Positions 1 through 64,000 of a stretch of DNA of 64,000 bases are shown here, piece by piece. A model generated the notes under the pieces. It had not been told where the DNA came from. It saw nothing but the letters and a program-made list of their open reading frames with translations, and did not search any database. This DNA comes from Candidatus Angelobacter sp. Gp1-AA117 (GTDB lineage: Bacteria; Acidobacteriota; Terriglobia; Terriglobales; Acidobacteriaceae), in NCBI GenBank assembly GCA_003223515.1, contig QHVI01000024.1, forward strand, positions 1-64,000. Reading direction: 5' to 3'. The position numbers were made by a program, and so were the translations under genes. Position 1 is the stretch's first letter; each line of letters begins with the position of its first letter.

Positions 1-967
1 ACTTTGCTGCGGATTCGCGCCCAAAAGAACGCAGGCGCTCAATCGTCTGCATCTCCGGGCTGAGCGAAGCTTCAGCGGCGCTGAGCAGAAACGCCGAGCC
101 CAGAATTGTCCCTGCGCGGCCCAGCGTCACATCCAGCTTGTCGCTGTCTTTGCTCGAAGCCTCAATGAATGCGGATGTCGCAAGCTGCTGCAGCGGCGCA
201 TTTCCACTTGCCTGCGCAATCAGCGCCTGCACTGCATAAACTCCGGCAGGACTGTGATACAGTGACGTCTCTCCCATTGTCTCCTTGGTTATGCCAATTT
301 CCTCGTTGTAGAAAGCGCTTTCATCTGGAATCTGGCGAACTGCCCTGCCTGCCCACGCATCGGCCAACGCCAGCAGTTCCGCATCTTCACCGGCACAAGC
401 CATGCGATACAGCGCGTAAGCAATTCCCGCCGCGCCATAATTCACAGAAGTTGAGGGTGCAGAAAGGGCTGGACCCGTCAGCAGTGGTCCCGATAAGCCC
501 ACCTTCTTCAAAAGCCTCTCTTTCACCTCCCGCAGACCGGCATCGGTGGTCGCCGCCTGGCAGCCGTAAAATGCGGGTTTGGCCTCGCGTGCTTCCTGCG
601 AGTCGGCAGCAACCAGCAATTGTGAGGCGATGAGCGACTGCAGAATCGGAAAGGCTTCTTCCAGCAATTGTTCGGGGTCTTCGTGCTGATCCCGGCTGTA
701 GCGGGCTACGGCTTCGGCAATCGTTTGTGGCTTTTCAAAATGTCGGACGAGCGCAGCCGTCTTGGGGTCAATAATCTGTGCTTGTGCGCGTGAATCAGGC
801 CGGCTGATGGCAAAATCGTCTTCCTCAGCCTGAATTTCCCGGCGGACATTCTCCGGCAGTTCGCGCATCGGCACGAGAATAGTTCCGGCAGGCAATACAA
901 ACGGACCAGTGAACGCCATACTTAATTTCCCATGATCGCCATACTTAATTGTGCCGGACATTTCCAT
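1..967 (-). CDS. LanC-like protein, 5' part (runs off left edge)
   Basis: The frame is open from ATG 967 to base 1, giving at least 322 residues, with no stop. I read three LanC-type glycine-rich helical repeats: NYGAAGIAYALYRMA (about residues 184-198), SLYHSPAGVYAVQALIA (about 236-252) and LGRAGTILGSAFLL (about 284-297). These match the Gly-Ala helix ends of lanthionine cyclases. The zinc-binding Cys/Cys/His residues would lie further on, outside the window. The first roughly 120 residues (PAGTILVPMRELPENVRREI onward) form a separate N-terminal domain that could be a winged-helix or leader-binding module; this is inference. ATG 919 is an alternative start, and neither start has a clear Shine-Dalgarno. 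In lanthipeptide clusters LanC catalyses Michael addition of Cys to dehydroamino acids. The divergent ORF at 1199-1345 looks like a substrate. LanC-like folds also occur outside RiPP pathways, so the function is probable and not certain. Confidence 0.7.
   Translation of the reverse strand, partial: MEMSGTIKYGDHGKLSMAFTGPFVLPAGTILVPMRELPENVRREIQAEEDDFAISRPDSRAQAQIIDPKTAALVRHFEKPQTIAEAVARYSRDQHEDPEQLLEEAFPILQSLIASQLLVAADSQEAREAKPAFYGCQAATTDAGLREVKERLLKKVGLSGPLLTGPALSAPSTSVNYGAAGIAYALYRMACAGEDAELLALADAWAGRAVRQIPDESAFYNEEIGITKETMGETSLYHSPAGVYAVQALIAQASGNAPLQQLATSAFIEASSKDSDKLDVTLGRAGTILGSAFLLSAAEASLSPEMQTIERLRSFGRESAAK
914..950. repeat. Direct repeat of 14 bp at the LanC-like start region
   Basis: CGCCATACTTAATT occurs at 914-927 and again at 937-950, a period of 23 bp. 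On the minus strand each copy contains an ATG. The downstream one (ATG 919) is in frame with the LanC-like ORF. The upstream one (ATG 942) opens a 6-codon frame ending at TAA. The period is not a multiple of three, so only one copy can initiate the long frame. It may be a simple duplication or a translational-control arrangement. Confidence 0.6.
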
Positions 968-1198
968 GAGTTCGATGCAAGCCGTCTACAAAATATTAAA
1001 TGTTTGATGCCACATTCATGCGTCAGAAGAATACCTTAACCTCTCGGCTGCCGACTCGTTGAGTATAAAAGAATCTAATAAAAGTCAATAAAAAGGTCCG
1101 ATTGGTAGTTATGCTGCTTCTGAGACTTTCCTTTTCTGTGATATCGGGTGATAATCTCCAAGAGAAAAATTCTGCTAGAGAAACGGAGAACAAAAGAA

Positions 1199-1345
1199 GT
1201 GAAAGCTACAAAACTCCAACTCAATCAAGAAACTCTGAAAAATCTCACCCAACATAACAAGCCGAACGCTTTCTGTACCCTGAACTCAGACCAGAGCTTC
1301 GTCAATACAGGCTGCGTACACACCCGGTGTACCTGCGCTAAATAA
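1199..1345 (+). CDS. Candidate class I lanthipeptide (RiPP) precursor
   Basis: A GTG at 1199 starts a 48-residue peptide. A GGAG lies 10 nt upstream; a longer in-frame GTG at 1148 would add 17 basic residues. The leader KLQLNQETLKNLT (residues 5-17) matches the K-L-x-L-N-x-E-T-L-x-N-L-T box found in class I lanthipeptide leaders of Bacteroidota and Acidobacteriota. The C-terminal part, from residue 26 (CTLNSDQSFV through TRCTCAK), carries four Cys and six Ser/Thr, the composition needed for lanthionine rings. There is no GG cleavage motif. The gene is divergent from the LanC-like gene and sits in locally AT-rich DNA. Seen: motif, composition and neighbour. Known: such leaders direct LanB/LanC enzymes. 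Inferred: this is a lanthipeptide substrate. The dehydratase and other cluster genes would have to lie left of the window. Confidence 0.6.
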   Translation: MKATKLQLNQETLKNLTQHNKPNAFCTLNSDQSFVNTGCVHTRCTCAK

Positions 1346-1466
1346 CAGCCAGACCTGCTCTTAGGGATTATCTTCAACTCTTAAACCGGAGGGCGGCCAA
1401 GTCGGCGCCCTGCTCTTCCCTGCCGACGTTTTCGGCGGCATCGGCAATTTTGGCGATTCTTCGGCT

Positions 1467-4400
1467 CTACCTCTTCTCTACCTTAATCACGTTGTCGTCG
1501 GGTTTGCGGTCGATCAACTTATTCAGAGGATCAATTCCGGCGCGGGCCGGCAGCTTGTCTACCACGACTGTGAAGTCGGCGTTTTCTTTGTCCATCTTTT
1601 GTTTTTGCAGATACAGATAATTCCCATCTCGGTCCAGCACTCCTATATCGACCAGATCATGGGGAGCTATCGGCTGCTCCTGTCCGCGGCCATCGGCGTG
1701 GGACTTTTTCAACTCCACTGCCATATGCACCTGGTACTTGCCGTCAGGCAGTTGCGAGTAATCTGCGGAGACTGCGCGGTTTTCGTACAGCGTGATGTTG
1801 GTGAAGAAATCGTCGTAGATGTACTGCAGTTCCGGAGGAGTCACTTTGCGCAGGTGATCCACCAGATCCTGGGAGGTGGGATAGGGTGGCCCATGGAAAC
1901 CATAGTCCTTGATGAAGGCCGCCAGCGCCTGGTTCATCTTGTCCTCGCCGATGTAGTCCTGAATGGCATACATGATCAGCGAGCCTTTGCGATAGTGGAT
2001 GTATCCCTGGCCCGGCTCCACGCGCAGCAGGGGCTTCTCTTCATTGCGCTCCTGACTCCGGCCCACCAGGTATCGATCCAGTTCGTGGCGCAGGAAATTC
2101 TTCATCGCCGCAGGGCCGAGCTTATGCTTCATCACCATCAGCGCGGTGTATTGGGCGAGCGATTCCACCACTGAAGTTGCGCCTTCGCTGTTAGCGGTGA
2201 CTACCTGGTGGCCCCACCACTGGTGGCCGACCTCGTGCGCGGTGACATAGAAGGGAAGATCGAGATCCTCAGGATTTTTGGGATCGACGCGGGTGATGAA
2301 GCCAATGCCTTCAGAGAACGGAATGGTGTTAGCCAGTGATTGGGCAAAGGTCTGGTAACGCGGGAACTCGATGATGCGAAGCTGGTGGAACTGGAATGGA
2401 CTGAAGTTGGCGCTGCAGTACTCAAGTGTAGCTTTCATGCTCTCGCGCATGCGCTCGATATCAAAGGCATGCCGGTGATCGTAATAGATTTCGAGGTTTA
2501 CATCCCTCCAGCGGTCGCGCAGCACCTCATATTTTGCGGAGTTCAGCGAAAAGCCGAACAACACTGGTGCATCCGTCTTGTAATGGAAGTAGCGGCGGCC
2601 ATCCTGCATCCATTCTTTCTGGAGATAACCCGGCATGATGGCGATCTGGTCAGGAGAGGTGCTCACGGTATATTCCAGGTTCACCCAATCGGCATCCTGC
2701 GTGCCGTAGTTGTTCTGGCGGGCGGCAACGTCTTCAAGCTTGGGAATCCGTTTTACTTTTTCCAGGCCGTGCCGGTGACGGGTGCTGTCATCTCCGAGTT
2801 CAACGCTCTGCTGATAGCCAATATGCGGAATATAGCCATCACTCAGGAAGCTGCCGTTATAGGCAAAATCAGTGTTCTCGCCGCTGTTGGCGAATCCCTT
2901 AAATGCATAGCTGATCGAAAACTGCAATGGCAAACGCGCATGCGGCGCGAGCGGCTGCGGCAGACGGTATAGGTAAAACCCAAGCTGGTTGTCTTCGATG
3001 ACCGGTTGCTGTCCTTCGGCAACCTGCAATTTCCTGAGTTCTATTTTGGGCCGTGGCAATGGGGCAAGGCCCTGCGGCCATAAAGTGATGGCGATGCGAT
3101 CGATAGGTTGATCCGTCTTGTTTTCTGTCCAGATTGTCCCCTGAAAATTGGCTGCCCTCTCTTCAGGATAAACGTCAATCTGCAGGTTCAGGTCAGTGGT
3201 GCGAGGCTGGGGCAAATCCATGTACTGCTTGTATTTCTTCTCATACTGGGCACGCTTGTCTTCAAACCGGAAGCTGGTCAGGTAAATGTTTCGGATATTG
3301 GTGTTGTAGAAGATGATCGCACCCGTAGCGGCAAACAGGATCACGCCAATTGCAATCCCGAGGCCTGAAGCAGTGGAGAGACGCGCCCTTGCCACTCTCA
3401 GGCGCTCACGCCAGCCGCTGCCCGTGCCGCGCACCCACAAGAGATTGGTAAGGAGCGCCAGCAGTATGGCGGCAATCCCCCAATAGACGTGATACCAGAC
3501 GAGCGGCTTCACGAATGACCCATAGCCGTTCATGTCAGAGTAGGTGTAGGCCGGCAGTTGTCCAAAGCGGAACATATAGTGCTGCAGCGGTGTATTCGGG
3601 AGCACGAACAGCACTACCAGGTAATACAGCACAAGGAGAAAGTGGCCGAGATACTTCTGGTTCACTATGGTGTGAATGAAAATGGCCAGCGCGCATATCA
3701 CCCACAGTATGAGCAGGCGATTGAGATATAGCTCGGTAAAGTAAAGTCCGAATTCAAAGTGATAGTAATGGTGGGCTATCTGGACAAAAACTCCTGCAGC
3801 GGTGACCAGTGTCACGATAATGACCTGAATCAGCATCAGGGCCAGCAGCTTGGAGGCGAATACGACCCAGCGCTGCACCGGCAGAGCATCGAGAATCTGG
3901 TTCACCCCCGCATCACGTTCACGCCACACCAATTCGCCCGCGAGAAATATGGTGATAGCGACGGCGAAGATATTGAATGCTCCTCCCGCAAGGGCAATCA
4001 TGCGATAAGTGACTGGATAGACAGGCGCTGAGAAGGGATCACCTATATCGAAAGCGATGACCAGCGCAAACACGAAACCAATCGCCATCAGCACAATGAA
4101 AATTACGTTTCGCACCACCTCGTTAAATTGCAGTTGTGTAAGAGAGATGAATTGCCGGAAAGAGCCAGCCGGTGAAAATTCCGGTAGGATTGCAGGCGTG
4201 GCCAGCACTTTGACCTGTCCGATATTTTCTGGTTCAGCCTTGACGCGCCGCCTTCCCGTGCCTGCAACGTGTGACATGGAAAAACGGGAATACGTTAGTG
4301 CCAGGGCAATGCCTGCAATAAGAAGCCAGAGAATACGGTTCCAGAGCAGAACACCGGTAGCCGTGAGCAGGCGGGTGTTGCGTTCATAGGGTGTCCAGTA

Positions 4401-5081
4401 TCGTGTGACCAGGTCAAAAGCATTGCTGCCAAAAGGATCGACCAGCGCTCCAATGGCATTGGCGCTTATATTGGTCGAAAGCTGCAGAGCGACCAGATAG
4501 CCAATCAGCAGGATGGCGCTCCCCGCATACACCGGCAGCATCTTCCTGGCGAACGCCGCTAAAGCGAAAAAGATCGTAGTGGTGATAAGAAGATTCGGGA
4601 ATACCAGCACCAGGTAAGGCAGAACGTACGCAACCGCATGTTCTGGCCCGAGACGGGTTGGATCAATCCAGTGGGTGTGCAGGCCCACCCATCCGCCCAG
4701 CGCCACTGCAGGAAAAATAAAAAATACGGTGGTAAGCGCGCCCAGGAACCGGCCAGCCAGGTAGTCGAACTTGCTGATAGGCGCCGTGTAGAAGAATGCC
4801 GTGCTGTTATTGTCAATGTCCTGATAGGTTGCCTGCCCGGCCATGGCAGCCGTAATGATCATTCCAAACAGGCTGATGTAGGTGATCATAATGGCAATGG
4901 CAAAAGGCGAGTTGAGCAGGACCTTGCCACCGGTTCCGAAGTCCACTCCGGCTCCGGGGAAAGCTCCTCCGGAGAGCAGCGCAAAAAGTAAGCCAAGGCC
5001 AAACAGCACCAGAAAATAAATATAGGTGGAGATGCGGCGCAGTCGCTGGCGAAGTTCGAACGCGAGAATGGTGAGTATCAT
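1467..5081 (-). CDS. ABC-2 permease fused to M1-family aminopeptidase
   Basis: This 1204-residue protein has two parts. Residues 1 to about 560 carry around a dozen hydrophobic segments in two blocks, as in an ABC-2 (NatB/Gld-type) permease. A further membrane segment near 575-600 leads into a C-terminal gluzincin domain. That domain has the zinc motif HEVGHQWWGHQ (about residue 945) and the third-ligand Glu in NSEGATSVVESLAQY some 20 residues on, both hallmarks of M1 peptidases. The start ATG overlaps the stop of the upstream ABC ATPase gene (ATGA, 5078-5081), so the two are translationally coupled. The peptidase domain should face the periplasm. Such permease-peptidase fusions are known in Acidobacteriota and Bacteroidota, but the transported substrate is unknown. 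Its 3' end converges on the candidate RiPP precursor 120 bp away. Confidence 0.9.
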   Translation of the reverse strand: MILTILAFELRQRLRRISTYIYFLVLFGLGLLFALLSGGAFPGAGVDFGTGGKVLLNSPFAIAIMITYISLFGMIITAAMAGQATYQDIDNNSTAFFYTAPISKFDYLAGRFLGALTTVFFIFPAVALGGWVGLHTHWIDPTRLGPEHAVAYVLPYLVLVFPNLLITTTIFFALAAFARKMLPVYAGSAILLIGYLVALQLSTNISANAIGALVDPFGSNAFDLVTRYWTPYERNTRLLTATGVLLWNRILWLLIAGIALALTYSRFSMSHVAGTGRRRVKAEPENIGQVKVLATPAILPEFSPAGSFRQFISLTQLQFNEVVRNVIFIVLMAIGFVFALVIAFDIGDPFSAPVYPVTYRMIALAGGAFNIFAVAITIFLAGELVWRERDAGVNQILDALPVQRWVVFASKLLALMLIQVIIVTLVTAAGVFVQIAHHYYHFEFGLYFTELYLNRLLILWVICALAIFIHTIVNQKYLGHFLLVLYYLVVLFVLPNTPLQHYMFRFGQLPAYTYSDMNGYGSFVKPLVWYHVYWGIAAILLALLTNLLWVRGTGSGWRERLRVARARLSTASGLGIAIGVILFAATGAIIFYNTNIRNIYLTSFRFEDKRAQYEKKYKQYMDLPQPRTTDLNLQIDVYPEERAANFQGTIWTENKTDQPIDRIAITLWPQGLAPLPRPKIELRKLQVAEGQQPVIEDNQLGFYLYRLPQPLAPHARLPLQFSISYAFKGFANSGENTDFAYNGSFLSDGYIPHIGYQQSVELGDDSTRHRHGLEKVKRIPKLEDVAARQNNYGTQDADWVNLEYTVSTSPDQIAIMPGYLQKEWMQDGRRYFHYKTDAPVLFGFSLNSAKYEVLRDRWRDVNLEIYYDHRHAFDIERMRESMKATLEYCSANFSPFQFHQLRIIEFPRYQTFAQSLANTIPFSEGIGFITRVDPKNPEDLDLPFYVTAHEVGHQWWGHQVVTANSEGATSVVESLAQYTALMVMKHKLGPAAMKNFLRHELDRYLVGRSQERNEEKPLLRVEPGQGYIHYRKGSLIMYAIQDYIGEDKMNQALAAFIKDYGFHGPPYPTSQDLVDHLRKVTPPELQYIYDDFFTNITLYENRAVSADYSQLPDGKYQVHMAVELKKSHADGRGQEQPIAPHDLVDIGVLDRDGNYLYLQKQKMDKENADFTVVVDKLPARAGIDPLNKLIDRKPDDNVIKVEKR

Positions 5082-5983
5082 CGCACCACCTCGGCCAGCG
5101 TGGGTGTGGTGCGTGTGAACCCTTTGATGGTGGCGAAATACAGGTCTTCCAAATCAGGCTTGACCGGCTCAAATCCTGTTTCCGGCAGATGATCGCTGTA
5201 GACGTGTACGATGTTGCGCCCGCCAAACAGGCGCGTGGAGATCAACTGGAAACGCTGCCGGTAGGATTCCAGTTGCGATGTCTCAATCGACTTTTTCCAG
5301 ATTTTGCCTTCAATGCCGGCCACCAGGATCGCCGGTTCACCGTTGACGACTACCCGGCCCTGATGGATGATGGCCATCTGGTGGCAAAGATCGCTTACGT
5401 CGGAAACGATGTGAGTGGAAAGAATCACGATGATGTTTTCGCCGATGGCGCTCAACAGGTTATGGAAGCGCACCCGCTCCTCAGGGTCGAGACCGGCGGT
5501 GGGCTCGTCCACGATGATGAGGCGGGGATTGCCCAGCAGAGCCTGCGCGATGCCGAAGCGCTGCTTCATGCCTCCGGAAAAATTCCCCAGCGACGTGTGC
5601 CGGTGCTCGTAAAGATTGGTCTGCTGGAGCAATGCCCGGACGACCTCGCGCCGCTCTCCGGCATTGGAAATACCTTTGAGAGCAGCAAAGTGGGTGAGCA
5701 GGGCATCGGCTGAGATCTTAGGATAAAGGCCGAATTCCTGGGGCAGATATCCCAGGATGCGGCGCACCTCGTCTTTCTGTTTCAGAACATCGATATTGCC
5801 AAGGAAGGCGCTGCCCGAATCGGCTTCCTGCAGGGTGGCCAGCGTGCGCATCAATGTGGATTTGCCTGCGCCATTCGGCCCCAGCAGGCCGAACATGCCG
5901 AGTGGCACCGTGAGCGAGACATCCTGCAATGCCTGCGTGCCGTTAGGATAACGTTTTGAGAGCCTTTCAATGCGCAACTCCAT
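5078..5983 (-). CDS. ABC transporter ATP-binding protein
   Basis: This is a 301-residue ATPase of the NatA/CcmA-like ABC-2 class. It has Walker A GPNGAGKSTLMR near residue 40, the Q-loop YLPQEFGLYP, signature NFSGGMKQR near 135, Walker B LIIVDEPTAGLD, and an H-loop His in ILSTHIVSD. The C-terminal 80 residues form the usual accessory domain. I place the start at ATG 5983, where GGAGG lies 7 nt upstream; the frame stays open to 6049 without a better signal. The stop overlaps the permease-peptidase start by 4 bp, so the two make a two-gene operon in which this protein powers the fused permease. Confidence 0.93.
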   Translation of the reverse strand: MELRIERLSKRYPNGTQALQDVSLTVPLGMFGLLGPNGAGKSTLMRTLATLQEADSGSAFLGNIDVLKQKDEVRRILGYLPQEFGLYPKISADALLTHFAALKGISNAGERREVVRALLQQTNLYEHRHTSLGNFSGGMKQRFGIAQALLGNPRLIIVDEPTAGLDPEERVRFHNLLSAIGENIIVILSTHIVSDVSDLCHQMAIIHQGRVVVNGEPAILVAGIEGKIWKKSIETSQLESYRQRFQLISTRLFGGRNIVHVYSDHLPETGFEPVKPDLEDLYFATIKGFTRTTPTLAEVVR

Positions 5984-6055
5984 GCCTGGGCCTCCGTGAA
6001 GATAAGAATACGAGCGGGAAAGAGTTATGGTTCCCCTGATTATAGACACTTGAAC

Positions 6056-6094
6056 AATGGGTAAATGAGTAAGTTGGTAAATGGGTAAATGAAC
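6056..6094. repeat. GGTAAAT-type short tandem repeat (copy 1)
   Basis: This is an imperfect run of 7-8 bp units built on GGGTAAATGAG/TTGGTAAATG. Similar runs occur at 28161-28260, 41290-41320 and 62171-62253, always between genes. No coding potential is seen. Confidence 0.6.
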
Positions 6095-6228
6095 TGCTGT
6101 GGCATATGAGTATTAGACGGAACAAAGATGAAGAAGTTAATCTTCTCATAGAACGAAGCAGTTTCTTGAGTTCGCTCAGTAAACAGTATTGGGGCTGAGT
6201 GCTGACTGCTACTGTGCTGAGTGCTACC

Positions 6229-6810
6229 GTGCGCCATCGTTACATCCTCTTTCATAAGCCTTACGGCGTATTAAGCCAGTTTTCGGGTGAAGACCACACT
6301 TTGCGGGACTACATTCCTGTAAAAGACGTCTATCCCGTGGGGCGGCTCGACCGCGACAGCGAGGGCCTTATATTACTCACCAGCGATGGCGAGTTGCAGC
6401 ACAAGCTGAGTGATCCCAAATTTGAGCATCCGCGCACCTACTGGGCGCAGGTCGAAGGCATTCCTGAAGAACAGGCATTACGCAAGCTGGAACGCGGGAT
6501 CACCATTGAGGGTTACACGACCCGTCCGGCGAAGGCGCGGCTTCTTGCTGAAGAGCCGCAACTGCCTCCGCGCAACCCTCCCATCAGGTATCGTAAATCT
6601 GTACCCACTACATGGATTGAGCTGGTGTTGACCGAGGGCCGCAACCGCCAGGTGCGCAAAATGACCGCCGCTGTAGGCCATCCAACCCTGCGCCTGGTGC
6701 GCGTGGCCATTGGCAGCCTGAGGCTGGAAGGATTACAGCCGGGAAAGTGGCGTGATCTCAACCCCAATGAACAGGCGGCCCTGTTCAGGATTGACCGCAA
6801 AGGACACTAA
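6229..6810 (+). CDS. rluE: 23S rRNA pseudouridine synthase, RluE-like
   Basis: About 193 residues of the RsuA/RluB/RluE family. [17 protein letters not shown] at the N-terminus, the catalytic-Asp motif [14 protein letters not shown] near residue 38, [15 protein letters not shown], and [20 protein letters not shown] near the C-terminus follow E. coli RluE almost motif for motif. As in RluE, there is no N-terminal S4 domain. RluE isomerises a single uridine (U2457 in E. coli) in the 23S peptidyl-transferase region; the exact target here is inferred. GTG 6229 puts the N-terminus where RluE starts. GTG 6199 is an in-frame alternative within a repetitive GTGCTGAGTGCT stretch. It is a single-gene unit, with no SD clearly deciding the start. 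Confidence 0.9.
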
Positions 6811-6964
6811 GGACGCAAAGAATTTATCGCGTTCATCCAGCAAAACCAGCGTCTTCAATCTTCAGCGAGCGAAGTTTTGCCGTTCCCGTTGTGATAAACT
6901 TCTGCCGCTTCCGGAGCTTTCGATGTTGTACCCCAGCACGTCCTAACTTTTTGGAGGACTTCCT

Positions 6965-8092
6965 ATGAAACGCCTACTCACAATTCTATTTGCGGTCATG
7001 TTGCTGACTGCCATCTCTGCTTCTGCCCAGACCTTCACGGGCTGCTTCGCTCATCATCCGAAATATATTGAGGGAAAGTTCGAGGTCAGCTACAGCCCCG
7101 GCTGTACCGGTCACGATGAACCGGAACTCGATCCGGTATCGAGCGCTCCCGGCTCGGCCCGCGACCTCACTTGGACCGTGGTGTTGCCCACCGGAGGCAG
7201 TGCGAGAGTATCTGACGTGGGGCCTACATTCTGGTTCGGCGGCGCGGTGACCGATCCAAAAAGCGTGTTTGGGCAGGCATTCGTCGAACTGCAGTTCTAT
7301 CCCGATTCAGTCGTGGGCAAGTGCTTCAATGACGGCGCATTCAGCGTCAGCTTTTCCCCGAACACCTTTACCGCCTGCTCCCCGGTATTCAAGCTCAATC
7401 AAACGGGCAATCCTTCAAAATTTCTTGAGACTACGGCTTTCAACGCCATGCTGGAAGACAGCGCCAACCCCGGCAATCCGCTCATCATGCATGCAGGAGA
7501 AACCATCACCATCCATTATTATGTGACGCCTGCAAACGATGGCTTCCACATCACGGTGACTGACCTGAACACCGGGCACTCCGGCACCATCATTCTGAAT
7601 TCATCTTCAGAGGGGCCATTGATGCCGGTATTCGACACGCAGCAGACCGGCAATGCGCTGGCTTGGGGAACAGTGAATGACACGCCGAATTCATTTGTCT
7701 GGGAGATCGGCCATGCCTCGATCTTTACTGGCGGAGATGCCTTCTGCGTTCCAGGGCAGACCAACTGCAACTCCTATGACCCCGCATCCTGGGCGGGCTT
7801 TTCACCCATTCAGATCAAGAGCGTAACTTTCGGCGACGGCTCTTCACCCAAAAACTTTGCCGCCGTGAGTGACTTGGGTGGCAAAGCTGAAGTAGCGCAG
7901 ACCTGTGCTACTTATGGCGGTTCTTTCTGCATTTATCCGTGGTTTACGCTGGGAACATCTGGTTTCCACTACGGCGTGGATTATCCTGATACCCGCAAAG
8001 ACTTCGGACAGGCAAACCAGTTTGCCACTACAGAGCAGTGTGGCGGCCCGTCAGGCGCGAACACGACGTTCTGTTCGACCATCTTGAAGTAG
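6965..8092 (+). CDS. Secreted protein of unknown function
   Basis: 375 residues with a clear Sec signal peptide (MKRLLTILFAVMLLTAISASAQ, cleavage after ASA). GGAGG is 8 nt before ATG 6965. The mature part contains about ten cysteines (CFAHHP, SPGCTGHDEP, FTACSP, GQTNCNSYDP, QTCATYGGSFC) and is rich in aromatic residues, Gly and Thr, as in a beta-rich extracellular protein. I do not recognise the family. It is monocistronic, with a rho-independent terminator right after it (8106-8136). Confidence 0.75.
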   Translation: MKRLLTILFAVMLLTAISASAQTFTGCFAHHPKYIEGKFEVSYSPGCTGHDEPELDPVSSAPGSARDLTWTVVLPTGGSARVSDVGPTFWFGGAVTDPKSVFGQAFVELQFYPDSVVGKCFNDGAFSVSFSPNTFTACSPVFKLNQTGNPSKFLETTAFNAMLEDSANPGNPLIMHAGETITIHYYVTPANDGFHITVTDLNTGHSGTIILNSSSEGPLMPVFDTQQTGNALAWGTVNDTPNSFVWEIGHASIFTGGDAFCVPGQTNCNSYDPASWAGFSPIQIKSVTFGDGSSPKNFAAVSDLGGKAEVAQTCATYGGSFCIYPWFTLGTSGFHYGVDYPDTRKDFGQANQFATTEQCGGPSGANTTFCSTILK

Positions 8093-8105
8093 GAATTGAG
8101 AGCAG

Positions 8106-8136
8106 AGCCGGTTTCGAGTGAGACCGGCTTTGTTGT
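8106..8136 (+). terminator. Rho-independent terminator
   Basis: AGCCGGT (8106-8112) pairs with ACCGGCT (8123-8129) and is followed by TTGTTGT, just downstream of the secreted-protein stop codon. Confidence 0.7.
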
Positions 8137-8242
8137 GTTCAGGCACAAAGCGCTAACAAGAAAATCTTACCGCTTGTATGACACGGATCAACGCTGATTC
8201 GACTGTAGGATCGGACAGATGATCCAATTTCCCGATAACCCG

Positions 8243-9076
8243 ATGACCCGATCTCTACTCGTCCTGCTCTTCGCCCTCTCTGCCATCGCTCAGCAACAGC
8301 CCGCCAAACCTGTCTACGAGGTCTATGCTGTCCGTTACGCCACGCTGCCGGACTTTCCCGTAGCTGGCCTGGTGAAAGGCGCTGATCCGTCACGCAAGCT
8401 CGACATCGCCATGATGGTATGGCTGGTGAAAGGCAACGGCAAAACGATCGTGGTGGACTCAGGCTTCTACCATGACCACTTCTTCAAAGACTGGAAGGTG
8501 AAAGATTTCATAAAACCTTCCGAGGCTTTGTCCGGCATGGGAGTCAAGCCGGAAGACGTGACTGACGTGATCATCACCCACATGCACTGGGACCACGCGG
8601 ATGGCATGGACCTGTTTCCAAAGGCGCGCATCTGGATCCAGAAAGATGAATACATCTACTACACCGGAGAAGCCTGGCAGCAGCGGCGCACCCACGGCGG
8701 CATCGATCCGGAAGATGTCTTGACCATCGTGAAGCTGAATATTGAAGGCCGCGTTGGGCTGGTGAATGGCGACGATCAGGAGATCATCCCCGGAGTGCGC
8801 TGCTACACCGGAGGCAAGCACACCTTCCAGTCACAATTCGTCAGCGTGGAAACTAAAGCGGGCAAAGCAGTCCTGGCCAGTGACAACTTGTACCTGTATG
8901 AAAACATGGATAAGCACGTGCCCATTGCCGCGACGCTCGATGCCGATTCCAACCTGCGTGCACAAGACCGCATGAAGCAGATTGCGGCCAGTCCCAGGCT
9001 GATCATCCCCGGCCATGACCCGGCAGTGTTCGAGAAATTCCCCAAAGTCTCAGAGCGAATCGTGAGAATTGAATAA
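8243..9076 (+). CDS. Secreted metallo-beta-lactamase-fold hydrolase (lactonase-like)
   Basis: 277 residues from ATG 8243, which starts a signal peptide (MTRSLLVLLFALSAIAQ); ATG 8219 would add 8 residues in front of it. The MBL zinc signature HMHWDHADG sits near residue 115. Further ligands are likely the His in GGKHTF, the Asp in VLASDNLY and the His in IIPGHDP near the C-terminus, giving the full HxHxDH...H...D...H set. The layout resembles N-acyl-homoserine lactonases of the AttM/AiiA type and related lactonases, but substrate cannot be read from sequence. A periplasmic location is predicted from the signal peptide. Confidence 0.85.
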   Translation: MTRSLLVLLFALSAIAQQQPAKPVYEVYAVRYATLPDFPVAGLVKGADPSRKLDIAMMVWLVKGNGKTIVVDSGFYHDHFFKDWKVKDFIKPSEALSGMGVKPEDVTDVIITHMHWDHADGMDLFPKARIWIQKDEYIYYTGEAWQQRRTHGGIDPEDVLTIVKLNIEGRVGLVNGDDQEIIPGVRCYTGGKHTFQSQFVSVETKAGKAVLASDNLYLYENMDKHVPIAATLDADSNLRAQDRMKQIAASPRLIIPGHDPAVFEKFPKVSERIVRIE

Positions 9077-9123
9077 CCAAATCTCTACCACAGCGCGGCA
9101 GGCCGCAACCAAATCGAAAATTT

Positions 9124-9347
9124 TTATGGAGCGCAGCCCCCCTCGGCTAATGTCACTTACTTTACGGACACCATGCTGTATCCCAATGAGAGATGTCATT
9201 CCGAACGCCCGTTAAGCTCACGCGCGTTTTCTTCAGCGCGTGAGTAGGGCGGAGGAATCTGCCCCGCTGCTGCCCGCCCGTGCGAAAATTCTTTTAAATT
9301 CATGCTCGAATATGCAAAGTAAGTGGCATTGGCCGCCCTCGGCTGCG
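9124..9347. mobile_element. 224-bp MITE-like element, copy 1 (inverse of 16854-17076)
   Basis: A nearly identical copy lies in opposite orientation at 16854-17076. The ends are imperfect inverted repeats: AATGTCACTTACTTT on the left and AAAGTAAGTGGCATT on the right. Just outside them, CCTCGGC on the left and CCTCGGC on the right form direct repeats that could be a target duplication. The interior has an internal hairpin (CTCACGCGCG...CGCGTGAG) and no ORF. It looks like a non-autonomous transposable repeat. Confidence 0.7.
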
Positions 9348-9595
9348 GGGATAAATCTTTCGTGAGCCGAGAAGAATTTGATAAATAGTAATACATGAGG
9401 ACCAGAGGCCGCAGAGAAAGTAAAAGAAGCCGCGAATAACGCGAATCAGAGCCAATTTACCCCTTACTCATTCCTCCGCATTGTTATATCCAGAAATCTT
9501 GTCTTTAGAGAAAGATCTTTCTTCTTCGCTCCAAGGTTATCAGCGTACATCCGTTTCAATCAGCGTCATCAGCGGTAAGGTTTTGGGTTTTTATT
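9348..9595. other. Gene-free stretch with short dispersed repeats
   Basis: Between the MITE-like element and the YdeI-like gene I see only short low-complexity repeats of the kinds 'gccgcagagaaagtaaaag' and 'gcgaataacgcgaatcag' that recur between genes in this window. No ORF, RNA or promoter is convincing. Confidence 0.4.
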
Positions 9596-10315
9596 TTAAG
9601 ATTCCTCTGCGTTCTCTGCGTCCTCTGCGGTAAAGCTCTTCTTTCGCTTCCCGGCATACTCCACCATCAGTTCCACGGCCTTGGCCACGCGGCGGGCGCG
9701 CGCCTCAGGATTGGCATAATAAAAGATGCCCAGCAGATGGTTGCGCCGGTGCGAAGGCGGCATCAGCTCCCATCCGGCGCGCGCTTTCGCATTATGCGCC
9801 AGCGCTACCTGCAACACCGGAGGCAGTTCACGCTCAGCTTCCATGGTCTGCATCAGGCGCTCGGCCATCTGTTCTGCCCGTCGTTCGCGGGTCTCAGCAT
9901 GTTTGCCTTCAGCGATCCACTGGGCGATCTGGTGGCGGGCCGAGTTGTTGAGCGAATCGTAGAATTTTTGCAGGCGTTTCGACTGGCGCAACACCCGCGA
10001 AAGTTCCGGCGGCGATTTGATCTCGCGTGGCGTGGTGTCCGGCTCCAGACGGAACCTGGCTTTCATTCCCGCAACTGTCTTTCCCACCTTTTGCATGGTT
10101 TTGTTGACCACCATGAAATGCGTGCCCTTGCCGGTGGGAAACAACGTGGTCTTGAAGGCCGCGCCGTTGATCTCGCCCTTCACGCGAAGCTGCCCGCGCT
10201 TTCCCCAGAGTTTATGAACATCAAAGGGAATGCGGACAATTGTCCAGTTCAGCCGGTCGCCGGTGCGCTCCAGCACGGCATCAAAGGTTTTGGCGGATGA
10301 CTTCGCAGCGGGCAT
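9596..10315 (-). CDS. DUF1905 plus YdeI-like (bacteriocin-protection) protein
   Basis: 239 residues from ATG 10315; the longer frame to 10381 is remnant sequence, see the pseudogene at 10319-10376. The N-terminal half is DUF1905-like, with DRLNWTIVRIPFDV and the KGEINGAAFKTTLFPTGKG strand region. The C-terminal half is the YdeI/OmpD-associated region, with PPELSRVLRQSKRLQKFYDSL and the helical HRRNHLLGIFYYANPEARARR. YdeI was linked to protection against bacteriocins in enterobacteria; the molecular role is unclear. The final residues, SFTAEDAENAEES, are encoded by an intergenic repeat of the 'accgcagaggacgcagag' family, so the ancestral stop has been lost or replaced. A truncated duplicate of the 5' end lies at 10991-11133. 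Confidence 0.8.
   Translation of the reverse strand: MPAAKSSAKTFDAVLERTGDRLNWTIVRIPFDVHKLWGKRGQLRVKGEINGAAFKTTLFPTGKGTHFMVVNKTMQKVGKTVAGMKARFRLEPDTTPREIKSPPELSRVLRQSKRLQKFYDSLNNSARHQIAQWIAEGKHAETRERRAEQMAERLMQTMEAERELPPVLQVALAHNAKARAGWELMPPSHRRNHLLGIFYYANPEARARRVAKAVELMVEYAGKRKKSFTAEDAENAEES
9598..9636 (-). repeat. Dispersed GCAGAGGACGCAGAG repeat reading into a CDS
   Basis: On the minus strand this reads ACCGCAGAGGACGCAGAGA plus a second unit, and it encodes the C-terminus TAEDAENAEES of the YdeI-like protein. Related copies are intergenic near 22065, 24055, 28130 and 37682. Confidence 0.7.
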
Positions 10316-10318
10316 AAG

Positions 10319-10376
10319 CAATAGTCTAACCTTGCAGCGCGAGTTCCACCTGCCGCAGGATGTGGTGTGGCCTGGC
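10319..10376 (-). pseudogene. Remnant 3' end of the 11145-12065 gene family
   Basis: On the minus strand these bases encode ARPHHILRQVELALQG followed by TAG. That is nearly the same as the C-terminus of the intact secreted protein at 11145-12065 (AKPHHILRQIELTLQR and stop). The rest of the gene is absent. It sits directly upstream of the intact YdeI-like gene, just as the intact copy sits upstream of the broken YdeI fragment, so a segment spanning both genes was duplicated. Confidence 0.75.
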
Positions 10377-10990
10377 TCCACCGCAATGGGTGGGTCCTTT
10401 GTTGTCGGCTCCCTTCCCGCTTTGGTGGCATAAGCGCTAGCTTAAAAATACCTTTGGCGAGCGTCAAATGTGATCTCTGATCTCTACGCCGCTTTTGGCC
10501 CCTGCTTTGGGCCTTGGAAGAACTGCTCTAAATTTGACCCTGAATTTTGGTCTCCTGCCCCTTGACTTTCCATTGCTATAGTAATACTTTTACAGCGTCA
10601 CCCAGGTGGCGTGCTGTATCTGCTCTTTGAAAACTGAATATTGATAGGACTCCCCTGCCAAACCGGCAGTCGTGTGCCTTGGGTGGAGTGGGCTTGTCAC
10701 ACCGTCATGCGGCTCACAGATATTTTGTGGCCGCTGACGGTGTTGACCTGATTTCACCTGCAATCCTGATCTTGTGCAGGTTTGTGGAAGTGGCTCCCCA
10801 ATTCCGGTCGTCAGAAAGGCTGTTCCGCTTCTGTACCGGAACAGGAAACGGCAACCGGAACGCCGGATCTAATTGCAGCCAAAAGAGTTAACACCGTTTG
10901 TTCCGTGTTCCGCTTCATTTTGCCTGATCGATTGCTGACGGTCATAAACGACGACGCGGCGGAGTTGGGCTGGCAATTGGAAGCCAGGAA
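10377..10990. other. Gene-free stretch with a promoter-like site and hairpins
   Basis: No ORF looks real here. TTGACT at 10562-10567 with a 17-bp spacing to TACTTT resembles a sigma-70 promoter. Downstream are CTGCCAAACCGGCAG, which can fold, and 'ctctttgaaaactgaata', a type of sequence often seen upstream of structured RNA loci. A small RNA is possible but not shown. Confidence 0.3.
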
Positions 10991-11133
10991 CTCGCCCTTC
11001 ACGCGAAGCTGCCCGCCTTTTCCCAGAGTTTATGAACATCAAAGGGAATGCGGACATTGTCCAGTTCAGGCGGTCTCCCGTGCGCTCCAGCATGGTTTTA
11101 AAGGTTTTGGCAGGTGATTTGGCGGCCCGGCAT
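10991..11133 (-). pseudogene. Truncated, frameshifted copy of the YdeI-like gene 5' end
   Basis: The bases match 10172-10315 at high identity, for example CGCCCTTCACGCGAAGCTGC in both and 'tttatgaacatcaaagggaa' in both. They carry single-base deletions ('gacattgtcc' against 'gacaattgtcc', and 'gccttttccc' against 'gcgctttcccc'). Similarity stops after about 46 codons, where unrelated sequence begins, so no functional product is possible. Confidence 0.8.
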
Positions 11134-11144
11134 AGGTGATCATT

Positions 11145-12065
11145 TTATCGCTGCAGCGTGAGCTCGATCTGCCGCAGGATGTGGTGCGGCTTGGCCTCAT
11201 CGCACTCCATGAGGTACTCGTCCGAGCATGTTCGTTCGATGGTGTCCACAGGATTATTCATGGTAGCTGAAAGTATCTTGCCGTCGCTCAGGTCCACTTG
11301 AATATGAACGTCAAATGTCTCTTTTCCCACGGCAGCCACATATTTGCCTTTATCGTCTTTATGAACTTCCATCCAGTTATTGGGAGTGTCCGCCACGCGC
11401 TTGCGCATCCATTCCACGGGAACAGTAATCCCCGGCTGTGCGGGCGGTACATGCTTCACCAGCAGTTCGGCCACGTGCTCCGCCGTGTTTACCTTTTCGA
11501 GTGTGATGTCGAAATCGAGCGAATCTTCTCCCTCAAGCACGTACCGGCCATCTGCCCATGAGTTTGCTCCACCAACCTTCACAAAGGCGTGATCTCCGGG
11601 ATGCCCCAGAGTTCCCTGGCGGGCGGCAAGTTGGAGATCAACGTAGAAGGTCATCAGGTCGAGTACCGGTCCAACCAGCATGGGAACCTTCCCGAAATCG
11701 GGGATGCTCATGCCGTAATCGAGCGCCAGGGAGACATCCTGAAAGAAATTACTCGCCTCTGGCGGCAGCGGTACGTTCTTGCCATTCATGGTCAGGCCGG
11801 TCCAGGTGAACTCCTCAAAATAGGATCCTTCCGTGTTCCGCTTCACCACTGCCTTGGCGGTTGCCTCGTAGCGGCGTCCTTCATTCACGCCCTTCATTAC
11901 ATAGTTGAGTGTTTCACCTACGCGGTAACGCCGCTCCAGAATGTTGGACGCCGATGTGGGGGCAGGCGCAGGCCGTTGGGGTGTTTTATGCGTGGTCTGC
12001 GCATGAAGTCCCAGGCTCAGCCATAGAAAGCCGATGGTTGCGATCTTTATTGTGTGGTTAAACAT
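11145..12065 (-). CDS. Secreted protein of unknown function
   Basis: 306 residues with a signal peptide (MFNHTIKIATIGFLWLSLGLHAQ), then a Pro/Ala-rich linker and a domain beginning ERRYRVGETLNYVMKG. Opening with a 'Y-x-V-G-E-x-L-x-Y' strand recalls periplasmic beta-rich DUF3108-like proteins, but I cannot assign it. The start ATG 12065 has only a weak SD. The C-terminus HHILRQIELTLQR recurs as a decayed remnant at 10319-10376, so a relative existed next door. A periplasmic or outer-membrane-associated location is inferred. Confidence 0.7.
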   Translation of the reverse strand: MFNHTIKIATIGFLWLSLGLHAQTTHKTPQRPAPAPTSASNILERRYRVGETLNYVMKGVNEGRRYEATAKAVVKRNTEGSYFEEFTWTGLTMNGKNVPLPPEASNFFQDVSLALDYGMSIPDFGKVPMLVGPVLDLMTFYVDLQLAARQGTLGHPGDHAFVKVGGANSWADGRYVLEGEDSLDFDITLEKVNTAEHVAELLVKHVPPAQPGITVPVEWMRKRVADTPNNWMEVHKDDKGKYVAAVGKETFDVHIQVDLSDGKILSATMNNPVDTIERTCSDEYLMECDEAKPHHILRQIELTLQR

Positions 12066-12113
12066 GTTCTTACAGGAACGCTCCGGCCATGCGAATTTGC
12101 GTCAGGATTTGTC

Positions 12114-12779
12114 TCATGACTGGGTTCTGCGGCTCAGAAGCAGGGGAATATCTTTCCTGCGCACCATGATCCATTCGCTTCCCCGGCGCTTTTCATAAGG
12201 AACCATGCACACTTCGCAGCGCAGCCGCGTCTTGATAAGTGATACGGTAAAGCTCAGAAAGAGCAGTGAGGCCAGTGCGAAATATACCTTCTCGGTGCGC
12301 GGAATGCCCATTGAGCTGGGAATAAGAAAGACGGCGAATACAATCGTCGTCAGTGACAAAGCCATAATCGGTCCCCAGGTGCGGCCAGGATGATACAGCA
12401 CCAGGTTGACCGACTCCACCTCTACCACGCGGTCAAGCTTGCTGCGCTTGTACAAACCAATCTGGTTGTATTGAGAAAACCTGCCCAGGACTTTGGGCCT
12501 TTTCCGGCGGCGAAACTCGTAAATCAGAAGCACCAGTCCGAATACCATGACAGCAGCCGCACCAATATATTCAGCTCGTGAAGGCTTGGCCGGTTGCGTG
12601 AAGACCAGGCTTCCAAATAACAGCAACCCGAAACCCCAGTTCGCCGGTGCCCAGCCAAACGCCTGGGTAACTCGCGCGTTTTCCGGCAGGGACCCCAGGT
12701 CTTCAGGAAAGACCGGTGCAGGGCCTCCGGCAGTTGGATTTATCGGCATGCGCCGATTGTAGGATATTTCCTCAGTCAT
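12114..12779 (-). CDS. Four-helix membrane protein of unknown function
   Basis: About 221 residues from ATG 12779 (a GTG directly before it is also in frame). Hydrophobic segments are at WGFGLLLFGSLVF, YIGAAAVMVFGLVLLIYEF, IMALSLTTIVFAVFLIP and VYFALASLLFLSFTVSLI, giving two hairpins separated by a basic cytoplasmic loop RRRKRPKVLGRFSQYNQ. I recognise no catalytic motif. It starts 15 bp downstream of the stop of the secreted LprI-like gene and probably shares its transcript. Confidence 0.65.
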   Translation of the reverse strand: MTEEISYNRRMPINPTAGGPAPVFPEDLGSLPENARVTQAFGWAPANWGFGLLLFGSLVFTQPAKPSRAEYIGAAAVMVFGLVLLIYEFRRRKRPKVLGRFSQYNQIGLYKRSKLDRVVEVESVNLVLYHPGRTWGPIMALSLTTIVFAVFLIPSSMGIPRTEKVYFALASLLFLSFTVSLIKTRLRCEVCMVPYEKRRGSEWIMVRRKDIPLLLSRRTQS

Positions 12780-12793
12780 CACTACAAACTTTG

Positions 12794-13795
12794 CTATTGT
12801 TCAAAAAAGTCTTTGAGCATCTTGGTGCGCTGCTGGGTAAGCCATGTTTTCCAGCTATCGGCGCTTACCGCAGGATATTTCTTCTGGCCAAAACTGACCC
12901 AGGCATCGCGGTACTGAAGCCAGATGCGCTGTGTCGTCCGGATGCCCTGCTGCGTGACGGTGCCATAACTGAAGTCTTTCCGGTGCTGTATTTTGCCGTA
13001 AGCTGTATTCAGGCCGGCATCCGCCTGGCTGAATTGTGCAGCGGTGAAATGCGGAAGCTGTCCTTTTTCAAAGCGCTCAAGGGCATCGATAAAATCCTTA
13101 CGCAGAGTGGATTCCTCTCCCATAGCCATTGCCGCGCGGGCAGTGCCGGTTGCATCTACCTCGTTCTCGGCACGGGCCTGCACAAATGTATCGAAGGCCG
13201 GCTGCAACGTCTGCAATGCCTGCCTCTCATCGGCGCTCCATTGTGATGTGAGAGCATTCAGGCGTGCCTGGCGTTTGGCTCCATCTGCTTTTTCGTTGTG
13301 GCTGGCACATGCGCCCATCATGAAGCCGCTGGTGACATCGTCACAAACATCGAAATCTTCTTCAGGATCTTTCTTCATCGCCTGCAGGTGCGCGATGCGG
13401 CCGGCAATTTCAAAGGGTGCTCCTTCCACCTCACACGTGAGCCTGAGTGCGGCATCGAGGTTGCGCGTAGCGCCTTTCCCATTGGCGTAGACCATCATCA
13501 GGATGCCTTTACCCGCAAAGATCATGTCGGAATTGCGGTCCATCTCCGTATAGGCACACTTCCGCGCCTTTACCGGATCGGCAGGCTGGCCGATGCCGTA
13601 ATACAAATCTTCCGAGACGCATCCGGCCAGCGTCTTCGCTTCCTCCAGAGTTGGACGGTCATTTTTGGGCAGTTGGATTTTCATAAATCCTTTGCACGCA
13701 TTCTGAATTTCAGGCGGCGCATCGCTGAGCTGTGCCGAGGCCGGGATACAGAAGTACCAGAGGAGCAGGAGAGTGACCACGGTTCGAATTCGCAT
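12794..13795 (-). CDS. Secreted LprI-like (DUF1311) protein
   Basis: 333 residues with a signal peptide (MRIRTVVTLLLLWYFCIPASAQ). The N-terminal part has Cys residues and a Sel1-like stretch (KARKCAYTEMDRN, MMVYANGKGATRNLDAALRL). The C-terminal part, with TTQRIWLQYRDAWVSFGQ, resembles the Trp-x-x-Tyr-Arg-Asp-Ala core of LprI-type lysozyme-inhibitor domains. A periplasmic protein that blocks host or competitor lysozyme is the family expectation, but the match is short and the role is tentative. It lies immediately upstream of the membrane protein at 12114-12779. Confidence 0.65.
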   Translation of the reverse strand: MRIRTVVTLLLLWYFCIPASAQLSDAPPEIQNACKGFMKIQLPKNDRPTLEEAKTLAGCVSEDLYYGIGQPADPVKARKCAYTEMDRNSDMIFAGKGILMMVYANGKGATRNLDAALRLTCEVEGAPFEIAGRIAHLQAMKKDPEEDFDVCDDVTSGFMMGACASHNEKADGAKRQARLNALTSQWSADERQALQTLQPAFDTFVQARAENEVDATGTARAAMAMGEESTLRKDFIDALERFEKGQLPHFTAAQFSQADAGLNTAYGKIQHRKDFSYGTVTQQGIRTTQRIWLQYRDAWVSFGQKKYPAVSADSWKTWLTQQRTKMLKDFFEQ

Positions 13796-13967
13796 AGTGG
13801 GGACGAAGCATGAGTGTAGCAGGCTGCGTGAAATTCAAATCATCTCCTCAGGCAAGCCGGAATTGACGCTCTGGGGTAAGCACTGAATTCAGCAGTAAAG
13901 TCGCGGGGGGCGCGCCCATGGGCAGAAGAGCAGGCCCTGCGCGCCCCAGGTTATTTTCGCCCTGACC

Positions 13968-14429
13968 TCAATGCGATGTCTTTGTATCACCCGGTACAGT
14001 CTGGGTGTTCTGTTGCTGTACCGGTGGTGCGCCGCGAAACTTCTTCATCTTGTCGATAATTTCCCTTGCGACGCTGGCGTGGACCAAACCCTCAATTTGA
14101 TGCACCTCTCCGGACATGACTACCGTCTGCGTCTCACGGTCGGTTACGGCATAGGTAAAGATCGCGGTGAACGGGATGCGGCGAACGCGCACCAGCAGAT
14201 CTGCAAGGTCTTTTCTGTTGGTGATCTGCAGGTCCCACGCTTTGAATTCGGGATGACCGAGCAATGAACTTTCAAGCTGCTCGCGCTTCATCAGAAAAGT
14301 ATGCGACTCGACATAAAAACTTCTGGCCCGCGACACCAGTTCCTTGTTGTCGGGAATCCGTGAACTGCTTTGAGCAAAGCCAATAACGCTGACCGTCACA
14401 AGTAAGAAGAAGATAAATCTCTTGAACAT
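13968..14429 (-). CDS. Small secreted protein of unknown function
   Basis: 153 residues from ATG 14429, which has AGGAGG 9 nt upstream; the frame extends to 14510 without an SD. The signal peptide is MFKRFIFFLLVTVSVIGFAQ. The mature protein holds a basic helix (SRARSFYVESHTFLMKREQLESSLL) and a beta-rich core (FTAIFTYAVTDRETQTVVMSGEV), ending in a Gln/Pro-rich tail. No family is recognised. Confidence 0.7.
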   Translation of the reverse strand: MFKRFIFFLLVTVSVIGFAQSSSRIPDNKELVSRARSFYVESHTFLMKREQLESSLLGHPEFKAWDLQITNRKDLADLLVRVRRIPFTAIFTYAVTDRETQTVVMSGEVHQIEGLVHASVAREIIDKMKKFRGAPPVQQQNTQTVPGDTKTSH

Positions 14430-14592
14430 CACTGTACCTCCTGAAGCAACTGCGAGTATGGCATTGGGCCCTCCAGTTCGCGAGCGGCATTGCGCGGCAT
14501 AGAACGGCAAAATCAGCCTTTAGCCGTTAACACTTAGCCTTGAAAAAAACCCTGAGCTTTGTCACGTTGAGGCGCTCTTCTACGCCGAAACA

Positions 14593-14719
14593 TCTTCTTT
14601 GCTTGCGACGAATTCTCCGCGCAGCCAAGGGCGCATGCGGGCCATAGGGAGCAACACACCGCCAAATTCAATACACATCAACTACTTTTGTTACCTTTGC
14701 GTCCTTTGCGTCCTGTGCA
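14593..14719 (+). repeat. About 130-bp dispersed repeat, family B copy 1
   Basis: Similar copies are at 22221-22345 (inverted) and 55557-55688. Shared landmarks are TGCTTGCGACGAATTCT, CCATAGGGAGCAA, ACACCGCCAAATTCA and ACTACTTTTGTTACCTTT, ending in GCGTCCTTTGCGTCCT. It has no coding capacity and is always intergenic. Confidence 0.75.
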
Positions 14720-15403
14720 TTGCTAACTATAGAATTCTTTCTTTTCTGAGAAGAATCTAGGCTGCTTGGGCCAGCAAATGGTTCACAGTGGCATGGCGCG
14801 CCGCGAGGAGTGTGGAACATTTGGGACGAACTCGGGAATGCCTTTCATTCCACTGGCGTGGCCTGCAGCCGCCCGCCGGTGGGAGTCTACACAAACTACA
14901 TATTCCATATGAAACGGCTCTCCGCCACTCAATTGCAGTACGCGGATCTACAAGAGGGAGCGGCCCAGTGACGGCGATCGATCCAAGCACGGGCACGTTC
15001 AACACGCAGTCCATAGCTAATTTGAATGCCATAAAAGTCGGAATCAAACTGATGGGTAATGCACAGATGAACGACTACTCTGTTTACCCGATGATCTTCG
15101 ACTTGGCTATCGCTAGAGGGACTTACTTGACGTGAAGTGGTACGGTGGTGCGCGACGCACTGGCTCGTGTCGAGTAACAGACACTGATCCGATTTGGCAC
15201 TGGAGCCAATAGTGGCGGCCGTGTCTGTTCAGCGTATGAAGAACGGCATCCGCGATACTGCTAACGCGCCCGTTGACGATCCCCACAGGGGCAAGGTCAT
15301 GGAAATTTGGGCGGAGAAGTCATCGACCTGTTGGGGTGCTTCGTGGGTCGGCAGCGACAAAGTTCTGCCGCTGTCAACGATCTTTTAACTTTGATAAGAG
15401 TAA
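14720..15403. other. Gene-poor stretch left of tRNA-Pro, possible remnant
   Basis: One short plus-strand frame ending at 15135 (TGTFNTQSIANLNAIKV to LAIARGTYLT) looks protein-like but has no start signal and no family I recognise; it may be the tail of a lost gene. The rest has scattered stops. Its position next to a tRNA 3' end fits a site of past integration and decay, but I found no second copy of the tRNA end. Confidence 0.25.
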
Positions 15404-15480
15404 TGGTCGGGACGGGCAGATTTGAACTGCCGACCCCTCGCACCCCAAGCGAGTGCTCTACCAGGCTGAGCCACGTCCCG
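15404..15480 (-). tRNA. tRNA-Pro (anticodon GGG)
   Basis: On the minus strand CGGGACG...CGTCCCG forms the acceptor stem. The D-arm GCTCAGCCTGGTAGAGC and the anticodon stem CTCGC/GCGAG with loop TTGGGGT give anticodon GGG. The T-arm is GGCAGTTCAAATCTGCC, and CCA is encoded at the 3' end. It is a complete cloverleaf of 77 nt including CCA. Confidence 0.97.
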
Positions 15481-15589
15481 ACAAAAAGAAGAGCCGCCGT
15501 CAATGAAAATTGGGGTAATACGGCGGAAAGGGCTGAAAGTGATTATATCTGAAGTGGCAGCATTCCCGCAGCCGAAATGACCATGCCTC

Positions 15590-16405
15590 CTACGGTTTTG
15601 TTTTTACCGAATAACTGCTGAAAGCCAGTTGCATTTGCGTAGGGGCGCCATCGTAAATGCTGTCCAGGTCCAGCGCGCGAGGGAGTTGGAACCCACTGAC
15701 CTCCTGATAGTCGATCCTGATATTGAGGTGAACGACACCCGGACCTGACGCAGGCTTGTAATCCCCTGTATAGCTGCTCAGCATCAAACCCTTCGGCGAT
15801 TTCGCAAATTGGGGCAAGATGGTGCTCTTGAACTGGGGCGAATCGACAACGATCCCGGTGATGGTCAGGTCTTTATTCATGGTGGTCACAACATCAGAAC
15901 CCCCGTCCTTATAGGAGAGACGATATTGGCCCGCCACACTCTCCAAACGGTACTCGCTTTCTATTGCGGGAAACGGAGAGGTGAGCATGAACAGAGACCA
16001 CGTGGCGAAAAATCCGGAGACGGCCTGATCCATGCCGGAATAAATCTGCTGGAACCCGGCTGCGGCCGCTTCGTTCGGCGGTGGAGCGTCGGTATTGTGC
16101 TCGACCTTTACATTTCCCTGAGGATCGAGAGTCATCGAGAAATGGATGCCATTGAGCATCTTGAGGCCGTTCTGCGCGCCTTCAGGATTGCTCTGCAACT
16201 CTTTTTTCAGCGTCAATTCCCAATTAGGCCGAATGCTGGCCTGGAATTCACTCAAGCCAAGGTTGCGCAGGCTGTAATAGGCATTGTGTGCCTTGGTAAT
16301 AATTTGTTTCTTATCGGGTAAATCAGTGGCCTGAGCGACTGAGAGATCCAGACAAACGAAACCGCAGAAAAACAGGAACAATACCCCGATCACAAGCTTT
16401 TTCAT
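15590..16405 (-). CDS. Secreted protein of unknown function
   Basis: 271 residues from ATG 16405, with GGAG 6 nt upstream. The signal peptide is MKKLVIGVLFLFFCGFVCLD, so a lipobox-like Cys is possible, though VCLD is not a canonical one. The mature part has a helix with KAHNAYYSLRNLGLSEFQ and a long Ala-rich helix (NEAAAAGFQQIYSGMDQAVS), then beta strands ending in NIRIDYQEVSGFQLPRALD. The family is unrecognised; the shape resembles periplasmic lipid- or carrier-type folds, but that is speculation. It lies downstream of yggX on the same strand and may be co-transcribed. Confidence 0.65.
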   Translation of the reverse strand: MKKLVIGVLFLFFCGFVCLDLSVAQATDLPDKKQIITKAHNAYYSLRNLGLSEFQASIRPNWELTLKKELQSNPEGAQNGLKMLNGIHFSMTLDPQGNVKVEHNTDAPPPNEAAAAGFQQIYSGMDQAVSGFFATWSLFMLTSPFPAIESEYRLESVAGQYRLSYKDGGSDVVTTMNKDLTITGIVVDSPQFKSTILPQFAKSPKGLMLSSYTGDYKPASGPGVVHLNIRIDYQEVSGFQLPRALDLDSIYDGAPTQMQLAFSSYSVKTKP

Positions 16406-16464
16406 AACGTCTCCAGTGTGCAAGTGGTTGGGGGCCCACTTTATTTGTAAATCTCTAAAATCTC

Positions 16465-16737
16465 TTATTTGGCTGGCGGCACGTACTCCTTGGGAAGTTC
16501 AGCGCCGGAGCCGAAGAAATATTGCTCCATCTGCTCTACCAGGAACTGCTGAGCCTCAGGCCGCCAGGGCTGCAGACGGTATTCATTTAGAAGCATTTTC
16601 TGGTGCTCGCTCCACATGCGCCACGCCTCGGCGCTCACGTTCTCATAGATCTTCTGGCCGAAGGGAGTATCAAAAGGAGGCTCATCGAGACCGGGCAGTT
16701 CCCGTCCGAGCTTTACGCATTTCACCATTCGGGCCAT
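16465..16737 (-). CDS. yggX: Fe(2+)-trafficking / oxidative-damage protection protein YggX
   Basis: 90 residues, the standard family length. The N-terminal VKCVKLGRELPGLDEPPF contains the conserved single Cys, followed by GQKIYENVSAEAWRMWSEHQ, MLLNEYRLQPW and QFLVEQMEQYFFGSG, all diagnostic of YggX. The family protects Fe-S enzymes from oxidative damage and may pass iron to repair. It is cytoplasmic. GGAG lies a few bases before the start. It is followed 59 bp downstream by the secreted-protein gene at 15590-16405. Confidence 0.95.
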   Translation of the reverse strand: MARMVKCVKLGRELPGLDEPPFDTPFGQKIYENVSAEAWRMWSEHQKMLLNEYRLQPWRPEAQQFLVEQMEQYFFGSGAELPKEYVPPAK

Positions 16738-16853
16738 AAGTAATCTCCTTAATCGTGGTCAATTCTATTTTACAAGGCCCAAGATAAACAGGAGAAGATT
16801 ACCGCCGTGTGTTCATTGTTGGTCGACCTCATCCATCTACAAAGAGTCTCTCA

Positions 16854-17076
16854 CGCAGCCGAGGGCGGCCAATGTCACTTACTTTGCACATTCGAGCATG
16901 AATTTAAGAGAATTTTCGCATGGGCGGGCGGCAGCGGGGCAGATTCCTCCGCCCTACTCACGCGCTGAAGAAAACGCGCGTGAGCTTAACGGGCCTTCGG
17001 AATGACCTCTCTCATTGGGATACAGCATGGTGTCCCTCAAGTAAGTGACATTAGCCGAGGGCGGCTGCGCTCCATA
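16854..17076. mobile_element. 223-bp MITE-like element, copy 2
   Basis: Reverse complement of 9124-9347 with only scattered differences. It has inverted ends AATGTCACTTACTTT and AAGTAAGTGACATT, flanked on both sides by GCCGAGGGCGGC direct repeats. The two copies are inserted in the same flanking sequence (GCAGCCGAGGGCGGC), which suggests target preference or that a larger unit was copied. Confidence 0.75.
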
Positions 17077-17133
17077 AGTGCCTTCGGGGTTCCCAATCAC
17101 CCGATCTCCCGATGATCCGATCATCCGATCCCA

Positions 17134-19674
17134 TTACCCGCGTTTACGGTGGCGCTTCTCCGCGCGAGAAGGTTTTTCTTCGACCACGGCGAACTGCATT
17201 TTACGCTGCAGGCGGTCGATACGGTCGAGCAGCACATGGACTTTGGCGCCGATCGAATATGTCTTTTTCGTGCGATTGCCGATGATCTGGCGGGTGTTCT
17301 CGCGGAAGGTGTAGTGATCGTCAGTGAGTGAATTGAGAGGCACCAGCCCTTCAATGAATAGCTCTTCCAGCTCCACGAAGAAGCCGAATTTGGTCACGCT
17401 CACGATCAAGCCATCGAATTCCTCGCCAACGCGGTCCTGCATGAACTTGAGCTTCTTCCATTCCAGCAGTTCGCGCTCGGCATCATCGGCGGCGCGCTCG
17501 GATTTGCTGGAGCTTTCAGCAATGTCATGCAGTTCTTCGAGCGGAATGGGGCCACGGTGGGGTGTGTGCTTCTTGTGCTCTTTGCCGTCTCGCGAATGCT
17601 TTTCATGGTGCTTCGACCAGGGTGAAACAGCGCCATCGCTGGAATGGGCCGCTGATTGTGCCTGATGGTACCCGGCAGCCGTGTCGCACAAAACGTCTCG
17701 CAGAATGCGATGAACGATCAGGTCAGGATAGCGGCGAATGGGCGAGGTGAAATGGGTGTACGAAGGAGCAGCCAGCGCGAAGTGGCCTTCGTTCTCTTCC
17801 GAGTAACGGGCCTGCTTGAGCGAACGCAACATAAGATATGACAGGATGCGCTCTTCCGGTTTTCCGGTGATCTTCTGTACCAGCTTCTGGTACATGCGCG
17901 GGGTTACGTGAACTTCCTCGGGCAGTTCAATGACCGGGGCATGGCGTCCGCTGCCATAACGGGCGCGTTTATCGGCGCGGGGCTGGACGCGCTTCACGGG
18001 CAGCGCACCTACGCCCAGTGAATAGCCGAAGCTGGCAGCGATGGTTTCAAATTCAAAGATCTTTTTGGGATCGGGCTTCTCGTGGATGCGGTAGATGCTG
18101 GCGACATCATTCTGTTCGATGTGAGAGGCAACGGTCTCATTGGCCGCCAGCATGAACTCTTCAATCAGGCGGTGGGCCCAGTTGCGCTCGGTGCGAGAGA
18201 CGCCCTTCATCATGCCGTAGTCATCGAACTCGATCACCGGCTCAGGCATATCAAAATCAATGGAGCCGCGCCTTACGCGCTTGCGATTGAGTATCTGCGC
18301 CAGCTCATACATAAGCTTAAAGTTTTCAACCAACGGTGCATAGCGGCGGCGCAGATGCTCATCGCCTTCGATAATGGCGTTGACGTCGGTATAAGTCATG
18401 CGCTCGGCGGAGCGGATGATTCCCTCACCCAGTTTGTAGCTCACGACCTCGCCACGCGGATCGATCTCCATCACGCAGGACATTACGAGGCGGTCCACGT
18501 GGGGGCGAAGCGAGCAGATATCGGTAGAAAGTTCCAGAGGAAGCATGGGTACGGCACGATCAGGGAAGTAGACCGAGGTTCCGCGTTTGCGCGCTTCTTC
18601 ATCGATGGAAGAGCCGTCTTCCACGTAATAAGAAACATCGGCAATATGGACATGCAGCCGGTAATTGCCGTTCTGGAGGCGCTCGACCAGAACGGCATCG
18701 TCGAAGTCACGGGCAGTCTCGCCGTCAATGGTTACGATGGGCAGATTGCGATAGTCCGTGCGATGGGCAATCTCACGCGCGGGAATGACCGGGCTGATCC
18801 CCTGTGCTTCTTCCAGAACCTCCGCCGGGAAGACGTGCGGAATGTGGTGCTTGCGGATGATGATCTCCACGTCCACACCGAAATCGTCTTCATAGCCCAG
18901 AATCTCGACCACGCGGCCACGGGGATTCTGGGTGGCTGAGGGCCACTGAACGATCTCAACTTCCACCACCACGTTTTCAAGGTCGTCCCATTCGCGGCGT
19001 TTGGCTTCTTCGCCCAAGACGCGGTGAGGGCTGGACCTGCGCGGCTTCCGGTCGGAGGGTGGGCGATGTTCGCGGGCTTCCCTGTCTTCTCTGTCTGGGG
19101 CAGAGGGCAGGTTTTCCTGGTCTTCTTCGGTGGGGTACTCCATGCCGTGGGGGATGCTGATCTCCATGGCCAGCTTTTCATCCAGGGGGGTTACATAGTT
19201 GTGGCGCTGGCCATAGTGGAAGGTGCCGACTACGGTTTCCTGCTCGCGCTCGGTCACACGGACGATCCGGCCTTCAGCCCGGCCATCGTGGCGGATGGCC
19301 CCCAGTTCCACCAGAACCCGGTCGCCATGCATGGCGTTGCCAATCTCGGGGGGCGGAATGAAAATATCGCCGATCAGTTTGCCGATAGCCCGCTCGGGCA
19401 GGGAGTCGGGGTCGGGCACGACAAAGCCGAAGCCATCCCGGTGCATGGTCAGTCGTCCTACGACCAGGTCGCGGTTCGATGCTGAAGTAGGCAGGCTCCA
19501 GCGTTCCTTGCCGATCGCCACGAGCTTGCGGCGGCGGATCAGGCCTTTGAGCAGGGCCTCCAAGGCACGCCGTTCCCGCCCTTTTACGCCCAGATCGTGG
19601 ACTATCTGCTTGTATCCGGCAGTATGTTTGGGCTGCTTGCCTATATAACGCAGGATTTCCTGTTCCGTGAGCAT
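17134..19674 (-). CDS. rnr: Ribonuclease R
   Basis: 846 residues. In order: an N-terminal winged-helix (TEQEILRYIGKQPKHTAGY), a cold-shock domain (GRLTMHRDGFGFVVPDP) with a second one near 130-260, the RNB catalytic domain with the metal-binding RNLPIVTIDGETARDFDDA near 320, and an S1 domain near 740-825 (EFDGLIVSVTKFGFFVELEE). The tail is basic (EKPSRAEKRHRKRG). RNase R is a processive 3'-5' exoribonuclease that degrades structured RNA and acts in rRNA quality control and trans-translation. Two charged inserts near 190-215 and 660-700 are longer than in E. coli. It is a single gene on the minus strand; upstream DNA to 20005 carries no other gene. Confidence 0.96.
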   Translation of the reverse strand: MLTEQEILRYIGKQPKHTAGYKQIVHDLGVKGRERRALEALLKGLIRRRKLVAIGKERWSLPTSASNRDLVVGRLTMHRDGFGFVVPDPDSLPERAIGKLIGDIFIPPPEIGNAMHGDRVLVELGAIRHDGRAEGRIVRVTEREQETVVGTFHYGQRHNYVTPLDEKLAMEISIPHGMEYPTEEDQENLPSAPDREDREAREHRPPSDRKPRRSSPHRVLGEEAKRREWDDLENVVVEVEIVQWPSATQNPRGRVVEILGYEDDFGVDVEIIIRKHHIPHVFPAEVLEEAQGISPVIPAREIAHRTDYRNLPIVTIDGETARDFDDAVLVERLQNGNYRLHVHIADVSYYVEDGSSIDEEARKRGTSVYFPDRAVPMLPLELSTDICSLRPHVDRLVMSCVMEIDPRGEVVSYKLGEGIIRSAERMTYTDVNAIIEGDEHLRRRYAPLVENFKLMYELAQILNRKRVRRGSIDFDMPEPVIEFDDYGMMKGVSRTERNWAHRLIEEFMLAANETVASHIEQNDVASIYRIHEKPDPKKIFEFETIAASFGYSLGVGALPVKRVQPRADKRARYGSGRHAPVIELPEEVHVTPRMYQKLVQKITGKPEERILSYLMLRSLKQARYSEENEGHFALAAPSYTHFTSPIRRYPDLIVHRILRDVLCDTAAGYHQAQSAAHSSDGAVSPWSKHHEKHSRDGKEHKKHTPHRGPIPLEELHDIAESSSKSERAADDAERELLEWKKLKFMQDRVGEEFDGLIVSVTKFGFFVELEELFIEGLVPLNSLTDDHYTFRENTRQIIGNRTKKTYSIGAKVHVLLDRIDRLQRKMQFAVVEEKPSRAEKRHRKRG

Positions 19675-20005
19675 GACCTCTTTACTGTAACCCCTGCTAA
19701 GCGCGAATGGTTTTTTTCTCTAAGTATGATGCCCGATATAAGAAATGCCAGCAGAGCGGGAATAATTACACGCAAGCTGGCAACCATGCTGATCCTTCCG
19801 GGCAGCGTGGTCTGCCGGAAAGCAGTGCCAATCCAGCAATTCTGGAATTTGGCGCGGGCAACCAGAATTTGGCGATTTACGTGCCACTGCTTTGGTTTGT
19901 CCCCCCAGGTGCCATGAAAGTGCGTTTGAGCAGACGGCCGAAAGCTGGCTGTGCGCTGCACCAAGACACCGGGCTGAAGTAGCCCAAATGAAAGGAATTT
20001 TTGTA

Positions 20006-20557
20006 ATGTGGAAGCCCGCGAATCCGCCTAGCAGCACCACCCCCAATCAGAAACCTATGATGGAACCGGAGAAACCAACCATGAGCACCACACCGAATCT
20101 GACCAGCGAGCCGACGCCCGCCGCCGCTCCTCGCAATGCAGTTCTGAACAACCAGGAGCAGGCCACCATCGGCAAGTCACTCGTCATTAAGGGCGAGGTT
20201 ACCGGCTCCGAATCACTTTACATCGATGGCCGCGTGGAAGGCACGATCAACCTTCCCGGCAACCGTGTGACTGTGGGCCGCAACGGCCAGGTCCAGGCCA
20301 ATGTCAATGCCCGTGAAGTCGTAGTTCTGGGCAAAGTAAAGGGCAACCTCACCGCCAGTGACCGCGTGGACATCCGCAATGAAGGCTCCCTGACCGGCGA
20401 TGTGGTCTGCCAGCGGATCAGCATTGAAGACGGCGCCTATTTCAAGGGCGGCATCGATATCCGCAAGCCCAACCAGAAGGAAATGAACGGTACCACGCCA
20501 ATCAATAGCGCCACCAAGACCGAGAGCACTCCCGCAATTGCTGCGGCAAATGCTTAA
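20006..20557 (+). CDS. Bactofilin
   Basis: 183 residues from ATG 20006, with AAAGGA about 10 nt upstream; ATG 19988 is an alternative. A Pro/Thr-rich disordered N-terminus precedes the bactofilin beta-helix (IGKSLVIKGEVTGSESLYID, RVEGTINLPGNRVTVGRNG, GNLTASDRVDIRNEGSL, SIEDGAYFKGGIDI), followed by a disordered tail. Bactofilins self-assemble into nucleotide-free filaments that scaffold cell-shape or polar complexes. No M23 peptidase partner gene is adjacent here. A rho-independent terminator follows at 20607. Confidence 0.93.
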   Translation: MWKPANPPSSTTPNQKPMMEPEKPTMSTTPNLTSEPTPAAAPRNAVLNNQEQATIGKSLVIKGEVTGSESLYIDGRVEGTINLPGNRVTVGRNGQVQANVNAREVVVLGKVKGNLTASDRVDIRNEGSLTGDVVCQRISIEDGAYFKGGIDIRKPNQKEMNGTTPINSATKTESTPAIAAANA

Positions 20558-20606
20558 AGTTTAGCGAAAGGCTGCCGATAAGAAAGACATCTCCTTATAT
20601 CTCGTC

Positions 20607-20642
20607 GGGTGCTTCGTCAGTGGAGCACCCAACATTTTTATT
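20607..20642 (+). terminator. Rho-independent terminator after bactofilin
   Basis: GGGTGCT (20607-20613) pairs with AGCACCC (20624-20630) and is followed by AACATTTTTATTTTT. Confidence 0.85.
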
Positions 20643-20668
20643 TTTAACTCAATAAGCAGTGACTCCCC

Positions 20669-20875
20669 ATGGTTAACAAGATTCTCCAGCTCTTATCCAT
20701 TCGATGCTCCCATAGAAAGATCTCACAGCCCTTTGCTGCTTCTTCGGCTGTGCGCCGCGCCGTAAATTCAGACTGGGATGCACCCACGCCTTCCGGCCAT
20801 CATTACGTGGTCTGCCTGGATTGCGGCAAGAAGTTTCAGTATGACTGGGCGAACATGAGGATGCTTGAGAAGTAG
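20669..20875 (+). CDS. Small CxxC protein of unknown function
   Basis: 68 residues from ATG 20669. The C-terminal half, HHYVVCLDCGKKFQYDWANM, carries a single CLDC pair in a zinc-ribbon-like setting, plus Cys 13 and His 15 in the N-terminal part. I believe it is a real gene because the C-terminal segment looks constrained and it starts with an ATG close behind the bactofilin terminator. Its function is unknown; metal binding is inferred. Confidence 0.6.
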   Translation: MVNKILQLLSIRCSHRKISQPFAASSAVRRAVNSDWDAPTPSGHHYVVCLDCGKKFQYDWANMRMLEK

Positions 20876-21371
20876 CAGCCAGCAATTAGCACTTGGCAAT
20901 TAGCTTGGGTGACGACGCCCCTCGACCATTCCAGCCGTTTTTCACCATAACGGGGGCTAAGGACGCGAAGAGCACAAGGGCAATTCACTGCAAGCCGATC
21001 TAATTCACATGGTCCATCCGGACAATGATGGTGTGTCCGAATGGACAGGGGCCCTGTTTCACTGAACCAGGCATGTGAAGATGTTTGCACCCACCTCTCA
21101 GGCGCGATCTCTACAGATTTCAGGAGAGACATAGAAGAGACCTATAGGCGAATGGATGAATTTCCATTGCCAGGCTAATTCGGGTGAGACACTCCATCGC
21201 GTAAAGCCACATGTTTTCAATCAGAACGAGTTTTCTTCCATCTTTAGCGTTTCTGGCCAAAAACTTGCTTTATAAAAAGCTGCTCAAGGGTTAGAGCCAC
21301 ACCGCTGGGTTCTGTGTGCCTTTGAGTCCTCTAATCAAAATCCAAACCGAACAACTGAGAGGAACCAGGAG
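20876..21371. other. Gene-free stretch
   Basis: No frame here has a start signal and protein-like composition, and I see no RNA fold. It presumably carries the promoter of the CHRD gene close to its right end. Confidence 0.4.
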
Positions 21372-21887
21372 ATGAGAAAACTCTGTTTAGCAGTTTTGGC
21401 TGTGCTCTGCCTATGCGTGATGAGCGCAGCTACCGACAAGGATGACGTGATCAAGCTTCGTGCCCGCTTGCAGGGAGCCAATGAAGTGCCTGCGATCAAC
21501 AGCGATGGCAGCGCGCTCTTCACCGCGACGATCCATCAGGATGGCTCCATCAACTTCAAAGTAACGTTCGAGAACCTGACCAGCAACCTGCTGGTGTCGC
21601 ATCTCCACTTCGGCAAAGAGCATGTGGCCGGTGGAGTGATGATCTTTCTCTGCGGCGGAGACAGCCAGCCTGCCTGCCCCGCAGCTACTACCGGATCATT
21701 TGAAGGCACAATCACCGCGGCCAATGTGACTGGTCCTACGGGACAGGGAATCACAGCGGGCGATCTGGCCTCCGCGTTGCGCGCCGTACGGCAGGGAGCC
21801 GCCTACGCGAATATTCATACCGTCAAGTTCCCCGGCGGTGAGATTCGCGGACAAGTTGTTGTACGTAATGAGGGAGACGACGACTAG
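21372..21887 (+). CDS. Secreted CHRD-domain protein
   Basis: 171 residues with a signal peptide (MRKLCLAVLAVLCLCVMSAA). A CHRD domain follows: LRARLQGANEVPAINSDGSA at its start, ITFN-like strands (INFKVTFENLTSNLLVSHLH), GGVMIFLCGG and AAYANIHTVKFPGGEIRGQV at its end, which is the most characteristic CHRD segment. CHRD domains, first described in Chordin, are beta-rich extracellular modules whose bacterial role is unknown. An SD-like AGGAG precedes ATG 21372. A strong terminator follows at 21913. Confidence 0.9.
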   Translation: MRKLCLAVLAVLCLCVMSAATDKDDVIKLRARLQGANEVPAINSDGSALFTATIHQDGSINFKVTFENLTSNLLVSHLHFGKEHVAGGVMIFLCGGDSQPACPAATTGSFEGTITAANVTGPTGQGITAGDLASALRAVRQGAAYANIHTVKFPGGEIRGQVVVRNEGDDD

Positions 21888-21912
21888 CAGCAATTCCCTG
21901 ATGTCCTTTGAA

Positions 21913-21936
21913 ACCCCGCTTCGGCGGGGTATTTTT
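21913..21936 (+). terminator. Rho-independent terminator after CHRD gene
   Basis: ACCCCGC-TTCG-GCGGGGT tetraloop hairpin followed by ATTTTTG. Confidence 0.9.
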
Positions 21937-21949
21937 GTAAAACTGGAAA

Positions 21950-22085
21950 TTAACCGCAGCGCAGTAGAGTCGCAACCAAAGACAAACCTCAACCGCAGCG
22001 TGGCGAGCCCACAACCAAATCTTTTACCGCAGCGTGGCGAGCCACAACCAAAAACCTTTTACCGCAGAGGACGCAGAGGAAGCAA
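21950..22085. repeat. Tandem copies of an AACCGCAGCGTGGCGAGCC-type repeat
   Basis: Three successive imperfect units (near 21952, 21990 and 22024) of 'aaccgcagcgtggcgagccacaacc' lead into a 'accgcagaggacgcagag' unit. The GTGGCGAGCCAC core is palindromic. Single diverged copies occur near 9088, 37645 and 58740. Non-coding. Confidence 0.6.
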
Positions 22086-22220
22086 GAGTAAGTTTATGTA
22101 TATCGGATCTGGCAGTGTTTCAGTTCCTTAAGACTTTTTCGGTTGCCAAAGCTGGATTGGAAGGGGGGTAAAAGCAGCATGAAGTTCTTCACAGGAAGAC
22201 AAGAATTTTGGAGATAGCAA

Positions 22221-22345
22221 TGCAGAGGACGCAAAGGTAGCAAAAGTAGTTGATGTGTATTGAATTTGGTGGTGTGTTGCTCCCTATGGACTGCACTCGC
22301 CCTTGGCTGCGCGGGAGAATTCGTCGCAAGCAGAGAAGAATTCGA
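22221..22345 (-). repeat. About 125-bp dispersed repeat, family B copy 2
   Basis: Inverted relative to the copies at 14593 and 55557. It shows TTTGGTGGTGTGTTGCTCCC and AGAATTCGTCGCAAGCAGAG as the mirror landmarks. Confidence 0.75.
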
Positions 22346-22377
22346 TCGCTAGTAATACAAAGGACGCAGAGGAAATC

Positions 22378-22393
22378 TCATGCGATTGCCCTG
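22378..22393. repeat. Solo copy of a MITE terminal repeat
   Basis: TCATGCGATTGCCCTG matches 16 of the 19 bases of the terminal inverted repeats of the MITE at 46309-46504. It stops 3 bp before the murJ stop codon. Confidence 0.6.
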
Positions 22394-22395
22394 GG

Positions 22396-23997
22396 CTACT
22401 TAGCTCTCTTGAATCGGCGAAGCAGGTTTTGTGTTTGGTCGATTCCAATGGCGGCGGTGAGGCCAAGATAGACCAGCCCGTAGGGGATCAGAATGAGCAC
22501 AGCGGCCAACCGAGGGTTGGAGGGATGCAGCCAGAGTTTCACTCCCCAGCCTGCGGCGGCGCCCACAACCGCACACAGCCACAACTTCGCCAGATAAACA
22601 GCAGGAGCGGGTATACGGCCGATGCGACGCTCCATTCCACTACGCAGCAAGAGGAATTCAATCCACGCAGCGATGCCCGCCGAAGCCGTAAGTCCTGCTG
22701 CGCCCCAGCGAAGATCGATTCCCAGTAGATGCGGCAGCGGCCATGCAAACAGGAAGCCCAGAACAGTCGTAAGGGTTACACGCACGATAGCGAAGCGCAA
22801 TGGAGTGCGCGTATCGCGAAGAGCGTAATATGCTGAGTTGTAAAGGCGACCTACGGTCGAAGCCACTAATCCTACAGCGGAGCCGGCCAGAATGCCCCAG
22901 ACATAGATGGCGTCTGAATGAGTGAATCGTCCCACCTGGAAAATAGCGCCAGCTACGACGTCACCCAATGCAAGAAACGCTATGGCAGAGGGCACAACAA
23001 AGAAACCGATGCGGCGAGTGCTGGATTCAATTCGACGGCCCAGAGCGGCGGCGATCTCCTGCTCATTGCCGAGAGTGCTGGACATGGCCGGCAATTCAGC
23101 TACAGAAACCGACATGCCGAACAGACCAATGGGCAGCAGATAAAGATTCTGCGCATTGGAAAGCGCCGCCAAGGCACCCGCGGGAAGATAACTGGCAAGA
23201 AAAGTATCAATGTAGCCGCTCAACTGCACCACACCCCGGCTGACGAATACCGGGCCGAAGTTGCGGATGACCATCCTGACGTTCTGGTTGGCGATGCTGA
23301 GAGTCAACCGCAGTTTGGGAACCAGCCTGAGCACAATCGGAAGCTGAATGAAAAATTGTAATGCGCTACCGACAACCGATCCCCATGCTGCATAGGCAGC
23401 GAGCCGGGGGATTTCGGTGTGGCGACCGAATGCCAGTAGAGCGACAATGATGGCCGCATTCCAGATCACCGGTGAAACATAGGAGAGAAAAAACTTGCGA
23501 TGGCTGTTCAGGACGCCCAGGCACCATGCTGAGAGCACCATCAGTCCAGCCGCGGGGAAGAAAATCTTTACCAGATGAATGGCGAGTTCACGTGTCTGGC
23601 CCTTAAAGCCACCTGCAATAACATCAATAAAGTAAGGAGTGGCAAAAACACCCAGCAGCACCATCACTGAGGTGACCAGGGCAAGCAGCGAAAGGATTAC
23701 CCCAGCCACACGTCCGGCCTCCTGTTCGTCATCCTGTGCGATCAGCTTTGCATATACCGGAATAAAGGAGGCGGAGAGCACGCCTTCGCCAAACAGGTTT
23801 GACAGGAAATTAGGGATGCGCATGGCTGCGCGAAATGCGTCGGCCACGGGCGAGATGCCGAAGAAACCGGCGATAGCGCTTTCCCGCACCAGCCCGGCAA
23901 GACGGCTGAGGAAGATGCCGGAAGCGACCAGAAAAGCCGAACGGCCAGTCTCTGTGTGTGCAGGTTGCGCCGCTGGCCCCTTGGAATTATCGACCAT
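22396..23997 (-). CDS. murJ: Lipid II flippase MurJ
   Basis: 533 residues with about 14 transmembrane helices. The N-terminal GIFLSRLAGLVRESAIAGFFG and DAFRAAMRIPNFLSNLFGEGVLSASFIPVY match the MurJ/MviN signature. These include the first-helix Ser-Arg-x-x-Gly-x-x-Arg motif and the Arg in RIPN that are essential in E. coli MurJ. It flips undecaprenyl-linked peptidoglycan precursor across the inner membrane. The C-terminus is basic (NLLRRFKRAK). It is a single gene; repeat sequence abuts its 3' end. Confidence 0.96.
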   Translation of the reverse strand: MVDNSKGPAAQPAHTETGRSAFLVASGIFLSRLAGLVRESAIAGFFGISPVADAFRAAMRIPNFLSNLFGEGVLSASFIPVYAKLIAQDDEQEAGRVAGVILSLLALVTSVMVLLGVFATPYFIDVIAGGFKGQTRELAIHLVKIFFPAAGLMVLSAWCLGVLNSHRKFFLSYVSPVIWNAAIIVALLAFGRHTEIPRLAAYAAWGSVVGSALQFFIQLPIVLRLVPKLRLTLSIANQNVRMVIRNFGPVFVSRGVVQLSGYIDTFLASYLPAGALAALSNAQNLYLLPIGLFGMSVSVAELPAMSSTLGNEQEIAAALGRRIESSTRRIGFFVVPSAIAFLALGDVVAGAIFQVGRFTHSDAIYVWGILAGSAVGLVASTVGRLYNSAYYALRDTRTPLRFAIVRVTLTTVLGFLFAWPLPHLLGIDLRWGAAGLTASAGIAAWIEFLLLRSGMERRIGRIPAPAVYLAKLWLCAVVGAAAGWGVKLWLHPSNPRLAAVLILIPYGLVYLGLTAAIGIDQTQNLLRRFKRAK

Positions 23998-24158
23998 GTC
24001 TCAAGTGTTGTTATAAATGAAGAGTGTTGCGAGTGGACAGAGTTAGCCGGATTTTTACCGCAAAGGACGCAAAGGAAACAAAGGAAGCATGGGAAATCAA
24101 ACTTCAACCACGCAGACGCCGAGGCACTGAGAAAACCTAACTAAAGAATAATAAGGAA

Positions 24159-25550
24159 TTAACCGGACAATACTTCCAGTTGAATGCGGTTGGATTTCGG
24201 GCCGAAGGCGCCTACCACAATGGCCACGATGAGCATGGCCGTGGCGATGATGGCAAAAACGCCGAGCGTGCCGTAGGAATGCAGCACCTGGGCAATCAGG
24301 AATCCGACAAAGATCGAGGTGAAGCGGCTCCAGCTATAGACGAAGCCGACGGCCTGGGCGCGGATGCGCGTGGGATACAGTTCGGCCTGATAGGTATGCA
24401 GCGCGCAGGAGAACCAGGAGTTTGCCAGTGTAATGACTCCGCCCAGCAGGACGATGCCGGCTGCGGTGCGCTGCTGCGCCCAGACCAATCCACAGGCGGC
24501 GATGGTAAGCGCCAGGACGACGATCTGCCACTTGCGCTGCAAAGTGTCGGCGTAACGCATGGCAATGATAGAACCGATGGGATTGAGCATGGCCATCAGC
24601 AGCACATAAAGCAGAGACTTGGTAATATCAATGCCCTCATTGACCAGCAGCACCGGTACCCAGGCGGCGAAGCCGTAATAGCCGATGGCCTGAAAGGCGT
24701 TGAAGACGGTCAGCATGACGGTGCGTCCAAGATAGGGCTGTTTCCAGATTTCAATCCATGCGCCGTGCCGGCCTTCTGTTTCGGCTGTTGAGGGTTCCGG
24801 CTCAGGCAGTTTCCCGCCAGTCTCCCTGAATACTTTCGACTCCAGTTTTGAAATTACATTCAGGGCCTCTGTGTAACGACCGTGGGCGGCCAGCCAGCGC
24901 GGTGACTCGGGCAGGCGGGCGCGCAGGAACCAGACAACCAGCGCCCCGGCTCCTCCGGCGAGGGCCACGTAGCGCCAGCCCGCAATGCCGAACCAGGAGT
25001 GCGGAATGGCCAGCAGCGAGATCGCGGCCACGCAGGGCACAGCGCAGTAGGAGATGACCTGTGAGAGCGCGATGTATTGTCCGCGAGCTGTTTTGGGAGT
25101 GATTTCGGTGATGTAAGAACTGATGGTAACCAGTTGGACGCCAATTCCCAGCCCGCAGATGAAGCGCCACAGGTCGATCATGGCGGCGGTATGCATGAAA
25201 GCCATGATGAGCGTGGCCAGCGAATACCAGAGCAGAGATAACGTAAACATGGCGCGGCGGCCATAGCGGTCAGAGAACCAACTGAAGACCAGCGTGCCCA
25301 GGAACATTCCGGCAAATCCCGAGCCAACAAAGCTGGCAAAGCCGTGAATGTCCCAAGGTTCTGGTGTGGTGGTCCTGAAGACGCCGGACTTGATGAAGCC
25401 GACAGCGATGTAGCCGGTCATGAACAGGTCGTAAAGTTCAAAGAACCCGCCGATGGAGATACGCGCTACCAGGTTGCGGAGATATCGGGAGGGAGGCAGG
25501 CGGTCCAGCAGGGCAGCAATGCCGGCAGAGGTGATGTGGACCTGTGGCAC
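24159..25550 (-). CDS. MFS transporter (sugar/metabolite:proton symporter type)
   Basis: About 463 residues from GTG 25550. The frame extends to 25664, but that part lies in intergenic repeat and gives an implausible N-terminus. It has twelve hydrophobic helices. Landmarks are FFELYDLFMTGYIAVG in helix 1 (a pattern of the metabolite:H+ symporter group), the A-like motif SDRYGRRAMF after helix 2, and the PESPRWLAAHGRY loop of the sugar-porter type before the central loop. YPTRIRAQAVGFVYSWSR lies in the second half. The substrate is not readable; aromatic acids, niacin-like acids or sugars are all possible. No enzyme genes are adjacent to help. Confidence 0.88.
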   Translation of the reverse strand: MPQVHITSAGIAALLDRLPPSRYLRNLVARISIGGFFELYDLFMTGYIAVGFIKSGVFRTTTPEPWDIHGFASFVGSGFAGMFLGTLVFSWFSDRYGRRAMFTLSLLWYSLATLIMAFMHTAAMIDLWRFICGLGIGVQLVTISSYITEITPKTARGQYIALSQVISYCAVPCVAAISLLAIPHSWFGIAGWRYVALAGGAGALVVWFLRARLPESPRWLAAHGRYTEALNVISKLESKVFRETGGKLPEPEPSTAETEGRHGAWIEIWKQPYLGRTVMLTVFNAFQAIGYYGFAAWVPVLLVNEGIDITKSLLYVLLMAMLNPIGSIIAMRYADTLQRKWQIVVLALTIAACGLVWAQQRTAAGIVLLGGVITLANSWFSCALHTYQAELYPTRIRAQAVGFVYSWSRFTSIFVGFLIAQVLHSYGTLGVFAIIATAMLIVAIVVGAFGPKSNRIQLEVLSG

Positions 25551-25831
25551 CCCAGCTTTATATCGGAAGCAAGTAGCAGCTAGCAAATAGCAACTGGCGA
25601 AACCAGATGCAAGATTCAGCCGCAGATGAACGCTGATAAACGCTGAAAAAACAAATCTAACCACAGATCAACACAGATATACACAGATTTTGCATGTGGG
25701 TTAAACGATAAGGGACGAGGAAAAGCGAGTGTGCATATTGATCAATAAATGCTTGTCAATATTGGGAAGATGAGCCAGACAGAAAAATTGTCGCAAAAAG
25801 CAAGAAGTCAGGACGGAAAGCTGGGGGGTTG

Positions 25832-26008
25832 CTACATCTTGTGTTCGTTGGCGTCGGACATGGCCTGCCAGGTAGCGATGCCGCAATCGATGATCTCAGT
25901 CCTGCCGCAATTGCTGCATTTGTACTCGCGCATGTCGCGTCCGGAGAAGGTGGTCTTCTCCGTCTGCTCCATCTTGCCGCTGCAATTGGGACAAGTCAGT
26001 TCGTCCAT
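25832..26008 (-). CDS. 58-aa zinc-ribbon protein
   Basis: From ATG 26008 to TAG 25832: MDELTCPNCSGKMEQTEKTT and YKCSNCGRTEIIDCG. Two CxxC pairs (CPNC, CSNC) 25 residues apart form a classic zinc ribbon, with a fifth Cys after it. The frame is short enough to be missed by gene finders that use a 60-codon cutoff, but composition and motif are convincing. Role unknown; small zinc ribbons often bind nucleic acids or partner proteins. It is divergent from purD. Confidence 0.8.
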   Translation of the reverse strand: MDELTCPNCSGKMEQTEKTTFSGRDMREYKCSNCGRTEIIDCGIATWQAMSDANEHKM

Positions 26009-26142
26009 AAGCCCTCATCTGTGCGCATCATACACCCGCAGGGATACCCGATGACAATCTTTTGTGGTCGTTGGGGCATAGAGCATCTGATTCGCCTCAT
26101 CACGCCGGTTTGATTTATCCTCAATGGTTTACCCGGACACGC

Positions 26143-27420
26143 ATGAAGATACTGGTAATCGGCAACGGAGGCAGGGAGCACGCGCTGGTGTGGAAGCTGC
26201 GCCAGTCGCCGCGTGTGTCTGAGGTGCTGTGCGTTCCGGGAAATGGGGGTATCTGCGAAGAGGCCACCTGCCTTTCCGGTGATTCCCGGAACATTGAAGG
26301 GCTGCTTGCGCTTGCTCACCAGCACCAGCCGGACATTACGGTGGTGGGGCCGGAACTGCCGCTGTCACTGGGCATTGTGGACGAATTCACGCGGCGCGGC
26401 CTGCGCATTTTTGGTCCTACGCAGGCGGCGGCCCAGCTTGAAACGAGCAAGAGTTTCGCCAAGGAGTTCATGCAGCGGCACAAGATTCCCACCGCGCATT
26501 ACGCCGTCTGCTCCTCAGAAGAAGAGTTGCGCAAGTCCCTGGGGCTGTTCTCAACCCCTATCGTAGTGAAAGCGGATGGATTGGCAGCGGGAAAAGGCGT
26601 GGTGATTGCCCAAACCAGGGATGAGGCGATCCAGGCCGCGACAGGGATGCTCAGCGGCAAGCTGCTGGGGACGCCTTCGAGCCGGGTGGTGCTGGAGGAA
26701 TTTCTTAGTGGTGAAGAACTGTCATTCCTGGTGCTGAGTGATGGCGAACGTGTGGCGCCGCTGGTGGCTTCACAGGATCACAAACGTGTGGGTGATGGCG
26801 ATACCGGCCCCAACACCGGAGGTATGGGCGCTTATTCGACTGATTCGCTGGTAGATCATCCGATGGTGGAGTGGCTGCTCAATCACATTGCCCGCCCGGT
26901 CATAGCCGGGATGAAATCGGAAGAGATGGAATACCGCGGCCTGCTCTACTGCGGGCTGATGATGACTGCTCGCGGTCCCATGGTGCTGGAGTTCAACTGC
27001 CGCTTCGGCGATCCAGAGACGCAAGCGGTGCTCATGCGCCTGGATAGCGATCTGGTGGAAGCGATAGAGGCTTCGATTGAAGGCCGGGCCAGTGACGGCT
27101 TATTTCACTGGTCGCCTGATGCTTCCTGCTGCGTGGTTATGGCCTCAGGCGGATATCCGGGAAGCTTTGTTACCGGCAAGAAAATCTCAGGGCTTGATCA
27201 GGCGGCGCAGCTTCAGAACGTGAGAGTCTTCCATGCCGGGACAACGATGCGTGATGGAGAGGTTTACACCAGCGGCGGACGGGTGCTGGGCGTTACCGCT
27301 CGCGCACCCAAATTGGAAGACGCCATCCAACGCGCCTACCAGGCGGTGGAGATGATCCGCTTTGAAGACATGCATTACCGCAAAGACATTGGAGCGCGTG
27401 CGCTCCAATCGAAGGCTTAA
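26143..27420 (+). CDS. purD: Phosphoribosylamine-glycine ligase
   Basis: 425 residues from ATG 26143, which matches the family N-terminus MKILVIGNGGREHALVWKL; the frame stays open to 26062. ATP-grasp features: VVKADGLAAGKGVVIA, VVLEEFLSGEELSFLVLSDG, and the active-site DHKRVGDGDTGPNTGGMGAY, then RGLLYCGLMMTARGPMVLEFNCRFGDPETQAV. PurD joins 5-phosphoribosylamine and glycine with ATP to give GAR, step two of de novo purine synthesis. purE lies 176 bp downstream on the same strand, so the two purine genes are linked, probably with a separate or shared promoter. Confidence 0.97.
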   Translation: MKILVIGNGGREHALVWKLRQSPRVSEVLCVPGNGGICEEATCLSGDSRNIEGLLALAHQHQPDITVVGPELPLSLGIVDEFTRRGLRIFGPTQAAAQLETSKSFAKEFMQRHKIPTAHYAVCSSEEELRKSLGLFSTPIVVKADGLAAGKGVVIAQTRDEAIQAATGMLSGKLLGTPSSRVVLEEFLSGEELSFLVLSDGERVAPLVASQDHKRVGDGDTGPNTGGMGAYSTDSLVDHPMVEWLLNHIARPVIAGMKSEEMEYRGLLYCGLMMTARGPMVLEFNCRFGDPETQAVLMRLDSDLVEAIEASIEGRASDGLFHWSPDASCCVVMASGGYPGSFVTGKKISGLDQAAQLQNVRVFHAGTTMRDGEVYTSGGRVLGVTARAPKLEDAIQRAYQAVEMIRFEDMHYRKDIGARALQSKA

Positions 27421-27596
27421 ATAGTGGCCGATCTCTTATTGCGCTCCGCTCCAAAAGCGGGAGCTGCGCGCAAGCCTTCGGCAGATTGGAAGTGATATTT
27501 TTTGACCTTTTCGGCACGACTAAAAGTCATGCCCTGTTACATGTCTCATGAAAGTAACCAGCAATTATCAAACGAATATGCACCAGGAAGGTATGA

Positions 27597-28103
27597 ATGG
27601 CTGATAGTCCTCTTGTTTCCATTGTAATGGGATCGGATTCCGATCTGGAGATCATGAATGAAGCTGCCAAGGCACTGGAAGACTTTGGCATTCCTTATGA
27701 GATTGACGTTACCTCAGCGCACCGCTCACCGGCGCGCACGGGCGAGTTCGCCCGCAACGCAGCCAGCCGGGGAGTGAAGGTAATCATTGCAGGAGCAGGA
27801 GGAGCGGCTCACCTGGCCGGAGTGATTGCCGCTGAAACCACTCTGCCGGTCATCGGCGTGCCCATTCCTTCGGTACTCAATGGCCTGGATTCCTTGCTCT
27901 CGATTGTGCAGATGCCTGCGGGAATTCCAGTGGCCACGGTAGCGATTGGAAAAGCCGGGGCGACCAATGCGGGAATCCTGGCAGCGCAGATTATTGCAAC
28001 CGGCGATAGCGCCATCGCAGCGAAGATCAAGCAGCATAAAGAAAAACTGGCCAGGGGAGTGGCGGAGAAATCCATGAAATTGCAGGAGTCGAGAAAGAAG
28101 TAA
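27597..28103 (+). CDS. purE: N5-carboxyaminoimidazole ribonucleotide mutase
   Basis: 168 residues, the class I PurE length. AGGAAGG lies upstream of ATG 27597. Key motifs: [13 protein letters not shown] at the N-terminus, [15 protein letters not shown] with the catalytic His, [20 protein letters not shown], and [21 protein letters not shown]. PurE converts N5-CAIR to CAIR. No purK follows in this window, so the ATP-dependent partner must be elsewhere. The C-terminus has a Lys-rich extension of about 20 residues. Confidence 0.96.
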
Positions 28104-28160
28104 AAGGCAACGAAAACAAAAGGCTTTAACCGCAGAGGACGCAGAGAGCGCAGAGAAGAA

Positions 28161-28260
28161 TGGGTAAATGGCTAATTAGGTAAGTGAGTAATGGAGAATC
28201 TGTTCTTTCAATTACCCATTTACCAATTTACTCATTTACTCATTACTCAGTTACCCATTA
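28161..28260. repeat. GGTAAAT-type repeat forming an inverted pair (copy 2)
   Basis: A left arm with TGGGTAAATG and GGTAAGTGAGTAATGG is followed by a right arm with CATTACTCAGTTACCCATTA. Together they form an imperfect 100-bp palindrome between purE and kdsB. Confidence 0.65.
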
Positions 28261-28279
28261 CTTCTGTTGAAAAGATTTT

Positions 28280-29002
28280 ATGAAGGCTGTGGCCATCATT
28301 CCCGCCCGCATTGCCTCCACCCGCTTGCCGCGGAAAATTCTGCGGGAGATTGCAGGCAAGCCGATGCTAGCGCACGTCTATGAAGCTGCGCGAAGCTCGC
28401 CTCTGCTGGACGATGTAATCATTGCCACGGATTCCGACGAGATTCTGCACTTAGCCCGGGCCAATGGCTGGAGGGCACAGATGACTTCCCCTCAGCATCG
28501 CAGCGGAACGGACCGGGTGCACGAGGTTGCGCAAATCGTAGAGGCAGATGTTTATGTGAATGTGCAGGGCGATGAGCCACTGGCGCGTCCCGAACATCTG
28601 GAGGCGCTGCTCAGGCCCATGGCACGCGCTCAGGTGATGATTTCCACGATTAAGACACCTTGTCCGGCTCACGATGTAGAAAATCCCAATGCGGTAAAGG
28701 TGGTCACGGACCAAAATGGCCGCGCACTTTATTTCTCGCGCTCCACGATTCCCTTCAATCGTGATCGCAGAAACGATGTCCAATACTTCAAGCATTTGGG
28801 CTTCTACGCCTATCGCAAATCGGCACTCGATGCGTTTTGCCTGCTGCCTGAAGCGCGACTGGAAGCTGCCGAACGCCTGGAGCAGCTACGCTTCCTGGAG
28901 AACGGGATCGACATCTATGTGGAAGAAACGCCCTTTGACACCATCGGAGTAGATACCGAGGAAGATCTGCAACGGGTGGAGAAGATTCTTCAAGAAAGTT
29001 GA
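28280..29002 (+). CDS. kdsB: 3-deoxy-manno-octulosonate cytidylyltransferase
   Basis: 240 residues of the CMP-KDO synthetase family. The N-terminal nucleotide loop is IPARIASTRLPRKILREIAG. The family hallmarks VNVQGDEPLARPEHLEA, HRSGTDRVHEVAQ, NPNAVKVVTD, YFSRSTIPFNRD and the C-terminal GIDIYVEETPFDTIGVDTEEDL are all present. The enzyme activates KDO with CTP for LPS inner-core assembly, so the organism makes a Gram-negative outer membrane. ATG 28280 follows the AT-rich repeat directly; no clear SD is visible. Confidence 0.97.
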   Translation: MKAVAIIPARIASTRLPRKILREIAGKPMLAHVYEAARSSPLLDDVIIATDSDEILHLARANGWRAQMTSPQHRSGTDRVHEVAQIVEADVYVNVQGDEPLARPEHLEALLRPMARAQVMISTIKTPCPAHDVENPNAVKVVTDQNGRALYFSRSTIPFNRDRRNDVQYFKHLGFYAYRKSALDAFCLLPEARLEAAERLEQLRFLENGIDIYVEETPFDTIGVDTEEDLQRVEKILQES

Positions 29003-29015
29003 TCGGATAGGGCGT

Positions 29016-29294
29016 TCATCTTGAATGAAACAGCCATGCACCCAGATTCAGCACAGCAGTGATCCAAGCTGCAATCACGAGCCCCAGAGCTGTCCTGGCT
29101 TTGCCCCGCCGTTTTAGCAAGCGATAGATCGGCACCGCATAAGTAACCTGAAAGACGCCGATGCCGGTGAGAAGGATGAGTCCGGTGGGAAGAGTCCGCT
29201 CATTGGTTACGAATAAGAGCCATGCGATCAGTGCATACGAAAGATTCAGCAACCAGCAGAGGAAAAGACCGGCGATGATGCTGCCCTTGGACAT
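29016..29294 (-). CDS. Small membrane protein of unknown function
   Basis: 92 residues from ATG 29294 (MSKGSIIAGLFLCWLLNLSY); an upstream in-frame ATG at 29321 falls inside the terminator hairpin and is unlikely. Three transmembrane segments: IIAGLFLCWLLNLSYALIAWLLF, GLILLTGIGVFQVTYAVPIY and LGLVIAAWITAVLNLGAWLF. A basic loop RLLKRRGKAR lies between the last two. No family recognised. It converges with kdsB (13 bp between stops). Confidence 0.65.
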   Translation of the reverse strand: MSKGSIIAGLFLCWLLNLSYALIAWLLFVTNERTLPTGLILLTGIGVFQVTYAVPIYRLLKRRGKARTALGLVIAAWITAVLNLGAWLFHSR

Positions 29295-29320
29295 AAAGCA
29301 CTCAGCATCTTCAAAACACA

Positions 29321-29346
29321 AAAGCCGCGGATGGCTCCGCGGCTTT
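29321..29346 (-). terminator. Rho-independent terminator of the KKGG-protein gene
   Basis: AAAGCCGCGG-ATGGCT-CCGCGGCTTT, a 10-bp stem. On the minus strand it is followed by TGTGTTTTG, and it sits 17 bp after the stop of the Lys/Gly-rich protein gene. Confidence 0.85.
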
Positions 29347-29362
29347 GTGGTTGAACTGCGAT

Positions 29363-29899
29363 TTAGCGGCGACGGCCACCCTTCTTTGATCCGCCTTTAC
29401 GGCCACCTTTTTTAGCGCCACCTTTTTTGCCGCCACCTTTTTTGGATCCGCCCTTCTTGCTGCCGCCTTTTTTGGATCCGCCTTTCTTAGAGCCACCCTT
29501 CTTGGCGCCACCTTTCTTAGCACCGCCTTTTTGGGCGCCGCCCTTCTTGGTGCCGCCTTTCTTAGCGCCTCCCTTTTTGGCGCCGCCTTTGCTTCCGCCG
29601 GACTTCTTCTTGGATCCGCCGGATTTCTTACTGCCGCCGCCTGAACGGCCGCCGCTGCTGCTGCGGCTGGAACCGCCACCGGCACTTTCAGAGGAAGAGG
29701 ACTCAGTCTTGCCGTGTCCGGAGTCGCCTCCCGTGTCTTCGCTGTCGTCACCACCGGAGCTGCTCTCAGCACCAATGGATTCTTCTTCCTCTTCGTCATA
29801 ATCTTCTTCTGCGGCGCCACCACCATAACCGCCAATGTCGCCGTAATCGTCTTCGTCATCCCCATGCCTTGCATAGAGGGTCTCGTCGTATAAGCTCAT
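29363..29899 (-). CDS. Acidic-head, Lys/Gly-repeat-tail protein (histone-like tail)
   Basis: 178 residues from ATG 29899, with GGAGG 4 nt upstream. The N-terminal 60 residues are strongly acidic (YARHGDDEDDYGDIGGYGGG, AAEEDYDEEEEESIG). A Ser/Gly-rich linker follows, and the C-terminal 80 residues are tandem pentapeptides KKGGA/KKGGS/RKGGS (over a dozen), ending GGRRR. Neither half contains a folded-domain signature. Lys-rich repeated tails occur in bacterial histone H1-like and other nucleoid proteins, which bind DNA by charge, but those use AKKA-type repeats; here Gly replaces Ala, so it is predicted to be fully disordered. Polyampholyte self-association or nucleic-acid condensation is a reasonable inference. 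Monocistronic, with its own terminator. Confidence 0.8.
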   Translation of the reverse strand: MSLYDETLYARHGDDEDDYGDIGGYGGGAAEEDYDEEEEESIGAESSSGGDDSEDTGGDSGHGKTESSSSESAGGGSSRSSSGGRSGGGSKKSGGSKKKSGGSKGGAKKGGAKKGGTKKGGAQKGGAKKGGAKKGGSKKGGSKKGGSKKGGSKKGGGKKGGAKKGGRKGGSKKGGRRR

Positions 29900-30065
29900 G
29901 TTTCCTCCAGAAATTAGGGCCGCATCAACTTCAGGTAAAACAGGTAAAACAAGACAGGCGCGGATTATAGCAACACACATGAATCGCGTGTCAACTCCAC
30001 GCACTCAAGCTCTAAAATTACCACGCCTGATGAACATGTCAATGGCTGTAACGATGAACGTTGGA

Positions 30066-31859
30066 TTAACGCTCACCGCGAGCAGCGAGCGTAGTGCTGG
30101 AGCGCTGCGCAGGAGAGTGGCTGGTGCGCGCTTTCACGTTCTTTTTGCTGGAATGAACGCTCTTTCTGGCAGTCTGATGCCCCTTGCGATGATGGCCGGC
30201 CACCAGCGGTTCGGCTTCTCCGGGCCCCAGAGGCTTATAGATCACCAGCATGCGTCCTTTGCGTAACTGGTTTCCTTTCAAGTGGTTCCAGCGCCGCAGC
30301 TTGTCCGGCGGAACACCGAAATCATCGGCGACGGACAGCACTGTATCCCCTTTGCGGGCTTTGTAACGGCTGGGATGTTTTGAATATGCAACCAGTCCAT
30401 TCGCAGAAGCAGAACCGCTCACAGGAATGACCAGCTTCGATTCGGGGAGAAGATCGGTTGCAGCCAGATTGTTGGCTGCAGCAATAGCGCTTTCGGTGGT
30501 GCGGTATTTTTTGGCGATGACAGGCAGCGTCTCACCTTGTTCCACCTTGTGGTAACGCCAGAGCACGCGCTTATCCACCGGTATGGCGGCTATTGCCTCT
30601 TCAAATTTGGATTTGCTGCCTTCAGGCACGCGCAAAGTAAATGACTGGTCTTTAGGAGTGGTGCGCCGCAACAGGCTGGGATTCAAATCGACCAACTGCT
30701 CCACAGGCGCATCCACGCATTCAGCCACCAGCCGCAGATCGACCGGATAATCGACGTTGACAACCTCGTATTTTTCCGCGGGCTCCGGCGTGATGTCATC
30801 CAGGCCGTACTGCGCCGGATTCTTCGACAAGATGGTCATGGCCAGAATGATGGGGACATAATTCTTGGTTTCAGCGGGCAGCACGTTGCGCTTATAGAGT
30901 TCCCAGAAGTCGGCATATCCGGTGCGTTTTACGGCCTGCTGAACGTTCCCAGGGCCGGAGTTATAGGCAGCCATGGCCAGATACCAGTCGCCGAACTGGT
31001 TGTAGAGGTCTTTCAGATGGCGTGCAGCGGCGCGTGTGGCCTTTTCCGGGTCCTGGCGGTCATCGATCCACCAGTTTCTCTGCAAGCCGTAACCGGAGGC
31101 CCTGCTGGCCATGAATTGCCACATGCCGCGCGCTCCTACGCGCGAGAGCGCCAGAGGATGAAAGCCGGACTCGGCCTGGGCGAGGTAAATCAGGTCCTGC
31201 GGCACGCCTTCTTCCCTGAAGATGCGCAGGATCATCTCGCGATATCGTCCGGAGCGTGCCTGGGCGCGCACGAAGGTATCGCGGCCACGGGTGGAAAAGT
31301 AACTGATGTATCCGGCCACGGAGTCGTTGATCATGAGTGGCAGATCTGAGTGGGTGGTGCGGAGGTCGGCTTCAGCCTTGGCCTTGGTATTGGCGTCGGG
31401 AGGAAATGTGGCAGCGGTATTGGCCTCATCGATGGGAGCCGGCTCGGCCTGCTGTTCGGTAAATCCATCGCCTGCCTTGAAGGCGGTCATCTCCAGCTTG
31501 TGAATCTCTTCGGTAATCTTGTCGAATTCCTGCTCCAGCCGGTCGTCAGACTTGATGTCCACTGGGCTTTGCATCAGGATGTCGACGGCGCGGTCAAAAT
31601 CCTGCTTGGCGGCATCCAGGTGCCCCGCTTTGTAATCTTCCTGGCCAGCCAGAAAGGCCTTCTCAGCCTCGGCAATCACATTGGTTACCGGATCAGACTT
31701 GGAGGGCTGGGCCTGAGGCGCAGTACTCTGCTGCGGATTAGTAGCAGGCTGCTGGGAAGCCGACACCAGAGGCTGTTGCACCGCTCCGTTTTGTGCGGCC
31801 AGCGGGCCGACAATGCTTAACGCCAGCAGTGTGGCGGCGGCCAGAAAAGAAAACCTCAT
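30066..31859 (-). CDS. mltD: Membrane-bound lytic murein transglycosylase D-like
   Basis: 597 residues from ATG 31859 (MRFSFLAAATLLALSIVGPLAAQ, a signal peptide); the frame extends 18 codons further without an SD. The central SLT domain has the catalytic Glu in YLAQAESGFHPLALSRVGARGMWQFM and AMAAYNSGPGNVQQAVKR. Two LysM modules follow, VEQGETLPVIAKKYRTTESA and KARKGDTVLSVADDFGVPPD, then a basic tail. MltD cleaves peptidoglycan glycan strands to 1,6-anhydro products. There is no lipobox, so it is probably periplasmic. Confidence 0.93.
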   Translation of the reverse strand: MRFSFLAAATLLALSIVGPLAAQNGAVQQPLVSASQQPATNPQQSTAPQAQPSKSDPVTNVIAEAEKAFLAGQEDYKAGHLDAAKQDFDRAVDILMQSPVDIKSDDRLEQEFDKITEEIHKLEMTAFKAGDGFTEQQAEPAPIDEANTAATFPPDANTKAKAEADLRTTHSDLPLMINDSVAGYISYFSTRGRDTFVRAQARSGRYREMILRIFREEGVPQDLIYLAQAESGFHPLALSRVGARGMWQFMASRASGYGLQRNWWIDDRQDPEKATRAAARHLKDLYNQFGDWYLAMAAYNSGPGNVQQAVKRTGYADFWELYKRNVLPAETKNYVPIILAMTILSKNPAQYGLDDITPEPAEKYEVVNVDYPVDLRLVAECVDAPVEQLVDLNPSLLRRTTPKDQSFTLRVPEGSKSKFEEAIAAIPVDKRVLWRYHKVEQGETLPVIAKKYRTTESAIAAANNLAATDLLPESKLVIPVSGSASANGLVAYSKHPSRYKARKGDTVLSVADDFGVPPDKLRRWNHLKGNQLRKGRMLVIYKPLGPGEAEPLVAGHHRKGHQTARKSVHSSKKNVKARTSHSPAQRSSTTLAARGER

Positions 31860-31968
31860 AAAAGCCGTGTTCTTCCTAATAATACCTGTACTTAGACGAG
31901 CTTTTCTCGCCAACAGCAGCTTGGGATTGCTTCTTTAGTTGCACGTCTCTCGTAAGTTATTAAGAAAA

Positions 31969-31996
31969 AAGGCCCCGGAGTTCCGGGGCCTTGTAC
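31969..31996 (-). terminator. Rho-independent terminator of the TonB-dependent receptor gene
   Basis: GGCCCCGG-AGTT-CCGGGGCC hairpin (31971-31990). On the minus strand it is followed by TTTTTTCTTAA, just downstream of the receptor stop at 32008. Confidence 0.9.
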
Positions 31997-32007
31997 TTTT
32001 GTACCGC

Positions 32008-35000
32008 TTACCACATCAGCCGCAGGCCAAACTGGAACTGGCGCGGGTCATAGGCGGCGGTCGGCTGGCCCGCCTGGGTATAGAGCGGGTTCACATCGGC
32101 CACGTTGAAGCGGTTGATCAGGTTGAACATGTCCACCATGCCCTCAAGCTTCATGCGCTCGGTAAAGTTGAAAGTGCGGGCCATACGCAGGTCGGTGAAG
32201 ACCGTTCCGGGACGGGTCCCGGCGTTGCGTCCCATGTTCCCGTTGAGCGAGCCAAGGAAGGTGCCATCCAGAGGATTGGAGTCAACAAAACAGGGAATCT
32301 GGAAGAAACCTGTGGGTGAAGCTTTGGAGGCCACCACCGGGAAGCCGCAGGCATTGGTGGTCGTGCCAGCCGCTACCGCGCTGGGACGATCGGTTGAGGT
32401 GCTGAAGTTGAAGTTCTGATCAGCCCCGGTAAGGATGTTGTACGGACGACCGGAACTCAACTCAATGATCGGTGCAACCGTCCAGTTGCTGAAAAACTGG
32501 CCCCAGAAGCCGTTGCCGGCGTTGCCGCTCTGATAGACGCCGCTGAATACGAAGCGGTGGCGCTGATCAAAGGTCGAATTGGAGCGCTCCTGCTCAGGAT
32601 GAGAATCGTCCTGAGGTGAGAGCAGGCTCTGGAGGTCAGTGGAATCGTCAATCGCATGCGACCAGGTATAAGAAGCCAGGAACTCATAATGGTTCTTCAT
32701 GCGCTTGCGCAGGTTGAGCGTCATGCCGTGGTAGACCGAACTGCCATTGGAGAAGTTGGCCACCATGTCACTGAAGGGCACCGGCACTCCCACGCCCAGA
32801 GCGTACTGGTTGGCCAGCAGGTTGGCCAGGCCCATGCATGGAGCAAACACCGTGGTCAGTGACGGATTAACGCCCGACTTGCGGAAGAAGCTCAGCAGCG
32901 CGGGGGGAACAAATGCGCCCGAGGGACCGACGTTGCAGGTATTGATGGAGAGCGGGTTGGAGAAGAGGGGCTGAGCATTGGCCACGGCCCAGGCATTCGC
33001 GCGCTCCCAGTTCTCAATCAGCGCCTTGGTGTTAGTTGGGTTGGCATTGATGGGACGGTTCAGGTGATGTCCGCCGGTGTAGTTATAGGCCGCGCCCAAT
33101 GCGAATTCATGACCAAGATCATGCTCAATCGAGAAGCCGGTTTGCTCGGCATAGCCGTATTGGAAATTCTTGCCGGTGGGGAAACCGAAGGGCTGTGAGA
33201 TCAACGGTACGCCTGCCGAGAGATACGCCTGGTTGGTAAAGAGCGAAGGCGCATTAGGAGCGGGATTGAAACGCTGCTGGGCGCTCAGGTAGTTCAAGCC
33301 AGTGGCCAATCCCGGCGAGAGGCAGTTGCCTTTATCCAGCAGTCCCTGGAATCCGTTGGTGGCGTTCAGGTTCAGGGCGTTCGCGGGCGAAGGCGGAGCG
33401 GCCGGGTTGCAGGGAGAGCCGCCAAACAGGATGAACTGAGGCGCCTGGCTGCCATCGGCTACGTCAGAGTCGAAGGCCAGCGCCAGCAACGGGTGATCGT
33501 AGAAGATGCCATAAGAACCGCGGATGACCGTCTTGCCGTTGCCCCAGGGATCCCATGCCAGACCCACGCGAGGCGCCACGTTGTTGTTGTCACGCGGTAT
33601 GCCCTGGGTGATTCCCAGACCGTCCTGGGCAGCCTGTGAAAGCTGGTTGACAGCCGGGATTTCCGGACTGAACTCATAGTCATAACGCAGGCCGTAGTTC
33701 AGCGTGAGGTTATGGAGAATCTGCCATGAATCCTGCACAAAGAACCCGGTGGTGTTCAGGGTAAAGGAGTCATGCGGATTGCCTACACCCTGAATGAAGA
33801 CCTGCGGCAAGCCAAGGCCATACGCCTGCACCGCCGAGAATGACGGGAAGCTCGAAAATGCCGGGCTGACCTGCGACCCGGTAAGCTCGCCGAAGTTGTA
33901 GATGCCGCCAAAGTTCACGGTGAAATCGGCGGTGATGGGCAGGTGGTTCACGTCCATGCCGAACTTGATGCTGTGCTTGCCTTTGTTCCAGGAGAAGTTA
34001 TCTGACCACTGGTGGCGAATCTCTTCGCGGTTCACGAAGGAGAAGGGCTCACGGCCGAAGAAGGCAAAGCCGGGAATGTTAACGGCCACATCACCGCCTC
34101 CGGTGCCGCGCGAGAAGTTATAGAGCAGGCCACGGCGCGAGAACTGATAGTGGAACTCGTTGATGCGGTTGCCGCCGAGCACCGATGTGTATTGCACTCC
34201 GGCGCTGCCATCGTGGTAGTTCTGTGTGGAGGTGCGGGAGAAGGCGTTCTGGCCGAAGTTCTGGTTTTGCGCATTCACCTGGATTCCCGTTACGTCGCTG
34301 GGGCTCAGGCCAAAGCGGAACATCAGGCTGTTATTCTCGGTGATCTTGTGATCGAGGCGCAGCGAGTAAATATCAGTGGCTTCTGAAACCGGATAGTTGC
34401 CAATCTGGCTTAATAGATTGTGGAACGAGTTGGGCAGCGGAGCGCCGGTTGTGGGAAATGCGCCCAGTGGACCAAGAGTTCCGGGCCTGCCTTGCAAAGC
34501 TACAGCAGAGCCGCCAGCCGCTAATTGGGCGTACGCAACTGTGAACGGAGAGATTGGAGCGCTGCTCAGGAACTGAGCTTGCGCCGGAGTGACCAGCGAA
34601 CCGGCGGGCAATCCGAAAGTGGCGGAATTGGCCAGCGGCACCAGCCTGAAATTCTGTTGGCCAATGGTGGAGAAGCCGGTCTCCTGGCGGCGTGTGGTTT
34701 CAAAAGAGAAGAAGTAAAAGGTGCGGTCTTTTTTCAGCTTGCCACCGAATGCGATTCCGGACTGCACGCGAGTGAAAGCAGGATCAGAAACGTTGGAAAA
34801 AGGATTGGGAGCCTGGATGGCACGATCGCGCAGGTAGCCAAAGGCGCTGCCGTGAAATGTATTGCCGCCGGACTTGGTGATGATGTTTACCACGCCACCC
34901 GAGGCGCGGCCATACTCAGCTTCATATCCATTGGTGAGAATCTGGAATTCCTGCACCGCTTCCTGGGAGACGGTAGAGCGGATGCCATTCACCGAATTGT

Positions 35001-35598
35001 CTACGGCATCCATGCCATCAACGTTTACGGCGTTGGAGCGGGCCCGCTGGCCGCCAAAGTTCAAGCCGGAAGTAGGCGCCGCGCCGATGCTGGGCGCGAT
35101 ATCGCGCTGCACCTGCGAGTTGGTCAGCGAGAAGTTCACGTAATTGCGGCCATTGATGGGCAGGTTCTCGATGCGCTGCTCGCCGATGGTAGTGCTGCTG
35201 GAAGTCTTGGCCGTTTCGATCAGGAGTGGCTCGGCGGTGACGGTAACCTCCGATTCAGCAGTGGCAAGCTGCATGGTGATGGGATACTCGGCCGCCTGCC
35301 CTACGGTGAGCACCACGTTTTTGGCCACAGATTTGGCGAAGCCTTTGGCTGCCACCGTTAACGTGTAATGACCGGGAGGCACGGAGAGGAGCACATAATC
35401 CCCGCTTTCATTGGTCTGCACGGTGCGTTCGAAATTCCGGGCATCATTACGGATGGTGACGGTGGCGGAGGTAATCACTGCTCCATTGGGGTCTTTTACT
35501 TTTCCCCGAAGGTCGGCAGTTGCCGCGCTCTGGGCAAAGGCTGACAGTGTTAAGAACAAAGCCAACAGCAGGCATGCGGCGCGCTGAATAATTTTCAT
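32008..35598 (-). CDS. TonB-dependent receptor with carboxypeptidase-like N-terminal domain
   Basis: 1196 residues. A signal peptide (MKIIQRAACLLLALFLTLSAFAQ) precedes an Ig-like carboxypeptidase-regulatory domain (LRGKVKDPNGAVITSATVTI, NESGDYVLLSVPPGHYTLTV). A plug domain follows (IENLPINGRNYVNFSLTNSQ, NAVNVDGMDAVDNSVNG, AEYGRASGGVVNIITKSGGN). The rest is a long beta-barrel ending in FNLINRFNVADVNPLY and QFQFGLRLMW with a terminal aromatic. This Oar-like architecture is hugely expanded in Acidobacteriota and is thought to import large substrates such as polysaccharide fragments. No TonB box is clear. It is monocistronic; a TonB C-terminal protein is encoded at 45.9 kb. Confidence 0.95.
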   Translation of the reverse strand: MKIIQRAACLLLALFLTLSAFAQSAATADLRGKVKDPNGAVITSATVTIRNDARNFERTVQTNESGDYVLLSVPPGHYTLTVAAKGFAKSVAKNVVLTVGQAAEYPITMQLATAESEVTVTAEPLLIETAKTSSSTTIGEQRIENLPINGRNYVNFSLTNSQVQRDIAPSIGAAPTSGLNFGGQRARSNAVNVDGMDAVDNSVNGIRSTVSQEAVQEFQILTNGYEAEYGRASGGVVNIITKSGGNTFHGSAFGYLRDRAIQAPNPFSNVSDPAFTRVQSGIAFGGKLKKDRTFYFFSFETTRRQETGFSTIGQQNFRLVPLANSATFGLPAGSLVTPAQAQFLSSAPISPFTVAYAQLAAGGSAVALQGRPGTLGPLGAFPTTGAPLPNSFHNLLSQIGNYPVSEATDIYSLRLDHKITENNSLMFRFGLSPSDVTGIQVNAQNQNFGQNAFSRTSTQNYHDGSAGVQYTSVLGGNRINEFHYQFSRRGLLYNFSRGTGGGDVAVNIPGFAFFGREPFSFVNREEIRHQWSDNFSWNKGKHSIKFGMDVNHLPITADFTVNFGGIYNFGELTGSQVSPAFSSFPSFSAVQAYGLGLPQVFIQGVGNPHDSFTLNTTGFFVQDSWQILHNLTLNYGLRYDYEFSPEIPAVNQLSQAAQDGLGITQGIPRDNNNVAPRVGLAWDPWGNGKTVIRGSYGIFYDHPLLALAFDSDVADGSQAPQFILFGGSPCNPAAPPSPANALNLNATNGFQGLLDKGNCLSPGLATGLNYLSAQQRFNPAPNAPSLFTNQAYLSAGVPLISQPFGFPTGKNFQYGYAEQTGFSIEHDLGHEFALGAAYNYTGGHHLNRPINANPTNTKALIENWERANAWAVANAQPLFSNPLSINTCNVGPSGAFVPPALLSFFRKSGVNPSLTTVFAPCMGLANLLANQYALGVGVPVPFSDMVANFSNGSSVYHGMTLNLRKRMKNHYEFLASYTWSHAIDDSTDLQSLLSPQDDSHPEQERSNSTFDQRHRFVFSGVYQSGNAGNGFWGQFFSNWTVAPIIELSSGRPYNILTGADQNFNFSTSTDRPSAVAAGTTTNACGFPVVASKASPTGFFQIPCFVDSNPLDGTFLGSLNGNMGRNAGTRPGTVFTDLRMARTFNFTERMKLEGMVDMFNLINRFNVADVNPLYTQAGQPTAAYDPRQFQFGLRLMW

Positions 35599-35861
35599 CT
35601 CGTCTCACTCCCTGATCCCATTCGGCCTATATGTGGTGTCCCGGTTCCGGATGGGTGGATGGTGCGCTTTGTATCATTCCGGAGCCGCAAAGGCAAGCAG
35701 CTATTTGTAATTAGGGTATCTTCATGACACATCTCCAGCTTTCCCTTTACAAGCTGATAAGTTCTCCATAAACTAATGCCACTTCTCCCCTGAAAACACC
35801 AGCCGAAGACCGTGAAGGCGTGGCAGGTTTGTGTCCCGGCCGGAGATCCTGAAATCAGCAT

Positions 35862-37646
35862 TTGGGTAAATTTGTGCCAATAGCCAGAACTCAGACCAAG
35901 AGTTATGTAAATGCCTTCGCCGGAGCCATGGCTGCACTCACCGGAAGAGGTGAGGACGCAATCACATCACTGGCCGGAACGCTGGTCAGCAATTTTGACG
36001 CAGAGCGAGCCGAGCTCTGGCTGTGGGATACAACTTCCAACTCCAGTCACCTGACTGATTTTGGCGGATTGAAAGGCGAGCACCGCCTCGAATATGTGCC
36101 TGCCGGTACCGGCGCCATAGGCAAAGTCACCGCCAATAAGAAAAGTATCGAGAACATAGTGCTCTCCACCTTTGGCGGGGATGACATGGAGTTCTCGCGC
36201 AAAACCGGCCTTGTGTACATTACGGCGTATCCGCTGCTGGCGCAGGGACAGATCGTCGGCGTGCTGGCCATCTACACGCGCGAAGAAGCGCACACGGACC
36301 TGCTGTTGTGGTGGCAACTCTATGCTGAATTGAGCGCGGCCAAGCTCAGCAATGTTCTGACCTTCCAGGAAAAAGACAGGCAGATCAACAAGCTTTCAGT
36401 GTTGTTCGAGGCTACGCGCCTGTTGAATTCCACACTGGACCTGGCGGAACTGCTGGAATTGATCCTGAAGATCGCGCGCAGCGAGGTAAAGGCCGACCGT
36501 GCCAGTGTCTTTCTGGTAGATCACCGGCATAACGAACTCTGGTCGATTGTGGCTTCAGGGCTGGATCACCAGGAGATCCGCATTCCCTTTGGCGCCGGCA
36601 TCGCCGGAAGAGTGGCAAGCACCGGCGAGATCATCAACGTGGAGGACGCCTACACCCTGCCGTTTTTTGAATCGTCCTTTGATCAAAAGCTGAATTACAA
36701 GACCAAATCTCTGCTTTGCCTGCCAATTCGGCATCATTCGGGAACGATTGTGGGCGTGGTTGAACTTTTGAATTCGCAGAGTGGGCGTTTTTCCGCAGAA
36801 GATGCCGACTTTCTCTCGCGCCTCTCAGGACACATGGCCATGGCGCTGGAGAATGCGCGGCTGCATCGCGACGCGCTCGAAAAGCAGCGCCACGAAAAGG
36901 AACTGGGCCTGGCGCGTTCTATTCAGCGCCGTCTTCTGCCGCCATCGCCGCCGGTTGTGCCTGGATATGAAATCGCGGTGCTCAGCGATCCGTGCTATCA
37001 CGTGGGCGGCGATTACTATGATTTTCTCAATCTTGGCCCGCAATCACTGCTGCTGGTGATTGCAGACGTGCAAGGCAAGGGCATCTCGTCGGCACTGGTG
37101 ATGTCAAACCTGCAGGCGACCCTGCGCGCCCTGGTCATGCATCTGCATTCGCTCGAAGTGCTGGCTTTTTCGCTGAATGAAATGCTTTATAACGATTCAC
37201 AGGCAGGCAAGTATCTCAGCCTTTTCCTGGGACTCGTGGATACGCGGCGCAACCTCATGCACTACATCAACGCCGGGCACGTGCCTCCAATCCTGGTGCG
37301 TGCAGGCACCGGCGAGGTGAAATTGCTGGAAGAAGGGGGTACGGTGATCGGCCTCTTTCCCCAGGCCGATTACCGGCGCGGCTAAGTCAAGCTGAATGCC
37401 GGAGATGTGCTGGTGTGCTGCACCGACGGCATTCTCGATATTGCCGATGAAAGCAACGAGGAATATGGCGGAAAGCGGCTGGCAGAATGCGTCCGCAAGC
37501 ACCGCGAAAAGAGTGCCCCATCCATTGTGGATGCGGTGCTTAGCGAAGTGGCGAGCTACTCCACGGCCAGCATGAATGAGGATGACAAGGTGCTGATGGT
37601 GATGAAAGTGACGTCTGATCCGGCGGCAAATCCTTCCACTGATTAA
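35862..37646 (+). pseudogene. GAF-GAF-PP2C (SpoIIE-type) phosphatase with in-frame stop
   Basis: One frame runs 35862-37646 (about 594 codons) but is broken by TAA at 37383-37385. Before the stop are two GAF domains (about residues 20-165 and 190-335), a coiled linker and the start of a PP2C SpoIIE domain (SIQRRLLPPSPPVVPGYEI, HVGGDYYDFLNLG, IADVQGKGISSALVMSNL). After it, in the same frame, are VKLNAGDVLVCCTDGILDIA and NEDDKVLMVMKV, which hold the metal-binding Asp residues every active PP2C needs. So the 507-residue product lacks the catalytic end. A single C-to-T change (CAA to TAA) or a sequencing error would explain it. The intact family dephosphorylates anti-sigma-antagonist proteins. 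Start uncertain: TTG 35862 or GTG 35874. Confidence 0.85.
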
Positions 37647-37715
37647 CCACAGCATAGCGAAGCCACAATCAAAACCTTTTAACCGCAGAGGACGCAGAGA
37701 GCGCAGAAGAATCTC
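37645..37715. repeat. Dispersed AACCGCAG-type repeats
   Basis: 'aaccacagcatagcgaagcc' followed by AACCGCAGAGGACGCAGAGA and GCGCAGAAG. These are members of the repeat families seen near 22 kb and 28.1 kb. Non-coding. Confidence 0.55.
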
Positions 37716-37856
37716 AAGCTGATAATAATGCAGACAGCGCAGAGGGATCACTTCCGTTTCACGTTCCTTAGGGCCAAGGTTTTCCAATTATGGCAATTGC
37801 AAATTATGGCAATTTGGCAATTCCAGCCAGGGCTCTGCGCGTTGCGCCTTCTGGTG

Positions 37857-38156
37857 TTATCCAACGACTCTCAACTTGCTCTCCTTCGGCAAATAGCTTT
37901 TCCGTCTAAACCAGTCTTCCATCGCTTCGCGCAGGCGCTCGATGGGTACGCGAGTACCTATCTCCATTGACCCATCGGACACCGGCAGGGTGTCGTCGAA
38001 AATCTGATCATTGGTAAAGTTGCGCATGGCAAAACTGTCGAGCCACTTCAATGGACAGGGCAGCCACTCGTTTCCATTCTGGTATTGAACCTGAATTCTT
38101 CTCGCGTACATTGCTTCCTGACAGCGCTGCCGTGGCGCAGTGACAAAAAACGGCAT
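37857..38156 (-). CDS. Small protein of unknown function
   Basis: 99 residues from ATG 38156; ATG 38111 (MYARRIQVQYQNGNEWLPC) is a reasonable alternative start. Content: a short beta segment RRIQVQYQNGNEW, then KWLDSFAMRNFTNDQIFDD, and a C-terminal helix IERLREAMEDWFRRKSYLP. No family recognised and no SD. Composition is protein-like and distinct from the neighbouring repeats, so I call it a probable gene. Confidence 0.5.
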   Translation of the reverse strand: MPFFVTAPRQRCQEAMYARRIQVQYQNGNEWLPCPLKWLDSFAMRNFTNDQIFDDTLPVSDGSMEIGTRVPIERLREAMEDWFRRKSYLPKESKLRVVG

Positions 38157-38305
38157 AGTTTAATTTCTTAAAACGAATACATGGTTCATTTTAATGTTCA
38201 CCAAATAAAAGGAATTAAGGAACTCCAATTTATTCCAAATTTCCACACCGGGCATGTCCTTGGGTAATCAGCATAAAACAGCCGCAAGGTGCATTCTAAT
38301 AACGT

Positions 38306-38731
38306 ATGTCAACTTCGTCAGGTACCCCGCAGCAAGCCGGCCCCTCAGATATGAGGAAGCGCATTGAGACCGTGAAAGATGACCTCATGTCTCTGCACCG
38401 CGAGTTGTACTGGCTCGTCCAGGGGCCTAATAGCCCTGAGCAGCAGCAGAAAGTCGGCGAGCTGGATTTCGACCAGATCATGGATCTGAAGCTGGCCGTA
38501 GACAACATGAGAGAGCTGCTGTGGAAGTATGTGGATGCCGCTGCAGAGATGGAGCCGCAACGCGTCCAGCACGCCATGGAAAGTCATCGTGTGCGCCGTG
38601 TGAGCCAGCTTCTGCAGTTGCTGCGCGAACGCCTGGGCCATTATTCCGACCCGCAACAGCCTGTCTCATTCATCGAAAAGATGAGCGCCGCGATCAAAGA
38701 AAAGCTTTCAGGCGGCGACAGAGCGGCGTAA
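38306..38731 (+). CDS. Helical protein of unknown function
   Basis: 141 residues, nearly all helical: MRKRIETVKDDLMSLHRELY, FDQIMDLKLAVDNMRELLWK, HAMESHRVRRVSQLLQLLRE and SFIEKMSAAIKEKL. It has no signal peptide or membrane segment, so it is cytoplasmic. The pattern suggests a helical bundle or coiled-coil; no family name can be given. Confidence 0.65.
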   Translation: MSTSSGTPQQAGPSDMRKRIETVKDDLMSLHRELYWLVQGPNSPEQQQKVGELDFDQIMDLKLAVDNMRELLWKYVDAAAEMEPQRVQHAMESHRVRRVSQLLQLLRERLGHYSDPQQPVSFIEKMSAAIKEKLSGGDRAA

Positions 38732-38971
38732 AATCTGCACCCAGCCCTAATCATTCTTGTGTCTGGGAGTGCGCCGTGAATCGCGAAGACGGCCAATGAA
38801 GCAAGGGCTGTCTTGTGGTCTGTGCTCGGCTTGGCAATCATTCTGGAAATTGACGACTCGCCGGTGGATACTTTTTCTGTGACTGCTCTATTTAATTTTA
38901 TTTATCTCTAAAACTTATTGTATTAAGCTTACGCTGCCTTGAAATCTCAATAAGGATAGGTAAAATTAAAA

Positions 38972-39856
38972 ATGGCAGCTAGTGGACCAACGCCTGCTCC
39001 AATTAATCCGGATTCCCTGTTATCCAAAGTACTTACTCAGCTTGGCTTAATTCTTGTCCCGACCGGAGTCATAGCATTATTCTGTCAAGTTCTGGACGTA
39101 TCAGCACAAGTAACAGGAATCATCTCACTGGGAGTAATCCTTGTAGTCGGCGTTTGTATCTATCGAAAATTCATAAATTATTATGTCCCGTCAGCAATCT
39201 TGACAGCTCTACTGATTGGACTGGCTATGGTTTTTTTTCTTAATTATCAGCACATATTGCTGAAGAAAACAGGATTGATCAAATATTATGCCCAGAGCAA
39301 TGATTTTTTATCAGAAATTGATACCCACATTTCCCAGTCGCAGCAAGAGATTTGGTTTTACGGCGTTGATTTTAATATTAGCGCTACTCAACGAAGAGAC
39401 TTACTCCTCAATAAATTAGAGAATGGAATAAAAGTTAGATATCTTATATTCAATCCGAAGAGCACTCATATAGCTGATTTAGCTAAAGATTTTGATCAAC
39501 CCGAGAATGCGTTGCGCAGCGAACTAGAAAAAGGCTTAAATAATCTTTTAGACTTGCGCAAACACTGGACAGAGAGAGCAGCATCAAGCGCTCATCCAGG
39601 AGAACTCGATATCAGACTATTCGAAACTCCTCCCCATTTTAGATTGTACGTGTTTGATCCTAATCGTCCTCGCGGAAGCACTTACTTTATACCCTATGCC
39701 AGTGTCGTAAGTTCAACAGTGCTCCCAGGTTATCTTTTGGAAAATGTTGACACTGGAGTGTACAAGGCGTATTTCAATTCAATCCGGAAATCTTGGACTA
39801 CTGCGACAACGCTGGACGAATATCTTAAGAGTCATCCTGAAATTGTTATTCCATAG
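38972..39856 (+). CDS. AT-rich three-TM protein with PLD-like soluble domain
   Basis: 294 residues. Three membrane helices (LGLILVPTGVIALFCQVL, TGIISLGVILVVGVCIY, SAILTALLIGLAMVFFL) are followed by a soluble domain of about 200 residues. That domain opens with IDTHISQSQQEIWFYGVDFN, then NKLENGIKVRYLIFNPKSTHIADLA and a late segment RLYVFDPNRPRGSTYFIPY. The beta-alpha pattern with 'IWFYG...' and 'VRYLIFNP' resembles the phospholipase-D-like fold, but I see no HxKxxxxD motif, so catalysis is doubtful. Codon use is far more AT-rich (about 40% GC) than the neighbours, suggesting horizontal transfer. AAGGATAGG precedes ATG 38972. Membrane-anchored sensors or effectors of this shape occur in defence loci, but no partner genes are present, so a role is speculative. 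Confidence 0.7.
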   Translation: MAASGPTPAPINPDSLLSKVLTQLGLILVPTGVIALFCQVLDVSAQVTGIISLGVILVVGVCIYRKFINYYVPSAILTALLIGLAMVFFLNYQHILLKKTGLIKYYAQSNDFLSEIDTHISQSQQEIWFYGVDFNISATQRRDLLLNKLENGIKVRYLIFNPKSTHIADLAKDFDQPENALRSELEKGLNNLLDLRKHWTERAASSAHPGELDIRLFETPPHFRLYVFDPNRPRGSTYFIPYASVVSSTVLPGYLLENVDTGVYKAYFNSIRKSWTTATTLDEYLKSHPEIVIP

Positions 39857-39875
39857 ATGACCTGAGATTTTGCCT

Positions 39876-40235
39876 CTAATTTCTCTCTCTGCGCCGCTGA
39901 TCTCCGATGAGCCAATGCAGCAGCCAGGAGACAATCGTCAGCACAATTGCGCCGATGATGGCTGCACCCCAGCTATCGACCCTGAAACCCGGCGTAACCG
40001 CCGCCGCCATCTTGAGCACCACGGCGTTGATCACGATCAGGAAAAATCCCAGAGTAAGAATGGTAAGCGGAAAGGTCAGAATCTTCAGGAACAATCCAAT
40101 CGTGGAATTCAGCAGGCCAAGCACGATGGCCGCGAGCAGGGCTGAGGTGAATTTATCAACATGAAAGCCAGAGACAAAGTGCGCCACGATCAACAATGAA
40201 ATGGCGTTGATCAGCCACCGTAGGAGCAGTCTCAT
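39876..40235 (-). CDS. Phage-holin family IV (DUF360-like) membrane protein
   Basis: 119 residues with four transmembrane segments (LINAISLLIVAHFVSGF, SALLAAIVLGLLNSTIG, LTILTLGFFLIVINAVVLKMA, AAIIGAIVLTIVSWLLHWLIG). The 'ILTFPLTILTLGFFLIVINA' core is the signature of this widespread family. Despite the holin name these are normally chromosomal genes of unknown function. The gene overlaps the stop of the acetamidase-like gene by 4 bp (40232-40235), so the two are translationally coupled. Confidence 0.9.
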   Translation of the reverse strand: MRLLLRWLINAISLLIVAHFVSGFHVDKFTSALLAAIVLGLLNSTIGLFLKILTFPLTILTLGFFLIVINAVVLKMAAAVTPGFRVDSWGAAIIGAIVLTIVSWLLHWLIGDQRRRERN

Positions 40236-41251
40236 CTTGCATCGCCTTTCTTAAAGATGCCCTTGGGCATCATTACATGGACACCCTTGTTCCCGTCCAC
40301 CAGCTCGGTAATGTCCACGTCACCGGCCACGCTGGTCAGCATGTAAGCTTCATCACGACTTAGATGTTTTTCGGCAACCAGGAAATCGATCATCTCGCGC
40401 ACTGCCTGCTTTGTTGCTTCGTACAGCTCCTCATGAAAGCCCATACTGATATAGTGCGTCGGGGTTTCCGCACGCGGGTATTTGATCTTGAGATCTTTGC
40501 GGACAATAAACTGCAGCTTGCCCGTCAATGATGTTTCCAGCGCGGTGATGTCTACTTCGCCATTGCCCTGTCCGGCGTGGCCATCACCGATTTCAAACAG
40601 CGCGCCACGCACGTGGACGGGCAGATAGAGCGTGGTGCCTTCCACGAGTTCTTTGTTATCCATATTCCCGGCATGAATTCCCGGAGGCGCGCTGTTGATG
40701 CGCCCTGCCGCCTCGGGAGGAGCTTCGCCCATGCTGCCGAAGAAGGGATGCAGAGGAATCTCAATGCCGGGCGCGAACTTGGCGACCATGCGCTCGCGGT
40801 CCAATTGAATGATTTTCATCTTCGGATAGGGGAAGTCTTCAGGCAGAAAGCCGCGCCCCAGGCCGAAGGCATTGTACGCATACGGAATGGCCAGATCGAT
40901 CTTCTGAATGCGGACTTCCAGCGTATCGCCCGGCTCGGCGCCTTCGATGAACACAGGGCCATTCAGAATGTGTCCGCCGGGCCCTTTGTTGGTGACCTCT
41001 TTGTAGATGTCGCGCAAACTCTGCTGCACCTGCCCGGGAGGCACTCCGGCCTTTTCCAGCCGGTCAGGACTATTGGTGATCAGGGTTTCAAAAATAACCG
41101 TATCGCCGGAATGGATGTTCAACACCGGCTTGGCGGCGGCATCGTAGTAGCCCCAGGCAACCGTGGTGGGCGTAGCTTTCAAGGTATAGGTTTGCGAGGT
41201 TTGGGCCAGAGCAACAGCCGAGGCCAGGAAAAAGAGGACAAGCGTGCGCAT
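40232..41251 (-). CDS. Secreted acetamidase/formamidase-family protein
   Basis: 339 residues with a signal peptide (MRTLVLFFLASAVALAQ), unusual for a family normally cytoplasmic. Family motifs: GPGGHILNGPVFIEGAEPGD, PFFGSMGEAPPE, PPGIHAGNMDNKELVEGTTL, VHVRGALFEIGDGHAGQGNGEVD and the C-terminal TSVAGDVDITELVDGNKGVHV. Acetamidase/formamidase enzymes release ammonia from short amides; substrate here is unproven. The preceding intergenic DNA carries the GGTAAAT repeat. The holin-like gene follows with a 4-bp overlap. Confidence 0.88.
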   Translation of the reverse strand: MRTLVLFFLASAVALAQTSQTYTLKATPTTVAWGYYDAAAKPVLNIHSGDTVIFETLITNSPDRLEKAGVPPGQVQQSLRDIYKEVTNKGPGGHILNGPVFIEGAEPGDTLEVRIQKIDLAIPYAYNAFGLGRGFLPEDFPYPKMKIIQLDRERMVAKFAPGIEIPLHPFFGSMGEAPPEAAGRINSAPPGIHAGNMDNKELVEGTTLYLPVHVRGALFEIGDGHAGQGNGEVDITALETSLTGKLQFIVRKDLKIKYPRAETPTHYISMGFHEELYEATKQAVREMIDFLVAEKHLSRDEAYMLTSVAGDVDITELVDGNKGVHVMMPKGIFKKGDAR

Positions 41252-41289
41252 AAGATTTTCTTTATACAGCGGGAAAACCTTATCACAGC

Positions 41290-41320
41290 AATTTGGTAAA
41301 TGGGTAATTTGGTAACTGAG
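41290..41320. repeat. GGTAAAT-type repeat (copy 3)
   Basis: Runs of TTGGTAAATGGGTAATTTGG between the acetamidase-like and M1 peptidase genes. Same family as at 6056, 28161 and 62171. Confidence 0.6.
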
Positions 41321-41395
41321 TCATCGAATTTCTCTTCGTTTCCTTTGCGTTCTTTCCGTATTTCGCGCCGTTTGCCGTAAAAACCGGATCGATCT

Positions 41396-43732
41396 CTATC
41401 TCCGCAAAATGGTGTTCTCGGGATCAAGCACGATGTCTTTCGTGCCTGCGGGAGCGTTGAGCGTGAATTCGGTTTTGGGCTCATCTACGAAGACGAATCC
41501 TATGAACTGTGAATCTCCCTTGGCGTTTTTGCCGTAGACCGGCACGGCGGTCACCAGGTCTTTGGCGGCGTGACTCTCCTTGATCGTTCCGCTCACTTTC
41601 ACCTGCTTTCCGGCAGGGACAAGATGCAGGTCTTCAACTTCGAACTGCGGAATCGAGATGCCGTTCACCCAGCTATCGAAAAACCAGTCAAGGCTCTTGC
41701 GACCTTCATAGGTCAACTCCGGCGGAAGCACCTGCTCAAAAGCCTCCTGCAAATCGCGAGTCGAAATCTTGCCATGATCTGATTTGGCCAGCAGTCCTTT
41801 CAGTGCCTTGAAAAACAATGCATCGCTTTTGCCTCCGCTGGCCCGGCGCAAGGTGGTTCGCAGCATGTGGATAAGCCATGTGCCCCGGCCATACAGCACG
41901 GTTTCATAAGCCACAGGAAACATGGAAGAAGTCAGCCTTCCGCCGAGCGTGACCGGGCCAGCTTCAGCCACAATCCCATTGGGCGTGTCTTTCAACAGCT
42001 CTGCCCGGTAGTGGTCGAGCACAATCTTCATTTTTTCCGAGTCTTCATTCTCCAGCATGAGCAACGCGCTGTAATTGGCCAGCGCCTCAATCATCCATTC
42101 GTCGCGATACGACTGCCAGTCCACGGCATCACCCCACCATTGGTGGGCGGTTTCATGGGTGAGCATGAGTTCGCTGAAGAGCAGTTCCAGGTAAGTGTCT
42201 TTGATTCCTAGCGCCGTCCGCTCACCTGGCGTCAGGAAAGCGGTGCTGGAAAGATAGATCAACCCCGGCCAGGACTGGCTGAGCAATGCGGGCAACTGCG
42301 TAATTTCCAGGCTTGAATACGGAAACGGATCCAGTTCAGAGGAGAGAAACAGAATTGCATTGGCCGCCTGGTGGGCGGTTCGCTCGACCTGTTTCGCCGG
42401 TTCAGGATAAAGTCTGGCCCTGGCCAGGCGCTGCGCCAGCGATGCCTCAATATTCTGCGAGGCGTAAGAGCTCACGATGACATCGCCAGCGGAGGCTGAT
42501 TCCGACTCGAACTTGCCCATATTGAATCCGGCGTGAGCAATGGGCTTGTCAGGAACAAAGCGGGTGATATGCTGACCGTTTTTGGTCGCGCTCGACACGC
42601 GTTTTCCTGTTGCAACCAGCGTCCAGTTGGCGGGGTACTCAAAGGTGAGATCAAAATTTGCAAACGCGGCCCCCGCTTGTGGATACCAGGTGCCCCGCGC
42701 GCCCACGTAGAGGACTTCGCCTCCGGCATCAAACATCACCGCGCCTGCGTACTTCAACGTGATCTTTACGGGACGCCCTTTCTCCAGCGCGGCAGGAAGG
42801 ATGATCGTCATCAGATCGTTGCCATGGCGCGCCAGCTCGGTGCCCTCGACCGACTCATTCTGGATAAATGCAACCGGTTTGCCATCGAGCTTTACCTCGC
42901 TGACTTTCAGGTAGCGCGACAGTTCCAGAATGAGAGCACGCTGCCCCGGTCTTCCGGCAAAGAGGGTTAATTCCGCCTCTACCTCAAGATTTGTGGGAGG
43001 CTCAACTTTCGAATGAAGGCGGAAATCTGAAATACGAATGGGCGCGGGGAGCGACGGGCCTTTGGCTTCCCGGACGGAACGCATGGGAAAAGACGTCCAG
43101 ACATCGAAAATGATCGATCGCTCGCTCTGCGCAGCCTGGGCCACGGAGAACTGCTCAGGTGTGTTGGTGTTGAAGAACACATCGAAGAGTCCGAGGGTTG
43201 AGCCCAGCAGCCGCAGGTGAAAATAGTGGGAGGAGGTGTCTCCGGCGTTGGTCATGGACTGCAGAAGCACCAGGCTATCCGAGCGCGCCAGCGTGCGCGC
43301 CGGCTCCTGCCAGCGATTTACAAACTCCTGCGCGTCTTCCGGCTCACGGAAGCCGGCGCGCAGTTCCTCCGCGAGCTTGTCATCAAAGAAGCGCAGGAAA
43401 GCAGTTCTGAAATGCTCATCCAGCACGCTCTGCCTGGTAAAGAGCGCGAGGGAAGTTCGTTCCGCGCGTCCCGGTGGAACCAGCAGAATCTCACCTTCGC
43501 CTTCAAAAACCGCGCCGGTAATATGCCCGTCTACCGCCTGGATGAAGGCAATCGTTCCATCCTCCAGCACAACGTGCAGGTCTTCCCGATCGATGGCAAC
43601 CTGTCTGATTTTGTGGACATCGGCAGCGCTCAATACCGGATTGAGCAGTTGGCGATAAATTCCAAGCGCCGGATCCTGCGGGGCGGCGGATTGCGCATGT
43701 CCCAGTGCCGCGAGCAGCAGGCAGACCGTCAT
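41396..43732 (-). CDS. Secreted M1-family aminopeptidase
   Basis: About 778 residues from ATG 43732, which opens a signal peptide (MTVCLLLAALGHAQS). The frame is open to 43954 but would overlap the divergent gene. The N-terminal part is an unfamiliar domain of about 300 residues, then the M1 beta-sandwich. The zinc site HETAHQWWGDAV near residue 525 is followed 19 residues later by EALANYSALLML with the Glu ligand, and a typical Tyr-rich helix comes after. M1 enzymes trim N-terminal residues; the location suggests periplasmic peptide use. It is divergent from the peptidase-MA gene at 43791, so both may share a control region. Confidence 0.92.
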   Translation of the reverse strand: MTVCLLLAALGHAQSAAPQDPALGIYRQLLNPVLSAADVHKIRQVAIDREDLHVVLEDGTIAFIQAVDGHITGAVFEGEGEILLVPPGRAERTSLALFTRQSVLDEHFRTAFLRFFDDKLAEELRAGFREPEDAQEFVNRWQEPARTLARSDSLVLLQSMTNAGDTSSHYFHLRLLGSTLGLFDVFFNTNTPEQFSVAQAAQSERSIIFDVWTSFPMRSVREAKGPSLPAPIRISDFRLHSKVEPPTNLEVEAELTLFAGRPGQRALILELSRYLKVSEVKLDGKPVAFIQNESVEGTELARHGNDLMTIILPAALEKGRPVKITLKYAGAVMFDAGGEVLYVGARGTWYPQAGAAFANFDLTFEYPANWTLVATGKRVSSATKNGQHITRFVPDKPIAHAGFNMGKFESESASAGDVIVSSYASQNIEASLAQRLARARLYPEPAKQVERTAHQAANAILFLSSELDPFPYSSLEITQLPALLSQSWPGLIYLSSTAFLTPGERTALGIKDTYLELLFSELMLTHETAHQWWGDAVDWQSYRDEWMIEALANYSALLMLENEDSEKMKIVLDHYRAELLKDTPNGIVAEAGPVTLGGRLTSSMFPVAYETVLYGRGTWLIHMLRTTLRRASGGKSDALFFKALKGLLAKSDHGKISTRDLQEAFEQVLPPELTYEGRKSLDWFFDSWVNGISIPQFEVEDLHLVPAGKQVKVSGTIKESHAAKDLVTAVPVYGKNAKGDSQFIGFVFVDEPKTEFTLNAPAGTKDIVLDPENTILRR

Positions 43733-43790
43733 TATTTTGGTAATCAGGTAAACCCCTAACTTCCACACCGGCACATACTTGCTACAATTT

Positions 43791-45200
43791 TTGGGCTTGC
43801 GATTCAAGTTCATATACCTGTTTCTGGCGGCCATCTGCATGGCCGCGCAGGCCGACGTCATCCATCTGAAGAATGGAAAAAGCATTGTTGCCGATTCTAC
43901 CCACGAAGTGAATGGACGGGTAGAGTACACCGTCGGCGAAAACACTTTTGCCATCCCGCTGTCGCTGGTTGAAACAATAGACGCAGGAATGCCTGCCAGT
44001 GTTCCCGGCGCATCCCAGCCTGCCCCTTCCGAAGACGTACCCAGGCCCCCGGAAGTTCAGAATGGAAAGGATTTGATTGCCCAGGTCATCCGCGATGGGC
44101 AAATCGATGCCGCGGCCCTGAGGAGCATTGAGGCGCAGGGGAATGCCGATCTGTCAGCGGCTGCGAACCTGGTGGCTGCCAATTTTGAGGAGAAGCGCAA
44201 CCACCTGAACGAGGCGGCACGTTACTTTAACACTGCACTGGGTTTTGCTCCCAATTACGCCGTGTTGCTGGAGCATTATGCCTCAGTGCTGGTGAAACTG
44301 GGCAAGCCGGCGGAAGCCATTCTTTATGGGGAGCGCGCTACCCGCGCCAGCCCTGAAGCGTCTGAAGCCTTTGCTATCCTCGGCTATGCCTATTACAAGA
44401 ATGAGCAGTTACGCGAGGCCATTGCCGCATGGAAGAAATCCCTGGCATTGAAGAAAGACTCCAAGGTGGAGGAACTGCTGGCCCGTGCCGAGCGCGAAGA
44501 CAAAGCTGAAGCTGACTACCGCGAGCAGCAGAGCAGCCATTTCGTTCTGCGTTATGAGGGATCACAGGCGCCTGACAGTCTCCGCACTGACATTCTTTCT
44601 GTGCTCGAAGAGCACTACAGCACGCTTCAGCGCGACTTGGGTGCAGCCCCGGGCAACATCTCGGTTTCCCTTTATACGAAACAGGCTTTCTTTGATGTAA
44701 CCCAGGCCCCGGCATGGTCCGCGGCAATGAATGATGGAAAGCTGCGCATTCCCGTCTCCGGGCTGACCGGCATGACTCCGGCTCTTATGCGCGTGCTGCA
44801 CCACGAGCTTACCCACTCTTTCACCGGCTACATCACACACCGGCATCTGCCGCAGTGGCTCGACGAAGGCATAGCCCAAATGGAAGAGCCGCGCTCGGCT
44901 TCCATGTTTGGGCCGCGCCTGGCTGCTCTCTACACTGCCGGACGGCAGATTCCGCTCGACCAGCTCGAAAGCACCTTTCAATCCTACGGACAGGACGAAG
45001 CCTTTGTAGCCTATGCTGAAGCTCTGGCGGCAGTAGAATGCATCCGCACCAATCACGGCATGGCGAATCTCGCGCAATTGCTGCAGAAATTGGGTTCTGG
45101 AGAGCCAATAGAATCAGCCCTGCGCAGCACGATTCACGGCGGCTATGCCCAACTGGAAGGTGAGATCACGGAATATTTGAAGAAGAATTACGGGCAGTGA
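43791..45200 (+). CDS. TPR protein with peptidase-MA-like zinc protease domain
   Basis: About 469 residues; the start is uncertain between several in-frame TTG codons (43779, 43791, 43797). TACAAT at 43783-43788 looks like a -10 element, so 43791 or later is more likely. A signal segment (FIYLFLAAICMAAQA) precedes an SH3-like stretch (VIHLKNGKSIVADSTHEVNG), TPR helices (about 120-240) and a metallopeptidase domain. Its zinc motif is LHHELTHSFTGY and the ligand Glu lies in LPQWLDEGIAQMEEP. It has the peptidase MA-like arrangement, an outward-facing gluzincin of unknown substrate. It is divergent from the M1 peptidase gene. Confidence 0.88.
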   Translation: MGLRFKFIYLFLAAICMAAQADVIHLKNGKSIVADSTHEVNGRVEYTVGENTFAIPLSLVETIDAGMPASVPGASQPAPSEDVPRPPEVQNGKDLIAQVIRDGQIDAAALRSIEAQGNADLSAAANLVAANFEEKRNHLNEAARYFNTALGFAPNYAVLLEHYASVLVKLGKPAEAILYGERATRASPEASEAFAILGYAYYKNEQLREAIAAWKKSLALKKDSKVEELLARAEREDKAEADYREQQSSHFVLRYEGSQAPDSLRTDILSVLEEHYSTLQRDLGAAPGNISVSLYTKQAFFDVTQAPAWSAAMNDGKLRIPVSGLTGMTPALMRVLHHELTHSFTGYITHRHLPQWLDEGIAQMEEPRSASMFGPRLAALYTAGRQIPLDQLESTFQSYGQDEAFVAYAEALAAVECIRTNHGMANLAQLLQKLGSGEPIESALRSTIHGGYAQLEGEITEYLKKNYGQ

Positions 45201-45227
45201 CACTGCAAAAATCAATAGAATATCTGA

Positions 45228-45257
45228 TATAATTTCTATTGGGAAACCCAATATAAT
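45228..45257 (+). promoter_or_regulatory. Toxin-antitoxin promoter with palindromic operator
   Basis: TATAAT at 45228-45233 and again at 45252-45257 flank the perfect palindrome TATTGGGAAACCCAATA (45237-45253). It lies 20 bp before the antitoxin ATG. Ribbon-helix-helix antitoxins bind such palindromes to repress their own operon, so it is probably the operator. Confidence 0.75.
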
Positions 45258-45272
45258 CTCTGGGACGCTGCC

Positions 45273-45521
45273 ATGGCCATAGCAAGAACGACAAAGAGCT
45301 TATCTTTAGATAGAGGAGTCTTGGATGAAGTCGAGCGCACAAAAGGCGCTGCTTCGACCAGCGAGAGAATCAATGCTTTGATCAGAATCGGCCTGGAAGT
45401 TGAGCGTAAGGAATCCTTACATGCCGAAGCTGAAGCATTTTTCAAATCAGAGGATGACAGAACTGCTCGTCGTGCATTGCAGTCAGCTTCCATAAAATCC
45501 ATTAGCAGAGAGAACGACTAG
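45273..45521 (+). CDS. Ribbon-helix-helix antitoxin (MazE-like)
   Basis: 82 residues. The N-terminal RTTKSLSLDRGVLDEVERTK and STSERINALIRIGLEVE match a MetJ/Arc-type ribbon-helix-helix: one strand, then two helices. An acidic C-terminal tail (SEDDRTARRALQSASI) would wrap the toxin. The stop lies 1 bp before the toxin ATG, so the pair is co-translated. It should neutralise the toxin and repress the operon through the palindrome upstream. Confidence 0.88.
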   Translation: MAIARTTKSLSLDRGVLDEVERTKGAASTSERINALIRIGLEVERKESLHAEAEAFFKSEDDRTARRALQSASIKSISREND

Positions 45522-45522
45522 C

Positions 45523-45876
45523 ATGGCTCGGAAACGTGGCGCCAAACCCCATGGTTGGTGTCCACGAAGAGGTGAAATTTGCCTTTTTGATCTGGATAAA
45601 GAAAGACCTGCCGTAGTCATCTCTACAGATGCCCTTAACCGGTTCTCTTTGGACGTATGCATTGTGCCTATTTCAAAGGTAGAACATAAACAATTCTCTT
45701 TGCGTCCAAAGCTAAAGGCGGGTGAAGGAGGATTGAATCATGATTCCTGGGTTAAATGTGATCAGGTCACTACACTCGAAAAGAGCTTAGCTGTGTATCC
45801 TGCCCTAGGCGTTTTAACTCAGGAATCTCTGCGCCGAATCGAAGAAGCGATCAGCATTGCTCTTGAGCTTCTTTAG
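45523..45876 (+). CDS. MazF/PemK-family toxin endoribonuclease
   Basis: 117 residues. The N-terminal RRGEICLFDLDKERPAVVIS is the MazF/PemK beta-barrel signature, followed by VCIVPISKVEHKQFSLRP and a catalytic-site loop GGLNHDSWVKCDQVTTLEK with the conserved Asp-x-x-x-x-Lys. Such toxins cut mRNA at short sequences. The gene follows the antitoxin by 1 bp. Codon use is slightly AT-richer than the neighbours. It converges on the TonB-C gene, with 17 bp between stops. Confidence 0.92.
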   Translation: MARKRGAKPHGWCPRRGEICLFDLDKERPAVVISTDALNRFSLDVCIVPISKVEHKQFSLRPKLKAGEGGLNHDSWVKCDQVTTLEKSLAVYPALGVLTQESLRRIEEAISIALELL

Positions 45877-45893
45877 CTCAGTGATCATACCGG

Positions 45894-46253
45894 TCACAAG
45901 CGAAACCGTATAGTGAACACGCTTTCCACTTGAACCGGCTCCCCATTGAGCAGATACGGCTTGAACTTCCATTGCATCATCGCATCTACGGCAGCGCCAG
46001 TGAGTGATGGAGGACCTGACATCGGCTTTGCCTTGATGACATTTCCTTGCTTATCGATTAGGATGCGCAAAACTACATCTCCCTGAACGCGGTTGTCCTT
46101 CGCCTCTTGCGGGTACTGAGGATCAACCTTAACGAGAATGCTTCCTTCCAGCACTCCCTGGGAAACCCTGATTCTTTGCGCGGGAGCCTGCTGGCCTGAG
46201 GCCAATGCTGACAGCATACCCAAAATAGTGACAATAACGATCTTATATCTCAT
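45894..46253 (-). CDS. TonB C-terminal domain protein
   Basis: 119 residues with a signal peptide (MRYKIVIVTILGMLSALASG). The rest is one TonB-C domain: VKVDPQYPQEAKDNRVQGDV, LRILIDKQGNVIKAKPMSG and MMQWKFKPYLLNGEPVQVES, ending in FTIRFRL. A lone secreted TonB-C unit, with no membrane anchor after cleavage, is common in Acidobacteriota and may act as a periplasmic partner rather than an energy transducer. It is not linked to a receptor gene here. Confidence 0.88.
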   Translation of the reverse strand: MRYKIVIVTILGMLSALASGQQAPAQRIRVSQGVLEGSILVKVDPQYPQEAKDNRVQGDVVLRILIDKQGNVIKAKPMSGPPSLTGAAVDAMMQWKFKPYLLNGEPVQVESVFTIRFRL

Positions 46254-46308
46254 AGCGCTTCATTATAAGGACAGAAATCCCGAATTGGCTGCGTGCAGCA
46301 CTTAAAAA

Positions 46309-46504
46309 CAGGGCAATCGCATGAAAAGATTTCGATGCTGTTTGAGGTAGAACTATGCCGCCCGCTTCGCGGGCTCCCCCTGTTTTCTCACCTATTACCC
46401 ACAGCTTGCGCTGTGGGCTAGAAGAATCTCGCCAAGCTTCGCTGGCTAGGATCCCGAGTCAAATTGAGCCCAGAGGACAAAAACGTTTTCATGCGATTGC
46501 CCTG
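46309..46504. mobile_element. 196-bp MITE with perfect 19-bp inverted ends and 10-bp target duplication
   Basis: CAGGGCAATCGCATGAAAA (46309-46327) is the exact reverse complement of 46486-46504. Immediately outside, CACTTAAAAA occurs at 46299-46308 and again at 46505-46514, a 10-bp target-site duplication. The interior has three hairpins (near 46352, 46400 and 46432) and no ORF. A single end of this element is found at 22378. It is a textbook non-autonomous transposon; the autonomous transposase must lie elsewhere. Confidence 0.9.
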
Positions 46505-46809
46505 CACTTAAAAACATATTGGTACAACTCTCAGGTTTCTGGTGTCTAATCTACATGAGCTGCCGACAAGAGTTTCCCGCCCATTATCCCAGTCCCACTC
46601 TGGAGTTGAACTATGCGTAAAGCTATCAGCTTTGGTTTTTATCAAAGAAACAAGGCGGAATGGATTCCAAGGAAAACGAAGAATTCCTGCGTGAATTTCT
46701 CTCGGAAAGATATATGTCCATAATCTTCAACGAGCATTCATAAAACTTTACGGCTAAACAGCCCAGGTAATCTTCCCCCATTACCCAATTACTGCTACGA
46801 TTCCGCTTT

Positions 46810-48453
46810 ATGAAGCGTTTGTGGATTATCCTCGGCATCGTCCTGGGCGTTATCATTCTCACGGTTCTGCTTGTGCCGCTTTTCATCAACGTGGACAGCT
46901 TCCGTCCGGAGATTGAAAGCAAGCTCTCCGCGGCCCTGGGGCGCAGGGTGAGCATTGGGAAAATCCAGGCTTCGTTTTTCAGCGGCGGCGCTGAAGCCAG
47001 CAATATCGTCATCAATGACGATCCGGCATTTAACAAAGGACCGTTTCTGCAGGCGTCTTCCCTGCAGATCGGGCTTGAATGGATGCCCCTGATCTTCTCG
47101 CGCCAGGTGAAGGTCACCTCTTTGACGATCAAGAATCCTGATGTCCTGCTGGTGAAAAACAACGCGGGAAAATGGAATTTCTCCAGCATGGGCAATTCTT
47201 CCACCCAGGCTAAACCGCAGCCCACGTCCGGAAAGACAACAGACTTCAGCGTAGACAAACTTCAAGTCGAGAATGGAAAGATCAGAATCGCGCGCACCAA
47301 TGGCCATGCATTAGGCAAGCAGCATACCTACGACAAAGTAAACCTGCTGGCGCGCAATATCTCCACCACCTCTGCAGTTCCATTCAATTTGAGCGCGGTC
47401 ACTCCGGGCGGAGGCGCACTGGAGATTGAAGGGAAAGCGGGCCCTCTGAACCATGAGGATTCCGCCAAGACACCTCTGGACGCCAAAGTCACTCTCGATC
47501 ATGCCGACCTGGCGGCGTCGGGGTTGCTTGATCCGAGTTCCGGCCTGAGCGGTGTGATCGATTTTGACGGCCAGTTGAAATCTGACGGCCATCGGCTGCA
47601 CTCTACCGGCAAGGCCAAGGCCAATAACCTGCGTCTGGTGAAGGGTGGCTCTCCTGCGCGGCAGGCTGTGAATCTTGACTACAACTCCGACTACGCCCTG
47701 GACTCAGAAACGGGCACTCTCAACGCCAACCTCCACACGGGCGGGAGCACGGCCCACGCCAATGGCACTTTCAGCAGCCATGGCGAGACCACCAGCACTC
47801 ATATGAAGATCCAGGGCAATAAAATGGCCGTCAACGATATTGAAGGCCTGCTGCCGGCATTCGGCGTGGTGTTGCCTTCCGGTTCATCGCTTCAGGGCGG
47901 AGTGCTGAATGCCAATCTGGATGCGGAAGGCCCGCTTGACCACTTGGTGATTACAGGTCCGGTAGACATCTCAGGCGCCCACCTGAGCGGATTCAATCTG
48001 GCCTCCAAGCTGGGTCCGATTGCTGCGTTGACCGGCCTTCAACCCAGTTCAGATACGGTGATTCAATCCTTCAGCAGCGCGTTGCGCGTTGCCCCTGAAG
48101 GCATTCGGGCGGACAACATCCTGCTGAGCATGCCTGCGATCGGCCAGCTTACCGGCAACGGGCTGATCAACAGCAACAATGCGCTCGATTTCAAGATGCT
48201 GCTCAAGTTGGCCAGTGGTAACGGCGGACTGCTCGGAAATTTCGCCAATATCTCGGGCGGCGCGCAAAACAAAGGTATTCCCTTCCTGATCCAGGGCACA
48301 ACCTCAAATCCAAGCTTCCTGCCTGCGATTGGCGGACTCGGGAATTCGCTCAAATCATTAGCCTCGCCTCAGCAGGGCCAGCAGCAGCAAAGCCCGGCTC
48401 AAGGCCTTGGCGGCTTGCTGGGCAACATACTCAACAAGAAGAAAAAGCAGTAG
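46810..48453 (+). CDS. AsmA-family protein
   Basis: 547 residues. One N-terminal membrane helix (RLWIILGIVLGVIILTVLLVP) precedes the AsmA domain, which starts FINVDSFRPEIESKLSAALG and RVSIGKIQASFF. The second half holds the AsmA-C/DUF3971-like repeats (TIDIEGLLPAFG-like MAVNDIEGLLPAFGVVLPSG, GPLDHLVITGPVDISGAHL). AsmA-like proteins are large periplasmic bridges linked to lipid transport and outer-membrane protein assembly. The tail is Gln-rich (PQQGQQQQSPAQ). It lies 118 bp upstream of the SurA-like gene, both envelope-related. Confidence 0.93.
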   Translation: MKRLWIILGIVLGVIILTVLLVPLFINVDSFRPEIESKLSAALGRRVSIGKIQASFFSGGAEASNIVINDDPAFNKGPFLQASSLQIGLEWMPLIFSRQVKVTSLTIKNPDVLLVKNNAGKWNFSSMGNSSTQAKPQPTSGKTTDFSVDKLQVENGKIRIARTNGHALGKQHTYDKVNLLARNISTTSAVPFNLSAVTPGGGALEIEGKAGPLNHEDSAKTPLDAKVTLDHADLAASGLLDPSSGLSGVIDFDGQLKSDGHRLHSTGKAKANNLRLVKGGSPARQAVNLDYNSDYALDSETGTLNANLHTGGSTAHANGTFSSHGETTSTHMKIQGNKMAVNDIEGLLPAFGVVLPSGSSLQGGVLNANLDAEGPLDHLVITGPVDISGAHLSGFNLASKLGPIAALTGLQPSSDTVIQSFSSALRVAPEGIRADNILLSMPAIGQLTGNGLINSNNALDFKMLLKLASGNGGLLGNFANISGGAQNKGIPFLIQGTTSNPSFLPAIGGLGNSLKSLASPQQGQQQQSPAQGLGGLLGNILNKKKKQ

Positions 48454-48571
48454 TGGGTTACTTTCAAAGAAACTGACCCACTACCCATAATGCTGACATG
48501 CGTGTGGCTATCCTGAGCAGCGGCTGATAAAATAATGGGAACGTCTGCCCTTGAATTGGAATGTTCCATCT

Positions 48572-49762
48572 ATGTTCAAAAGAATTTCATTGTCCTCCCT
48601 CGTCCTGGTATTTTTCGCCGCTTTGCTGCCTGCGCAGCAGAGCAATGCTCCTCAGGAGCCCAATCGTGCTCAAGACAGCAACATTGTTGATGAGATCGTT
48701 GCCCGGGTCGGCAATTCCATCATTACCCGCGCCGATCTGGAAAAGGGCAAGCAGCTTTCCATCGAAGAGCTGAAACAGCGTTATCCTCAGGATTGGCAGA
48801 GCAAGTGGACAGAGCGCCAGAAAGACGTCTTACGCGACCTGATCGACCAGCAGCTTCTCCTCGAAAAAGGCAAAGAACTGGGAATCACCGGCGAGACTGA
48901 AACCATCAAGCGGCTCAACGAAATGCGCCAGCAACTCGGGCTTGCCAACATGGAAGATCTGGAAAAGGCCGCCCAGCAGCAGGGAGTCTCCTACCAGGAT
49001 TTCAAGCAGCAGATTCAGGATGGCTTCATTACTCGGGACGTCGTCCAGCGTGAGGTGGGTTCGCGCATTCATATTACCAACGAAGAAATTCAGGCCTGGT
49101 ATGACGCGCACCAGAAAGAACTTACCTCGGATGAGTCGGTAGTCCTCAGTGAAATCCTGGTCTCAACTCAGCCCCCCAAAGCGGCGGATGACAAGGACAA
49201 GAACAAAGGCAAGGAAGAGAAGCCGCAGCAACCGCTGCCTGAAGACCCCGCCAAAGTTGCCCAGGCCCAGCAGAAAGCCGACGGCATTTTGAACATGCTG
49301 CGCAAAGGCGGAATGACCTTTGAAGACGCCGCCAAGAAACTCTCCGATGGATCGACTGCGGCTGATGGCGGCCCTATCGGCATATTCAAACGCGGTGAAC
49401 TGGCTAAAGAACTTGAGGACAAGACCTTCTCCCTGAAAAAGGGCGAGTTCACTGACGTGATTCGCACCAAACAGGGTTTTCTCATCCTGAAGGTGCTGGA
49501 GCATCGTCCGGCCGGTATTCCACCTATGAAAGACGTGGAAGACAAAATTCGTGAAGCTATTTACGTGCAGAAGCTCGAGCCCGCAGCCCGCACCTATCTC
49601 ACCAAGCTGCGCGAAGAATCGTATATTGACGTTCGTCAGGGATTTCTAGATACCGGCGCCAGCCCGAACCAGTCCAAGCCGGTCATCATGGCCGCCAATG
49701 CATCCGGCCCGGATGAAGCCAGGACTGCGAAGAAGAAGAAAAAGAAATTCCTGGTGTTTTAA
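48572..49762 (+). CDS. SurA-like periplasmic peptidyl-prolyl isomerase
   Basis: 396 residues from ATG 48572 (signal MFKRISLSSLVLVFFAALLPAQQ). The N-terminal SurA core has DEIVARVGNSIITRADLEKG and DLIDQQLLLEKGKELGI, then EMRQQLGLANMEDLEKAAQQ and GFITRDVVQREVGSRIHITN. One parvulin domain follows near 190-330 (VVLSEILVSTQPP, DAAKKLSDGSTAADGGPIG, KKGEFTDVIRTKQGFLILKV). A charged insert (KAADDKDKNKGKEEKPQQP) splits the first parvulin strand. The C-terminus is Lys-rich (AKKKKKKFLVF). It acts as a chaperone for outer-membrane proteins. E. coli SurA has two parvulin domains; only one is visible here. Confidence 0.9.
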   Translation: MFKRISLSSLVLVFFAALLPAQQSNAPQEPNRAQDSNIVDEIVARVGNSIITRADLEKGKQLSIEELKQRYPQDWQSKWTERQKDVLRDLIDQQLLLEKGKELGITGETETIKRLNEMRQQLGLANMEDLEKAAQQQGVSYQDFKQQIQDGFITRDVVQREVGSRIHITNEEIQAWYDAHQKELTSDESVVLSEILVSTQPPKAADDKDKNKGKEEKPQQPLPEDPAKVAQAQQKADGILNMLRKGGMTFEDAAKKLSDGSTAADGGPIGIFKRGELAKELEDKTFSLKKGEFTDVIRTKQGFLILKVLEHRPAGIPPMKDVEDKIREAIYVQKLEPAARTYLTKLREESYIDVRQGFLDTGASPNQSKPVIMAANASGPDEARTAKKKKKKFLVF

Positions 49763-49957
49763 GCAACTGCTAATTGGCCAGACCCGCATCTGAATTGTTT
49801 GCAAGAGACATGCGTTAGTGCACGACCTCGATCGTGCCGATTAAGTCGGGAGCTAAAGGCCAAAGGCTATAGCAATTTTTCGAACTGCTGTAGGGTTCTT
49901 GATCGTGCTCAAACAGTTTCGTGAGAACGCCTTGATGCAGCATGTTTGAATAAATAT

Positions 49958-50025
49958 CCTCGGGGTTTCCTTCGGCTTCGCTCAGGACAAGCTCTCCGCT
50001 CCGTCCTCCCTCGGTCGGAATGACA
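49958..50025 (-). repeat. Dispersed repeat in a gene-free stretch
   Basis: On the minus strand this reads TCATTCCGACCGAGGGAGGA and 'gagcgaagccgaaggaaacc', a kind of repeat common in Acidobacteriota and Bacteroidota intergenic DNA. The surrounding 49763-50078 has no convincing gene; a 78-codon frame across it reads through the repeat and is not credible. Confidence 0.5.
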
Positions 50026-50078
50026 GGGGGGTGAGTAAATTCCCTATACATTAACGGAAAATGCTCTAATAGCCGAGG

Positions 50079-50441
50079 TTAATTGCTAGCTGCTAATGTC
50101 GCTTGTACTTTCCTGGGCAGCTTCGCCAGAACCAGTTGATACGATCCGCGAATCAGCTCTTTGATTTCGCTCTGGCGCAGAGCATCCATCTCTACCAGCG
50201 CTACCCACTGATTTCTTGCCATGTAAGGGGCGGGAATGATCCCTTCAACTTCCACCAGCTCTGCGAATCTCTCAGGAGTGCATTTGAAAGAGACTTTGGC
50301 GCGGACATCCGGTTCCAGGCAGAGGACGCAATACATCTTGTCGCCGATCTGGAAAAGCAGATCGTTACCCCATTGAATCTTTTCAGTGGTGTGAGGGAGT
50401 GAAAGGCAGAACTTTCGTATCCATTCGATATGAGATGCCAT
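50079..50441 (-). CDS. MmcQ/YjbR-family protein
   Basis: 120 residues from ATG 50441 (MASHIEWIRKFCLSLPHTTE). The pattern is typical: a helix with SLPHTTEKIQWGNDLLFQIG, strands KMYCVLCLEPDVRAKVSFKC, then ERFAELVEVEGIIPAPYMAR with the family's W-x-x-V segment (NQWVALVEMDALRQSEIKEL) and a C-terminal YQLVLAKLPRK helix. This CyaY-like fold is annotated as DNA-binding from a structural analogy; the function is not established. Single gene. Confidence 0.88.
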   Translation of the reverse strand: MASHIEWIRKFCLSLPHTTEKIQWGNDLLFQIGDKMYCVLCLEPDVRAKVSFKCTPERFAELVEVEGIIPAPYMARNQWVALVEMDALRQSEIKELIRGSYQLVLAKLPRKVQATLAASN

Positions 50442-50494
50442 GACCGCAAGCACTATAAAGGCTTGCGGTCATGCCGGCAAACAGGTCTTACGAG

Positions 50495-51988
50495 CTATTT
50501 CTTGGATATAACTGCGCCGTCTTTGGAGTGTAGTTCAGGGAAAACCATCGCTTCCTCTACGCTGGGTATGCGCCAGATCATGAGCTTTTTACGCAATGCC
50601 TGGGCTTTATCTTTGGTGCCGCTCTTGTCGTATGCAGCAAGCAGCACCTTCATCGTCAGCGGGTTGGCAAAATCCTGCTCGAGATGAGAGATGGCGTCAG
50701 GATACTTCTCCTGCGCCAGAAGAACGGTTCCAGCAGCGCCATGGTAGGTGCGCTCAATGCTAATGCTGGCGCCTGCATTCACCATCTGTTCCAGCTTCTC
50801 GACAGCCTTGTGACCAGCCGCGAAATCATGGGCTGAAGATGCGCGTTCGGCGCGTACACGCCAGATGCGGGCAAGCTCTTCATCAAGGTCGCCTTTGGGC
50901 ACGGCGTTTTTCTTTGACATCAACAGCCCTTCAGCCACATTGAGGTTATCTGCCACGTCTTCATCCTTGTACATGGCCATAATGCGGTAGGCGCGGGCTT
51001 GCCATATCCACTGTTTCATGGCCTCGGCTTGGTCGGCGGCCTCTGTGTAAGCTTTGTCGGCCTTATCGTACTGCTTGTCACGCAGGTAGGTCATGGCTGA
51101 CTTCTGCAAATATTCAGCCTTCACACCGTCACTGGGCGCATCATGGATCGCCTTGGCGTATTCTTCACGGGCCTTCTCTTCCTGGCCCATCACGGCGTAA
51201 GTCTCGCCCAGTTCCTTCTGCGAGATATAAAACGTCGGGTCCATCTTCAGCGCCAAGCGGTAATGCGTGAGCGCCTCTTCATAGCGCCCGGAAAGGCGCA
51301 GCATCTCGGCGTAAGAATCGTGCGGATTCGGCTCGTTGGGAAGCAGCTTCACATATTTCCCAGTGGCTTCCAGAGCCCTGGCGTAGTCGCCCCGGCGCGA
51401 ATAGAGATAGCCCATCTGGTTGTAAGCGGTGGCGTAGTTCGGATCTTCGGCCAGTGCCCTGAGCGTAAGCTTTTCCGCGAGATCATACTGATCCTGCTTG
51501 TAGAGCCAATAGGCGACAAGGAAATTCAGCCGCTTATCACGCGGATACATGGCCAGCAGGTCGTTCATGGCGGAAATCCCCTCCACGTAACGGCTCTCGT
51601 GGGTGGCCACCATCCAGCGGACCATCAGTTGCTCCGCAGGAGAGACCTCGCTCATGGTGGCCTTGGCCTGGGCACGATGGGCGCTCTCTTCCGCAGGGTC
51701 GGTGGTGGTCATGCAGATCCAGGCATAGGCCACGGCCATTTTGGGATCGAGTTTCACCGCTTCATGCCAGTCATTCAGAGCCAGATTCCAGCGGTGGTTC
51801 TCGTAATGCACCATGCCATTTTCATAATAGCGTGCAGCCGCCGCGGAAGAGGTGGTTACCGGCATGGTCTGCGCCGGCTCTTTTTCTGCCGGGGCCCTGG
51901 TGCTCTTCTTTGTCTGCCCGGCAACAGCCAGAGTACACAGCATGGAGATCATGAGCAGAACCAGCAAGGTCTGGGGGAGCGGGTTCAT
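50495..51988 (-). CDS. Secreted TPR protein (paralogue of 54004-55452)
   Basis: 497 residues from ATG 51988, with AGGA 8 nt upstream (ATG 52012 would overlap the upstream gene). The signal peptide is MNPLPQTLLVLLMISMLCTLAVA. It has about ten TPR-like helix pairs, for example YYENGMVHYENHRWNLALND, TAYNQMGYLYSRRGDYARAL, LPNEPNPHDSYAEMLRLSGR and ISQKELGETYAVMGQEEKAR. The segment LLPNEPNPHDS and GETYAVMGQEEKAREEYAKAI closely parallel LLPNEANPQDS and GDTYAVMGEETKARAEYAIAI of the plus-strand gene 54004-55452. Its start overlaps no gene; the stop of the PstS-like gene lies 14 bp upstream. Periplasmic assembly platform inferred. Confidence 0.85.
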   Translation of the reverse strand: MNPLPQTLLVLLMISMLCTLAVAGQTKKSTRAPAEKEPAQTMPVTTSSAAAARYYENGMVHYENHRWNLALNDWHEAVKLDPKMAVAYAWICMTTTDPAEESAHRAQAKATMSEVSPAEQLMVRWMVATHESRYVEGISAMNDLLAMYPRDKRLNFLVAYWLYKQDQYDLAEKLTLRALAEDPNYATAYNQMGYLYSRRGDYARALEATGKYVKLLPNEPNPHDSYAEMLRLSGRYEEALTHYRLALKMDPTFYISQKELGETYAVMGQEEKAREEYAKAIHDAPSDGVKAEYLQKSAMTYLRDKQYDKADKAYTEAADQAEAMKQWIWQARAYRIMAMYKDEDVADNLNVAEGLLMSKKNAVPKGDLDEELARIWRVRAERASSAHDFAAGHKAVEKLEQMVNAGASISIERTYHGAAGTVLLAQEKYPDAISHLEQDFANPLTMKVLLAAYDKSGTKDKAQALRKKLMIWRIPSVEEAMVFPELHSKDGAVISKK

Positions 51989-52001
51989 GGTGTGGTCCTG
52001 G

Positions 52002-52451
52002 TTAGTTGCCATGGAATAGATACCCCTGTTCGAACGGAAGCTTGCCATCAATCTTTAAAACCTTTACGGCGCTGTTAATGGAGTAAACATTCACGAAGCC
52101 GATAGATCCGGGATGCTCTGCCACCGCCTTCATCACGTTTTCGTCGGAATCCACGGTGAGGATGTTGGCTTTGTGAGAAGCCAGCAGCGCCTTCACGTCA
52201 TCAGGCGTGAGCTTGTAAATCTTCAGGAGCACCAACTGGCCATCCGCCGAGGACGGGTCCGGCAGGAAGATGGTAATTTTCTTTCCGTCTGGCCACTTCG
52301 GCGTGTCAGTCTTCAGCAATTTCAGCAGGTCAGTGCTGCTGACACTGGAAGAGGAGTTAGTCTTGTCGGTAATCACGGCCAGTTCACGCGCCAGGCACGC
52401 CTGCGTGACCCACAAGCCCAGAAATAGCAGTACTATTCTCGTTTTTCGCAT
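52002..52451 (-). CDS. Small PstS-like (phosphate-binding-fold) protein
   Basis: 149 residues with a signal peptide (MRKTRIVLLFLGLWVTQACLA). The C-terminal motif KAVAEHPGSIGFVNVYSINS is the 'G-S-I-G-Y/F' hinge segment of PstS-like periplasmic binding proteins; VSSTDLLKLLKTDTPKWPDG and ITIFLPDPSSADGQLVLLKI are the earlier strands. At half the normal length it has only one lobe. Such single-lobe PstS-like proteins are common in Acidobacteriota and their ligand is not known. It precedes the TPR gene at 50495 by 13 bp and is presumably co-transcribed with it. Confidence 0.8.
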   Translation of the reverse strand: MRKTRIVLLFLGLWVTQACLARELAVITDKTNSSSSVSSTDLLKLLKTDTPKWPDGKKITIFLPDPSSADGQLVLLKIYKLTPDDVKALLASHKANILTVDSDENVMKAVAEHPGSIGFVNVYSINSAVKVLKIDGKLPFEQGYLFHGN

Positions 52452-52681
52452 ACGCCTTTCGGACTGGTAGAGAATTAGAGGATATTGGACTCCATCACGG
52501 CGGGAGGAACAATATGACGGTAGTAACGTAGCATTGAGCTTTTAGCTTCTTCTCCGCTCAACGACGAATTCTTGAGCGCAGCCGGGCGGCTGCGCTCAAG
52601 AGATATTGTCACTTTGCTTGCGGCCCTGCCGCGCTGTGGTGAACGCCTTTGGTTTCCGATTTGGCGATCTTCCATTCCCGA

Positions 52682-53707
52682 TCAATTCAACTCAGTGTTG
52701 ATCAGGTTGGCCAGGCGCTCACCGGCCAGGGCTACGCGAGCGTCGGCGATCTTATGGGCCTGGGTTTTGTACTCGTCTGTAAGGGTAAAAGGCCCGGGGC
52801 CAGGGCCAGGGCCAATGGGATTTTTGTAGACGAAGTTCTGGGCAAGATCAAAGCTTTCGCTAATCCAGTCTGAGGCATCGGTCTTAGCGGCCAATACCGG
52901 ATCAGCCGGAGGCAGCGCCTTGGCGTAATTGATGACTGCATTCAGGTCGTTGCTATCGCCGGGCAGGCCGTCCCAGAAGGCATGCAGCTCTTTGCTGGGA
53001 TCATTCAGCTTGACGTTGTTGCCGCCATTATCGCCCTTGGGGGCACCCGAGCTGACCCGCGTGGTGGCATGCAGCGGCTGGTGCACGTCTCCTACCAGGT
53101 GCAGGAGCCATATCAGGTCATAAGACTTGAGCGCCTCAATCCTCTCTGCCTCTTTGTCCACTCTCACTCCATGGCCCTTCTTCTTGGTTCCCGTAGATTT
53201 CTTCGGCGCAGGCACAAGCGTAAGAGTCTGGCGACAGACGGCGATCTCCGTTTCCGCGTTAGTGGTAGGGATCGGGACGAGCGGCGTGCCGTCCTGCGAA
53301 AATGGCGTATCGATAAAGTGCCAATATTTATGCAGGTGTAGATCGCTGTATCCCTGGTTCAGCCACTGCGTCCCGTCGGTGGGCGGAATATTGCCCCCGG
53401 CAGCGCCGTCCGGCAGGTTATAAGCCGTGTCTTCCTTGATCTGGTCCGGCCACGTGGCGGCGATCATGAACAGCATCATATCCTGCTGGTCGGCGGGCGT
53501 CCCGGCGGGAATCATCGTTTTCCATTTCGTCTTGTAATAAGGATTTTTCTTCAACAGAGCGGCCACCCGGGCCTTCTTCTCCGGCGTAAGCTTCTGGTAT
53601 GCCACGTAAGCCACGGCCATGTGGCCAAAACTGAACCATGCCTGTGAAGTGGAGCTGAAAAAAACCAGACACGCGGTTAGAGCAGCAAGATAACGCAGCT
53701 TGGTCAT
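52682..53707 (-). CDS. Secreted S1/P1-type nuclease
   Basis: 341 residues from ATG 53707 with an SD-like GGGGGAAG upstream. The signal peptide is MTKLRYLAALTACLVFFSSTSQA. The mature N-terminus begins WFSFGHMAV, where Trp1 and His bind the zinc cluster of the S1/P1 nuclease family. Further ligands are DLHLHKYWHFIDTP, IWLLHLVGDVHQPLHA and GDNGGNNVKL, ending with the late ELHAFWD. The enzyme cleaves single-stranded DNA and RNA and removes 3' phosphates, probably in the periplasm for nucleotide scavenging. A PGPGPGPF loop sits near the C-terminus. Confidence 0.93.
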   Translation of the reverse strand: MTKLRYLAALTACLVFFSSTSQAWFSFGHMAVAYVAYQKLTPEKKARVAALLKKNPYYKTKWKTMIPAGTPADQQDMMLFMIAATWPDQIKEDTAYNLPDGAAGGNIPPTDGTQWLNQGYSDLHLHKYWHFIDTPFSQDGTPLVPIPTTNAETEIAVCRQTLTLVPAPKKSTGTKKKGHGVRVDKEAERIEALKSYDLIWLLHLVGDVHQPLHATTRVSSGAPKGDNGGNNVKLNDPSKELHAFWDGLPGDSNDLNAVINYAKALPPADPVLAAKTDASDWISESFDLAQNFVYKNPIGPGPGPGPFTLTDEYKTQAHKIADARVALAGERLANLINTELN

Positions 53708-54003
53708 GGAACTTCCCCCTCGAACTTGAAACCGCCAGGAATGAGCCCCGGCCACGGCGTCGTTGCGCGTGGCCGCGCCCCCCTCGAAATCCTTACGATT
53801 CCTGATTACTAGTGATCATTGTTGTACAAGTGTTACAGAGGATTTTAGTACTGAATTCAGAAAAGCCGAATCTTTGCAGTCAACATTTCGAATGGCAAGA
53901 ATCCGGGCCCTCTTCAGCATACGAGTATTGAATAGCAGTTTTGTCCTTCCCGTTACCTCTGTAACTTGTCCGCGCTATCGCTTTACCTTCTACTACTTCC
54001 TGC
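53708..54003. other. Divergent intergenic control region
   Basis: It separates the S1/P1 nuclease (minus) from the TPR gene (plus) and must hold both promoters. A candidate -10 is TGTTACAGAG near 53830. No ORF has a start signal. Confidence 0.3.
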
Positions 54004-55452
54004 ATGCCTTTCCTGCGCCTTCGCACGCTTGTTCTAACCTTCATTTCATTGCTGGCGCTCTCTTGCGCTTACGCTCAGCAGGAAGTTACAACCAAGTCAG
54101 ACAAAGCTCGTGCCTTCTTTGAACAGGGCATGGCCAAAATGGAGACGCTGCACTGGGAAGAAGCGCTGGAGGAATGGCGGCACGCCACGCAGGCTGATCC
54201 GCAGTTTGCGCTGGCACATACTTTTCTCGCCATGCTGTCCCGCGATCCGGTAGAACAGGCGGCTGAACGCGAAGAAGCGCTCGCCAACCGCAAATTTGCC
54301 GGACCGGAAGAGCAGCTCATCGTCGACTGGATCGCGAATGCAGGGCAGAGTCACTGGATTCCCGCCATTCAGGCAATGAATGAGGCCATCTACCGCTATC
54401 CTGATGACAAGCACCTGGCATGGTTTGCCGGTTTGTGGCTGGAAAACCAGCGGCAGTCGGAGCGCGCCATATCGCTCTTCGAACGCGCCAATAAGATTGA
54501 TCCGAAATTTGCCGATCCTTTGAACCAGGCAGCGTACTGCTACGCCCGGCTCGGCAACTTCGATAAGGCATTTGACAACATGCAGCGCTACGCAGAGCTG
54601 CTTCCCAACGAAGCCAACCCGCAGGACTCTCTGGCAGAAATCTCGCGCATGGCCGGCAGGTTCGATGTGGCGCTCGAGCATTATCATCAGTCATTGAAAA
54701 TCGATCCGGGATTCATTGAGTCACAAGTTGGCCTGGGCGACACTTACGCGGTGATGGGAGAAGAGACAAAAGCCCGCGCCGAGTACGCCATTGCCATTCA
54801 GAAGGCGACCACCCGCGTGCAAAGCATCAATTTTGCCATGCAGTCGGCGGCCACGTACGCGCGCGAACAGGATTTCACCAAGGCCGACGCGGCCTTCACC
54901 GAAGTAGCCCAGCAGGCCCACAGAAAAGATTTAGGAGCGCTGGAAGCCGAAACCTGGCGCAGGATGTCCGTCTACCAGAAGAACAATGCGCGAGCCATGG
55001 AGTTGCTCAAGAAAGCAGAAGCCGCGCTTCATGAAAAACATGAGATGACGGCTGCAGCCCGTGACCAGGAACTGGCTACAATCCTGCGCACGCGCACAGG
55101 CCGTGCCATCCATGATGGCAGCATGTCTGCGGCCCTGAACTCATTAAAGCAGCTTCAGGAGCTGGCCGATACCAACAACAGCGGGCTGGTGCAGGCTGCT
55201 TATAACGGCGCCTGGGGAGCCGTTTTGCTTGCCCAGGGAAAATACGAAGAAGCCATTTCCCATCTGGAAGAAGATGAAGGCAGCCCATTCTCACTGCAGC
55301 GGCTGATCGTGGCTTACCAGAAAGCAGGATCAAAAGAGCTGGCCGGCCGCATGTCGCAAAGACTTTCCAATCTCTACGAGCCCACCATTGAACAGGCCAT
55401 TATTGTTCCAGAGTTCCGCAAGAGCCTGATTGCCATGAAAGATAAGAACTGA
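54004..55452 (+). CDS. Secreted TPR protein (paralogue of 50495-51988)
   Basis: 482 residues with a signal peptide (MPFLRLRTLVLTFISLLALSCAYA; a Cys at position 21 may be a lipobox variant). TPR-like pairs run throughout, e.g. AKMETLHWEEALEEWRHATQ, LNQAAYCYARLGNFDKAFDN and EAISHLEEDEGSPFSLQRLI. It is homologous to the minus-strand TPR gene in the same window. Short flanking gene: an S1/P1 nuclease lies between the paralogues. No catalytic domain is visible. A terminator follows at 55478. Confidence 0.85.
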   Translation: MPFLRLRTLVLTFISLLALSCAYAQQEVTTKSDKARAFFEQGMAKMETLHWEEALEEWRHATQADPQFALAHTFLAMLSRDPVEQAAEREEALANRKFAGPEEQLIVDWIANAGQSHWIPAIQAMNEAIYRYPDDKHLAWFAGLWLENQRQSERAISLFERANKIDPKFADPLNQAAYCYARLGNFDKAFDNMQRYAELLPNEANPQDSLAEISRMAGRFDVALEHYHQSLKIDPGFIESQVGLGDTYAVMGEETKARAEYAIAIQKATTRVQSINFAMQSAATYAREQDFTKADAAFTEVAQQAHRKDLGALEAETWRRMSVYQKNNARAMELLKKAEAALHEKHEMTAAARDQELATILRTRTGRAIHDGSMSAALNSLKQLQELADTNNSGLVQAAYNGAWGAVLLAQGKYEEAISHLEEDEGSPFSLQRLIVAYQKAGSKELAGRMSQRLSNLYEPTIEQAIIVPEFRKSLIAMKDKN

Positions 55453-55477
55453 GTTTCTTCCGGTTGCCTGCCACCAC

Positions 55478-55509
55478 GGTCCGCCAATTCCGGAGGCGGA
55501 CCGGCTTTT
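55478..55509 (+). terminator. Rho-independent terminator after TPR gene
   Basis: GGTCCGCC (55478-55485) pairs with GGCGGACC (55495-55502) and is followed by GGCTTTT. Confidence 0.8.
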
Positions 55510-55556
55510 CCTTGACTCCTTTGCGTCCTTTCCGCCCTTTGCATTATTAACGCGTT

Positions 55557-55688
55557 CGAATTCTTCTCTGCTTGCGACGAATTCTCCCGCGCAGCGAAGG
55601 ATGGGTGCGGTCCATAGGGAGCAATACACCGCCAAATTCATACATCAACCTACTTTTGTTACCTTTCGCGTCCTTTGCGTCCTCTGCA
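55557..55688 (+). repeat. About 130-bp dispersed repeat, family B copy 3
   Basis: Same landmarks as at 14593: TGCTTGCGACGAATTCTC, CCATAGGGAGCAA and ACACCGCCAAATTCA, ending GCGTCCTCTGCA. Intergenic. Confidence 0.75.
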
Positions 55689-55947
55689 CTACAGTTCGTC
55701 AAATTCTTCTCGACTCACGAAGATTTATCCCTCGCAGCCGAGCTGCGCCGCCGGTAGACCGGATTGAATAATCTGTGAGTTTGGCCGCAATGAAAAACCT
55801 GTGAGCCGCGCTTCCGCACGTCTCAGAGACGGTGCTGAGCACCGTCTCTACGGCAATCATTCCTTTACGCTTCTGAAAGAAACTCACAGGCCAGGGCGGC
55901 TGCGCTCCATAATGATTTTCGTTTTTGGTTGCGGCTCTGCTGTGTCT
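55689..55947. other. Gene-free stretch with repeat fragments
   Basis: It contains 'cgcagccgagctgcgccgccgg' and 'ccagggcggctgcgctccat', diverged relatives of the sequence that flanks the MITE-like elements at 9.1 and 16.9 kb. An inverted pair GACGGTGCTGAG / CTCAGCACCGTC-like sequence near 55829 can fold. No gene is apparent. Confidence 0.35.
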
Positions 55948-56712
55948 CTACTCTTGCAGGCTGAAGGCCGCCTTGATTCCTGCTACTTCGAAGATGTCGC
56001 CTTCTTTTAACTCATGCTGGCCGGAGACGTCTTCGCTGTTGACCTTGAGTTTCGATTTTTCGTCAGAAGGCGAAATGAAATATTTGTTGTCACGCCGGCT
56101 GATGAGCGCGGCCGTCTTAGGCTTAAAAAATCCCTTCAACCGGATGGTGGCCATGGCGGATCGGCCGATCATCGCCATCTTTCCGGTCAACACATAGCGC
56201 GGTTGATCCGTGCGTCCTTCCAGGATATTGAGCATGCCGACGCGTTCTTTGCCGCAGTCCGCATGACTGATGGGTTTTGAAAGCCCCAGCGGGCCTGAGG
56301 CTGCATTGGGCGTTGCCTTGGCTGCAATGATCTCCTGCGCTTTCTTAGTATCGAGCACCACGGTTTCGTCGAGCTTGGGCGCAGCGGGAACCTCGGCGAC
56401 CGGGGCGCCGGCAAAGGGCTTGAATCCTTCATCCTTGAACTGTACAAAGTGTTTGCCGATGGCGATCTGGTCCCCATCGCGCAGGGTGGCTTTACCGACG
56501 CGCTGGCCATTGACCCATGTGCCGTTCAGCGAGCCCAGGTCTTCGATGACGTAATGATCCTTCTCCCAGTAGATTTTTGCATGGCGGGCGGAGACGGCAA
56601 GATTATCGATCTGGAAAGAGTTATCCGGCATACGGCCAATGGTGAAGACTGCTGTGGTCAGATTGGCCTCCTGCAGGGTAGCCTTCTCAAACTTCAGATA
56701 GAGTTTTGCCAT
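55948..56712 (-). CDS. FHA-domain protein
   Basis: 254 residues from ATG 56712 (MAKLYLKFEKATLQEANLTT). The N-terminal FHA domain is complete: FTIGRMPDNSFQIDNLAVSARH with the phosphothreonine-binding Arg and Ser, then VIEDLGSLNGTWVNGQRVGK. A linker with DETVVLDTKK (possible phosphorylated Thr) leads to a second, diverged FHA-like domain (MIGRSAMATIRLKGFFKPKT...SRRDNKYFISP). FHA domains bind phosphothreonine. It overlaps the end of the PP2C-like phosphatase gene by 19 bp. Together they suggest a Ser/Thr phospho-signalling unit, with the kinase elsewhere. Confidence 0.92.
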   Translation of the reverse strand: MAKLYLKFEKATLQEANLTTAVFTIGRMPDNSFQIDNLAVSARHAKIYWEKDHYVIEDLGSLNGTWVNGQRVGKATLRDGDQIAIGKHFVQFKDEGFKPFAGAPVAEVPAAPKLDETVVLDTKKAQEIIAAKATPNAASGPLGLSKPISHADCGKERVGMLNILEGRTDQPRYVLTGKMAMIGRSAMATIRLKGFFKPKTAALISRRDNKYFISPSDEKSKLKVNSEDVSGQHELKEGDIFEVAGIKAAFSLQE

Positions 56713-57365
56713 TGTGGTCCTCCGGAGAACCAGCGCTGCGCTATCTTCTTGTACCACGGCTGCTCCATTATTTTAAGAAGCAGGCAGGTAATGTTATCGT
56801 CACCGCCCCGCCGGCGGGCCATCTGTATGAGCGCATCACATGCCATTTCCAGGGTTTCAGCCGAATTTACGATCTTGAGTATCTCCTCGTCCTTTGCATA
56901 CTTGGTCAGGCCATCCGAGGTCATCAGCACCACGTCACCGGCGAGCACCACCAGGTCTTCCACGTCCGGCTGCACCTCTTCTTCTGAACCGAGGGCGCGC
57001 AGAATAATGTGCTGGTTGGTGGAGCGCTCCGCCTCTTCGCGCGTAATGTATCCACGCCGCAACTGCTCCATGACCAGCGAATGGTCCTGGGTGAGTTGCT
57101 GAATCGACCCCTGGCGCACCAGGTAGATGCGGCTGTCACCCACATGTGCAATACAAAGCGCGTTGTCTTTCACCAGTGCTTCGCGGAAGTAATTCAGCAG
57201 CACATCCACGCCAATTTTGCTCGCGACCTCACCGGCAGCCTGTCCACCCATGCCATCACAAACCACAAAGATTCCATAACGCGCGTCATAGCCGAAGTTA
57301 TCTTCGTTGTTGGTGCGCACACAGCCTACATCAGTTTTTCCTGCTACCTCAACGGCTAGTGTCAT
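56694..57365 (-). CDS. PP2C-family phosphatase with apparent internal deletion
   Basis: 223 residues. PrpC/Stp-type PP2C motifs: GCVRTNNEDNFGYD, VVCDGMGGQAAGEVASK, CIAHVGDSRIYLVR, LTQDHSLVMEQLRRGYITRE, MTSDGLTKYAKDEEIL and GGDDNITCLLL. Between VLLNYFREA and LVKDNALCIAHVGD, relatives normally carry about 50 residues including the G-M-G-T-T strand. Here the junction is direct, so the protein is shorter than usual. Metal-binding Asp residues remain, so activity is possible but the central sheet is compromised. It overlaps the FHA gene by 19 bp and would reverse Ser/Thr kinase signalling. Confidence 0.85.
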   Translation of the reverse strand: MTLAVEVAGKTDVGCVRTNNEDNFGYDARYGIFVVCDGMGGQAAGEVASKIGVDVLLNYFREALVKDNALCIAHVGDSRIYLVRQGSIQQLTQDHSLVMEQLRRGYITREEAERSTNQHIILRALGSEEEVQPDVEDLVVLAGDVVLMTSDGLTKYAKDEEILKIVNSAETLEMACDALIQMARRRGGDDNITCLLLKIMEQPWYKKIAQRWFSGGPQWQNSI

Positions 57366-57518
57366 GTGGTTTGTCGCTACAGCCCATTATTTCAAACACA
57401 ACTCATGTAGCTTCCGGAACCGGAAGAAAGGTACTAGTGGGGGATTGTGGCGATTGTACTCAGAAGGTTCGCGCGTTGGCAATGGAAAAGCAGCCTCGCA
57501 GATATCTACTAAGCTGCT

Positions 57519-58508
57519 TCAGCCGCCAATATGAACCATGCTGCGGGAAGGCTTCTCGAAACCCGGCTCTCCGATATGGTGGCGGGCTTCTTTCTTGTCC
57601 ACGACTGAATGTATGTAGCCGGCCAGCTCAGTATCGCTTGCCCCTGCATTCAGGCGGGCAGCCAGATCGTGATCGAAGAGGGAAAAGAGGCAGGTGCGGA
57701 TTTTGCCGTCAGAGGTCAGACGGATGCGAGAGCAATGTCCGCAAAACGGGTGCGACACGGGAGCAATAATACCGATCTCGCCTAGACCATCATCAAAGGT
57801 GTAGCGCCGGGCGGTCTCACTCAGGCTGTTGGCAAGCTGGCGCACTGGACGAAAACTGTTCAGTGCTTCAAGAATCTCGTCCATGGCGACCACCACCACC
57901 GGAGACCATACCCGGTCTTCTTCCAGAGGCATGAACTCGATGAAGCGGACCACCACGCCTTCTTCCCGCGAGAAGCGCGCAAACTCAACGATCTGGTCTT
58001 CATTGAAGCCACGCAGCAGCACGCAGTTAACCTTTACCGGATCGAGTCCAGCGCGGCGGGCAGCGCGAATTCCAGCCAGCACGTTATCGAACCCGTTCGA
58101 CACCCGGGTAATCTTCGCGAACTTCACCGGATCAACAGCATCCATGCTGACAGTCACGCGCCGCAATCCGGCTTCTTTCAACGGCTGAGCCAGACCGGCA
58201 AGCAGGTGTCCATTGGTAGTGATGGCAAGATCGAGCGGCTCGCCCTCCAGGGTGCGCAGTTTCGACAATTCGCGGACGAACTCCACCACGCCTTTACGCA
58301 ACAGTGGCTCGCCGCCGGTGATGCGCACCTTCTCAATGCCAAGCTGCACAAAAACGCGCACGATGCGCTGGTAGTCGGCGATGGGAAGCTCGGAATAAAT
58401 CGCACCATCGTTGCCGGTGCGGCAATAAACACAGCGGTAGTTGCAGCGGTCGGTAATGCTGACCCGCAGGTCGGTAATGAAGCGGCCGTGTTTGTCGCGA
58501 AGGCGCAT
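57519..58508 (-). CDS. moaA: GTP 3',8-cyclase MoaA
   Basis: 329 residues from ATG 58508; the frame continues to 58691 without an SD or family match. The radical-SAM cluster motif CNYRCVYC (family C-x3-C-x2-C) is near residue 22, followed by KVRITGGEPLLRKGV, ITTNGHLL and RVTVSMDAVDP. The second 4Fe-4S cluster is held by FCGHCSRIRLTSDGKIRTCL. The C-terminal GG (MVHIGG) is the conserved double glycine used with MoaC. The enzyme starts molybdenum-cofactor synthesis from GTP. No other moa gene is nearby. Confidence 0.96.
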   Translation of the reverse strand: MRLRDKHGRFITDLRVSITDRCNYRCVYCRTGNDGAIYSELPIADYQRIVRVFVQLGIEKVRITGGEPLLRKGVVEFVRELSKLRTLEGEPLDLAITTNGHLLAGLAQPLKEAGLRRVTVSMDAVDPVKFAKITRVSNGFDNVLAGIRAARRAGLDPVKVNCVLLRGFNEDQIVEFARFSREEGVVVRFIEFMPLEEDRVWSPVVVVAMDEILEALNSFRPVRQLANSLSETARRYTFDDGLGEIGIIAPVSHPFCGHCSRIRLTSDGKIRTCLFSLFDHDLAARLNAGASDTELAGYIHSVVDKKEARHHIGEPGFEKPSRSMVHIGG

Positions 58509-59333
58509 GGTTGGATTTTCTGGATTGCAGAGAGACAAGAAGGAAGGAGCGGCAATTGCTGCCGTCGGTCCCTTTCCAAACACGGGAGGCCCAGGCGTTT
58601 CCGCGTGAACCCTTGTCCTTGCAATGTGAACTGCAAGGAGCCGCCGCAACAGCCAGGGTATACCCGAAGGCCGTTGCGGTCGAAACCTCAAGACTCATTA
58701 TAGACCTTTGGTCAAATCGCCTGCGTAACGTGGCAGAATGAACCGCAGCGCGACAGAGCCGCAACTAAACGGCAAAACCTTGGCAACACAGAGGAACAGA
58801 GTAAGCAGAGGAAAACGAAAGTCAAAATCCACCACGGAGGCACGGCAGACACGGAGAAGAGCCATAAGAGTTTTGAAATCTCAGTGCGGCAAATATCGTC
58901 CTCTTTGGCCAGGGAAAAGCTGGTTTCAGCAGAACTGAGGAAAAAATGAGGCCACTGAGAGGTGCCAAATTCTTTTCAGGCTACGAAAATTTGAAAGATA
59001 GCAAGGCAAAGGGCCGCTAAGAGGCAAGGTAAGTAGCCTGAAACGTTTCACGATGTGCCATCACTACATAAAAGGCAGGATTTCAAGGACGATGCTGGGG
59101 AAAATAATTGTCTTCGCCGTTCTCTCCCTCATGGCCTCCGCAGTCTGCGCGAGCGCTTCCACCGATATTGTTACTGTGGCTAACTTCCGCATTGCCGGTA
59201 TGATTTGCTTGATGTGGGCTGAGCCGCCGCCTTTGCCCGCGCAGGAGCTTCTTTGATCATCTGAATAGCAGACTTTTCCAGAAGTTTGGGATTACCTGAT
59301 ATATCTCTGAAGAGGAATAGAAAGGTGCCTCTC
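58509..59333. other. Gene-poor stretch with short repeats
   Basis: Near 58740-58860 lie 'aaccgcagcgcgacagagcc' and 'cacggaggcacggcagac' repeats related to the families above. A plus-strand frame at 59092-59256 (MLGKIIVFAVLSLMASAVCA...) begins like a signal peptide but stops after about 54 residues and is unsupported; it may be a relic. No RNA seen. Confidence 0.35.
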
Positions 59334-60424
59334 ATGCTGCAAAAATATGCAATGCAACTATTTATTGCCGTCCTTCTGCTGCACGTGGCTTCTTTTTCCT
59401 GCGTAGCCGGCAATGACATTGCCGACCTGGCCAGGAAAGCTGAAGCAGGAGACGCAAACGCCCCCAATTGCAGCTTTCGCAGGCCTATGAAAAAGGCAAT
59501 GGCGTAAAGCAGGACTATCAATCGGCATTTGAATGGTGCCGCAAAGCTGCTGAGCAAGGCAATGCAGAAGCGCAGAATGCCCTTGGCGTTATGTACAGTC
59601 TGGGCCGCGGAGTAGCGCAAAGCAAGGAAGAAGCATTCCTCTGGTACAAAAAAGCAGCGAAACAGAACATTGCCAAAGCAGATTATAACGTAGCCATCTC
59701 TTACTACAACGGAGATGGAGTGGGAAGCGATCTGGCGACAGCATACGCCTGGATGATGCTGGCACAGCGGAACGGCGATCCTGATGCAGAGCAGGCTATG
59801 TCACGAATTCGCAGTGAGTTTCAGGACAACGATATGGAACCGGCGAAGCTGCTTCTGGCAGACATGTATGACAAAGGAGATGACGTCCAGGCCGATTTTG
59901 CGAGTTCCATTGCCCTGTACCGGGAATTGGCCGGGACGGAAACAAAGGTAAATGATGGGACCACTGCCAGCGAAGCACAGTACATGCTGTGCCAACATTA
60001 CTTTGTCGGAAGAGGGGTGCCCCAGGACTACCCGAAAGCAAAATTATGGTGCAAAGCGGCTGCGGGGAACTACAAATACTTCGCCTTCGTGGTTCTGGCG
60101 AGAATGGCGGAGCAAGGGCTGGGAGGGCCAAAGGACCCGCAAGAAGCTGAAATCTGGTATCGCGATGCGGCCCTGATGGATGTTGCTGACGCGGTTCTGT
60201 ATCTGGGAAAGCTCAAATCGCAAAGCGGCAACCATAATGACGAAAAGGAAGCATACTTCTGGCTCTCTCTTGCCAGGCAAATGCAAATCAACGAAGCCGA
60301 TGCTCCGCTCCAACAAGTCAGCGCCCATCTCACTCCCAGGGAGATGGAATCTGAACGGAAAAAAGTGAAGAAGTGGAACAAAACCGATTCGGACAAGAGA
60401 TGGAAACAAGTAATGTTTCCGTGA
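59334..60424 (+). pseudogene. Sel1-repeat protein gene with a -1 frameshift in a C-run
   Basis: ATG 59334 (AAAGG about 9 nt upstream) begins a signal peptide MLQKYAMQLFIAVLLLHVA and ADLARKAEAGDANA. At the run CCCCC (59461-59465) the frame shifts, and the downstream frame continues QLQLSQAYEKGNGVKQDY with five or more Sel1 repeats (NALGVMYSLGRGVAQSKEEA, VAISYYNGDGVGSDLATAYA, MLCQHYFVGRGVPQDYPKAK). Adding one C would restore one continuous 364-residue secreted protein. As read, only a stub with signal peptide and a signal-less repeat protein could be made. It could be a sequencing error, a dead gene or a phase-variable tract. Sel1 proteins act as protein-interaction scaffolds. Confidence 0.85.
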
Positions 60425-60449
60425 GTTACATCAGTTGATTTGATGTGCT

Positions 60450-62165
60450 TCACATGCCATCATAATTCGGCCCGCCGCCGCCCTCGGGCGGCACCCAGGT
60501 GATGATCTCGTAGGGGTCCATGATGTCGCAGGTCTTGCAGTGGACACAGTTGGAAGGATTCAGGTGAATCTGCCTGCCGTGAGGCACATCTGCGGCCTCC
60601 ACCATCTCATACACATTCGCCGGACAGAAATTCTGGCAAGGGTTACCGAACTCCTGCACACAGCGGGTATTGCAGATGTTGGTGTCATGAATGACCAGGT
60701 GTGAAGGCTGGTCTTCTTCGTGCCTGGTGCCGGAATGATACAGATCGGTCAGCTTGTCGAAGGTGAGCTTGCCGTCTCCACGGGCTTGGCCCAGCATGTG
60801 CGCCCGCTTGCCGCCATCTTCAGGAAGCTGGTTGAGATGCTGCAAGCGCCGGTGTCCGGCGTGGGTGGTGTAGACCTCATGCAGCCCGCGTCCGCCGGTA
60901 ATCTGCTGTAAGGCGGTATGCAGCAGGCCGTGAACCAAGCCGTTCTCAAATCCCTGGTGGAAGTTGCGCACCTCGTACAGTTCATCGCGAATCCAGCTTG
61001 CGTCCACCCGGTCTTTGAATTGCTTCAGTTTTTCATCCGTGAAGTTGTTCTCCAGGAGGGCTTCGAAGGCGGTCTCCGCCGCCAGCATACCGCTCTTAAT
61101 GGCCAGGTGAATGCCTTTCAGGCGCTGCGAGTTCAGGAAGCCGGCAGAATCGCCGACGATCATCCATCCATTGCCACCCAGCGGAGGCATGGAATACCAG
61201 CCCCCATACGGCAACGACTTTGCGCCGTAGCGAATCATCTTCCCGCCGTCCAGCAGGTGCGCGATAAAAGGATGCTGCTTGAAATCCTGCAGGACGTGAT
61301 GCGGATCGAGACGCGGATCGGCATAATCGAGGCCAGTCACAAAGCCCATGGAAACAATGTTGTCTTTCGCACCGTAGATCCACGAACCGCCATATTCTTT
61401 TGTCGTAAGCGGCCAGCCCATGGTGTAGACAACCTGGCCTTTGCGGATGCGCCCCGACGGAACTTCCCAGAGCTCCTTTACTCCGACGCCATATACCTGC
61501 GGGTTACGGTGTTGATCGAGGTTGAACCGCCCTACAAGTTGCTTGGTCAGCGAGCCGCGCGTGCCCTCGGCAAGAATCGTGATCTTGGATTTCAATTCGT
61601 AACCGGGCTCGAAATTCGATTTCTGCTGGTTGTGCTTGTCTACGCCCTTATCGTCGGTGCGGACTCCCACGACCCTGTTCTCGTTAAAGAGCAATTCTGA
61701 TCCCGCAAAGCCGGTGAAGACAGTGATTCCCGCCTGCTCGACTTTTTCTCCCAGCCACTTCACGAAGCGATTGATAGAGATCACGAAATTGCCATGATCG
61801 CGCAGCGGCGGCGGCGTGATCGGCAAACGATATTCTTTTTTCTCGGTGAGGAAGTAAACGTCTTCGTGGGTGACCTCGGCCTCAATCGGGGCCTCGCTGC
61901 GCCAGCCGGGCAGGAGTTCGTCCATCGAGCGCGGATCGAGCAATGCACCCGAGAGGCAGTGCTGGCCTACTTCACGCGCTTTTTCCAGCAGATAGATGTT
62001 TTCTTTGCTGATCTGCGCGTCAGGATGGCGCTGGTTGTGCCTGTCAATAAGCTGTGAAAGCCGCAGCGCGCAGGCCATGCCTGACGGCCCGCCGCCGACG
62101 ATCACGACGTCAGCCTCCATCTGCGGGCGGTCGATTCCTTCGATGGGTTTACGGAAAATAAGCAT
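60450..62165 (-). CDS. Electron-transfer flavoprotein-ubiquinone oxidoreductase
   Basis: 571 residues from ATG 62165. The FAD Rossmann motif DVVIVGGGPSGMACALRLSQ is near residue 20. GGWYSMPPLGGNGWMIVGDSAG holds the second FAD-binding region. At the C-terminus the 4Fe-4S cluster is held by Cys in CVQEFGNPCQNFCPAN and CVHCKTCDIMDPYEIITW. This matches the ETF-QO/FixC-type dehydrogenase, which passes electrons from reduced ETF to the quinone pool at the membrane. It follows the ETF alpha gene on the same strand, in the expected order. Confidence 0.95.
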   Translation of the reverse strand: MLIFRKPIEGIDRPQMEADVVIVGGGPSGMACALRLSQLIDRHNQRHPDAQISKENIYLLEKAREVGQHCLSGALLDPRSMDELLPGWRSEAPIEAEVTHEDVYFLTEKKEYRLPITPPPLRDHGNFVISINRFVKWLGEKVEQAGITVFTGFAGSELLFNENRVVGVRTDDKGVDKHNQQKSNFEPGYELKSKITILAEGTRGSLTKQLVGRFNLDQHRNPQVYGVGVKELWEVPSGRIRKGQVVYTMGWPLTTKEYGGSWIYGAKDNIVSMGFVTGLDYADPRLDPHHVLQDFKQHPFIAHLLDGGKMIRYGAKSLPYGGWYSMPPLGGNGWMIVGDSAGFLNSQRLKGIHLAIKSGMLAAETAFEALLENNFTDEKLKQFKDRVDASWIRDELYEVRNFHQGFENGLVHGLLHTALQQITGGRGLHEVYTTHAGHRRLQHLNQLPEDGGKRAHMLGQARGDGKLTFDKLTDLYHSGTRHEEDQPSHLVIHDTNICNTRCVQEFGNPCQNFCPANVYEMVEAADVPHGRQIHLNPSNCVHCKTCDIMDPYEIITWVPPEGGGGPNYDGM

Positions 62166-62170
62166 CAGAA

Positions 62171-62253
62171 TTTGGTAATTGAGTAATTTGGTAAATGAAC
62201 GTCTTTGGGTGGACTTCAAATTACCCACTTACAAAATTACCCAATTACCCACT
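62171..62253. repeat. GGTAAAT-type repeat (copy 4)
   Basis: Left arm TTGGTAATTGAGTAATTTGG and right arm AAATTACCCACTTAC-AAATTACCCAATTACCC form an imperfect inverted repeat between the ETF alpha and ETF-QO genes. Confidence 0.65.
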
Positions 62254-62257
62254 TCGA

Positions 62258-63247
62258 TCATCCCTTGGCCTTTTTCACTTCTTCCGTGAGCGCCGGCACA
62301 ATATCAAACAGATTGCCCACCACACCATAATCGGCAATTTCAAAGATGGGCGCTTCAGCGTCTTTATTAATGGCAATGATGCTGCGTGAGCCTTTCATGC
62401 CCACGATGTGCTGAATCGCGCCGCTGATGCCCACCGCAAGATAGAGCTTGGGCGCAACCGTCTGCCCGGAGCTGCCGATCTGCCGATCCATGGGAAGCCA
62501 GCCCGAATCGCAGATAGGACGCGAGGCCGCAATCTCTCCGCCCAGCGCCTCCGCCAGTTGTTTTGCCAACTCGATGTGCTTCTGCTCTTTAATGCCCCGG
62601 CCCACAGATACGATGATTTCCGCCTGGGTGAGATCCACGGCCTGCTTGGCTTCTTTGAAAGGAGCTTCCGGCTTCGTGCGGACGGCACTCTCGGGGATAT
62701 CTACATTCACAGTTTCCACCGGAGCGGCTGAAGCGCCAGCCTCGGCTTTATCGCCACGGAAAGCCCCTGCCTGAAAAGTGGCGAAGTGCGGCGGCTCGCA
62801 GGCAAATGAGACATCCGCAGCGAACTTGCCCTGGAACATCTGGCGGGTGAAGAGCAGCTTGTCACCTTCTTTGCGGAAGGCAATGGCGTCACTGATCAGC
62901 GTGCGTCCCAACGCGGTAGTAAGTTGCGGAGCGAAATCGCGCACCTGATAGGTATGAGGCATGAGCACCAGCGCGGGCTTCTTCTGCTCAATGAATTGCT
63001 TGAGCGCCGCTACTACGCCATCCGGCGTGTACTCGGCCAGCCGGGGCGATTCAAGGGCGTAAACTTTTGCCACTCTCTTGCCCGCAACTTCGCCGGCAAT
63101 GCTCGAAATTCCGCTGCCGAAAACCGCCGCTTCGACAGTCCAGCCGGTTTCTGCGGCAATGGCCTGCGCGGCTGCCACTGTTTCCCAGGAGACGCGGTTC
63201 AGCTTGCCTTCGCGTTGTTCGACAACAACCAGGATTGTGTTTGCCAT
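62258..63247 (-). CDS. etfA: Electron transfer flavoprotein alpha subunit
   Basis: 329 residues. The N-terminal domain has VVVEQREGKLNRVSWETVAA, and the C-terminal FAD-binding domain has EIIVSVGRGIKEQKHIELAK, ASRPICDSGWLPMDRQIGSS, YLAVGISGAIQHIVGMKGSR and SIIAINKDAEAPIFEIADYG, the FAD-binding signature. ETF accepts electrons from acyl-CoA dehydrogenases and passes them to ETF-QO. The start lies 1 bp after the stop of the small membrane protein gene. Same operon as ETF beta and ETF-QO. Confidence 0.96.
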   Translation of the reverse strand: MANTILVVVEQREGKLNRVSWETVAAAQAIAAETGWTVEAAVFGSGISSIAGEVAGKRVAKVYALESPRLAEYTPDGVVAALKQFIEQKKPALVLMPHTYQVRDFAPQLTTALGRTLISDAIAFRKEGDKLLFTRQMFQGKFAADVSFACEPPHFATFQAGAFRGDKAEAGASAAPVETVNVDIPESAVRTKPEAPFKEAKQAVDLTQAEIIVSVGRGIKEQKHIELAKQLAEALGGEIAASRPICDSGWLPMDRQIGSSGQTVAPKLYLAVGISGAIQHIVGMKGSRSIIAINKDAEAPIFEIADYGVVGNLFDIVPALTEEVKKAKG

Positions 63248-63248
63248 T

Positions 63249-63494
63249 TTATTTTCTTATGTGCCGTTTCTTGCTGAAGCCCACCACCATGAGCACCAGC
63301 GCGATCAGAACGTCAGCGCCGAAGATGATGCGCATCATTATGTTTCCGGCGCGAATGTCCCAGTCGACGAAGAGTCCCCAGCCCAGCGCGGCGAGCAGCA
63401 TGATAATGCCCACCACGATCAGCGTAGACCCTGTTTCACGAGCGGTTACAGGGAGGTAATTACCGCCTTCCGGATCGTATTCCATTCGTTCCAT
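63249..63494 (-). CDS. Small two-TM protein inside the ETF operon
   Basis: 81 residues with two hydrophobic segments (TLIVVGIIMLLAALGWGLFV and IIFGADVLIALVLMVVGFS) and a basic C-terminus KKRHIRK. The N-terminal 20 residues (MERMEYDPEGGNYLPVTARE) are polar. It lies between ETF beta (10-bp gap) and ETF alpha (1-bp gap), so it is co-translated with them. The family is not recognised; it might anchor or assist ETF/ETF-QO at the membrane. Real gene by position and spacing. Confidence 0.75.
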   Translation of the reverse strand: MERMEYDPEGGNYLPVTARETGSTLIVVGIIMLLAALGWGLFVDWDIRAGNIMMRIIFGADVLIALVLMVVGFSKKRHIRK

Positions 63495-63504
63495 GGCTTC
63501 CTCC

Positions 63505-64000
63505 TCAGATCACGCGGACTTCGTTGCGAAGTTTTTCTACCAGCTTCTTCGCCACTTCCGCGGGAGAACCTTCCAGCATCTCGGTCTTCTTGCTCTTCTG
63601 CGGGATGTAAAGCTTTTCCACCTTCTGCATGTTGTCGCTCAGGGAGGATTTCACCTCGTCCAGAGTGACCTTGCGCAATGGTTTGTTCTTGGCCTGCTTG
63701 ATGCCCAGCAGCGTGGCGTAGCGCAGCTTGTTGATGCCGGATTGAATGGTCAAGACCGCCGGCAGCGGCATACCCACGTGCTGGAAAAATCCCGACTCCA
63801 GTTCGCGTTTAACCTTGATTCCGCCATCGCTCTTCTGAATTTCCATGATGATGGTGGCGTGCGGCCAGCCCAGCAGTTCTGCCATGATCACGCCAGTCTG
63901 CGCGTAGCCGTAATCGTCAGACTGCAGGCCGGTAAAGATGAGATCGAATTTGTCATCCTTGATCGCAGCAACAAATGCCTTGGAGATGTTCATGGCATCC
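63505..64000 (-). CDS. etfB: Electron transfer flavoprotein beta subunit (5' part outside window)
   Basis: The C-terminal 165 or so residues of ETF beta; the frame stays open to base 64000, and the internal ATG at 63993 is not the true start. FIXA-family segments: DLIFTGLQSDDYGYAQTGVI (AMP/ FAD domain loop), GVIMAELLGWPHATIIMEIQ, PLPAVLTIQSGINKLRYATL and the late LYIPQKSKKTEMLEGSPAEV. The N-terminal 90-100 residues lie to the right of the window. First gene of the ETF operon visible here. Confidence 0.93.
   Translation of the reverse strand, partial: DAMNISKAFVAAIKDDKFDLIFTGLQSDDYGYAQTGVIMAELLGWPHATIIMEIQKSDGGIKVKRELESGFFQHVGMPLPAVLTIQSGINKLRYATLLGIKQAKNKPLRKVTLDEVKSSLSDNMQKVEKLYIPQKSKKTEMLEGSPAEVAKKLVEKLRNEVRVI

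Follow-up and report, generated by a model that had tools for sequence, protein, structure and literature searches.

A kinase-less candidate RRE-LanC cyclase gene head-to-head with one of about nine putative lanthipeptide precursor genes scattered over an acidobacterial genome

The window analysed here comprises 64,000 nucleotides of Candidatus Angelobacter sp. Gp1-AA117 (assembly GCA_003223515.1, contig QHVI01000024.1, positions 1 to 64,000) and is the start of contig C128 in a genome of 6.48 Mb on 206 contigs. Two divergent genes lie head-to-head at its left edge. On the forward strand, 1199-1345 encode a lanthipeptide precursor candidate of 48 residues with a GTG start, recognised by its sequence and by a leader profile, and GGAG at 1185-1188 (+) reads as its likely ribosome-binding site. 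The leader covers about 1199-1252 and the core about 1253-1342 (+), and the C-terminal 30 residues hold four Cys and six Ser/Thr, so that the short ORF which an earlier sequence-only reading had placed opposite a LanC-like gene is present as claimed. On the reverse strand, 1-967 encode residues 1-322 of a 539-residue protein, hereafter RRE-LanC, and bases 48-700 of a second contig, C48, encode the remainder. The true start of this gene is probably the ATG at 919 (residue 17), as the N-termini of its relatives align from the Met at that residue, and the precursor gene begins ~230-280 bp away from it. The divergent intergenic region (920-1198, no strand assigned) is AT-rich by base composition, with 38.5% G+C in 968-1198 against 54.6% window-wide, and presumably houses both promoters; no match to the sigma-70 consensus was found within it. 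An 18-base direct repeat, present twice in 910-950 with 17 of 18 bases alike, spans the start of the RRE-LanC gene. A plasmid origin was considered and dropped, as there was no plasmid match. The neighbouring gene at 1467-5081 (-) encodes a protein of 1204 residues, apparently a fusion of an ABC-2-type permease with an M1-like peptidase, and adjoins its ATPase gene; it was rejected as an export or processing gene of the system, being non-specific because it also occurs in five of eight same-genus genomes that gave no RRE-LanC match.

The sequence beyond base 1 was traced through an exact overlap, the last 47 bases of the reverse strand of C128 being the first 47 of C48. On this contig of 4,049 bp the LanC gene ends at base 700, and some 640 bases with no obvious gene separate it from a gene for a protein of 783 residues (1338-3689); from 52 mechanical ORFs, the LanC end and this gene were accepted as genes. 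A family scan of the 783-residue protein gave NB-ARC, AlbA_2, and TPR matches, as in a STAND-type ATPase, and a weak PADLOC match (PDC-S50) together with a match to PHROG 24039 makes it a candidate defence gene. The expectation that most of the locus would lie to the left was therefore not borne out: C48 carries the remainder of LanC and the ATPase gene, which speaks against a gene cluster over its 4,049 bp. When C48 was read to its end, no dehydratase, transporter, or further precursor was seen, nor did it give a match in the genome-wide LanB search, and the LanB-type dehydratase that had been expected there is found on contig C144 instead. The gap behind RRE-LanC contains a 228-base stretch (C48 1048-1275) that is 99% identical to 9163-9389 of locus L089 on C185, ~400 bases from the precursor gene on that contig; this is the most alike pair seen in a genome rich in dispersed repeats.

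Joined across the two contigs, RRE-LanC is an intact frame of 539 residues without a stop. The Pfam model LANC_like (PF05147) matched residues 174-532 with an E-value of 3.2e-31, and the N-terminal part of this cyclase domain occupies 2-448 (-) of the window, with the AHG, WCHG, and LCCG motifs following on C48. The sequence-only reading had credited the window with a LanC-type protein: the LanC domain is real but only partial there, WCHG and LCCG being encoded on C48, and the window part on its own scored 23 bits, barely above the cut-off. The zinc ligands, whose loss would have spoken against a cyclase, are kept, with Cys replacing the usual His, as an alignment to LANCL1 reads Cys-Cys at the usual Cys-His pair. 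Judged by these ligands, the putative cyclase is a LanC of the CCG type, in which three Cys hold the zinc.

The N-terminal part of RRE-LanC is by prediction a RiPP recognition element (RRE) with a PqqD-like fold, covering residues 18-127 (587-916, -), an assignment based on an AlphaFold model, Foldseek, and VIA-align. The model of the first 139 residues had a pLDDT of 76 and a pTM of 0.69. In VIA-align it scored Z 9.8 against TigE (rmsd 2.7, 89 residues aligned), Z 9.7 against TbiB1 (rmsd 3.0, 87 aligned), and Z 8.8 against PqqD (rmsd 2.7, 91 aligned), and PqqD was also the best Foldseek match (E 2.4e-3). Entries of TigE, TbiB1, lasso B1, or MccB filled 11 of the 13 top VIA-align places (seven of them MccB), and the best structural matches comprised TigE, TbiB1, lasso B1, MccB, PqqD, NisB, ThcOx, and MibB, with GdmN and some others intermixed. 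TigE and MccB are proteins which I take to carry an RRE. Sequence models matched this region weakly (ThcOx, E 2.2e-4; PqqD, 0.0095, in one of seven), and a PDB profile search with it found no RRE. Neither a kinase nor a lyase was matched across the 539 residues by family models or by alignment.

Relatives of RRE-LanC were rare. At E ≤ 1e-8 they occurred in six of 396 genomes of the phylum, this one counted, and the proteins of the other five (out of 395) were all kinase-bearing; one further relative came from a Chitinophagaceae MAG (L027). Among 60 nearer relatives, G026 alone gave a match, a weak one limited to 80 residues (E 7.3e-5). RRE-LanC was aligned with seven proteins from six genomes (G272, G340 with two, G438, G387, G127, and L027), to which it is 26-50% identical over the compared parts, the closest being that of G272 with 50% identity across the LanC part. 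In all seven, an RRE-like N-terminus is followed by a kinase part, marked by HxDxxxxN and by DFG or something close to it, and then by a LanC part, the kinase being recognised by family models in L027 and G272 and by alignment motifs in the others. All eight aligned members retain HGW, WC(N/H)G, and LCCG, and just the kinase part is missing from the window protein: the insertion point in the relatives falls at about residues 141/142 (544-545, -), where G272 has a domain of ~280 residues. By this alignment, the window protein putatively belongs to an RRE-kinase-LanC family but is devoid of the kinase. A tree built from LanC domains gave no single closest sister for it, and parsimony suggests that the kinase was lost in the window lineage. 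Among NCBIfam models its best match was LanL, with 88 bits against a cut-off of 650, and likeness to the class IV and III enzymes LanL and LanKC extends to the kinase and LanC of its relatives; unlike LanL and LanKC, the window protein has neither lyase nor kinase and carries an RRE in front.

Queried with the window peptide, the genome yielded a second gene, on C31 (E 1.9e-4), and an indication of another on C22 (E 0.99). A leader profile was built from these three peptides, and later from eight leaders, and the eight-leader profile picked out nine genes in the genome with E ≤ 2e-5, on C128 (the window), C31, C22, C185, C168, C92, C173, C199, and C148. This count omits the matches on C2, C54, and C87; the frames of the weak matches on C2 and C54 were read and judged likely chance. 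The nine peptides have the leader KLxLxQETLxxL in common, followed by variable, Cys-rich C-terminal ends, and a Shine-Dalgarno-like stretch was seen by eye before each of the nine genes. Their last 30 residues contain 28 Cys, compared with a mean of 10.8 in length-matched random frames drawn from the same regions (none of 20,000 draws reached it). Against a profile of the other eight leaders, the window peptide scored E 0.0011 (database size fixed at 1e6; 274,494 bases of the genome searched), while the best frame outside the nine had E 0.42 in the same bases, which points to a leader match of more than chance. Leave-one-out profiles ranked eight of the nine above unrelated frames, the exception being C185 (E 0.36, best unrelated frame 0.21). 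Since the invariant leader residues use several synonymous codons (four to five for Leu, four for Thr), the leader similarity appears to be maintained at the protein level; likeness in DNA among the nine is short and mostly confined to the leader, C199 and C148 being the best pair with 88% over 50 bases.

No LANC_like or LanB match lies on eight of the nine precursor contigs, the exception being C128, and the genes around the other eight peptides appear unrelated, as judged from their first residues. The short ORF in the window thus looks like one of about nine solo lanthipeptide precursor candidates scattered over the genome. Where the sequence-only reading had proposed a check against family models, the outcome was divided: the LanC-like protein matches LANC_like, but the 48-residue peptide reaches no NCBIfam or Pfam cut-off. 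The same holds for all nine, none of which passes the curated class I leader models; two matched class I leader models weakly (13.0 and 15.7 bits, cut-offs 22 and 27), and the C92 peptide leans weakly towards a thioviridamide model. No NCBIfam or Pfam model for a Nif11-type leader ending in GG matched the nine peptides. The set appeared to be narrowly distributed, as the profile gave no match at E ≤ 0.01 in 60 related genomes (best 0.012, within a frame of 661 residues), with weak matches of up to E 3 in 17 of them, and none at E ≤ 0.01 in eight same-genus genomes. Non-conservation of the short ORF in relatives that keep the LanC-like gene had been named as a finding that would speak against the sequence-only reading: its leader recurs eight times within this genome, but across the 60 relatives and the 396 phylum genomes, the pair of peptide and LanC was seen in this genome only.

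The enzymes of class I chemistry are encoded elsewhere, with a LanB of 1089 residues and a LanC of 439 residues together on C144. Both the N and C domains of this LanB were confirmed (PF04738, E 1e-154; PF14028, E 2.9e-65), and the LanC beside it is a stand-alone protein of the CHG type. The 19 kb around the pair contain no motif-bearing small ORF and C144 gave no leader match, so a precursor adjoining LanB was not encountered; conversely, there is no LanB on C48 or C128. At 4207-4554 of locus L020 on C144, a stretch matches the 3' terminus of the nearby LanB gene (6642-6960) with 83% identity across 319 bases and seems to be a remnant of a second LanB copy. C109 encodes a class III-like LanKC of 904 residues (L022 6066-8780) with RamC_N, kinase, and LANC_like matches, and C180 (L021 5771-16376) encodes two LanB-N-like proteins of 883 and 863 residues, whose genes are 74% identical in DNA over 1975 bases. 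They flank a protein of 1766 residues that begins like an AMP-ligase, and this may be an unusual peptide or NRPS-like cluster. Loci with LANC_like matches above the cut-off were C144, C48/C128, and C109, and judged from these none is a LanM. HopA1 (PF17914), the criterion for class V, had no match in the genome at E ≤ 1.

The association between leader and LanB was then evaluated in the sample of 396 phylum genomes, with E ≤ 0.01 for the leader and E ≤ 1e-40 for a LanB like that of C144. The leader was found in eight and LanB in 30 genomes, six of which had both (one-sided Fisher p 2.9e-6, with the related genomes not being independent). The two leader genomes without LanB had one match inside a frame of 669 residues and one partial match, and 24 of the 30 LanB genomes had no leader match at E ≤ 0.01, including the same-genus G007, whose LanB is 50% identical. 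Nine LanB loci of other genomes were inspected, and a small ORF of this leader type with GG and a Cys-rich core lay nearby in four, at 1.6 kb from LanB in G421, 2.8 kb in G176, 5.6 kb in G430, and 6.5 kb in G109, the last found by motif and not by the leader profile. Five loci were without such an ORF (G007, G154, G301-C164, and G307; G402 has a looser one); in G307, a leader-type ORF and one LanB share a contig at a distance of 145 kb, and G301, an assembly of 500 contigs, has three on contigs other than that of its LanB. Five leader peptides from LanB genomes were scanned: three, one from G176 and two from G301, exceeded the NCBIfam class I leader cut-off, and those of G421 and G430 fell short of it by less than 1 bit. 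The link to class I pathways drawn in the sequence-only reading thus stands in part: the peptide behaves like a class I precursor and the genome holds LanB and LanC, but the LanC-like protein next to it is not a typical class I LanC.

Taken together, I consider it somewhat likelier than an even chance that a class I system serves the scattered precursors in trans, with RRE-LanC as a second, leader-binding cyclase. Here, the LanB of C144 would act on the nine peptides and dehydrate their cores in trans by the glutamyl-tRNA route, a mechanism that LanB is reported to use according to a published abstract, and the rings would be closed by the C144 LanC, the window RRE-LanC, or both. RRE-LanC, as a stand-alone CCG cyclase, would hold the leader with its RRE and would have been derived from the RRE-kinase-LanC family through loss of a kinase made dispensable because LanB supplies dehydration. 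If LanB took over this step, kinase loss is to be expected and therefore counts for RRE-LanC taking part, for which its intact frame, kept ligands, and adjacency to a precursor also speak. As with the direction of the kinase change, I infer the chemistry, the export, and the role of the product. In lanthipeptides, according to PMC12710340, the RRE recognises FxLD and tolerates LxLD in its place, and the RRE here may bind the present leader. Under such a scheme, a small group of enzymes might produce an entire library of peptides. Several findings count against it: the link between RRE-LanC and the window peptide is adjacency in one genome, the nine leaders are without the GG site of LanB-linked precursors elsewhere, and the C109 LanKC or the C180 LanB-N-like proteins could act in place of the C144 LanB.

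The most serious competitor holds that LanB and LanC of C144 alone serve the precursors in trans, and that RRE-LanC is a relic of a kinase-type system beside one of them. These two enzymes would suffice for class I chemistry, eight of the nine precursors lie away from RRE-LanC, and RRE-LanC has neither the kinase nor the partner ORF found upstream of its relatives in G272, L027, and G127; furthermore, the precursor candidate of G272 itself has an unrelated leader. A relic would not be expected to retain an intact frame of 539 residues with its RRE and all three zinc-ligand motifs, or to have a precursor of the set facing it at such short range. Random placing of nine genes would bring one within 1 kb of the start in ~0.3% of cases, which is not a clean test because the finding was chosen for that very adjacency. 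On balance I regard the relic explanation as unlikely, while giving it real weight.

Two further possibilities concern the partners of RRE-LanC and the nature of the peptides. RRE-LanC might act on the adjacent peptide in a split kinase-type pathway whose kinase and lyase come from other loci, such as the C109 LanKC; the kinases of all seven aligned relatives and the domain composition of the C109 protein would fit, but the leader matches LanB-linked precursors and the search with PF17914 came up empty, which makes this highly improbable. It also appears improbable that the short ORFs are other small peptides (a signal, a toxin, or another RiPP) with a common leader motif: although no family model passes its cut-off, and leaders resembling those of lanthipeptides are reported to direct other RiPP enzymes as well, their variable ends are enriched in Cys and Ser/Thr, their leader co-occurs with LanB, and the same leader is found near LanB in other genomes.

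The preferred reading, a trans-acting class I system with RRE-LanC, resembles the prochlorosins and synechococsins (ProcM and SyncM with ProcA and SyncA), which, in the accessible parts of PMC10783134 and PMC11251773, have a conserved leader, variable cores, scattered solo precursors, and a cyclase of the CCG type. In contrast to prochlorosin, the dehydratase here is a class I LanB and not a LanM, there are about nine precursors and not tens, the leader is short and without GG, and the cyclase is fused to an RRE. The likeness to class I pathways (LanB and LanC; NCBIfam lant_leader_L1a) lies in the presence of both enzymes and in a leader type matching that of LanB-linked precursors elsewhere in the phylum, whereas the precursors here are apart from LanB, their leaders are below the cut-offs and without GG, and there is an extra RRE-LanC with a Cys-Cys-Gly zinc motif. 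Compared with the RRE-kinase-LanC proteins, which retain the kinase, RRE-LanC also differs in its surroundings, given the upstream partner ORF in G272, L027, and G127. A more far-reaching version, which I hold only tentatively and at less than even chance, is that this is a class I counterpart of prochlorosin of independent origin, with a LanB acting in trans, many fast-varying precursors, and a CCG cyclase freed from its kinase and guided by an RRE.

Scattered precursors are reportedly served by cyclases of the CCG type, and all nine dehydratase-cyclase combinations are said to occur among predicted clusters, so that LanB with a CCG cyclase is by subtraction included (PMC11251773, accessible sections). 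If LanB and a CCG cyclase do form one working system, their pairing and the RRE-LanC chain would represent a novel design for an enzyme that generates lanthipeptide libraries. A 2023 paper describes, in its accessible text, the core enzymes of classes II-V as having no identifiable RRE (PMC10604976). A large survey (PMC7268733) sought precursors up to seven genes from LanC and dropped LanC-like proteins without a known dehydratase nearby, so it would have overlooked a system of this kind. A literature search, with most subscription papers outside it, returned no scattered class I precursors, no RRE-kinase-LanC, and no RRE-LanC in the text it covered. Should the preferred reading hold, lanthipeptide libraries with scattered precursors have arisen two or more times, starting from different dehydratases and with a CCG cyclase in each case; whether substrate tolerance is tied to the CCG zinc site, as has been proposed, could then be tested directly, and the kinase-less RRE-LanC would be a small leader-guided cyclase useful to peptide engineers.

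In G272, an operon-like run on its contig C1 (L114/L115, joined 10919-15240) encodes a peptide of 175 residues, a partner ORF of 407 residues, and the RRE-kinase-LanC of 809 residues. The peptide is a repeat-rich precursor candidate with seven CYASGG units, and the run looks like an RRE-bearing kinase-type lanthipeptide pathway. The pair of partner ORF and RRE-kinase-LanC also occurs at L027 3-3696 (the Chitinophagaceae MAG) and at L120 3528-6852 (G127). The partner ORF is conserved upstream in all three and its fold is without assignment; a by-eye guess that it is HopA1-like was rejected, having neither Pfam nor PDB profile support, and the single-sequence model reached a pLDDT of 35. In G301, two divergent class I precursor candidates lie head-to-head at 6820-7496 of contig C428 (L157), away from the LanB contig, and this pair indicates that scattered precursors may not be limited to the genome studied here.
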